The notes under the pieces were generated by a model. It had not been told where the DNA came from, made no database searches, and saw only the letters and a list, made by a program, of their open reading frames with translations. A program made the translations under genes and the position numbers. 27,848 nt of DNA from a virus. Location of the stretch: the IMG/VR virus record IMGVR_UViG_3300025840_000197, positions 1-27,848 of that record, one strand, 5' to 3'. Position 1 is the stretch's first letter. The number at the start of each line of letters is the position of its first letter. Shown piece after piece: positions 1 through 27,848 of this stretch.

Positions 1-1
1 A

Positions 2-493
2 GACATTCGTATTACCGAAACTCGTTGGATACGGAATATGGGGAAAGACTTAGAGAACAAACTTGCAAAGAGAATAGGTGAAATCATGTATATCAATGCA
101 TGGAACATTAAAATAGTCAAACGTCAGTCTCTCCAGTATTCCATCTATCGTGGAACGGAAGGTGGGAAGTATTCTTGGCATTGTGACCAAGAGTCTCCTT
201 ATGCAGACGGGACTCGTAGGGAATTGTCTTTTACCATACTCTTAGAGTCCCCCGAAGTGGGTGGTCTCTTCGAATGGAAGGATGAGACCATGTCGGTTCG
301 TAGTGTGTCTATGGAACGTGGGGATTTAATTGTCTTTCCGTCTTTCGTGCAACATCAAGTGACACCTGTGACTCAGGGGACTAGAATTTCCCTAGTGTCG
401 TGGTATCTCTGCAACGTGGACGAGGAATCCGTTGAACATTTAAGAGAGGGAAACACCGAATGGTTAACCAAAAATTTACCGAAGAAGAATTGA
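2..493 (+). CDS. 2OG-Fe(II) oxygenase, PKHD-hydroxylase type (5' end cut by window)
   Basis: This is a 2-oxoglutarate/Fe(II)-dependent dioxygenase of the prolyl-4-hydroxylase/PiuC-like fold, which couples decarboxylation of 2-oxoglutarate to hydroxylation of an unknown substrate. The visible motifs are the iron-binding HxD (WHCDQES), a downstream histidine (FPSFVQHQVTP) and the 2OG-binding arginine (GTRISLV), in the usual order and spacing. The frame is open from base 2. An ATG lies at 38, but the residues before it (ITETRWIRN) look like the N-terminal region of this family, so the true start is probably upstream of the window. It overlaps the next gene by 34 bases. Similar enzymes are common accessory genes in marine T4-like phages. 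The family call is firm and the substrate is unknown. Confidence 0.85.
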   Translation, partial: DIRITETRWIRNMGKDLENKLAKRIGEIMYINAWNIKIVKRQSLQYSIYRGTEGGKYSWHCDQESPYADGTRRELSFTILLESPEVGGLFEWKDETMSVRSVSMERGDLIVFPSFVQHQVTPVTQGTRISLVSWYLCNVDEESVEHLREGNTEWLTKNLPKKN

Positions 494-771
494 GAAAGTC
501 TACGAGGATTTATAAATCCGCAACTCCTAAATATACTTTAGACTGGTATATCAAATGGATATCCTCTGTGATTGTATTGATTGCAATTACCTTTCGTGCA
601 ACAGGTCTACCTGAGTTTCAAATCTACGATATGATACTCTCGTGGATTGGTGGTGTCGGTTGGTTCATTGTTGCCTTTCTGTGGAAAGACCGAGCTTTAT
701 TAATTTTAAATGCCGTCTTATGCATCGTTCTCTTTAGTGGAATATTAAAATATTTTCTAGGGAACGGATGA
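460..771 (+). CDS. Small membrane protein, unknown function
   Basis: This 103-residue protein is not recognised. A charged N-terminus of about 25 residues is followed by three hydrophobic stretches (around residues 32-45, 58-73 and 80-98), which suggests three membrane passes. The start codon lies inside the end of the preceding oxygenase gene and is preceded by a good Shine-Dalgarno sequence (GAGAGGG at 443-449), so the overlap looks real. It is the first of four consecutive tiny genes with membrane character. A role in lysis control, superinfection exclusion or envelope modification is possible, but nothing in the sequence decides it. Confidence 0.65.
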   Translation: MVNQKFTEEELRKSTRIYKSATPKYTLDWYIKWISSVIVLIAITFRATGLPEFQIYDMILSWIGGVGWFIVAFLWKDRALLILNAVLCIVLFSGILKYFLGNG

Positions 772-908
772 ATATTTTTAAACGTTTGTTCAGTGGACTG
801 GGAAATATATTCTACGTCTTTTGGTTTTTATTAAATATATTAACACTCTGTCTATTAAGTTTATTTTTATATTGGGTGTTTATTTGGAGTATACTAATTT
901 ATGCTTAA
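768..908 (+). CDS. Tiny membrane protein, unknown function
   Basis: This 46-codon gene overlaps the preceding stop by 4 bases (ATGA), which suggests translational coupling. After a short basic N-terminus (MNIFKRLFSG) nearly the whole protein is hydrophobic and aromatic, enough for one long or two short membrane helices. No family is recognised. The tight packing with its neighbours supports a real gene, although length alone cannot prove it. Confidence 0.5.
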   Translation: MNIFKRLFSGLGNIFYVFWFLLNILTLCLLSLFLYWVFIWSILIYA

Positions 909-1029
909 AAATATAATATGGGACTTCCCTTTGTTTATGTTTGACCTATTCTTTGTATCCTTCTTTTGGGGAATGACAGGAATACTTCTGCATTATTCCT
1001 ATCAAAAATATATTAAAAAAGGAGACTAA
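901..1029 (+). CDS. Tiny membrane protein, unknown function
   Basis: This 42-codon gene starts inside the last codons of the preceding gene, with an 8-base overlap. It encodes a hydrophobic segment of about 25 residues and a short lysine-rich C-terminus (YQKYIKKGD), typical of a single-pass membrane peptide with a cytoplasmic tail. No homologue is recognised. The overlap with its neighbour and the matching character of the run 460-1211 argue that it is expressed. Confidence 0.45.
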   Translation: MLKNIIWDFPLFMFDLFFVSFFWGMTGILLHYSYQKYIKKGD

Positions 1030-1031
1030 AT

Positions 1032-1211
1032 ATGTCTATGGAACTCTACCTCATACACTTTGTGTTTATATCAGTTTGTGTTTATTTTTCGTATCGAAGT
1101 GGATACAAGACAGGACAGACTCAAATCATCGAAGTGTTTCTTGATGACAACTTGGTCACTGAGAAACAATTAAGAACTTGGTATTTAAAAAAAGAAATAA
1201 AAAACGTTTAA
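1032..1211 (+). CDS. Small single-pass membrane protein, unknown function
   Basis: This 59-residue protein has a hydrophobic N-terminal half (about residues 4-20, possibly a membrane anchor) and a charged C-terminal half ending in KKEIKNV. A clear ribosome binding site (GGAGAC at 1021-1026) precedes the ATG. It is the last of the tiny membrane genes before the carbamoyltransferase genes. The function is unknown. Confidence 0.55.
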   Translation: MSMELYLIHFVFISVCVYFSYRSGYKTGQTQIIEVFLDDNLVTEKQLRTWYLKKEIKNV

Positions 1212-1233
1212 ATAACGTTAGGAAACAATTATT

Positions 1234-2406
1234 ATGAAAATCTTGGGAATCAACACCTCACACGACACCAGTGCATGTCTTCTGCAAGACGGAAAGATTG
1301 TCTTTGTGCATGACGAAGCACGGTTTAGACGAGAAAAGTATTGGCACCCACATGAGGGGCAACTGGAAGACGTTGCACTTATGTGTTTGCAACGAGAAGG
1401 AGACCTGTCCGAAGACCATCTAATCTTTGCATCCTTCGACAGACGAGGTCTAGACTTAGAGTTAGAAAAAGAGACCCACGTCTTTGACCGATTGAAGGCA
1501 GAAGAAATCACGGAAGCTTTCAGGTCGGAACAACTGTCACGGAAGAGACTAGAAAGTCTAGGAAGAGAATACAAGTTTAAACTCAAGACAAGAGACGATG
1601 ACGATGAAGTCATCAATCGTTCTCTGTCCGACAATCAGTTAAACTCTAGAGATTTTTATTTCGAAAGAGAACATCATCTGTATCATGCAGAATCAGGTCA
1701 CCATCTATCACCCTTCAAAGACGAGGATGCCATTGCAATCGTATGGGACGGTGGTGGAGCTCAACCCTACTACGAAGATTATCCTAACTTCCAAGAAATG
1801 GAAACCATCTATCGTTGCACCAGTGGTGGTGCAGTGACACCTCAGAAACAATGGCAACGTCTTTCCAATGCACGTTGGTGTGCTGAATTAGGTTGGACGT
1901 GGCCTAACCTTCCTTACGATTGTGTCCACTGTTGGGAAGATGTCGTAGAAGAACGAGACGGTGCAGAGATTATTTTTTCAAGTAGACCTTCTAGTGGTAT
2001 GAACTTCTCACAGTTAAGTGTTGCACTGGGTTGTGATGAATTAGGTAGAGGTGCTGGAAAAGTCATGGGTATGGCATCCTACGGAACGACTCGTCCCAAC
2101 GTGTTCAATAATTTTACGGTTGCACAACAGTGTGAAGAGGAAGCATTGATTAATTCGTTGAATATTATTCGTAAGGCAGTAGAACTTAATCCTGACGTGA
2201 AGAACATAGTGTTAAGTGGTGGGTATTCGTTGAACTGCACGAACAACTACAAATACTTGGAACACTTCCCTGAACACAACTTCTTTGTTGACCCGATTCC
2301 TCATGACGGTGGAACGGCAGTTGGAGCTGCAGTTTGGTTGAATCGTAAACTGACAGACGGAAACCTAGAAGAAGTCACTGAAATTTTAAACGGAGAGGAC
2401 GTATGA
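1234..2406 (+). CDS. Carbamoyltransferase, N-terminal (Kae1/TsaD-like) half
   Basis: This 390-residue protein matches the N-terminal domain of NodU/CmcH-type O-carbamoyltransferases, which form carbamoyl-adenylate from carbamoyl phosphate and ATP and pass the carbamoyl group to a hydroxyl acceptor, often a sugar. It begins with the family signature (ILGINTSHDTSACLL), has the metal-binding HxxxH near residues 147-151, a DGGG phosphate-binding loop near 172, and the segment VLSGGYSLNC followed by HDGGTAVGAA near the C-terminus. The usual protein is about 570-600 residues and continues into a C-terminal domain. Here that domain is a separate gene starting at 2403, sharing ATGA with this stop. 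AGGAAA before the ATG is the ribosome binding site. The acceptor is unknown. Confidence 0.88.
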   Translation: MKILGINTSHDTSACLLQDGKIVFVHDEARFRREKYWHPHEGQLEDVALMCLQREGDLSEDHLIFASFDRRGLDLELEKETHVFDRLKAEEITEAFRSEQLSRKRLESLGREYKFKLKTRDDDDEVINRSLSDNQLNSRDFYFEREHHLYHAESGHHLSPFKDEDAIAIVWDGGGAQPYYEDYPNFQEMETIYRCTSGGAVTPQKQWQRLSNARWCAELGWTWPNLPYDCVHCWEDVVEERDGAEIIFSSRPSSGMNFSQLSVALGCDELGRGAGKVMGMASYGTTRPNVFNNFTVAQQCEEEALINSLNIIRKAVELNPDVKNIVLSGGYSLNCTNNYKYLEHFPEHNFFVDPIPHDGGTAVGAAVWLNRKLTDGNLEEVTEILNGEDV

Positions 2407-2993
2407 TTATCACAGAAATTGTTAGAGACTTAGATGAGTGTATAGACCTTCTCATTTCTAAAAAACAAATCGTTGCAATCTTTCAGGGACAAAGTGAATG
2501 GGGCCCACGTGCATTAGGTAATCGTTCTATCATGTTTGACCCACGTCACCCTGAAGCAAAACAGATTGTGAATGCAGTAAAGAAACGAGAAGACTATCGT
2601 CCTTTTGCAGGAAGTGTAATGTTAGACCATGTGCATGATTATTTTGAAATGAGACAACTCAAAGAGTCTCCATGGATGTCCTTTGCTATTGAAGCAAAAG
2701 AGAAAGCTTACAAGGATATTCCTTCACTCGTTCATGCAGACGGAACCTGTCGTATTCAGACAGTGACAAGAGAACAAAACAAAAACTACTACGAACTGAT
2801 TGAAGCTTTCTATGAGGTTACAGAAGTTCCAATTATTTTTAACACTTCGTTTAATCTAGGTGGTGAAAGTTTAGTAGAAACTATTCACGATGCAATCGAC
2901 ACGTGCAATCGTTCTGAAATTAACTTTCTGTATGTTCCTCAAGACCAAGACATACACATCCCCTATGAAATGTTGAAAGCTAAGAAGATTTGA
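2403..2993 (+). CDS. Carbamoyltransferase, C-terminal half (separate gene)
   Basis: This 196-residue protein is the C-terminal carbamoyltransferase domain. It contains the hallmark segment SEWGPRALGNRSIMFDPR, the later YRPFAGSV, and the conserved FNTSFNLGGESLV near the end. It begins with an ATGA overlap on the N-terminal half, so the two chains are probably made in a fixed ratio and assemble into one enzyme. The two chains add up to 586 residues, the size of the normal fused enzyme, and no conserved block appears lost. This looks like a clean split at a domain boundary and not decay. A single-base sequencing error is the alternative, but the usable start and the 4-base overlap make that less likely. 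Confidence 0.87.
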   Translation: MIITEIVRDLDECIDLLISKKQIVAIFQGQSEWGPRALGNRSIMFDPRHPEAKQIVNAVKKREDYRPFAGSVMLDHVHDYFEMRQLKESPWMSFAIEAKEKAYKDIPSLVHADGTCRIQTVTREQNKNYYELIEAFYEVTEVPIIFNTSFNLGGESLVETIHDAIDTCNRSEINFLYVPQDQDIHIPYEMLKAKKI

Positions 2994-3478
2994 GTAGTTG
3001 GAAAATCCCTGTAGATAAGGATACGTTATTAGAACGTTATGAATCGTATCCCTACAAACCTATTCGTGTTCGTCCTCACGATGCAATCGTTTTAAAGTAT
3101 TCGTCTTTTGTAGAGTCTCTTACTCATACCATTGAACGATACAAGAACCAAGACATGGGTGTCTACAAACAAACCAAATGGAATTATCTGATTGAACTTA
3201 CAGAAGACTTTTGGTTTCCCTCTCAGACCATCACTCCTATAAAAAAGTTTGAGCCTGGTGAGGTTAAGTCTTGTGTGCAGTTTGAATTAAACAAAGGATG
3301 GTTTGATGTGTGGGACGCACAGAAAGAATACCAAGACCAATGGATGGACTTTGACACTTGGTGGAATGGATACACTTTTGGTGACACTACCGATATATCT
3401 TATTTCTATCTTGAGACAAACAATCAGAGTTATCTAGAACTGGAACCAAGATGGGATAATTCCATACTATATAAATAG
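2990..3478 (+). CDS. Hypothetical protein, TTG start
   Basis: This 162-residue protein is not recognised. It is soluble, rich in Trp, Tyr and acidic residues, with no signal peptide or membrane segment. An in-frame stop at 2981 and no nearby ATG leave TTG at 2990 as the only sensible start. That TTG overlaps the stop of the carbamoyltransferase half (TTGA), matching the coupled spacing of the two genes before it. The context suggests it works with the carbamoyltransferase, but this is inference. The end of the gene contains the late-promoter-like octamer at 3470. Confidence 0.65.
   Translation: MSSWKIPVDKDTLLERYESYPYKPIRVRPHDAIVLKYSSFVESLTHTIERYKNQDMGVYKQTKWNYLIELTEDFWFPSQTITPIKKFEPGEVKSCVQFELNKGWFDVWDAQKEYQDQWMDFDTWWNGYTFGDTTDISYFYLETNNQSYLELEPRWDNSILYK
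3470..3477 (+). promoter_or_regulatory. T4-type late promoter (TATAAATA)
   Basis: This is a perfect match to the T4 late promoter octamer. Late transcription in T4 starts about 6 bases after the octamer, here on or next to the A of the ATG at 3483. The octamer overlaps the end of the preceding gene. The same geometry recurs at 11895 (+) and 26951 (-). Confidence 0.6.
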
Positions 3479-3482
3479 TTAC

Positions 3483-3809
3483 ATGATTGAAGTATCAGAC
3501 AGTGCAATTAAAAAACTACTAGAGAGAAATGTTAAGTCAGTAAGACTTGGTGTCACTGGTGGTGGTTGTGCTGGATTTGAGTATGTTTTTACAGAAGATA
3601 CTATTAAAGACGGAGACGAAGTAATAGATTACGGTAAGTTCTCTTTTCTTATAGATAAGAATAGTCAACCCTTTTTAGAAGGAATGACATTAGATTATAT
3701 TAAAGAAGGATTAAATGAATTTTTTAAATTTATAAATCCAAATGAACAATCATCATGTGGTTGTGGAGTGAGTGTGCAATTCAATGAAAACATCATCAGC
3801 AAAAGCTAA
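3483..3809 (+). CDS. A-type iron-sulfur cluster carrier (IscA/ErpA/HesB-like)
   Basis: This 108-residue protein has the size and all three ligand cysteines of the A-type Fe-S carrier family: C29 in GGGCAGFEY and C92/C94 in SCGCGVS. Such proteins carry assembled Fe-S clusters to target enzymes. It lacks an evident Shine-Dalgarno sequence but is preceded at the right distance by a T4-type late promoter, so it may be expressed late from a leaderless or nearly leaderless message. A possible client in this genome is the radical SAM enzyme at 10090, which needs a 4Fe-4S cluster; that link is inference. IscA-like genes are known in marine T4-like phages. Confidence 0.9.
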   Translation: MIEVSDSAIKKLLERNVKSVRLGVTGGGCAGFEYVFTEDTIKDGDEVIDYGKFSFLIDKNSQPFLEGMTLDYIKEGLNEFFKFINPNEQSSCGCGVSVQFNENIISKS

Positions 3810-4134
3810 GGGACGTAGACTACAACAGTGGTTTGCAAATCTTTTAATTGAAACTCTAAACCTTGATACAGAGGATTTAGAATCTCGTCCTATGGGTTCT
3901 CAAGGTGAGGACATCATCTTAGGAAAACAATCTAGACAAATCTTCCCTTATAGTGTAGAATGTAAGAATCAAGAATCTGTTAATGTATGGAAAGCATACG
4001 AACAAGCTTCTGAAAATTGTAAGGGGTATGAACCTTTAGTTGTTATTAAACGAAACAATCATAAACCTCTTGTAGTTTTAGATGCAGAACATTTTGTGAG
4101 ATTAATGAAACATTGTGAGATTAATGAAACATGA
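3784..4134 (+). CDS. Small PD-(D/E)XK nuclease, Holliday-junction-resolvase-like
   Basis: This is a 116-residue protein if started at the ATG at 3784; a GTG at 3772 would add four residues. Its central motif is SRPMGSQGEDI, then FPYSVECKNQ, which gives the Asp and Glu-x-Lys of a PD-(D/E)XK active site in the compact arrangement of archaeal-type resolvases and related phage nucleases. A basic N-terminus (KTSSAKAKGRR) would suit DNA binding. It overlaps the end of the Fe-S carrier gene and shares ATGA with the next gene. Its last codons lie in a 19-base tandem duplication that changed the C-terminus. The fold call is fairly sure; the substrate is not known. Confidence 0.7.
   Translation: MKTSSAKAKGRRLQQWFANLLIETLNLDTEDLESRPMGSQGEDIILGKQSRQIFPYSVECKNQESVNVWKAYEQASENCKGYEPLVVIKRNNHKPLVVLDAEHFVRLMKHCEINET
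4094..4131 (+). repeat. Perfect 19-base tandem duplication at a gene junction
   Basis: The unit TTGTGAGATTAATGAAACA occurs twice head to tail (4094-4112 and 4113-4131). Since 19 is not a multiple of 3, the second copy is read in a different frame and forms the last residues (CEINET) of the nuclease. Removing one copy would make that gene end HED-stop, reading into the start of the next gene. Confidence 0.9.
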
Positions 4135-4883
4135 AGATTAAAGAAGAACTAGGTGAGTATACTACAAAAAATGAGTTAGGAGTTAGACACCAAGGGGCAG
4201 CACCTCATCGTGAGACTGCACCTGTGTTTCAACCTACTCTCCTTTCACCCTTCGGGCCTTGCATTTATTATAACACTATTAGACCTGAGTGTTTTAATGA
4301 ACTAGAGAAAGCATGTGAGATTGCAAGAAAAGAAAAGAAAGATGTCAGTGATACACTTGCAGGTGTCATCAAAGAACAATACGATGTGGAACCCTTTATT
4401 GAAAAACCTGATGATGTGTATCATCATTTAAACGACCATTGTCATGAATACCTTTCTCTACAAAGTAATATTCGACCTGACCTAATCAGTGTGACACCTC
4501 ATGATATATTTCAACATGAAGGTATGTGGGTGAATTATCAAAAACCTTTAGAGTATCAACCTGAACATGCACACAATGGATTTGTGTCTTATGTAATCTA
4601 TCTTGAAAATCCTATCACTGAAGAAGAAGCTGCAGATAACATCTACGATAAAAGAGTAAGGTCAGACACACGACCATCCCTTGCAGGAAAGGTTAACTTT
4701 CACTACGGTGAATCTCTAAAACTCAGTGAAAATAATTTTTATCATTTCCCTCAACAGGGAGATATCATTATGTTCCCATCTTGGTTAGGACATAGTGTGC
4801 ATCCTTTTTTCAAAGAAGGAGTTGAAAGAATTAGTGTTGCAGGTAACATATCGTTGATAAATAATACTAATGAAATCGTTTAG
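4131..4883 (+). CDS. 2OG-Fe(II) oxygenase family protein
   Basis: This 250-residue protein resembles the phage 2OG-FeII_Oxy_5 type of dioxygenase. The likely iron ligands are in PEHAHNGFVSYVIYL (an HxH variant of HxD, common in this family) and the histidine of FPSWLGHSVHPF, followed by the 2OG-binding arginine in ERISVAG. The order and distances fit the double-stranded beta-helix fold. It starts with an ATGA overlap on the nuclease gene and ends 14 bases inside the RimK-like gene, so it belongs to one coupled operon. It is only distantly similar to the oxygenase at 2-493 and probably has another substrate, which the sequence does not show. Confidence 0.8.
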   Translation: MKIKEELGEYTTKNELGVRHQGAAPHRETAPVFQPTLLSPFGPCIYYNTIRPECFNELEKACEIARKEKKDVSDTLAGVIKEQYDVEPFIEKPDDVYHHLNDHCHEYLSLQSNIRPDLISVTPHDIFQHEGMWVNYQKPLEYQPEHAHNGFVSYVIYLENPITEEEAADNIYDKRVRSDTRPSLAGKVNFHYGESLKLSENNFYHFPQQGDIIMFPSWLGHSVHPFFKEGVERISVAGNISLINNTNEIV

Positions 4884-6255
4884 AGAAATAATAGAAGCTA
4901 AAAAAGATAATAAGGTTGATGATAAACCTTATCGTCTTGTCGTGCTTGTTGACCGTCCAAAAAAAATCAGTGAGGACTCGACTTCATTTAAACTTACAAG
5001 TAAAGCAGAAAAGTTAGGAATCGAAACCTACAACTGTCGTATCAATGGTGCCTACATCAACAGAGACGATGATGGAACGATTACAATTCATAACGAAGGT
5101 GATGACAAGGGTTTTGAATTAGACGAGGATACAATCGTTTTCATACGTGGAGACGTAACCAAGAAAGATTCCTACATGGATTTGATATCGCAGATTGAGA
5201 GATACGGTATCCCATGTAATAACACACGTGAGTGTATTGAAGTGTGTTGTGATAAATTTAGAACTTACCTACGACTACAAGAAATAGGTATGAACCAACC
5301 AAGAACGGTATTGATTCCAAACGATACACCTGAAGCTGTTGATGCAGCTCATGAAGCACTGGACAACAAGTTCCCTATGGTTCTTAAAACACTAAGTGGT
5401 TCAAAAGGTGTGGGTGTTCTTCTTATTGAAACAGAACGTTCACTTCAATCTCAGGTATCTTTGATTTACAAGATTGACCCATACACTGATATTCTTTTAC
5501 AGGAATACATCGAGTCCGACTATGACATAAGATGTGTAATTGTAAATCAAGAAATTGTTGGTGCAATGAAACGTAATAAGATTACAGACGACTTCAGAGC
5601 AAATGCATCCCAAGGTGCAACAGTTGAGTTGATTGAAATGACTGAACTAGAAAAAGAAGAGTGTCTAAGAGCTGCAAAAGGTGTGAATGGTCAATGGGTA
5701 GGTGTAGACTTTATTCCAGCAGAAAACCGTAAGAAAGATGCACCCTATATTCTAGAAGTTAATCACAGTGCAGGAACTAATGCAATCTCAGAAGCAATCG
5801 AAGAAGACATTACTAAGATGGTTCTTAAACTTTACTTCAATAGAGACATATGGAGAAAGGAACCTAAACAGTGTGGTGTGTTAGAAAGTTTTAAAGTGGA
5901 CGGTCAAGAAATGACTGGTAAACTTGATACAGGTAATTCTACTTCAGTGTGTTCTCTTCATGCAGAGGACGTAGAAATTAAAGGTAAGAAAGTCACATGG
6001 AAGTTGCATGGTGAAACTCACACTAAACCATTACATAGAAGTGTTACATTACAAAAACCTGCTGAGACAAGACCAGTAGTGTTAATGGACATAGAGTTTC
6101 TAAACACTGTATACAAAGACACTGAAGTGTCATTAGATTCAAGAGGTAATATTCCATTACTACTCAATCGTGACTTCATGTCACGTGCAAACGTCATGAT
6201 TAATTGTTCAAGAAAATTTATGTTAACTAAAAAAGGTGAAGATATTTTAGACTAA
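4870..6255 (+). CDS. RimK-like ATP-grasp ligase fused to RimB-like retropepsin
   Basis: The 461 residues form two domains. Residues 20-320 are a RimK-type ATP-grasp ligase: FPMVLKTLSGSKGVGVLL (168-185) is the nucleotide-binding lysine/glycine loop, LLQEYIESDYDIR (209-221) follows, and ILEVNHSAGT (294-303) holds the metal ligands. Residues 335-455 match the RimB/ATP-dependent zinc protease family with a retropepsin-type active site, LDTGNSTS (Asp353), and the partner segment IPLLLNRDFM near 428-437. E. coli RimK adds glutamates to the tail of ribosomal protein S6; RimB proteins are linked to removing them. In bacteria these are usually separate genes. In this phage, which also carries bS21, a ribosomal target is the most attractive idea, but it is inference. 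The start overlaps the oxygenase gene. Confidence 0.85.
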   Translation: MKSFREIIEAKKDNKVDDKPYRLVVLVDRPKKISEDSTSFKLTSKAEKLGIETYNCRINGAYINRDDDGTITIHNEGDDKGFELDEDTIVFIRGDVTKKDSYMDLISQIERYGIPCNNTRECIEVCCDKFRTYLRLQEIGMNQPRTVLIPNDTPEAVDAAHEALDNKFPMVLKTLSGSKGVGVLLIETERSLQSQVSLIYKIDPYTDILLQEYIESDYDIRCVIVNQEIVGAMKRNKITDDFRANASQGATVELIEMTELEKEECLRAAKGVNGQWVGVDFIPAENRKKDAPYILEVNHSAGTNAISEAIEEDITKMVLKLYFNRDIWRKEPKQCGVLESFKVDGQEMTGKLDTGNSTSVCSLHAEDVEIKGKKVTWKLHGETHTKPLHRSVTLQKPAETRPVVLMDIEFLNTVYKDTEVSLDSRGNIPLLLNRDFMSRANVMINCSRKFMLTKKGEDILD

Positions 6256-6259
6256 CCTC

Positions 6260-6289
6260 TTGACAGTGATTGTCATTTTTATATATAAT
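6260..6289 (+). promoter_or_regulatory. Early sigma70-type promoter, conserved-spacer class
   Basis: TTGACA (6260-6265) and TATAAT (6284-6289) are separated by 18 bases. Both boxes are perfect. The spacer belongs to the shared pattern RTG-N4-TC followed by a T-run, also seen at 12166, 12744 and 13360. The -35 region contains the dyad TGACA-N5-TGTCA. Transcription would start near 6296, next to the ATG at 6297. Confidence 0.85.
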
Positions 6290-6296
6290 GTTTATC

Positions 6297-7004
6297 ATGA
6301 CGCAAAAAATATCTATACAAGAACGATGCAAAAACAAAGCATTGCAAGCTTACGCTGAAGTAGATCATCAGATTGATAAACTATTTGATGCACCTAGCAA
6401 AGATTCATTCTCTATGTATAAGTATCTCACGAAATTAGGTTATAGTTCTCGTGTCGTCCAATATATGAAAGGAATGAATGACCTCACCATTTATGAATTA
6501 AAGAATGAGGAAGGTTGTGAGCAGTTAGAAGAAGCATATAACCATCTTTCTAAATCTCAGAAGACAAAGATTATTAAAAAACTTTTAGAGTTTGAAAATG
6601 ACATCGATAAATTCTGTCAGGATTACAAACCCATACCTAAACCCCGTAAACCCAAAACTCCTGCACAACTTGTAAAGAAACTTCCTTATCTAAAGAAGTT
6701 TGCAAAGTGGGAGTCTATAAACCCCGAAGATATTATTCGTGCAAGAATGTTATACACTTATAACACTTCAAGTAAGAAACTTACCTGTTTTGAATCACAG
6801 GGTCTAAGTGTCAAAGGTTCCAAAATTATCGGATACGATAAATGCACAGAAAAGACCTTGACAGATTTAGATTTACTTGATAGACTATATAAAGGTGGTA
6901 ATATTATTGCATCCAAATTTATGGAAGAAATTCCAAGAAGTAAACTAAAAGAAGGAAACAATCTCATTACCAAAAATACATTATTAATAAAAGTGATTAA
7001 ATGA
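6297..7004 (+). CDS. Hypothetical protein behind early promoter
   Basis: This 235-residue basic, soluble protein is not recognised. The reading frame is open further upstream (ATG at 6288 and TTG at 6270), but those lie within the promoter, whose expected transcription start is about 6296. The ATG at 6297 is therefore chosen, and the message would be leaderless or nearly so; no Shine-Dalgarno sequence is present. The N-terminal 120 residues are helical and charged. A proline/lysine-rich linker (IPKPRKPKTPAQ, around residues 108-120) separates a C-terminal part. It shares ATGA with the RNase H gene, so it may belong to replication or nucleotide metabolism, but this is only context. Confidence 0.7.
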   Translation: MTQKISIQERCKNKALQAYAEVDHQIDKLFDAPSKDSFSMYKYLTKLGYSSRVVQYMKGMNDLTIYELKNEEGCEQLEEAYNHLSKSQKTKIIKKLLEFENDIDKFCQDYKPIPKPRKPKTPAQLVKKLPYLKKFAKWESINPEDIIRARMLYTYNTSSKKLTCFESQGLSVKGSKIIGYDKCTEKTLTDLDLLDRLYKGGNIIASKFMEEIPRSKLKEGNNLITKNTLLIKVIK

Positions 7005-7843
7005 TACTAATAGATTTTACTCAGACCATAATAGCAGGTCTGATGGCACAACTCAAAATGAACGATGAGGTGTTGTCCGAAGACATACTTCGACACATGA
7101 TTCTCAACTCTGTTCGTAACTACCAAAAACGATACGGTTCCGATTATGGACAAATCGTATTATGCACAGATGCACCTAACCCATGGAGACGGGAGTTCTA
7201 TCCACAATATAAAGCTAATCGTAAGAAGTCTCGTGATGCAGACGATAGAGATTGGGGTATGATATTCCAAACACTACAGAAGGTGAAAGACGAGATTCGT
7301 GATAACTTCCCTTATGTGTATATGAGTGTTGATAATGCAGAAGCTGATGATATCATTGCAGTAATCACTAAACATTTTCACGAGAAAGAAGATATCCTTA
7401 TTGTTTCAGGTGACAAAGATTTTCAACAACTTCACAAGTATAGGGGTGTGAGACAGTTCTCACCTAACCTTGGTAAGGATATTGTGTGTGAAGACCCTGA
7501 AGCATTTCTAAAAGAACATATCCTCAAAGGAGACAAGTCAGATGGTGTTCCTAACATTCTATCTAATGATGATTGTTTGGATTTGGGTATTCGACAAACA
7601 CCAATGAGAAAAAACATTGTTGACAAATATATGAGAATCACCATTGAAAATGATGATAAATACTATCGTAATTGGTTAAGAAACCAAACTCTTATTAACC
7701 TAGATTTTATTCCTGACTATATGGAAGAGACTATACTAAAAGAGTTTGATGAAGCTACACCAGTTTATGGGAAGGTGTTTGATTATTTAAGAGAACATCG
7801 TTTAAATGAATTATTAAATCATGTTGAGGATTTTACAGTATGA
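7001..7843 (+). CDS. rnh: T4-type RNase H (5'-3' exonuclease, primer removal)
   Basis: This 280-residue protein is the T4 RNase H/FEN-1 type nuclease that removes RNA primers from lagging-strand fragments at the fork. The metal-binding acidic residues lie in the expected places: D5 (LIDFTQ), D57 (LCTDAPN), E114/D116/D117 (AEADDII) and D138/D140 (SGDKDFQQL). GDKSDGVPN (177-185) is the helix-three-turn-helix DNA-binding segment. T4 RNase H is 305 residues, so this is slightly short but complete. It overlaps both neighbours by ATGA. In T4 the enzyme works with gp32, encoded here at 20529. Confidence 0.92.
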   Translation: MILIDFTQTIIAGLMAQLKMNDEVLSEDILRHMILNSVRNYQKRYGSDYGQIVLCTDAPNPWRREFYPQYKANRKKSRDADDRDWGMIFQTLQKVKDEIRDNFPYVYMSVDNAEADDIIAVITKHFHEKEDILIVSGDKDFQQLHKYRGVRQFSPNLGKDIVCEDPEAFLKEHILKGDKSDGVPNILSNDDCLDLGIRQTPMRKNIVDKYMRITIENDDKYYRNWLRNQTLINLDFIPDYMEETILKEFDEATPVYGKVFDYLREHRLNELLNHVEDFTV

Positions 7844-8358
7844 CAGAAGAAGTTAAAAGAGGAAGAGGCAGACCAAAAGGTGCCCCTAATAAACCTAAAA
7901 TGGAATTGATTAGTGAGAGAGTGAACCTCACAATGAATGCAGATGTATACGAGATTTTGTGTCAAGCAAATATCGTTGCAGGTGAAGACAAAGATAAAGC
8001 AATCAATGGTCTTCGTGTATTCAATGACAGAAATGGTGCAGTGAAGAAAGTGTTACAATGGTTGTTTGACCCTAACATTAATTCTACACTTCCTGAAGGT
8101 GAAACACCCTTTAATAGAGATACAGCACCAGGCTCCGATTTATCACCCACACAGTTAAGACATGAGGTGAGAAAATTTAGATACTTCGTTACAGAAGAAG
8201 TTCCACAGACTAGAAGAGAACTTATGTGGATTCAATTGTTAGAAGGTATTCCTGCTAAAGAAGCAGAAATGATAGACTTAATAAAGGATAAGAAAAATCC
8301 TTTCCCTAACGTTACTAAGGAAATTGCTGTTGAAGCATTTCCTGACATTAGAGTTTAG
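7840..8358 (+). CDS. Conserved marine T4-like phage protein with AT-hook-like N-terminus
   Basis: This 172-residue protein is of a type I associate with marine T4-like phages; its function is unknown. The N-terminus KRGRGRPKGAPNKPK contains the GRP core of an AT-hook, which binds the minor groove of AT-rich DNA. Behind it are a helical region and the segment FDPNINSTLPEGETPF. The protein could be DNA-associated. It is coupled to RNase H by ATGA, which also fits a role near DNA. I am sure it is a gene, but not of a specific role. Confidence 0.7.
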   Translation: MTEEVKRGRGRPKGAPNKPKMELISERVNLTMNADVYEILCQANIVAGEDKDKAINGLRVFNDRNGAVKKVLQWLFDPNINSTLPEGETPFNRDTAPGSDLSPTQLRHEVRKFRYFVTEEVPQTRRELMWIQLLEGIPAKEAEMIDLIKDKKNPFPNVTKEIAVEAFPDIRV

Positions 8359-8402
8359 ATAAATATAATATACTACAGTCCTCAGAGACTATACATATGT
8401 AA

Positions 8403-8474
8403 CATGGAAAGTTTTTATAACATTTCCTAGTGTGTTGAACTTTCTAGTCGCGTAGGGCTCCATGGATTTTTTTT
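8403..8474 (+). promoter_or_regulatory. Structured leader with closing stem and U8 tract
   Basis: The 130-base gap between two genes contains CATGGA (8403-8408) complementary to TCCATG (8459-8464), an inner AAGTT/AACTT pair (8409-8413 with 8438-8442), and eight Ts at 8467-8474. An alternative hairpin GGAAA/TTTCC (8406-8410 with 8423-8427) excludes the first. A weak late-promoter-like GATAAATA lies just upstream at 8358. It may be a terminator with a long stem, or a structured leader of the next gene, which lacks a Shine-Dalgarno sequence. Confidence 0.45.
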
Positions 8475-8488
8475 AATGGTAAATAATT

Positions 8489-9676
8489 ATGAATGAAGAG
8501 AACAAATCAAACTTTGCAATGCAGACTCCTGAGATATCAGAATTTCAGAGACTACAAGAGAGACTTCAAAACTCTCACGTTCCCGTTTCCCCACAACAAG
8601 CTCAAGTAACACAAAATATTCTTGAACTCGGTTTAAAGAAAGGAATGTTTAGTCTTCAAGACATCCTTGCAGTGCATGACCTTAACCTCAAACTTGCACA
8701 AGGTTTAGAAGACCATAATAAAATGGTTCAAACAACTCAAAACCGATTGTTAGAAATTCAAGAGTCTGAACTTGTTGCAAAACAACAAGAACTTGCAGAA
8801 CGAGAAGTAGCACAACAACAGAAACTTACTGATGAACGACTTCTTCGTAAGAGAATGGAAGACCGAGTCAAAACACTTGAAGCTCAAATTGCAACACTAG
8901 GACAAGCTCCTATTTCAACTATTAGTGAAGTAACAGAAAATGTTGCAGTGTTTACCCCTTCCTTCGACAAGGATGCATCAACAACAACCGTAGATAAAGT
9001 TGAATCTAAACCAAAATCAAAAGCTTGGGACATGGTTCGTGCAATGAACCCTGTAACAGAAGATACTGCTAAACCTCATATTGACGATGCTTATGATGCA
9101 GACCTATCACATACCAAAGAACCTTTAATTCCTTTAGATACACCACAATCTGATTCAAGATATGTTACTGAAAATATTGTTGAAGAACCTATTGTAGAAG
9201 AAGAGTTAAAGGTTGCAGAAGAAGATGTGAAAACTACACCAACATTCTCAGGCCCTAAGATTACTGCAACAAATATGCCTTCTAATGAAGAGACATCTGA
9301 AGAAGAAAGTGAGTTTACAATCGATGGAAAACCTGTCAAGATATATGAAGATATAGAAGATGTCGAAAAGGCAATGGAAGAAAAGAAAGCTGCATTGTCT
9401 GAAGAAGTTGAAGAAGAATACGAAGAGATTGTAATTCCTAGTGAGTCAGAACTTCGTGCAATGACTAAGAAAGATATCGATGCACAAGCAAAACTTTTAG
9501 GTTTTGAAAATGTGTCTACAACTCAAACAAAAAATGAAATGATTACTACATTTTTAAATGAGACTGAAGCCTATATTACACAACTACAAAATGATGGAGA
9601 ATTTATAAGTGCTACAGAACAGGAAGAGACAGAAGACTCATCTAAAGACGATATCAGAGACGGTGGTTTCTTCTAA
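8489..9676 (+). CDS. Acidic coiled-coil protein, unknown function
   Basis: This 395-residue protein is not recognised. Residues 55-145 form a long charged helix rich in Gln, Glu, Leu and Lys, a probable coiled coil. Residues 150-300 are low-complexity, acidic and proline/threonine-rich, likely disordered. A final segment around 315-375 (SELRAMTKKDIDAQAKLLGF) looks like a small helical SAP/Rho-N-like domain. There is no signal peptide or membrane segment. A scaffold, DNA-binding or virion-associated role is possible. No Shine-Dalgarno sequence precedes the ATG; the gene follows a structured leader with a U-tract. Confidence 0.7.
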   Translation: MNEENKSNFAMQTPEISEFQRLQERLQNSHVPVSPQQAQVTQNILELGLKKGMFSLQDILAVHDLNLKLAQGLEDHNKMVQTTQNRLLEIQESELVAKQQELAEREVAQQQKLTDERLLRKRMEDRVKTLEAQIATLGQAPISTISEVTENVAVFTPSFDKDASTTTVDKVESKPKSKAWDMVRAMNPVTEDTAKPHIDDAYDADLSHTKEPLIPLDTPQSDSRYVTENIVEEPIVEEELKVAEEDVKTTPTFSGPKITATNMPSNEETSEEESEFTIDGKPVKIYEDIEDVEKAMEEKKAALSEEVEEEYEEIVIPSESELRAMTKKDIDAQAKLLGFENVSTTQTKNEMITTFLNETEAYITQLQNDGEFISATEQEETEDSSKDDIRDGGFF

Positions 9677-10097
9677 GACGAAGTTACGACCTCTTGTTGT
9701 TAAAGAAACAAACATAGCTTATCACGAATGGTTTAGTAACCTAGACTTAGACAGTGTAGTAAGATTTGATTTCCCATATCAAATGGGTATCCGATTAGGA
9801 TATAATTGGTTAGACCATACATATCTCTATCAAGTAGATAACCATTTAGAGTTCTCTGCATTTCAAAGAGAAGAGAGTGACCCACTTAAAAGTATAATGG
9901 TCAAACCTTTTTATTTTGATTATAACCGATGGATTAATTCAGACATTGATGAAGATGCAGACAGTATCTTTTTCTACATTCCAAAATATTTTTGTGAAGG
10001 ATTTGAAATTGGTGATGAGGTAGAATACGAAATGATTGACCAAAAAATTGTAGATGACAAACTGCAAGAAAGATATGTAGTGTGTAAAAATGTCTGA
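9663..10097 (+). CDS. Hypothetical protein, first gene of radical SAM cluster
   Basis: This protein is about 144 residues from the GTG at 9663, chosen because AGAGAC lies just upstream and the overlap with the preceding gene is then only 14 bases; the frame is open back to a GTG at 9609. No family is recognised. It is soluble and rich in aromatic and acidic residues (YHEWFSNLDLDSVVRFDF near the start). It overlaps the radical SAM gene by 8 bases, so the two are likely co-translated and may act together. Confidence 0.65.
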   Translation: MVSSKTKLRPLVVKETNIAYHEWFSNLDLDSVVRFDFPYQMGIRLGYNWLDHTYLYQVDNHLEFSAFQREESDPLKSIMVKPFYFDYNRWINSDIDEDADSIFFYIPKYFCEGFEIGDEVEYEMIDQKIVDDKLQERYVVCKNV

Positions 10098-11025
10098 GCA
10101 TGGTCGAAACATTCCTATTGTAGCTGTCGACCAATATGACTTTCTAGAACATAGACGTGAACAAGAACGTAAACACTGGGACAAAAAACACAATGGTTCA
10201 AATCCCCTTGACTCGATTCTTACGATTGAAATTAATACTACTGAGTTGTGCAATCGCACCTGTGTCTTTTGTCCAAGACATGACCCATCAGTTTTTCCCA
10301 ACAGGAATCTCCATCTTACGATTAAAGGTGCTCAAACCATTGCAGAAGAATTAGCAGAAAACAATTATGGTGGTAAGATATCCTTTAGTGGATTTGGTGA
10401 GAACTTACTTAACCCTGATTTCGTAGAAATCGTAAAGACATTCAGAACAGAGTTACCTTATGCAACACTTGAGTGTAACACTAACGGTGACAAACTTACA
10501 GACAAATACATTAGAGACCTAGTTCACTATGCAGGGTTAGACCTACTCTATATTAATCTATACGATGGCCCTGAACAATTTGAGAAGTTTGATGAAATGA
10601 TTTTGTGGGCAGAGATTAGACAAGACCAATATAAGTTTCGTATGCACTGGGGTGACTTTGAGAAACACGGACTGATACTCAACAATAGAAGTGGTGTTAT
10701 CGATTGGGTTGGTATTGAAGAGACTAATATAAAATCTCTACAAGGTAAACCCTGTCACTATCCTTTCTACAAAATGTTTGTGGATTGGAACGGTGATGTT
10801 CTATTCTGTTCTAACGACTGGGGTAGAGAACATGTCGTAGGTAATCTACTACAATCGTCTTTGTATGATGTATGGTTCAGTAAACCCATGAATAAGATTA
10901 GAAAAAGATTAATGAAAGGTGATAGAAGTATGTCACCTTGTAATAAATGCAGTGTTGATGGTTCACTGTTCGGAAAACCATCCTTTGATTTAATAGTTCA
11001 ACATCTAGATGAAAAAAGGAGATAG
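10090..11025 (+). CDS. Radical SAM enzyme with SPASM-like C-terminal domain
   Basis: This 311-residue protein has the radical SAM motif CNRTCVFC (C54, C58, C61), which binds the 4Fe-4S cluster that cleaves S-adenosylmethionine. The glycine-rich GFGEN near 101 and CNTNG near 129 follow as in the family barrel. The C-terminal part has C222, C240, C284 and C287 with the pattern FVDWNGDVLFC and GNLLQSSLYDVW, typical of SPASM domains that hold auxiliary Fe-S clusters. SPASM enzymes modify peptides, sugars or cofactors; the substrate here is unknown. It lies in a tight cluster with a nucleotidyltransferase-like and a dehydrogenase-like gene, which hints at a sugar or nucleotide pathway. The IscA-like carrier may supply its clusters. 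Confidence 0.9.
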   Translation: MSEHGRNIPIVAVDQYDFLEHRREQERKHWDKKHNGSNPLDSILTIEINTTELCNRTCVFCPRHDPSVFPNRNLHLTIKGAQTIAEELAENNYGGKISFSGFGENLLNPDFVEIVKTFRTELPYATLECNTNGDKLTDKYIRDLVHYAGLDLLYINLYDGPEQFEKFDEMILWAEIRQDQYKFRMHWGDFEKHGLILNNRSGVIDWVGIEETNIKSLQGKPCHYPFYKMFVDWNGDVLFCSNDWGREHVVGNLLQSSLYDVWFSKPMNKIRKRLMKGDRSMSPCNKCSVDGSLFGKPSFDLIVQHLDEKRR

Positions 11026-11028
11026 AAA

Positions 11029-11349
11029 ATGGACTGGCAAAACCCTACTACCCAAATCATTGGGAGTTTTGATGTATGGGGTGAAAACGAGAACAATTTG
11101 TTCGAGGAAGCTTATAAAAAAACAGAGAGAGTTATCATCATGGTTCGTTCAAAATCTGATGATAGTATGGAGTTTAAACAAAAGAAGACATGGATTATAT
11201 CCAGTCTAAGTAACTTAGGTTACTTTCATCAACATGAGTTTGATGTAATACGTGTTCCGAATGTTATACATATTATGACAAACAATGCAGATGAAATATA
11301 TTTAGAGGATTTGAGTGAGTCGCAGAGTAGTAATTACAGGTTCCACTAA
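11029..11349 (+). CDS. Nucleotidyltransferase-like protein lacking the HxGH motif
   Basis: This 106-residue protein resembles the small cytidylyl/adenylyltransferase-fold proteins of marine phages. It starts with a strand and turn like the nucleotide-binding start of that fold (TQIIGSFDVWGENENN), then a helix and LFEEAYKKTERVIIMVRSK, and later FDVIRVPNVIHIM. In active enzymes the first turn carries HxGH; here the matching stretch reads WGENEN with no histidine. It also lacks a visible C-terminal signature. It is therefore probably a catalytically dead or repurposed member. AAGGAG precedes the ATG. It overlaps the dehydrogenase-like gene by 35 bases. The fold call comes from pattern resemblance only. 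Confidence 0.5.
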   Translation: MDWQNPTTQIIGSFDVWGENENNLFEEAYKKTERVIIMVRSKSDDSMEFKQKKTWIISSLSNLGYFHQHEFDVIRVPNVIHIMTNNADEIYLEDLSESQSSNYRFH

Positions 11350-11899
11350 ACTTGCAAAAGTTATTGCAGACACTTTTAGTGCAACACCAGTTAATGGTCA
11401 ATCACACACAGTAGATTGTGTTAGGGTAGAACAGCCTATTGATTGGAATGAATATGATATATTCATCAATCATGCACATGTAGGATTCTGTCAGACAGAA
11501 CTTCTATGGAGTGCATTCCAAGCATGGAAGAATGATGAGTCAAAATATATTGTCAACATTTCATCAAGGGCTGCAAAACCTAATATCTCTAAAGGTTATC
11601 TTTATGCAGCTCAGAAAGCTGCACTGAATCACTTAAGTGATAACCTAGTGTATAACTCAGATAAGAAGTGTCGTATCACTACACTTAATTTGGGTTTATT
11701 AGAGAATAAAGATGGGATACCTTCTGTCTCATATCAAAATGTGATGAATGCAATATGGTGGTGTGTTATGAACTATCCTCAAATGGATGTTCCTGAAATT
11801 ACTATTCAAGCACCTGAGTCTTATGTATCCGTTCAAGAAGAAAAGGAAATGTTTAGAGACTACCCGTTTTTAAGGAATGGGGACACAATAAAGGTATAA
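11315..11899 (+). CDS. Short-chain dehydrogenase/reductase-like protein (GTG start)
   Basis: This 194-residue protein has the overall order of an NAD(P)-binding short-chain dehydrogenase. VVITGSTKLAKVIA near the N-terminus takes the place of the TGxxxGxG loop, NHAHVGF that of NNAG, and ISSRAAKPNISKGYLYAAQK gives the catalytic Ser and YxxxK. The usual family length is about 250, so it is short, and the glycine loop is degenerate, so activity is uncertain. The GTG start at 11315 has AGAGGAT 6 bases upstream. It is the last gene of the radical SAM cluster and its stop lies in the late promoter of the next gene. Confidence 0.75.
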   Translation: MSRRVVITGSTKLAKVIADTFSATPVNGQSHTVDCVRVEQPIDWNEYDIFINHAHVGFCQTELLWSAFQAWKNDESKYIVNISSRAAKPNISKGYLYAAQKAALNHLSDNLVYNSDKKCRITTLNLGLLENKDGIPSVSYQNVMNAIWWCVMNYPQMDVPEITIQAPESYVSVQEEKEMFRDYPFLRNGDTIKV

Positions 11900-11902
11900 A
11901 TA
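11895..11902 (+). promoter_or_regulatory. T4-type late promoter (TATAAATACTATT)
   Basis: This is a perfect TATAAATA octamer followed by CTATT, the same extension found at strong T4 late promoters such as that of gene 23. The ATG of the next gene follows directly, 5 bases after the octamer, so transcription would begin at or near the start codon. Confidence 0.75.
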
Positions 11903-11907
11903 CTATT

Positions 11908-12159
11908 ATGGCAGATATACAATACAACGATTTTGGTTTCACAGCTTTAGATGCAGAAGAACTTGCATCTGTTGACACTAGAATTATAGAAAAAACCACA
12001 ACAGCAACTGAGGTCATTCAGAAGCTTGATAATTTTATTCGTCCTCTTCTAGAGAACCTTGCAAAAGATTCAGATAAGGACTACATCTATTGGCCTAACA
12101 GAATAGACATTATCAATAAAAAAATAATAGAACTTAACGAAATACAAAATAAGTTATAA
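11908..12159 (+). CDS. Small conserved phage protein under a late promoter
   Basis: This 83-residue protein is not assigned a function. It begins MADIQYNDFGFTALDAEEL and ends with a helix after YIYWPNRIDIINKK; I associate this pattern with small proteins of marine T4-like phages. It has no Shine-Dalgarno sequence and sits directly behind a textbook late promoter, so it is likely a late, possibly virion or assembly protein made from a leaderless message. The next genes switch to early-type promoters. Confidence 0.75.
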   Translation: MADIQYNDFGFTALDAEELASVDTRIIEKTTTATEVIQKLDNFIRPLLENLAKDSDKDYIYWPNRIDIINKKIIELNEIQNKL

Positions 12160-12165
12160 ACCCCC

Positions 12166-12195
12166 TTGACTGTGACAGTCATTTTTTGTTATTAT
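12166..12195 (+). promoter_or_regulatory. Early sigma70-type promoter with 15-base palindrome
   Basis: TTGACT (12166-12171), 18-base spacer, TATTAT (12190-12195). The perfect palindrome TGACTGTGACAGTCA (12167-12181) covers the -35 box and is followed by six Ts. It could be an operator, or the 6-base stem plus T-run could also terminate transcription of the gene upstream. Confidence 0.8.
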
Positions 12196-12220
12196 AGACT
12201 TCTTAACTATGGAGAAGTAG

Positions 12221-12460
12221 ATGAATAACTTATACGAGAATGAAACTGCACTTATGCAGATTGTCAAACTTGGTAGACGAATGATTGATAAATGTGAATT
12301 TGAAGGAGCATTTAAAGATAATGATGAAATGTGGAACAATGCAGTCACAGCAGGTAATCGTCTTTGCACTATTGGAACGACTTGGGGTATCCAAAGTGTT
12401 GCAGAATTAACCCACCAAGAACAAAAAGCAGTAAAAGCTTTCTTAGATTTAAAACTATAA
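12221..12460 (+). CDS. Small early protein, unknown
   Basis: This 79-residue soluble, helical protein (NNLYENETALMQIVKLGRRM) has no recognised family. A strong ribosome binding site (GGAGAAG at 12211-12217) follows the early promoter at 12166, so it is well placed for early expression. It could be one of the many small host-takeover proteins of T4-like phages; nothing in the sequence identifies a target. The tRNA gene follows within 7 bases of its stop. Confidence 0.7.
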   Translation: MNNLYENETALMQIVKLGRRMIDKCEFEGAFKDNDEMWNNAVTAGNRLCTIGTTWGIQSVAELTHQEQKAVKAFLDLKL

Positions 12461-12466
12461 TTGTCT

Positions 12467-12544
12467 GTCCTCTTAGCTCAGTTGGAATAGAGCATGTGCC
12501 TTCTAAGCACAGGGTCGGGAGTTCGAATCTCTCAGGGGACGCCA
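12467..12544 (+). tRNA. tRNA-Arg(UCU) with encoded CCA
   Basis: A complete cloverleaf can be drawn. The acceptor stem is GTCCTCT/AGGGGAC, the D arm is GCTC/GAGC, the anticodon stem is TGTGC/GCACA around loop CTTCTAA (anticodon TCT), and the T arm is GGGAG/CTCTC with loop TTCGAAT. Discriminator G and an encoded CCA (12542-12544) complete it. It reads AGA, the most frequent arginine codon by eye in this window, so it may support translation of AT-rich phage genes. It lies in an early transcription unit between two small protein genes and must be processed from that transcript. Confidence 0.96.
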
Positions 12545-12562
12545 AATTAAGGAGAATTAAAT

Positions 12563-12739
12563 ATGAGATTGATAATAGAAAACTACGGTGATGCACAAAT
12601 CTATCTAGATAGGTCACCTGATGGCATCAAAAGATACATCGTAACCCACCAAAAAGAACCAAAAGAAGTTGAATTATTCAACTCTATTTGGTATACCCTT
12701 GATTTTGTTAAGAAAAAAACTTTAGAAAAATTGTCATAA
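12563..12739 (+). CDS. Small hypothetical protein after the tRNA
   Basis: This 58-residue protein begins MRLIIENYGDAQIYLDRS and has no recognised family. A clear AAGGAG ribosome binding site at 12550-12555 lies 18 bases after the tRNA gene. It is charged and soluble. The following early promoter starts 5 bases after its stop. The good ribosome binding site and snug packing support a real early gene. Confidence 0.65.
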   Translation: MRLIIENYGDAQIYLDRSPDGIKRYIVTHQKEPKEVELFNSIWYTLDFVKKKTLEKLS

Positions 12740-12743
12740 ATGC

Positions 12744-12773
12744 TTGACAATGGGTCTCATTTTTTAGTATACT
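12744..12773 (+). promoter_or_regulatory. Early sigma70-type promoter, conserved-spacer class
   Basis: TTGACA (12744-12749), 18-base spacer with the shared ATGGGTCTCATTTTTT core, TATACT (12768-12773). Transcription would start near 12780, about 23 bases before the ATG used at 12803. Confidence 0.8.
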
Positions 12774-12802
12774 AATAACTGATGAGAAATAAAGGAGACA
12801 AA

Positions 12803-13153
12803 ATGAAATTATCCCAATTAGTAAACGAAGTTAACCAAGAACAAGAGTTGTTGCAATTATGTGACAAACTTTGTGACGACTTGTTGACTGCACACTTGAA
12901 ACAATATCCCACACTTACAGACCAAGGTTACACATATGAAGTTGGTCGTAAGTATATCAAAATTATTTCACATGACATGAATCAAAGATGTGTTTGGGGT
13001 TTCATTAATAAAGGTAATACTAATTTTAATATAGGTGATGTCTTTAAAGCTGCAGGGTGGGGAACTCCTGCTTTGAACGCAGCAAGAGGCAATCTCTTCG
13101 ATGGTTATGAAATCTTCGGAATGAGAAAGTATGGCCCTGATTATTTAAGGTAG
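12803..13153 (+). CDS. Conserved small phage protein, unknown function
   Basis: This 116-residue protein is started at ATG 12803 because AAAGGAG lies immediately upstream; the ATG at 12782 would be only about 2 bases from the predicted transcript start. The C-terminal half VWGFINKGNTNFNIGDVF, then KAAGWGTPALNAARGN and GPDYL, belongs to a pattern common among marine phage proteins of unknown function (a conserved Gly-Trp-x-x-Pro-Ala then Ala-Arg-Gly-Asn). It is soluble, with no nuclease or kinase motif. It may be a host-directed early protein. Confidence 0.75.
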   Translation: MKLSQLVNEVNQEQELLQLCDKLCDDLLTAHLKQYPTLTDQGYTYEVGRKYIKIISHDMNQRCVWGFINKGNTNFNIGDVFKAAGWGTPALNAARGNLFDGYEIFGMRKYGPDYLR

Positions 13154-13162
13154 GAGAAAGTT

Positions 13163-13363
13163 ATGTCAGTAGCTTATTGTGATAAAATTGCAGATGTGTG
13201 TCGAAATGCACTACTCAAATACGACCCTGACCAAATCATTGGTTTTGTAAGTAATATAAAATTAGACCTATCAAACGAAGGTTCTTTTAGGTCAACAAAG
13301 AAGACCATTGAAGTTTCTGATATGAATGGTAAAAAATATTTAATAACGGTAATAGAGACTTGA
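13163..13363 (+). CDS. Small hypothetical protein
   Basis: This 66-residue protein has no recognised family. AGGAGA just before the ATG is a good ribosome binding site, and the gene follows the previous one after 9 bases, so both share the promoter at 12744. It contains two cysteines near the N-terminus and a basic patch (FRSTKKTIEVSDMNGKK). Its stop overlaps the -35 box of the next promoter. Confidence 0.65.
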   Translation: MSVAYCDKIADVCRNALLKYDPDQIIGFVSNIKLDLSNEGSFRSTKKTIEVSDMNGKKYLITVIET

Positions 13364-13389
13364 CAATGAGTCCTGTTTTTTTATATAAT
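13360..13389 (+). promoter_or_regulatory. Early sigma70-type promoter, conserved-spacer class
   Basis: TTGACA (13360-13365), 18-base spacer with ATGAGTCC and a run of seven Ts, TATAAT (13384-13389). Transcription would start near 13396. It drives the small genes and the cell-wall hydrolase that follow. Confidence 0.82.
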
Positions 13390-13415
13390 TATAATATGGT
13401 AGTAAAGGAGAAAAT

Positions 13416-13652
13416 ATGTCAATAGAAAAATCCAATTTCGAAAACGATGCACAAGCAGCTGCATATCAACTAGAGTTAGACTTTAGACAACTCAATGAGT
13501 CTGACCTATCTGAGTCAGATATCTATAACCTCAAAACTTACGGTGCATTGTCTCCAATGGAATTTGCACCTGAACCGTTTGATTCTGATGAATGTTTGTG
13601 TGGTAAGATAAATTGTTCTGAAGCATACGAACATGTCACAGGTGGTGTCTAA
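13416..13652 (+). CDS. Small acidic hypothetical protein with cysteine cluster
   Basis: This 78-residue protein is strongly acidic (rich in Asp, Glu and Ser in the middle). It has a C-terminal CLCGKINC with three cysteines, which could hold a metal, though a second ligand pair is not seen. AAAGGAG gives a strong ribosome binding site after the promoter at 13360. Its stop overlaps the ATG of the next gene. The function is unknown. Confidence 0.65.
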   Translation: MSIEKSNFENDAQAAAYQLELDFRQLNESDLSESDIYNLKTYGALSPMEFAPEPFDSDECLCGKINCSEAYEHVTGGV

Positions 13653-13783
13653 TGGATTTCGTAATTAGTTTACTGTTTTGTCTAGTAGGTGCAGTAATCA
13701 TCTACTTACAGGCTGTATGTGAAGAGGAGAGAAGAACGAATAAACATATTCCCCTTATATGGGAAAAGGAGTTTTGGAAATGA
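13652..13783 (+). CDS. Small single-pass membrane protein, holin/spanin candidate by context
   Basis: This 43-residue protein has an N-terminal hydrophobic helix (FVISLLFCLVGAVIIYL, residues 3-19) and a charged tail. The stop of the preceding gene overlaps its ATG, and its own stop forms ATGA with the start of the cell-wall hydrolase gene. Because it is coupled to a predicted lysis enzyme, a holin, antiholin or inner-membrane spanin-like role is possible. The size and topology alone do not prove it. Confidence 0.55.
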   Translation: MDFVISLLFCLVGAVIIYLQAVCEEERRTNKHIPLIWEKEFWK

Positions 13784-14271
13784 AAAGGATTATTATAGGA
13801 GCCTTACTTTTTACAGGAGTATTATTATACAACGAACCACTTAAAGGTTCAGACGAAAACGGTGATGTATTCTGTCTTGCACAGAACATTTATTTTGAAA
13901 GTGGTAATCAACCTATGGTTGGAAAGATAGCAGTATCACACGTAGTGTTAAATCGAGTAGAATCTGAATTATATCCTGACACTATCTGTGATGTTGTTTA
14001 CCAAGCCAAAACACGAGAGAACTGGTTAGGAAAAATTGTTCCTATTTTAAATCAATGTCAATTCAGCTGGTATTGTGACGGTAAGTCAGATGACCCTGTA
14101 GATTCTAAAACATGGATTGCATCTATGCAACTTGCACGTAGGATTGTAAACGGTGAGTGGACTGATATCACTGAGGGTGCTACCCACTACCATGCAGACT
14201 TTGTATACCCATATTGGGCAGACAGTCTTAACAGAACAACAACTATTGATAACCATGTATTCTACAAATAA
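13780..14271 (+). CDS. SleB-like cell wall hydrolase with N-terminal signal/anchor (endolysin candidate)
   Basis: This 163-residue protein has a hydrophobic N-terminal segment (IIIGALLFTGVLLY, residues 4-17), so it is exported or released from the membrane as a signal-anchor endolysin. The rest is the Hydrolase_2/SleB-type domain: ENGDVFCLAQNIYFESGNQP with the catalytic glutamate at about residue 40, then GKIAVSHVVLNRV and CQFSWYCDG, and the ATHYHADFVYPYWA segment near the end. The family cleaves peptidoglycan glycan strands. The ATG at 13780 is chosen because of AAAGGAG 10 bases upstream and ATGA coupling; an in-frame ATG at 13759 is possible. Marine T4-like phages often carry such hydrolases. 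Confidence 0.85.
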   Translation: MKRIIIGALLFTGVLLYNEPLKGSDENGDVFCLAQNIYFESGNQPMVGKIAVSHVVLNRVESELYPDTICDVVYQAKTRENWLGKIVPILNQCQFSWYCDGKSDDPVDSKTWIASMQLARRIVNGEWTDITEGATHYHADFVYPYWADSLNRTTTIDNHVFYK

Positions 14272-14437
14272 AACAGAAGAGTGTGTAGTGTGCAAGTGTG
14301 ACACTGGTATTCCAGTTGAGACTCACGTTGAGAAAAGACACCATTATATTGATGGAGTAGGACAAGCTTGTTCTACATGTTATTGTAAGTTTTATTATAT
14401 TGAGGAAAAGGACGAATGGAACACATCGGAAGTTTAA
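14255..14437 (+). CDS. Small zinc-ribbon-like protein
   Basis: This 60-residue protein is read from the ATG at 14255, which overlaps the hydrolase gene by 17 bases. Two cysteine pairs, CVVCKC near residue 10 and CSTCYC near 40, are spaced like a zinc ribbon. In the middle is a histidine-rich segment (EKRHHYIDGVG). No Shine-Dalgarno sequence is evident, so translation may depend on the upstream gene. It overlaps the next gene by 22 bases. A zinc-binding or RNA/protein-contact role is inferred from the cysteines only. Confidence 0.6.
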   Translation: MYSTNKTEECVVCKCDTGIPVETHVEKRHHYIDGVGQACSTCYCKFYYIEEKDEWNTSEV

Positions 14438-14670
14438 CTAGAACATACGACAGACACGATGGTATATCGTTAGAGTTTACCTTTGCAAATGGTTACGGTG
14501 CAAGTGTCATAAAAAGTCAATACTCATACGGTGGTAAGGATGGACTTTGGGAACTTGCAGTGTTAGACCATGGAGTTATGTGTTATGACACAGTTATAAC
14601 AAATGATGTGTTGGGTTATCTAACATGGAAAGAAGTAGAAAAAACTTTAGAGAGGATTAAAGAATTATGA
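14416..14670 (+). CDS. Conserved phage protein, unknown function
   Basis: This 84-residue protein has the pattern NGYGASVIKSQYSYGG, then GLWELAVLDHG, CYDTVITNDVLGYLT and a final helix, which I associate with small proteins in many tailed phages without assigned function. AGGAAAAGGA precedes the ATG. It shares ATGA with the candidate endonuclease that follows. It is soluble and has no catalytic motif I know. Confidence 0.75.
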   Translation: MEHIGSLTRTYDRHDGISLEFTFANGYGASVIKSQYSYGGKDGLWELAVLDHGVMCYDTVITNDVLGYLTWKEVEKTLERIKEL

Positions 14671-15227
14671 TTGAGTCGTTAGGTGAAACAGTAAAGAGTG
14701 TCCTTCCTAGTGTAGTAGGTGAATTTAATACTACACTTCTTCCTGCAATTGAAACAGCTTGGGGTAGGAAGTTCAAAGACGAATTAGAAAATGAGAATCA
14801 AAAAACTGTAGAGATTGCAAAGAACTTTGCACGACCTCTTAACAACTGTTTCTATCGACACATCAATAAAGAACAACCTACCTTCCTAGAAAAGACAATT
14901 GATGGAAGTGACTATATCTTCAACGACATCTTAGTAGAAGATAAAAACAGTTTTTCAACAGGTAACTGTTGGGTGGGTAATGGATATAAGAAGACTGATA
15001 TTCACCTACTAAAGAAATTTGAGTGTGATGAAAATGGTAAAATCATTGCAGCCTTCATTGGTATTGTATCAATGAAACAGGTGTCAGGTGATTGGACTGA
15101 CAGAACACTTCAATCCCATAGGTCTGTGTTAAAGTTTCTTAATCAGGACATCGACAAGATTTATGTGGTGCATGGTTCTATTAGACCTGCAAAAAAATAT
15201 TTACAATTTAATTTAGAAACCATCTAG
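14667..15227 (+). CDS. Putative PD-(D/E)XK endonuclease (type II restriction-like)
   Basis: This 186-residue protein contains SDYIFNDILVEDKNSFSTGN (residues 81-100). Its Asp82 or Asp87 with Glu91-x-Lys93 fits a PD-(D/E)XK metal site, and CWVGNGYKKTDIHLLKKF after it resembles the core of type II restriction enzyme folds. The N-terminal 60 residues are helical. No methyltransferase gene lies nearby, so a complete restriction-modification pair is not present in the window. A role in degrading host DNA or in homing-like cutting is possible. The call rests on motif shape, so it is moderate. Confidence 0.45.
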   Translation: MIESLGETVKSVLPSVVGEFNTTLLPAIETAWGRKFKDELENENQKTVEIAKNFARPLNNCFYRHINKEQPTFLEKTIDGSDYIFNDILVEDKNSFSTGNCWVGNGYKKTDIHLLKKFECDENGKIIAAFIGIVSMKQVSGDWTDRTLQSHRSVLKFLNQDIDKIYVVHGSIRPAKKYLQFNLETI

Positions 15228-15253
15228 ACAAAAAGATAACTTTAAGTTATTAT
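15225..15253 (+). promoter_or_regulatory. Sigma70-type promoter with internal palindrome
   Basis: TAGACA (15225-15230), 17-base spacer, TATTAT (15248-15253). Between the boxes lies the perfect palindrome ATAACTTTAAGTTAT (15236-15250), placed like an operator. The gene served is at 15383, with a leader of about 120 bases. Confidence 0.6.
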
Positions 15254-15258
15254 AAATA
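15251..15258 (+). promoter_or_regulatory. T4-type late promoter octamer
   Basis: A perfect TATAAATA overlaps the end of the sigma70-type -10 box. With it, the 15383 gene could be expressed both early and late. Transcription would start near 15264, at the base of the leader hairpin. Confidence 0.5.
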
Positions 15259-15264
15259 TAAATG

Positions 15265-15282
15265 GATAGAAAAAATTCTATC
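15265..15282 (+). promoter_or_regulatory. 5'-terminal hairpin in a 120-base leader
   Basis: GATAGAA (15265-15271) pairs perfectly with TTCTATC (15276-15282) around a loop of four As, just at the predicted 5' end of the transcript. Such hairpins can protect mRNA 5' ends. A 19-codon reading frame (15262-15321) covers it. The rest of the leader to 15382 shows no strong structure by eye. Confidence 0.5.
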
Positions 15283-15382
15283 TTAGTTAACAGCCAATCA
15301 TCAAACTGTATAGTTAAATGACGGCACACTCTAAACGATATATTAGATATCAAGTTCTGAGTGAAATTATAGGAGAGACGCA

Positions 15383-16648
15383 ATGTCAATTTTAAATATA
15401 AACTCTTCTTCGTATGCTCGTAGTTATGGGCCATCCTCTACAGGTAGAACAAAGAAGAAACAACCTAAAGGTGAAGACCTATCAAAACTTAATCCCCAAC
15501 TCTCTTTAAGTAAATCCTTAAAGGAATATCCTACAGAGAGATTTCTAAAACTTCTTTTAAGTATTGAAAAGAAAGCAAAAGATACTGGTCAAATATCAAA
15601 AGACTATGATATTCTATCAAAAATTGTTGAAAGACAATTTTACAAAATGACAGATATATCACCAGCCTTTAAAACAGGTGACCAAACAAAGAGCAACTCT
15701 GCAACCGAACAAAGAGTCAAAGCATTAAAAAACTCTTTTGAAGGTGGGTTTAGGTATGACTTACCCCTACCCATAGTAGTTCATGTTGTAGGACAACTTA
15801 GAAAAATGTTAGCAGCAGGTGACCATCGTTATGTTGCAAAGACAGAACTAAAATGGTTGGCTGACATTTGTGATGGTATTGTGTTAGACTTGACAAATGA
15901 TGATGACATGACCATTTATGATATGTTATCTTGTCAAACTAATGACCATCCACCTGAGTATCCATTAACCAATCCTGAGTTAGCATCAAAACTTTATCAG
16001 AGAATCATAAAAAGTGATTTATGGACAAAAAGATTCAACCCATTGAAAAAAACTTATAACAAAAAGTTGTGTTATGACTATATTACTTCTTATAAACATA
16101 ACATTGCTGACACCACAAAAGGTAAAGTGTTAAAAATGATTCAAGAAAAATTGGGTGAAAGACTAATTGAAGGAATGTTCAAAACACTTGCAGGTGATGC
16201 GGAAATAATCGATGCAAGAAAATACTTAGGTATTGATGGAAGAAATGATATCATTACTGTTGAAATTGGTTTAATTGATAGATATCTTTTTGATTTAATA
16301 GCTGAAAATGCAAATACTAATAACAAAACTTACATTATTTTGAGAGTCAACAATAGTGACTATGCAATTTCTGAAGAGACATTGAATAATAAAAGAGGTA
16401 ATGCAATTTTTGGTGGAAAGAAAAACTTGAAATCATCTGCAAGACTTGCCTATGATAATTTTAGAAAACTTCAAATACCTGAAAAGTTTTTAAAAAATGT
16501 TAAGATTATAGGTTGTTATGCACAACATAATAATGAGAATGTAAAAAAGGTTATTAGAGTTCAACAAGTTGTTGGTCAACCACATACTTATGTTAGTAGT
16601 GAACATTCAATTGAAGAAGCACTTCTAATGGATGGTATGGTAAACTAA
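15383..16648 (+). CDS. Large hypothetical protein, 421 residues
   Basis: This protein is not recognised. It has no signal peptide or membrane segment. The first 35 residues are Ser/Tyr/Lys-rich and probably flexible (MSILNINSSSYARSYGP). The rest alternates helical, lysine-rich stretches with a beta-rich part (residues 285-335: DIITVEIGLIDRYLFDLI and YIILRVNNSDYAI). AGGAGAG before the ATG is a strong ribosome binding site. It has an unusually elaborate leader with overlapping sigma70-type and late promoter boxes, a palindrome and a hairpin, suggesting controlled, high expression. A structural or nucleic-acid-binding role is possible but unproven. Confidence 0.75.
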   Translation: MSILNINSSSYARSYGPSSTGRTKKKQPKGEDLSKLNPQLSLSKSLKEYPTERFLKLLLSIEKKAKDTGQISKDYDILSKIVERQFYKMTDISPAFKTGDQTKSNSATEQRVKALKNSFEGGFRYDLPLPIVVHVVGQLRKMLAAGDHRYVAKTELKWLADICDGIVLDLTNDDDMTIYDMLSCQTNDHPPEYPLTNPELASKLYQRIIKSDLWTKRFNPLKKTYNKKLCYDYITSYKHNIADTTKGKVLKMIQEKLGERLIEGMFKTLAGDAEIIDARKYLGIDGRNDIITVEIGLIDRYLFDLIAENANTNNKTYIILRVNNSDYAISEETLNNKRGNAIFGGKKNLKSSARLAYDNFRKLQIPEKFLKNVKIIGCYAQHNNENVKKVIRVQQVVGQPHTYVSSEHSIEEALLMDGMVN

Positions 16649-16658
16649 TAAAAACCCC

Positions 16659-16687
16659 TAGACAGTATCAAAGAATAAGTATATAAT
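16659..16687 (+). promoter_or_regulatory. Sigma70-type promoter, TAGACA class
   Basis: TAGACA (16659-16664), 17-base spacer, TATAAT (16682-16687). The ATG of the next gene at 16694 falls where transcription should begin, so the message would be leaderless or nearly so. Confidence 0.7.
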
Positions 16688-16693
16688 TTTATT

Positions 16694-17239
16694 ATGAATA
16701 TATTCTACCTAAATGAAGACCCCCAAGTGTGTGCAGAAATGCACTTGGATAAACACGTAGTCAAAATGATTATCGAGTATGCACAACTACTATCCACTGC
16801 ACATCGTGTGTTGGATGGAACAGAATACTACGATAAAACTTCAAACGGTAGAAGAATCAAAAGATGGAAGATGGATGATTTGATGATGGAGAACACTTTG
16901 TATAAAGCATCCCACATCAATCATCCGTCAGCCAAGTGGGTTCGTGAAAGTGTAGAAAACTATCAGTTCCTTTTAAAACTGTGGCAACTACTATCATTCG
17001 AATACACTTATCGTTATGGGAAGATACACATGACCTTTGACAAACTCAAAGATGTGTTAACAAGTGTTCCAAACAATATTCCAAAAACTAAATTCTTTGA
17101 ACCACCTCAGGCAATGCCCGATGATGTCAAAGACAAAAACACTATAAAAGCATATCATAAATACTACAAAGTCCACAAGAGTGGGTTTGCAAAGTGGACA
17201 AATAGACCAGTCCCACAATTTATGATGGAGTGTGCATAG
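16694..17239 (+). CDS. Conserved phage protein with DKHVVKM motif
   Basis: This 181-residue protein begins MNIFYLNEDPQVCAEMHLD, continues KHVVKMIIEYAQLLSTAHR, and contains NHPSAKWVRESVENYQFLLKL. This N-terminal pattern is widespread in tailed phages; such proteins are sometimes labelled as pyrimidine-dimer DNA glycosylase-like, but I cannot confirm that activity from the sequence. The His, Asp and Lys residues in the motif could be catalytic or metal-binding. There is no Shine-Dalgarno sequence; the ATG sits at the expected start of transcription of the promoter at 16659. It overlaps the next gene by one base. Confidence 0.75.
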   Translation: MNIFYLNEDPQVCAEMHLDKHVVKMIIEYAQLLSTAHRVLDGTEYYDKTSNGRRIKRWKMDDLMMENTLYKASHINHPSAKWVRESVENYQFLLKLWQLLSFEYTYRYGKIHMTFDKLKDVLTSVPNNIPKTKFFEPPQAMPDDVKDKNTIKAYHKYYKVHKSGFAKWTNRPVPQFMMECA

Positions 17240-17547
17240 TGCCAATATACGTTTTTTATGATACCGAGAAAGATGAGACAGTAGAACATATAATGTCTTA
17301 CACTAAGTTAGACGAGTTCAAACAAAACAATCCCCACCTAAAACAACAAATTACTGCAATGAACATAATAGGTGGAACTGGTGACAGAGTTAAAACAGAT
17401 GCTGGTATGAAAGAAGTGTTATCTAAAATTGGTGATGCACATCCTGGCTCACCAGTTCATGAGAGACATGGAACTAAAGATATCAAACGAGAGAAGTCTG
17501 TAAATATTATTAAAAAACATATAGACAAACAGTCTAAAACAAAGTAA
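17239..17547 (+). CDS. Small conserved protein with FmdB-like N-terminus but no cysteines (GTG start)
   Basis: This 102-residue protein is read from GTG at 17239, whose G is the last base of the preceding stop. The first residues, PIYVFYDTEKDETVEHIMS, look like the start of FmdB-type zinc-ribbon proteins, but no CxxC follows, so no zinc site is present. The middle (IIGGTGDRVKTDAGMKEVLSKIGDAHPGSPVHE) resembles small proteins I associate with marine T4-like phages. The C-terminus is lysine-rich. Function unknown. Confidence 0.65.
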   Translation: MPIYVFYDTEKDETVEHIMSYTKLDEFKQNNPHLKQQITAMNIIGGTGDRVKTDAGMKEVLSKIGDAHPGSPVHERHGTKDIKREKSVNIIKKHIDKQSKTK

Positions 17548-17556
17548 AATAGTTTA

Positions 17557-18234
17557 ATGAATAAAGTGAGAACGAATCCTTATGGGTTTGAAGAATTAGA
17601 ACATCTACAACTCGAAACAACTAATGTCAATGGTAAACGTTACTACGTAGATGAGAATGGAACCAAATTTCCAAGTGTAACAACAGTTACAGGATTACAT
17701 TCTAGAGAACAAATCAAACTGTGGAGAGAAAGAGTTGGTGAAGAAGAAGCAAATAGAATCACTAAAGCTGCAACCACAAGAGGAACTAAATTTCACGAAC
17801 AGGTTGAACACTACCTTAGAAAAGATGTAGAATTTATTGAGTTTACTAACTTAATAGAAGAAGCTATGTTTAAGGGGATACAACCTATTCTTGATGACAT
17901 TCAACCTTTAGCTATTGAAGCACCTCTTTATTCAGACATATTAAAAATGGCAGGACGAGTAGACTGTATAGGTCTCTTTGATAATGCACTTCAAATTATC
18001 GATTTCAAAACTTCTAGTAAGTGGAAGAAAGAAGAATATGCAAAGGGTTATTTTCTACAAATGACTGCTTATGCAATTATGGTGGAAGAGTTGACAGGTC
18101 ATCCTATTGATGAATGCACAGCTATTGTTGCACTACCCGATGGGAATTGTCAACTGTTCTCTTGTGACCCTATAGAGTATGTCGATGAACTACAACAACT
18201 AAGACGACAATACTACAATCTTTACGGAGTATAA
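17557..18234 (+). CDS. RecB/Cas4-like PD-(D/E)XK exonuclease
   Basis: This 225-residue protein carries the ordered motifs of the RecB-type nuclease domain: H80 in RGTKFHEQVEHYL, E121 in AIEAPLYS, GRVDCIG with D136, the core IIDFKTS with D149 and K151, and QMTAY (Q168, Y172). These are the metal-binding and motif III residues of Cas4/AddB/lambda-exonuclease-like enzymes that resect DNA ends. There are no CxxC or Fe-S cysteines, so it is not a typical Cas4. Such nucleases occur in marine T4-like phages and probably act in recombination or host DNA breakdown. No Shine-Dalgarno sequence is apparent before its ATG. Confidence 0.85.
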   Translation: MNKVRTNPYGFEELEHLQLETTNVNGKRYYVDENGTKFPSVTTVTGLHSREQIKLWRERVGEEEANRITKAATTRGTKFHEQVEHYLRKDVEFIEFTNLIEEAMFKGIQPILDDIQPLAIEAPLYSDILKMAGRVDCIGLFDNALQIIDFKTSSKWKKEEYAKGYFLQMTAYAIMVEELTGHPIDECTAIVALPDGNCQLFSCDPIEYVDELQQLRRQYYNLYGV

Positions 18235-18238
18235 TATT

Positions 18239-18859
18239 ATGGCAAATCATGTAACCTATAGTCTTGACTTTGAAAATGTCAATGACGAAGGACAAAAATT
18301 CCTCGGAAATGTATTTGAGGGAAAGGATGACCTACATCAAACTGAGTTTGAAGGTCAGAATCTAAGTGAATGTGGGCCCAAGTGGGCAACAATTGATGAC
18401 ACGGATAGTTACGATACTAGCTTTACAGTGTATGGTGAAAGTGCATGGAGTCCACCTACGGACTACTTGGAAGCATTGCATGGTGCATTATTGAAAGTGT
18501 CACCTGAAGCAACTGCAACAATTCACTATACAGATGAAGCACCTAACTTTGCAGGTATCTACTTTTTTGAACCAGTAGATGATGGCAACGGTGGAAAGGA
18601 TACTTGCATCGATGGTGTTGAATTAGATAACGAAGAAATCTTTGAACTATGGTCAGAAGAGTATAGTGAAGAATTCAACAGTGCATTAGAAACAGTTGCA
18701 GAAGAAGAAGGAATTACTAAATCAGAACTTCTCGAACAACAAGAAGACTTCTATGACCTAATTGATTATGATGTAATACAGGAATTATACTACGATAATG
18801 TATGGGACGTTATTTCTAGCTATCAATCAGAACAACTTAATATTCTAAAAGGGGGATAA
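18239..18859 (+). CDS. Very acidic hypothetical protein
   Basis: This 206-residue protein is very rich in Asp and Glu, with a net negative charge over its whole length. The N-terminal half (VTYSLDFENVNDEG, then CGPKWATIDDTDS and ESAWSPPTDYLEALHGAL) looks like small phage proteins with a two-layer alpha/beta fold. The C-terminal half is helical and acidic. The charge pattern suggests DNA mimicry or binding to basic proteins, which is speculation. It is followed after one base by another acidic protein. Confidence 0.65.
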   Translation: MANHVTYSLDFENVNDEGQKFLGNVFEGKDDLHQTEFEGQNLSECGPKWATIDDTDSYDTSFTVYGESAWSPPTDYLEALHGALLKVSPEATATIHYTDEAPNFAGIYFFEPVDDGNGGKDTCIDGVELDNEEIFELWSEEYSEEFNSALETVAEEEGITKSELLEQQEDFYDLIDYDVIQELYYDNVWDVISSYQSEQLNILKGG

Positions 18860-18860
18860 A

Positions 18861-19202
18861 ATGGCAGATTTTTATAACGAAGAAAAGTTTACTCTAAAAC
18901 AAGATTGGAACTGGAGTAAAATTATTAACAAGGGTGATGATTGGATTCATCAAGAAGCATACGATAATGCATATAATAATATGTTAGAGTATCTTGAAAT
19001 AGAAAGTGAAGACGAACTTACTGAAGTTCACTTAGACGAATGTCAAGCACTTATTGACTACTTAGAAACACCTTATTCAGAAGATGGACAAGGTATGGAT
19101 ATGAATGGACATAGTCCAACATACTATGCATACTATAGAGTCATGCAAGATTGGATTGAGAATTTTGATTATGGTGAAGTTGAAGGAGCACCTTTGATAT
19201 GA
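18861..19202 (+). CDS. Acidic hypothetical protein upstream of gp33
   Basis: This 113-residue protein is acidic and aromatic (DWNWSKIINKGDDWIHQEAY). It has an excellent ribosome binding site (AAGGGGGAT) 5 bases before the ATG. It shares ATGA with the gp33 gene, so it is probably co-translated with it. No family is recognised. A link to late transcription is possible from context only. Confidence 0.65.
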   Translation: MADFYNEEKFTLKQDWNWSKIINKGDDWIHQEAYDNAYNNMLEYLEIESEDELTEVHLDECQALIDYLETPYSEDGQGMDMNGHSPTYYAYYRVMQDWIENFDYGEVEGAPLI

Positions 19203-19432
19203 TAAGTAGAAAAGAATTTTCAGATAAAGTTGAGAAACTTATGGTAGGTGGTAAATCAGATGTAATGAGTGCAATACTCAAAGTCTGTGAACAACATATG
19301 TTAGAACCTGAATCTGCAAAAAGACTTTTAACAAACCCTCTACGAGAGAAGTTAGAAGCAGAAGCTACCAAGATGAATATGGTGAATCGTGGTAAAAACT
19401 CACAAGGAACTCTTACAAGTTTCTACGAATAG
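19199..19432 (+). CDS. 33: Late transcription coactivator gp33
   Basis: This 77-residue protein matches the small gp33 of marine T4-like phages: SRKEFSDKVEKLMVGGKSD, VMSAILKVCEQHMLEPESAK, then RLLTNPLREKLEAEATKMNM, ending in a short hydrophobic tail (LTSFYE). In T4, gp33 bridges the host RNA polymerase beta flap and the gp45 sliding clamp to activate late promoters; its C-terminal tail contacts the clamp. Its presence fits the TATAAATA promoters seen in this window. T4 gp33 is 112 residues, so this is a short form. It is followed by gp59 and gp32 genes, the conserved order in T4-like marine phages. Confidence 0.82.
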   Translation: MISRKEFSDKVEKLMVGGKSDVMSAILKVCEQHMLEPESAKRLLTNPLREKLEAEATKMNMVNRGKNSQGTLTSFYE

Positions 19433-19441
19433 GTATATATT

Positions 19442-19735
19442 ATGACAATGAAAAAAGGTGACATCGTTACAGTAGTAACAATTAGTGGTGAATACGTTGG
19501 TAAACTCCTTGCAATTTCTGATGATGGAAATGCAAGTGTTGAAATGGAGAATCCTAGAATGATTCTTCAGAATCCACAGGATGGAAGTATGGGGTTTGCA
19601 AAAGGTATTGCAGCTACAGGTGAAGAAAGTCCTACCCATGTTATTTTCAATCAGTATGTGTTTGTGACACCTTCATCTAAGAAGGTTGTAGATGCACACT
19701 TACAAGCTACAACTGGTATTGCACTGGTTAAGTAG
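19442..19735 (+). CDS. Sm-like/beta-barrel small protein between gp33 and gp59
   Basis: This 97-residue protein starts GDIVTVVTISGEYVGKLLA and DGNASVEMENPRMI, the strand-turn pattern of Sm/LSm or other small beta-barrels (G-D-x-V-x-V-x-x-x-x-G-E-x-V-G). An insertion follows, then THVIFNQYVFVTPSSKKV. Its place between gp33 and gp59 appears conserved in marine T4-like phages as I know them. The role is unknown; RNA binding is an inference from the barrel-like pattern. Its stop lies directly before the gp59 ATG. Confidence 0.65.
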   Translation: MTMKKGDIVTVVTISGEYVGKLLAISDDGNASVEMENPRMILQNPQDGSMGFAKGIAATGEESPTHVIFNQYVFVTPSSKKVVDAHLQATTGIALVK

Positions 19736-20326
19736 ATGACAAGTAGAGAAGGATACGATGCATATACACTATACCTTGGGATAAAACTACATTTCTATTC
19801 CAAGGACTATGACTTTGTAAAATACAACGGTCAAGTGAAAGCAGACATTAATTCTTTCTTAAAGAGAAAAGATAAGTATCACTTCGGTAAACTGTTTAAA
19901 ACATACAAACAAGAACTACAAGATTTCTATATTGCAAATCTATCAGTTAAAGACCAATGGGTAGGTGACCTACTCAGTGAAGAAGCTGATAAAGTGTATA
20001 AAGAATGGAAGAACAAAAAACAAAAACAGTTCTACATGTTTGAAACTGAAGTTTCAGACCAAATAAGAAAATTTAAGATTGATACACTACTAAAGGTAGA
20101 CAACGGACAACATCCTCGTCTACTGAAAGCTTATTTAAGTAAGAAGATAAGTATACAGACATTGTGTATTATGGATGAAATAATTAATTTCACCAAAGAC
20201 TGGGAACAGTTGATTTCGGAAAGGGTAGTGTATCCTGAGGTGCATACGAAGATTAATAAGTATAAAACCTTCTTGAGTTATGACTACACGAAGTATAAAA
20301 AGAAACTAATCGAGTTGTGTTCTTAA
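19736..20326 (+). CDS. 59: Loader of replicative helicase, gp59
   Basis: This 196-residue protein begins REGYDAYTLYLGIKLHFYS, YDFVKYNGQVK, the signature N-terminus of T4-type gp59, and continues as a basic, mainly helical protein (KFKIDTLLKVDNGQHPRLLK, KYKTFLSYDYTKYKKKLIE). T4 gp59 (217 residues) binds fork DNA and gp32 and loads the gp41 helicase. The gene starts directly after the stop of the preceding gene and is followed by gp32, its partner, which strengthens the call. Confidence 0.9.
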   Translation: MTSREGYDAYTLYLGIKLHFYSKDYDFVKYNGQVKADINSFLKRKDKYHFGKLFKTYKQELQDFYIANLSVKDQWVGDLLSEEADKVYKEWKNKKQKQFYMFETEVSDQIRKFKIDTLLKVDNGQHPRLLKAYLSKKISIQTLCIMDEIINFTKDWEQLISERVVYPEVHTKINKYKTFLSYDYTKYKKKLIELCS

Positions 20327-20396
20327 TGTATATTATTTCCCCTGTGAGAGATAACAGAGTTATATATAAAAAAACAAATCTCAAGAACACATTTCA

Positions 20397-20404
20397 TATA
20401 AATA
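20397..20404 (+). promoter_or_regulatory. T4-type late promoter upstream of gp32
   Basis: A perfect TATAAATA lies 125 bases before the gp32 start, with transcription expected near 20410. Together with the promoter at 20432 it would allow gp32 to be made both early and late. The 202-base gap between gp59 and gp32 otherwise holds only these sites and the leader hairpin. Confidence 0.55.
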
Positions 20405-20431
20405 TATTTGCACTTTTAAGGAAAAACCCTC

Positions 20432-20460
20432 TTGTAGAGTTGACCTTAATCGTGTATAAT
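20432..20460 (+). promoter_or_regulatory. Sigma70-type promoter of gp32
   Basis: TTGTAG (20432-20437), 17-base spacer, perfect TATAAT (20455-20460). Expected start near 20467, giving a leader of about 60 bases to the gp32 ATG. Confidence 0.65.
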
Positions 20461-20469
20461 AAGATGGTG

Positions 20470-20485
20470 GACTACAGATGTAGTC
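20470..20485 (+). promoter_or_regulatory. Hairpin in gp32 leader
   Basis: GACTAC (20470-20475) pairs with GTAGTC (20480-20485) around AGAT, near the 5' end of the predicted gp32 message. In T4, gp32 represses its own translation by binding a structured leader. This hairpin may be an analogous element or simply a 5'-protecting stem. Confidence 0.5.
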
Positions 20486-20528
20486 TTAATACAATGCAAT
20501 ACGATGCTTAATATAATAGGAGAATACA

Positions 20529-21419
20529 ATGACATCATTAGATAAGCTCAGAGCTGCAATGGAAGCAGCAACTCCCACAGCCAGTGGAGAGAAAAAATCC
20601 TACAATGACGATAGATATTGGAAACCTGAACTCGATAAGAGTGGTAACGGGTTTGCAGTAGTTCGTTTCCTACCAACTCCCGAAGGTGAAGAAATGCCAT
20701 GGGTCTCATACTGGGATCACGGTTTTCAAGGGCCTGGTGGATGGTATATTGAGAAGTCTCTGACTACTCTCAATAAACAAGACCCTGTGTCAGAATACAA
20801 CACTCAGTTGTGGAACACTGGGATTGAGGCAAACAAAGAACAGGCACGTAAACAAAAAAGACGTTTACACTATGTGTCTAATGTCTTCGTAGTTTCAGAC
20901 CCTAAAAATCCTGACAATGAAGGTAAAGTCTTCTTATACAAGTTTGGGAAGAAAATCTTTGAACAACTCAAAGAAGCAATCTCACCTGCATTCGAAGATG
21001 AACAAGCAATCAATCCTTTTGACTTGAGAGAAGGTGCAAACTTCAAAATCAAAATCAGAAAGGTTGATGGATACTGGAACTATGATAAATCAGAGTTCGA
21101 TTCAATTACTCCACTTTTTGAGGACGAAAATAAGTTAACTGAGATATATACTAAGGCACATTCTTTAAAAGAGATTGTTGCACCAAGTGAGTTCAAAACT
21201 TATGAAGAACTTAAAGAGAAACTTGATAGAGTCTTAGGACTTTCAGGTGGAGTATCAAACTCAACAGCTGAATCTGTTGCAGAAGACCTAGACGAAGTGC
21301 CTTGGTCAAATGTAAACAGTGCAGTTGCAGAAGAACCAGTAGTGTCATCTGTTGAATCTTCTCTTAGTGAAGACGAAGACGATGCAATGGACTACTTCAA
21401 GAGATTAGCTAACGACTAA
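20529..21419 (+). CDS. 32: Single-stranded DNA-binding protein gp32 (zinc site absent)
   Basis: This 296-residue protein coats single-stranded DNA in replication, repair and recombination. The basic N-terminal B region, the OB-type core (WVSYWDHGFQGPGGWYIEKS, then LHYVSNVFVVSDPKNPDNEGKV split by a short turn, and FKIKIRKVDGYWNYDKSEFD) and the very acidic C-terminal tail (SLSEDEDDAMDYF) are all present. T4 gp32 binds zinc with one His and three Cys. The histidine region is kept, but the stretch where the cysteines should be reads LNKQDPVSEYN, and the whole protein has no cysteine. The loss of the zinc site is the notable difference from T4. AGGAGA precedes the ATG. Confidence 0.95.
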   Translation: MTSLDKLRAAMEAATPTASGEKKSYNDDRYWKPELDKSGNGFAVVRFLPTPEGEEMPWVSYWDHGFQGPGGWYIEKSLTTLNKQDPVSEYNTQLWNTGIEANKEQARKQKRRLHYVSNVFVVSDPKNPDNEGKVFLYKFGKKIFEQLKEAISPAFEDEQAINPFDLREGANFKIKIRKVDGYWNYDKSEFDSITPLFEDENKLTEIYTKAHSLKEIVAPSEFKTYEELKEKLDRVLGLSGGVSNSTAESVAEDLDEVPWSNVNSAVAEEPVVSSVESSLSEDEDDAMDYFKRLAND

Positions 21420-21434
21420 TTACTTGAGTTGGGG

Positions 21435-21590
21435 GGTGGTTGTTATACAATGAGTGTCCGTGATATAGACAACCACCATCGACTGAGACCGTGGATAAAA
21501 AGGGGGTGCTCAGTAGGGGTAAAGACATCAGCATCAAGCGGGGTGTCTGTGTGAAGAGCGGGTTGCTGTAACAGCTGGGGCTACTTCACA
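21435..21590 (+). ncRNA. Structured RNA of four consecutive hairpins before viral bS21
   Basis: The 192-base gap has no reading frame worth calling, is G-rich against the AT-rich background, and folds almost fully. H1: GGTGGTTGT plus TATA (21435-21447) with TATA, a bulged G, ACAACCACC (21464-21477). H2: ACTGAGACC (21482-21490) with GGT, bulged G, CTCAGT (21505-21514). H3: AGACATC (21523-21529) with GGTGTCT (21542-21548). H4: TGTGAAG and AGC (21550-21559) with GCT, bulged A, CTTCACA (21580-21590), capped by GCTG-TAA-CAGC (21565-21575). Six runs of three to six Gs recur. A CTTTTAAT stretch after H4 could weakly terminate. It may be a leader controlling bS21, a free RNA, or the structured 3' end of the gp32 message. 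It matches no family I can name. Confidence 0.7.
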
Positions 21591-21611
21591 ACTTTTAATA
21601 AGATATAATAT

Positions 21612-21845
21612 ATGAGTAAAGTAACACCAAGAATAGACCATAAAACAAAATTTGTTGAACCATTTGACAGAATGTTACGTAGGTGGAAGAAAGCTTGTGA
21701 AAGAGCTGGTATTGTTCAAGAAGTTCGTAGTAGAGAATTCTACGAGAAACCTGCATCTATTCGTAATCAAAAAAATCAAGACTTGCTTAGAAAGAAAAAA
21801 CTTCAAGCAAAACGAGAGTCAGCAAAGGGATATCGTAGAAGGTAA
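21612..21845 (+). CDS. rpsU: Phage-encoded ribosomal protein bS21
   Basis: This 77-residue protein is a clear bS21: [36 protein letters not shown], then a lysine/arginine-rich tail, matching the bacterial protein (about 70 residues) along its length. bS21 sits near the anti-Shine-Dalgarno end of 16S rRNA on the small subunit and affects initiation. Phage copies are known in pelagiphages and can replace the host protein. No Shine-Dalgarno sequence lies before the ATG (AAGATATAATAT instead), and the hairpin-rich RNA ends 21 bases upstream. It could steer ribosomes to phage messages; that is inference. Confidence 0.93.
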
Positions 21846-21849
21846 AAAA

Positions 21850-22056
21850 ATGAATGGCAAAGGTTCGAAACAGAGACCTCTTTCTGTTTCAAAAGATAAA
21901 TTCGATTCAAACTGGGATTCTATTTTCGGAAAGAAACTAGAAACTAAAGTTCGTAAGGAAACTCCTAAACACGGACTGACCAGTGTCCATCTTGATAAAA
22001 CAAAATATAATCGTAATAAGATTAAGCAGGAACTGCTGACACCCGACTTGCACTAG
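21850..22056 (+). CDS. Small conserved phage protein, KGSKQRP type
   Basis: This 68-residue basic protein begins MNGKGSKQRPLSVSKDKFD and SNWDSIFGKK, a pattern common among small phage proteins of unknown function. The ATG at 21850 is chosen because it begins the recognisable family start, although the frame is open far upstream. The gene starts 4 bases after bS21, so both are on one transcript. Its end overlaps the convergent tape-measure-like gene by 35 bases with no visible terminator. It may bind RNA, judged only by charge and position. Confidence 0.7.
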   Translation: MNGKGSKQRPLSVSKDKFDSNWDSIFGKKLETKVRKETPKHGLTSVHLDKTKYNRNKIKQELLTPDLH

Positions 22057-24277
22057 AATCATTATTTCTTATTCTTCCTGTTGAAGGAAGAACAGTCGAA
22101 CTATTACTTACATTGTTATTGTTCTGTTGAACACTGTTCACTGACATATTAACATCTGATTGTGCTTCTGCAACATCTTGAGTTGCTTGACCAATCTCTT
22201 GTCCTCTACCTGAAGCTTCTAGAATTGATTCTGCTGTCATACCTCTTGCAGTTCCACTGAATCCTGGCCCTTCAAAAGAAACACCTTCTGCACGTGCTTG
22301 TTCTGCATATTTGTCAGTTGCTTTGTATTCTAAGTTAGTGATGTTTCCTTCTTCGTCTCTTCTAATACTATTGGGGTCAATTTCTGCATAACCTAATCTA
22401 ATTTGGTCTTCAGCATCAAGGTTATCAATCTCATCTAGTGTAAGAGGTGTCTCAGGTGTCATTCCTCGTGAAAGTGTATCAGGTGGTGTTGACTCTTGTC
22501 TTCTTTGTTCTAACATCTGTGTAAGTTTATCTTTATCTTCTCTAGATAAATCATCATCTTCTAAGATAGCTTGTAGTTGAGCAGTTGATGCGTCTCCAGC
22601 CTTTGTCCAATCAATAGTAGACTTACCAAAAGTTTTTTCATCGTAAAGACCACTCTCTCCAGCTGCATCAAGTTCTCTTCTTCTTGCTTCTGCTGGGTCT
22701 TCAGTATTCTCCATGGCAGGTGCAGAGTCTTCTCCACCACCCCAACCTAACCAGTTCAACACCCAATCAGGTAGAACCTTCTTAGCAAAGTCTACTAGGA
22801 TTTTACCAATGTCAACACCGAATACATTCTTGAAGAAGTCTCCGATTAGTGTGAAAGGTGATTTAATTAAATCCCATAGACCACCAAGCATATCCTGTAG
22901 ACCACCGAACATTCTATCAAAGTCACCTGTAAATAGACCTGCAAAGAAGTCATAGAACCCACCAAAGATACTACCAATTGCTTCTATGATATTCGTAAAG
23001 TAGGATTTAACGGTTTCAAATAGACCACTGAACACACCAGTCTTTTCTTCTAACACCATTGCACCATAGACTAATGCACCTACCAGTGCTACAATTGCAA
23101 GACCGATTAAGAGATACGGTGCAAGGAACATAAGACCACTCATCAATGCAGTAAATGAAGCTGCAAGGAATGCTGCACCTGCTCTTAACATGTTAGCTGC
23201 ACCTTTTGCTACAGTCTTACCAAGGGACTTTATACCATCACCCATTTTTGTTAATATACCACTTGCACCCTCTTTAAGTGCAGTTAGTTTATCACCTAAC
23301 CATGTTCCTTCTAGGTTTCTTGCAATGATTGCTTTGGTATCACCCCATATCTTACCCATTACACTACCGATACCTTCAGCCATATTATAGAGACTATTGG
23401 AAAGACTATCTTTAAAACTACCAAATGCACGGAAGATATCACCAACTAGGTCTTCATTCTTAAGAAACAATCTACCGAATGCATTAGTCCATTCTACAAC
23501 ATTATCCAAGGGGCCTGCAAGATCAATCCCAAATATCTTTTTAAAATCACTAAAGAATTGTCCTGAGTCTTCTGACACTTCTTTCAAACCTTTTTCTAAT
23601 ATATCATTGAACTCATCACGAATCTCAATTTCAGTTTGGTTCTTATCTATGATAGCTTGTTTTTCTTTTTCAGAAGATTGTTTGAAATCTGACTTTACAG
23701 TTTTGATATATTTTGTTCTTTCTTTTTGTTGTTCTTTGATTAACTGTTCATACTCATAGATGTCTTTTTTATTTCCTGACTTTTTAACTTCATTGAGCAT
23801 CCGATTACTTTCTTGAATATCATCATCCAGTTTTTTAAGTTTTGTATCATTTTTTAATTGAGTTTGTAGTCTTTCAGCAAAAGAATCATCAATGGCTTGA
23901 ATTTCATCATTCATAGCATTGACTGCTTGTTGTGATTGAATAAATCTATCTAAGTCAAATCCTTCAATCTCGTCTGTGAACTTTTTGAGTTGATTCATTT
24001 GCCCAGCAGACATCTTAGATGCATCTTTAGATACTTCACCAAGTAGGTTTCCAATCTGAAGGAGTTTTCTAGATTGCAGAGCTCCTGCAAAAGTGTTCTT
24101 ACTAGCTTCACGGACATCAATAATAGATTTAGCTAAGGGTGCATTACTTTCCTTAACTAAGTCAACCAAATCTTTAAAAACAGGTTTGAGACCTCTCTTA
24201 CCTTTTTCTATTTCATCTTTTAAATTGGATAACTCACTCTTGAGTTCATCCGTTGTTTTTTTAATGTCGTCAGCCAT
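22022..24277 (-). CDS. Tape-measure-like tail protein (gp29-type role)
   Basis: This 751-residue protein has the architecture of a tail tape measure/hub protein. Residues 1-240 are a long charged helical, coiled-coil-like region; around 360-415 there is a long Ala/Leu/Gly-rich hydrophobic stretch (AAFLAASFTALMSGLMFLA and on) that can insert in membranes; an aromatic-glycine repeat region follows (IFGGFYDFFAGLFTG, GGLQDMLGGLWDLI); the C-terminus is low-complexity and Asn/Ser-rich. Such proteins set tail length and pass through the host membrane on injection. T4 gp29 is 590 residues. It follows gp26 and gp51 in the same transcript, where a tape measure is expected. AGGAAAT precedes the ATG. Confidence 0.75.
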   Translation of the reverse strand: MADDIKKTTDELKSELSNLKDEIEKGKRGLKPVFKDLVDLVKESNAPLAKSIIDVREASKNTFAGALQSRKLLQIGNLLGEVSKDASKMSAGQMNQLKKFTDEIEGFDLDRFIQSQQAVNAMNDEIQAIDDSFAERLQTQLKNDTKLKKLDDDIQESNRMLNEVKKSGNKKDIYEYEQLIKEQQKERTKYIKTVKSDFKQSSEKEKQAIIDKNQTEIEIRDEFNDILEKGLKEVSEDSGQFFSDFKKIFGIDLAGPLDNVVEWTNAFGRLFLKNEDLVGDIFRAFGSFKDSLSNSLYNMAEGIGSVMGKIWGDTKAIIARNLEGTWLGDKLTALKEGASGILTKMGDGIKSLGKTVAKGAANMLRAGAAFLAASFTALMSGLMFLAPYLLIGLAIVALVGALVYGAMVLEEKTGVFSGLFETVKSYFTNIIEAIGSIFGGFYDFFAGLFTGDFDRMFGGLQDMLGGLWDLIKSPFTLIGDFFKNVFGVDIGKILVDFAKKVLPDWVLNWLGWGGGEDSAPAMENTEDPAEARRRELDAAGESGLYDEKTFGKSTIDWTKAGDASTAQLQAILEDDDLSREDKDKLTQMLEQRRQESTPPDTLSRGMTPETPLTLDEIDNLDAEDQIRLGYAEIDPNSIRRDEEGNITNLEYKATDKYAEQARAEGVSFEGPGFSGTARGMTAESILEASGRGQEIGQATQDVAEAQSDVNMSVNSVQQNNNNVSNSSTVLPSTGRIRNNDSSASRVSAVPA

Positions 24278-24287
24278 TGACTATTTC

Positions 24288-24674
24288 CTATTGTTTTCCG
24301 AATGCCTTTCCAGCTTCTGCAATACCGAATGAACCTAAAGTAACCACCACGAAGGAAGTGTAGATAGTGTCTGATATAACTAAATCTTGTCCCATATAAC
24401 CTGTGATTAAATCAGTGATACCAAATACCACCATCATAAAGAATGATATAAAACCAATGATTGATTTTTCATTGATGTGATTATCATCCATAAACAAAGA
24501 ACCAAGTGTAAACTTTTCTTTAGGTTTTGCTTCTAAAGCTGCAACCTTAAGGTCTTTGGTTAAGTCTTCCATCTCTTTAATCTTGTCATTTGCATCGTCT
24601 AACTTTAACATTAGGTCGGTGTATTTTTCAAGGTCGATGTTAACTTCGTTCCTATTGTCTGTATTATCTGTCAT
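24288..24674 (-). CDS. Coiled-coil and two-helix membrane protein in tail operon
   Basis: This 128-residue protein has an N-terminal charged coiled-coil segment (residues 10-45) and two hydrophobic helices near the C-terminus (IIGFISFFMMVVFGITDLI and IYTSFVVVTLGSFGIAEAG). This hairpin topology resembles phage holins, but its place between gp51 and the tape-measure-like gene suggests a tail-associated or injection role. GAGGAC upstream is the ribosome binding site. No family is recognised with confidence. Confidence 0.65.
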   Translation of the reverse strand: MTDNTDNRNEVNIDLEKYTDLMLKLDDANDKIKEMEDLTKDLKVAALEAKPKEKFTLGSLFMDDNHINEKSIIGFISFFMMVVFGITDLITGYMGQDLVISDTIYTSFVVVTLGSFGIAEAGKAFGKQ

Positions 24675-24716
24675 TATGTGTCCTCAATAAATTGACTCAC
24701 TTACACATAATAAAGA

Positions 24717-24896
24717 TTATCTTCTAGTTTTGGCTTTAGCTTCTCTTGCCTTCTGCCTCTCCTTTTCTTCTTCTAGATACTGTAGGAGAAGATTTATGTA
24801 AATCTCTCTTTCCCATGGTATCATCTCGTCTAGTTCAGTTAATGAATACTTGTGGTGTTGCATTAACTGAAAGTTTGTGTTATAGTAGTTAAACAC
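24717..24896 (-). CDS. 51: gp51-like baseplate hub assembly/tail chaperone frame
   Basis: This short minus-strand frame encodes FNYYNTNFQLMQHHKYSLTE followed by LDEMIPWEREIYINLLLQYL and a charged helix, a pattern I know from short gp51-type baseplate hub assembly proteins of marine T4-like phages. It is 59 codons from GTG at 24896; ATG comes only at 24863, inside the conserved part. In this frame no stop lies between it and the end of gp26, and the frame is exactly -1 to gp26, with a T8 slippery run at the junction. It is therefore likely produced as a gp26-gp51 fusion by frameshift, with or without a free form. Confidence 0.7.
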   Translation of the reverse strand: MFNYYNTNFQLMQHHKYSLTELDEMIPWEREIYINLLLQYLEEEKERQKAREAKAKTRR

Positions 24897-24916
24897 ACTC
24901 TCATGAGAAAGAGCTA

Positions 24917-25621
24917 TTAAAAAAAACTTTGTAAACCCTCAAGTGTTTTAGTTGACTCTTCACCACACAAGTTACACTTATATGAAACTGTGTGAGACAA
25001 TTTAGGTGCATCATCAAAGAACTGACCTAACAGTTGAAGTTGACTGAGTGTGAGACTGTCTATGAATTCAGTTAACTCTGATTCAGAGATTTCTTTTGTA
25101 TCATAAACATTTTCTTCATCAAAAACTTTAACAACTGACCTTTTCAGTATTTCAAATATTTGTTCATCCTGTTTTAATTTATCAATACCCTTAATGTCTT
25201 TAACCTTAATCATACTTAAGGTAACACCAACTGCATCACTAATCATAACTGTTCCCTCTTCAGGCATCTCACCTACGACTTTGATTTCTTCTAAGTCTAC
25301 GGTTACATCACCCGTTCCGTTACAGTCTTCTACATCACAAACAAGTTTAAGGTTTACTGTTTCACCTACTGAAACACTTCGAATCTTAATAAACAACCAC
25401 TCTAAATCAATCATCGGTATGTCATTAGGTTCGACCTTATCAAAAGTAACAGCTCTAATCAAGGTTTTAATTGACTCTAAACTTTGATCAGTGTCCTTAG
25501 CTTCTCTTGCAAGGACTAGTGCCTTTTGTTCTTTTACCAAAAAAGGACGAAATTCTACTTCTCGTCCATCACTTGGTAGCACCGTAGTATACTTCGGTGC
25601 TGATTGGATTGGTAATCCCAT
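24917..25621 (-). CDS. 26: Baseplate hub subunit gp26
   Basis: This 234-residue protein matches gp26 of marine T4-like phages: LPIQSAPKYTTVLPSDGREV, EFRPFLVKEQKALVLAREAK, DLEWLFIKIRSVSVGETVNL. Two cysteine pairs, CDVEDC in the middle and CNLC near the C-terminus, could bind zinc. T4 gp26 (208 residues) acts in central baseplate hub assembly. It lies before gp51 and the tape-measure-like gene, as the tail-assembly chaperone does in other phages, and its 3' end carries a slippery T8. GGAG before the ATG is the ribosome binding site. Confidence 0.85.
   Translation of the reverse strand: MGLPIQSAPKYTTVLPSDGREVEFRPFLVKEQKALVLAREAKDTDQSLESIKTLIRAVTFDKVEPNDIPMIDLEWLFIKIRSVSVGETVNLKLVCDVEDCNGTGDVTVDLEEIKVVGEMPEEGTVMISDAVGVTLSMIKVKDIKGIDKLKQDEQIFEILKRSVVKVFDEENVYDTKEISESELTEFIDSLTLSQLQLLGQFFDDAPKLSHTVSYKCNLCGEESTKTLEGLQSFF
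24919..24926 (-). promoter_or_regulatory. Programmed -1 frameshift site (T8) at end of gp26
   Basis: On the minus strand gp26 ends AGT TTT TTT TAA. The heptamer T-TTT-TTT (24926 to 24920) is an ideal XXXYYYZ slip site and the stop follows at once. A -1 slip enters the gp51 frame through LIALSHES without a stop. A weak stem (CTCT with AGAG) follows. Confidence 0.65.
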
Positions 25622-25646
25622 AATTTACTCCATTCTCTAAAAAAGG

Positions 25647-26360
25647 TTAGTCTCCTAGACCTAAACCTCGTGCTATATTTGAACCTCTAGCAAGTGCAGT
25701 ATCAAAACTTTCTAATCGATTGAGCATTGACCCTGCTTTCTTGTTAAACCTAGAAGCTACTTTAAGACCATCTAGTGCAATATCTAAATAACGTCTTCCC
25801 TTATTTAGTGCAGACAACTCAGGTGTTTGTGCATACTCAGTTGAGAATGTTCTAAATGACCATGTCACACTAAATTTTAAAATTGAATCTTCTGTCATGC
25901 TCAAATTCATTGGTGCATATGACAGAGGAAATACATCGTAGAGTTTATAATGCATTGCAAACTTATCATCTCTTCGATATTGAAAGATATCCATTTCACC
26001 CATATATTCATCGGGATACATGAAGATGGGATGAACTGCACTACCCTCTACATTTTTACCTTGTGCAGTGAATATTTGTGTTTGCCATGCTTCTATAATA
26101 AAACGATCATAGAATGTTGAATCACAACGAAACTCTGTAGTCATCTGTTGAGAATCTTGGTCTACATTGTAGACTTTGTTTTCAAGAGGGCCATAGGTCG
26201 AATGAGTCTCAGAGGTAAGTTGTCTGCCTGGCAAAGTAGCAGTCTCTACTCTCCATCCTTCTAACTTTATTCCTAATTTAGGACAGTGTAAGTTTACACT
26301 AAACTGGTTAGTCTTTGCACCAACATCGAAGTTAGCTTTAAATTTATCTATCTGTGCCAT
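25647..26360 (-). CDS. Tail-tube-fold protein, gp54-like tail tube initiator
   Basis: This 237-residue protein has the tail-tube (gp19/Hcp-like) beta-barrel pattern: KANFDVGAKTNQFSVNLHCP, VETATLPGRQLTSETHSTYG, then TTEFRCDSTFYDRFIIEAWQ, FMYPDEYMGEMDIFQYRRDD and LKFSVTWSFRTFSTEY. In T4 the proteins with this fold at the baseplate are gp48 and gp54, which start tube polymerisation. The gene lies next to gp26 and near a gp48-like gene, so gp54 is the best guess; a second tail tube protein is an alternative. It overlaps the preceding gene by one base (TAATG). Confidence 0.65.
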   Translation of the reverse strand: MAQIDKFKANFDVGAKTNQFSVNLHCPKLGIKLEGWRVETATLPGRQLTSETHSTYGPLENKVYNVDQDSQQMTTEFRCDSTFYDRFIIEAWQTQIFTAQGKNVEGSAVHPIFMYPDEYMGEMDIFQYRRDDKFAMHYKLYDVFPLSYAPMNLSMTEDSILKFSVTWSFRTFSTEYAQTPELSALNKGRRYLDIALDGLKVASRFNKKAGSMLNRLESFDTALARGSNIARGLGLGD

Positions 26361-26938
26361 TAGAATCTTGCCCTGCTTTCTGCATATACTGTGTTTGCAT
26401 TAATGTTAAATTGTTGTGTTGGTAACATTGCAACTATCTCCCAATACTGAGGGGGGACTTCTGTGATTCTACTGTCGATGTGATTATAGAGATATTGTTT
26501 AACACAAGGTTTTGCATACTTCAATTGTGATGTTGCCATCAACAACTCATATGTCATTCTTAATCTTGTGTCTTCATTCATCTCCTCACTGTTGAGAAAC
26601 TCAAAAAGACCATCCATCAGTCTTACACGATACCTTGGTGCAAGATAGTGTAGATTGATACCTAACATCCCTGTTCCATATCTTCGTATAGGGAACATGA
26701 CTGGAAATCTATCCCAATAGGGAAGTGTCTCTTGATGTTTAGCTTCATATATAAACATATACATCTTTCCCAACTCCAACTCCACTCTAGATACAAAGTT
26801 ATCGGTTTGTCTCTGAAGTGAATCAGGTGTAATTTTTATATCTCTAAGTTGAGAACGAAACCAATCGAGAGATTCTACAGACCTCTTTTGTATACTGGAT
26901 GGTAGTTCGTTGTCTAAACGTTCAAGAAGTTTTCCCAT
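26360..26938 (-). CDS. Virion structural protein, T4-like marine phage family (possibly gp53-like)
   Basis: This 192-residue protein has the motifs LGKMYMFIYEAKHQETLPYW, DRFPVMFP, GMLGINLHYLAPRYRVRLMD and AMLPTQQFN, which I recognise as a conserved structural family of marine T4-like phages. It is often assigned to the baseplate wedge (gp53), but I see no resemblance to T4 gp53 itself, so the symbol is withheld. It stands between gp4 and the tail-tube-fold gene. A late promoter (CATAAATA) lies 5 bases before its ATG, with no Shine-Dalgarno sequence. Confidence 0.65.
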   Translation of the reverse strand: MGKLLERLDNELPSSIQKRSVESLDWFRSQLRDIKITPDSLQRQTDNFVSRVELELGKMYMFIYEAKHQETLPYWDRFPVMFPIRRYGTGMLGINLHYLAPRYRVRLMDGLFEFLNSEEMNEDTRLRMTYELLMATSQLKYAKPCVKQYLYNHIDSRITEVPPQYWEIVAMLPTQQFNINANTVYAESRARF

Positions 26939-26943
26939 CTAAC

Positions 26944-26951
26944 TATTTATG
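26944..26951 (-). promoter_or_regulatory. T4-type late promoter (CATAAATA) with start-codon geometry
   Basis: On the minus strand CATAAATA is followed by GTTAG and then the ATG at 26938. The arrangement is the same as at 3470 (TATAAATA-GTTAC-ATG): octamer, 5 bases, start codon. Transcription would begin on the start codon. Confidence 0.6.
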
Positions 26952-26954
26952 CAT

Positions 26955-27386
26955 TTATAGTAGATGCTCTTCAGTTAATATTCGAAACCCCATTCGTCTG
27001 TCTGCACAAAACTCTTCTGCAGCTTTCCATTTTGCTTGGTTTATCATATAGGTTGCACATTCCTGTAGATATCTTCTTGTTTGTCGTTTAGGTTGTTTGG
27101 GGGGACTGCACTGTTTTTTAGGTTTGACTTCTATGAGTTCACGAACACTTTGACCCTTACTGTTTACATACTTAATATAGAAGTCGGGAAAGTATCGATG
27201 CACTTTTTTGTCAATAGGTGAACGATAGGGTATGATGACTTCTTCACTTCCCCATTCTATAATGGCAGGGTTATTATCACAATAGACCATGAATCTTCTT
27301 TCCCATAATGAACGATAGAAGATTTGAGTGGGGTCACCCTTATACTTTTTATAGTTCTTCGGTTTGAACTTTCCTGAATAAGACAT
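26955..27386 (-). CDS. 4: Head completion protein gp4
   Basis: This 143-residue protein is a clear T4 gp4: YSGKFKPKNYKKYKGDPTQI, FYRSLWERRFMVYCDNNPAI, IEWGSEEVIIPYRSPIDKKV, HRYFPDFYIKY and ELIEVKPKKQ. T4 gp4 is 150 residues. The FPDFY ... ELIEVKPK segment matches the TnsA-type/PD-(D/E)XK nuclease core, with Asp and Glu-x-Lys in place. The protein completes filled heads before tail joining. A late promoter (TATAAATA) lies on the minus strand at 27417-27410. Confidence 0.93.
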   Translation of the reverse strand: MSYSGKFKPKNYKKYKGDPTQIFYRSLWERRFMVYCDNNPAIIEWGSEEVIIPYRSPIDKKVHRYFPDFYIKYVNSKGQSVRELIEVKPKKQCSPPKQPKRQTRRYLQECATYMINQAKWKAAEEFCADRRMGFRILTEEHLL

Positions 27387-27391
27387 AAATA
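27384..27391 (+). promoter_or_regulatory. Late promoter (CATAAATA) for gp48-like gene
   Basis: CATAAATA, 7 of 8 bases of the T4 consensus, is followed by a leader of about 32 bases containing AAGG before the ATG at 27429. It overlaps the 5' end of the divergent gp4 gene. Confidence 0.5.
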
Positions 27392-27409
27392 ACAGTAAAC
27401 ACTTTAAAC

Positions 27410-27417
27410 TATTTATA
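27410..27417 (-). promoter_or_regulatory. Late promoter (TATAAATA) for gp4
   Basis: A perfect octamer on the minus strand. Transcription would start near 27404, 18 bases before the gp4 ATG. It forms a divergent late promoter pair with the site at 27384. Confidence 0.7.
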
Positions 27418-27428
27418 AGGTTTCTAAT

Positions 27429-27848
27429 ATGCCCTCAATTTCAAAACTATTGAATAAAGTAAATCAAGCAAAGTCAGCAGTCAATTCTGTTAAAGGAATT
27501 CAATCTAAGTTGTCTAACATCAACTATGCAAGTGTAGCGAATACAGATGAACTACTTGAACAAGCAGAAAAGGCAAAAGACTTATTAAACAGTAGAAGAC
27601 AATCTTTAGAAAGTTCTTTAGATGCATCAAATGTTGCAAAGAATAAAGCTAAAAAGGTTCCTTGCACAAACTTTACTGAACTCATGTTTCCTATTAATGA
27701 TGAGTTAGAGAACTCAATCATTTTTACAACTAGACAGAGAAAAAATCGTGCATCATCATCTAATGATGTGTCTAGAAAAAGTCTACTATCATCTGACGAA
27801 CAAGTGGAGATTCAACTCTATGTTCCTGATGAACTTAACTCATCATCA
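27429..27848 (+). CDS. 48: Baseplate tail tube cap, gp48-like (3' end cut by window)
   Basis: The 140 residues present begin with a helical, lysine/serine-rich region (MPSISKLLNKVNQAKSAVNS) and continue with FTELMFPINDELENSIIFTT and VEIQLYVPDELNSS, which fit the pattern of gp48 of marine T4-like phages (T4 gp48 is 364 residues). The gene continues beyond the window. In T4, gp48 binds the baseplate centre and, with gp54, starts the tail tube. It is divergent from gp4 and close to the gp54-like and gp26 genes, in keeping with a baseplate block. The call is from short motifs and context. Confidence 0.6.
   Translation, partial: MPSISKLLNKVNQAKSAVNSVKGIQSKLSNINYASVANTDELLEQAEKAKDLLNSRRQSLESSLDASNVAKNKAKKVPCTNFTELMFPINDELENSIIFTTRQRKNRASSSNDVSRKSLLSSDEQVEIQLYVPDELNSSS

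Follow-up and report, generated by a model that had tools for sequence, protein, structure and literature searches.

A structured RNA of four hairpins was found directly 3' of the gene for gp32 in a 27.8-kb stretch of a T4-like marine phage genome (i.e., the whole of the DNA analysed here, referred to as the window), and comparison with related phages established, from sequence, its fold, its strand, its fixed site after gp32, its presence as a single copy per genome and the late promoter motif that precedes it in one branch. The best explanation of these features, to which we assign a probability of roughly 0.6, is a new family of gp32-linked structured phage noncoding RNA that would be transcribed alone and late in that branch (type II) and form the 3' terminal part of the gp32 transcript in the remaining phages (type I), including the source of the window. 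The RNA is new to Rfam.

In the window, the gp32 single-stranded DNA-binding protein gene (20529..21419, + strand; Pfam PF08804, E 1.9e-40; PHROG 224, E 9e-107) is preceded by a candidate T4-type late promoter, TATAAATA, that matches the consensus exactly (20397..20404, + strand) and is followed, beyond the RNA, by the gene for ribosomal protein bS21 (21612..21845, + strand; Pfam PF01165, E 7e-13). The late motif was present within 250 nt upstream of gp32 in 21 of 112 type-I relatives. Pfam and PHROGs searches also identified the gp59 helicase loader upstream and, on the opposite strand, tail and baseplate genes and the DNA end protector. Among isolates, the nearest gp32 DNA sequence was that of Pelagibacter phage HTVC008M, with 74% identity across the matched portion. 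The window also contains a tRNA-Arg (TCT) gene at 12467-12544 and, 3' of bS21, a small ORF at 21850-22056 (MNGKGSKQRP...) without a Pfam or PHROG match, a homologue of which lies directly 3' of the RNA in one relative (L030).

The observation made in the initial annotation at 21435-21590 was confirmed. The minimum-energy fold returned the same four helices, a single bulged base was present on the 3' strand of three of them (H1, H2 and H4), and 5 of the 32 runs of four or more G on this strand of the window fell inside these 160 bases. Folding of the 206-nt region was 3.0 sd below that of dinucleotide shuffles, with 1 of 200 shuffles equally good, and a 162-nt stretch, with a GC content of 49% as compared with 36%, was more stable than every one of 1,026 tiles taken from both strands of the window. 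The conserved core of the RNA spans 21481-21596. H1 (21435-21447 paired with 21468-21477, element 21435..21477, + strand; 13 bp with its inner part in the minimum-energy fold) lies outside this core and is variable but always there. Its stem differs between relatives, while its loop region often reads AUGUGUCC..GUGA. Although H1 was too variable for alignment, it was present and stable in 65 of 65 distinct cases, all of which folded better than their own shuffle mean (mean z -2.35).

The core begins with H2 (P2; 21482-21490/21505-21514, + strand), which is composed of 6 bp, a bulge and a further 3 bp (9 bp in all) closed by a GUGGA...GGGG loop, the GGGG of which was invariant in an alignment of 26 sequences. 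The purine linker J2/3 (21515..21522, + strand; consensus AAGGGNAA, AGGGGUAA in the window) leads to H3 (P3; 21523-21529/21542-21548, + strand), a helix of 7 bp with an AGC...GCGG loop. The outer stem of H4 (P4; 21550-21559/21580-21590, + strand) has 10 bp, with 4 bp inside it (21565-21568/21572-21575), a G-rich internal loop (GCGGG / GGGGC) and a tip hairpin of consensus GCU-GUAA-RGC that reads GCUG-UAA-CAGC in the window. H4 is followed, after about 2 nt, by a U-tract (21593..21596, + strand) that ranges from 2 to 7 in length among relatives, a layout suggesting that it is likely a weak terminator and the 3' end of the RNA, although a terminator scan of the window did not report the site. 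Conserved G-tracts occur in the H2 loop, in the linker (65 of 65 sequences) and on the two sides of the H4 internal loop (63 of 65 and 65 of 65), and these tracts may form a G-quadruplex.

Relatives were collected by protein searches with gp32 and bS21, which gave 128 viral loci, and with a pair of DNA patterns from the core, which matched at least 120 contigs apiece. Together, the patterns and protein searches place the RNA in at least some 200 uncultivated marine phage contigs. bS21 was the next gene after gp32 at 36 of the 128 loci, separated from it by a gap of about 180-300 nt except at L008 and L010, and the gaps between the two genes contained conserved motifs in a common order with stems that differed in sequence. 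A covariance model, R1, built from the RNAalifold set of 26 sequences, recovered all 100 pattern loci tested. Type-I copies were partly gathered with a pattern that contained part of H2, which biases the collection toward that H2 sequence; copies reached solely by a protein search (gp32 or bS21) had the identical fold. The RNA was present once per contig in 14 contigs of 55-151 kb.

Covariation among the relatives established the fold, with compensatory pairs in H2, H3 and H4. Among 65 distinct relatives, 97.0% of paired cells stayed paired, as compared with 81.2% after shuffling and 30-44% in slid controls, and compensatory two-sided changes were seen at 20 of 29 core pairs (among them 5 of 9 in H2, 6 of 7 in H3 and 6 of 8 outer and inner pairs in H4). 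Pairing was retained in 98% of cases for H2, 99% for H3 and 86% for the H4 tip. The number of two-sided cells was 285, versus 69 in shuffles, and none of 500 shuffles reached the observed value. The 65-sequence alignment was fitted to R1 and leans to structure for that reason; this bias is a minor concern, however, because RNAalifold independently predicted H2, H3 and H4 from a MAFFT alignment of 26 sequences, with two-sided changes in 15 of 24 pairs, and because of the size of the effect. G-U cells (121) were far more frequent than A-C cells (15) and, therefore, the + strand is the RNA. These findings indicate that the folded RNA is real and strongly conserved.

A scan of all column pairs revealed one clear additional pair, between the first base of the linker that joins H2 to H3 and the third base of the H4 tip stem. 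This pair was A-U in 57 sequences, U-A in 7 and C-G in 1, and was canonical in 65 of 65. Since the U-A cases belong to one similar group and the C-G case is one sequence, the changes represent about two events, and the contact is a probable tertiary pair.

The fixed neighbour of the RNA was gp32 rather than bS21. The RNA was directly 3' of gp32 in all 137 scored copies, whereas bS21 was within 150 nt downstream of the RNA in 109 and about 900 nt away in 19, past an inserted ORF of about 295 aa; in the remaining copies bS21 was not downstream (contig ends or type II). The inserted ORF, which lies between the RNA and bS21 at L008, L010 and about 17 other loci, reads by eye at L008 like a DNA methyltransferase with a CPPY motif. 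At 35 other viral bS21 loci (L094-L128) the RNA was absent. As judged from synteny, the RNA belongs to the 3' side of gp32 and not to bS21.

In agreement with the initial annotation, bS21 in this genome starts 21 bases past H4 without a Shine-Dalgarno sequence. An SD-like motif was noted in about half of 80 distinct type-I spacers, and 10 of the 80 lacked an SD and had a TATAAT box placed exactly 6 nt ahead of the ATG of bS21 (L020, L023, L165, L173, L245, L294, L303, L305, L330 and L336), with a close variant in an eleventh (L216). Several of these spacers also had a TTGACA-like box 17-18 nt upstream, and their sequences identify them as sites of a sigma-70-like promoter for leaderless bS21, located between the RNA and the gene. 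The U-tract contained 6-7 U in 10 of the 11 promoter-bearing spacers and mostly 3-5 in the others (p = 1e-4, ignoring relatedness). The association of a longer U-tract with a separate bS21 promoter fits termination after the RNA in these phages and read-through in the others.

Type II is a divergent branch of 21 loci with 13 distinct, closely related RNA sequences, in which the loop elements UGGGG, GGAAAG, GCGG, CGGU and GCGGG...GGGGC are kept. A perfect TATAAATA separated the stop codon of gp32 from the RNA at 11 of 11 type-II loci with distinct gp32 upstreams, as opposed to 0 of 112 type-I loci, where no recognisable promoter was seen at this position. Downstream of the type-II RNA, an ORF of about 500 aa runs in the convergent direction with its stop at the end of the RNA, and most loci have no long forward ORF there; bS21 is on the other side of gp32, about 2.6 kb upstream. 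Because of its own late promoter motif and the convergent gene downstream, the type-II RNA would lead no gene. By contrast, the type-I RNA of the window, which is followed by bS21, could function as a cis-acting 3' UTR, given that no recognisable promoter separates it from gp32. The type-I model R1 matched 9 of the 13 type-II loci given to it, as well as L030 and L028, at the syntenic site with E 0.003-0.28, and these were the only matches in 118 kb; the link between the two types rests on these modest E-values together with synteny and the common loop motifs. L030 is intermediate, with TATAAATA before the RNA, the H4 tip retained and bS21 upstream of gp32.

The view of the initial annotation that no named family fits the RNA was upheld by searches of Rfam 15 (cmscan, gathering score and E<=1) with the window and eight relatives, which gave no match. 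The models searched included small-subunit rRNA and ribosomal protein leaders, neither of which showed similarity to the RNA, and the identical search did detect tmRNA and a glutamine riboswitch in phage Melnitz, which are structured RNAs of a related marine T4-like phage but of different families. Only chance matches and no copy of the RNA were found among phage isolates by DNA similarity, and no copy was found around gp32 in HTVC008M, Mosig, Melnitz and P-SSM4; in HTVC008M, Mosig and P-SSM4 an ordinary intrinsic terminator was present 3' of gp32. The sole pattern match in a GTDB genome was rejected by the covariance model. IMES and GOLLD are complex structured noncoding RNA families of marine metagenomes, known mainly from uncultivated sequence. 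The present RNA resembles them in being complex, conserved and mainly from uncultivated marine sequence but differs in that it matches no Rfam 15 model, is tied to gp32 and is preceded by a late promoter motif in one branch. An RNA of this kind was not found in the open-access PMC literature, where viral bS21 in pelagiphages is on record (PMC6375957, PMC7029224) and where a riboswitch search in pelagiphages failed (PMC7029224).

Several other explanations of the RNA were considered. That it is a cis-acting 3' UTR of gp32 mRNA, i.e., a terminator and stability structure for an abundant message that stops at the U-tract after H4, is unlikely, even though the RNA immediately follows gp32 in every copy, the U-tract is longer in phages with a separate bS21 promoter, and phages that lack the RNA (HTVC008M, Mosig and P-SSM4) carry a canonical intrinsic terminator at the equivalent place. 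These gene-32 terminators share with the RNA their site and a hairpin with a U-tract but consist of a single short GC hairpin as opposed to four covarying helices with invariant loops and a likely tertiary contact. Neither the loops nor the tertiary pair would be needed for termination alone, nor would cis protection need the type-II late motif between gp32 and the RNA. The proposal that the RNA is a viral bS21 leader or rRNA mimic, i.e., a structured 5' UTR that governs read-through or translation on binding bS21 (autoregulation) or a ligand, was not borne out and fails as a family-wide function. In most type-I phages the RNA is, like the autoregulatory leaders in Rfam, a structured RNA upstream of a ribosomal protein gene; the U-tract before bS21 could serve as an attenuator, and the SD sequences of about half of the distinct spacers could be used by a read-through mRNA. 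The RNA nevertheless tracks gp32 (137 of 137 copies), is separated from bS21 by another gene (19 copies) or by the promoter of a leaderless bS21 in many phages, has gp32 between itself and bS21 in type II and L030, is missing from the other viral bS21 loci and has no match to ribosomal protein leader or rRNA models. Such a role is, on balance, improbable.

bS21 adjoins the 3' end of 16S rRNA. Binding of the G-rich linker and loops to that end (i.e., to the anti-Shine-Dalgarno sequence), by which the RNA would act on ribosomes with viral bS21, could account for the SD-like unpaired linker of both types (UAAGGGAAAG / AUGAGGAAAG) and for the presence of bS21 close to the RNA in almost every carrier observed. 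Short purine matches are, however, expected by chance in G-rich loops and no start codon follows the linker, so that we consider this idea very improbable. That the fold is stable by chance, or that the element works as DNA and has no function as RNA, is scarcely credible, being refuted by the covariation on the + strand, the conserved loops and the synteny of 137 copies. Three local readings were also rejected. An ORF starting at the AUG of the H1 loop reaches a stop within five codons in L001 and is not coding; the bases of a promoter-like TANATT motif inside H1 vary with their pairing partners across relatives and probably reflect structure; and a kissing contact between GUCC of the H1 loop and GGA of the H2 loop was not supported, as judged by eye, since GGA persists where GUCC is lost.

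The preferred reading, a gp32-linked family of RNAs that are either independent or derived from the 3' UTR, partly accords with the earlier suggestion of a free regulatory RNA. Covariation, the lack of an Rfam match and the late promoter motif in a related branch agree with that suggestion, but no promoter of its own was recognised in type I. In type II, the TATAAATA motif would be used as a promoter, from which the RNA would be transcribed alone past the gp32 stop to end against the convergent gene. In type I, it would be carried on the 3' end of the gp32 transcript, which would stop at the U-tract or continue in part into bS21. Late in infection, a discrete transcript of about 150-200 nt would be expected to accumulate. 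The covarying contact between linker and H4 tip could produce a compact core that presents the invariant G-rich loops, which are likely contact sites and might bind in trans to a protein or RNA of the phage or its host. Still more tentative, and rather doubtful at present, is the proposal that the RNA represents an undescribed class in marine T4-like phages, late, compact, always after gp32 and acting in trans (e.g., on the ribosome with viral bS21, RNA polymerase or an RNase).

These results add a well-supported structured RNA family that has no counterpart in Rfam or in the collection of phage isolates searched here. The late promoter motif ahead of the RNA in one branch suggests that the transcript may be a product in its own right, and the constant location after gp32 poses a concrete question, namely what role a structured RNA has late in infection in this large set of marine phages. 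A distinct conserved element, GGUAUACUAG...UCCUUGGUGUGCAGUAAG...ACACCACA, was noted 3' of gp32 in a separate group of marine phages, at L033, L034, L035, L039, L052 and L251 (Melnitz, 3827-4033); it had no Rfam match and, at several of these loci, precedes a canonical terminator.
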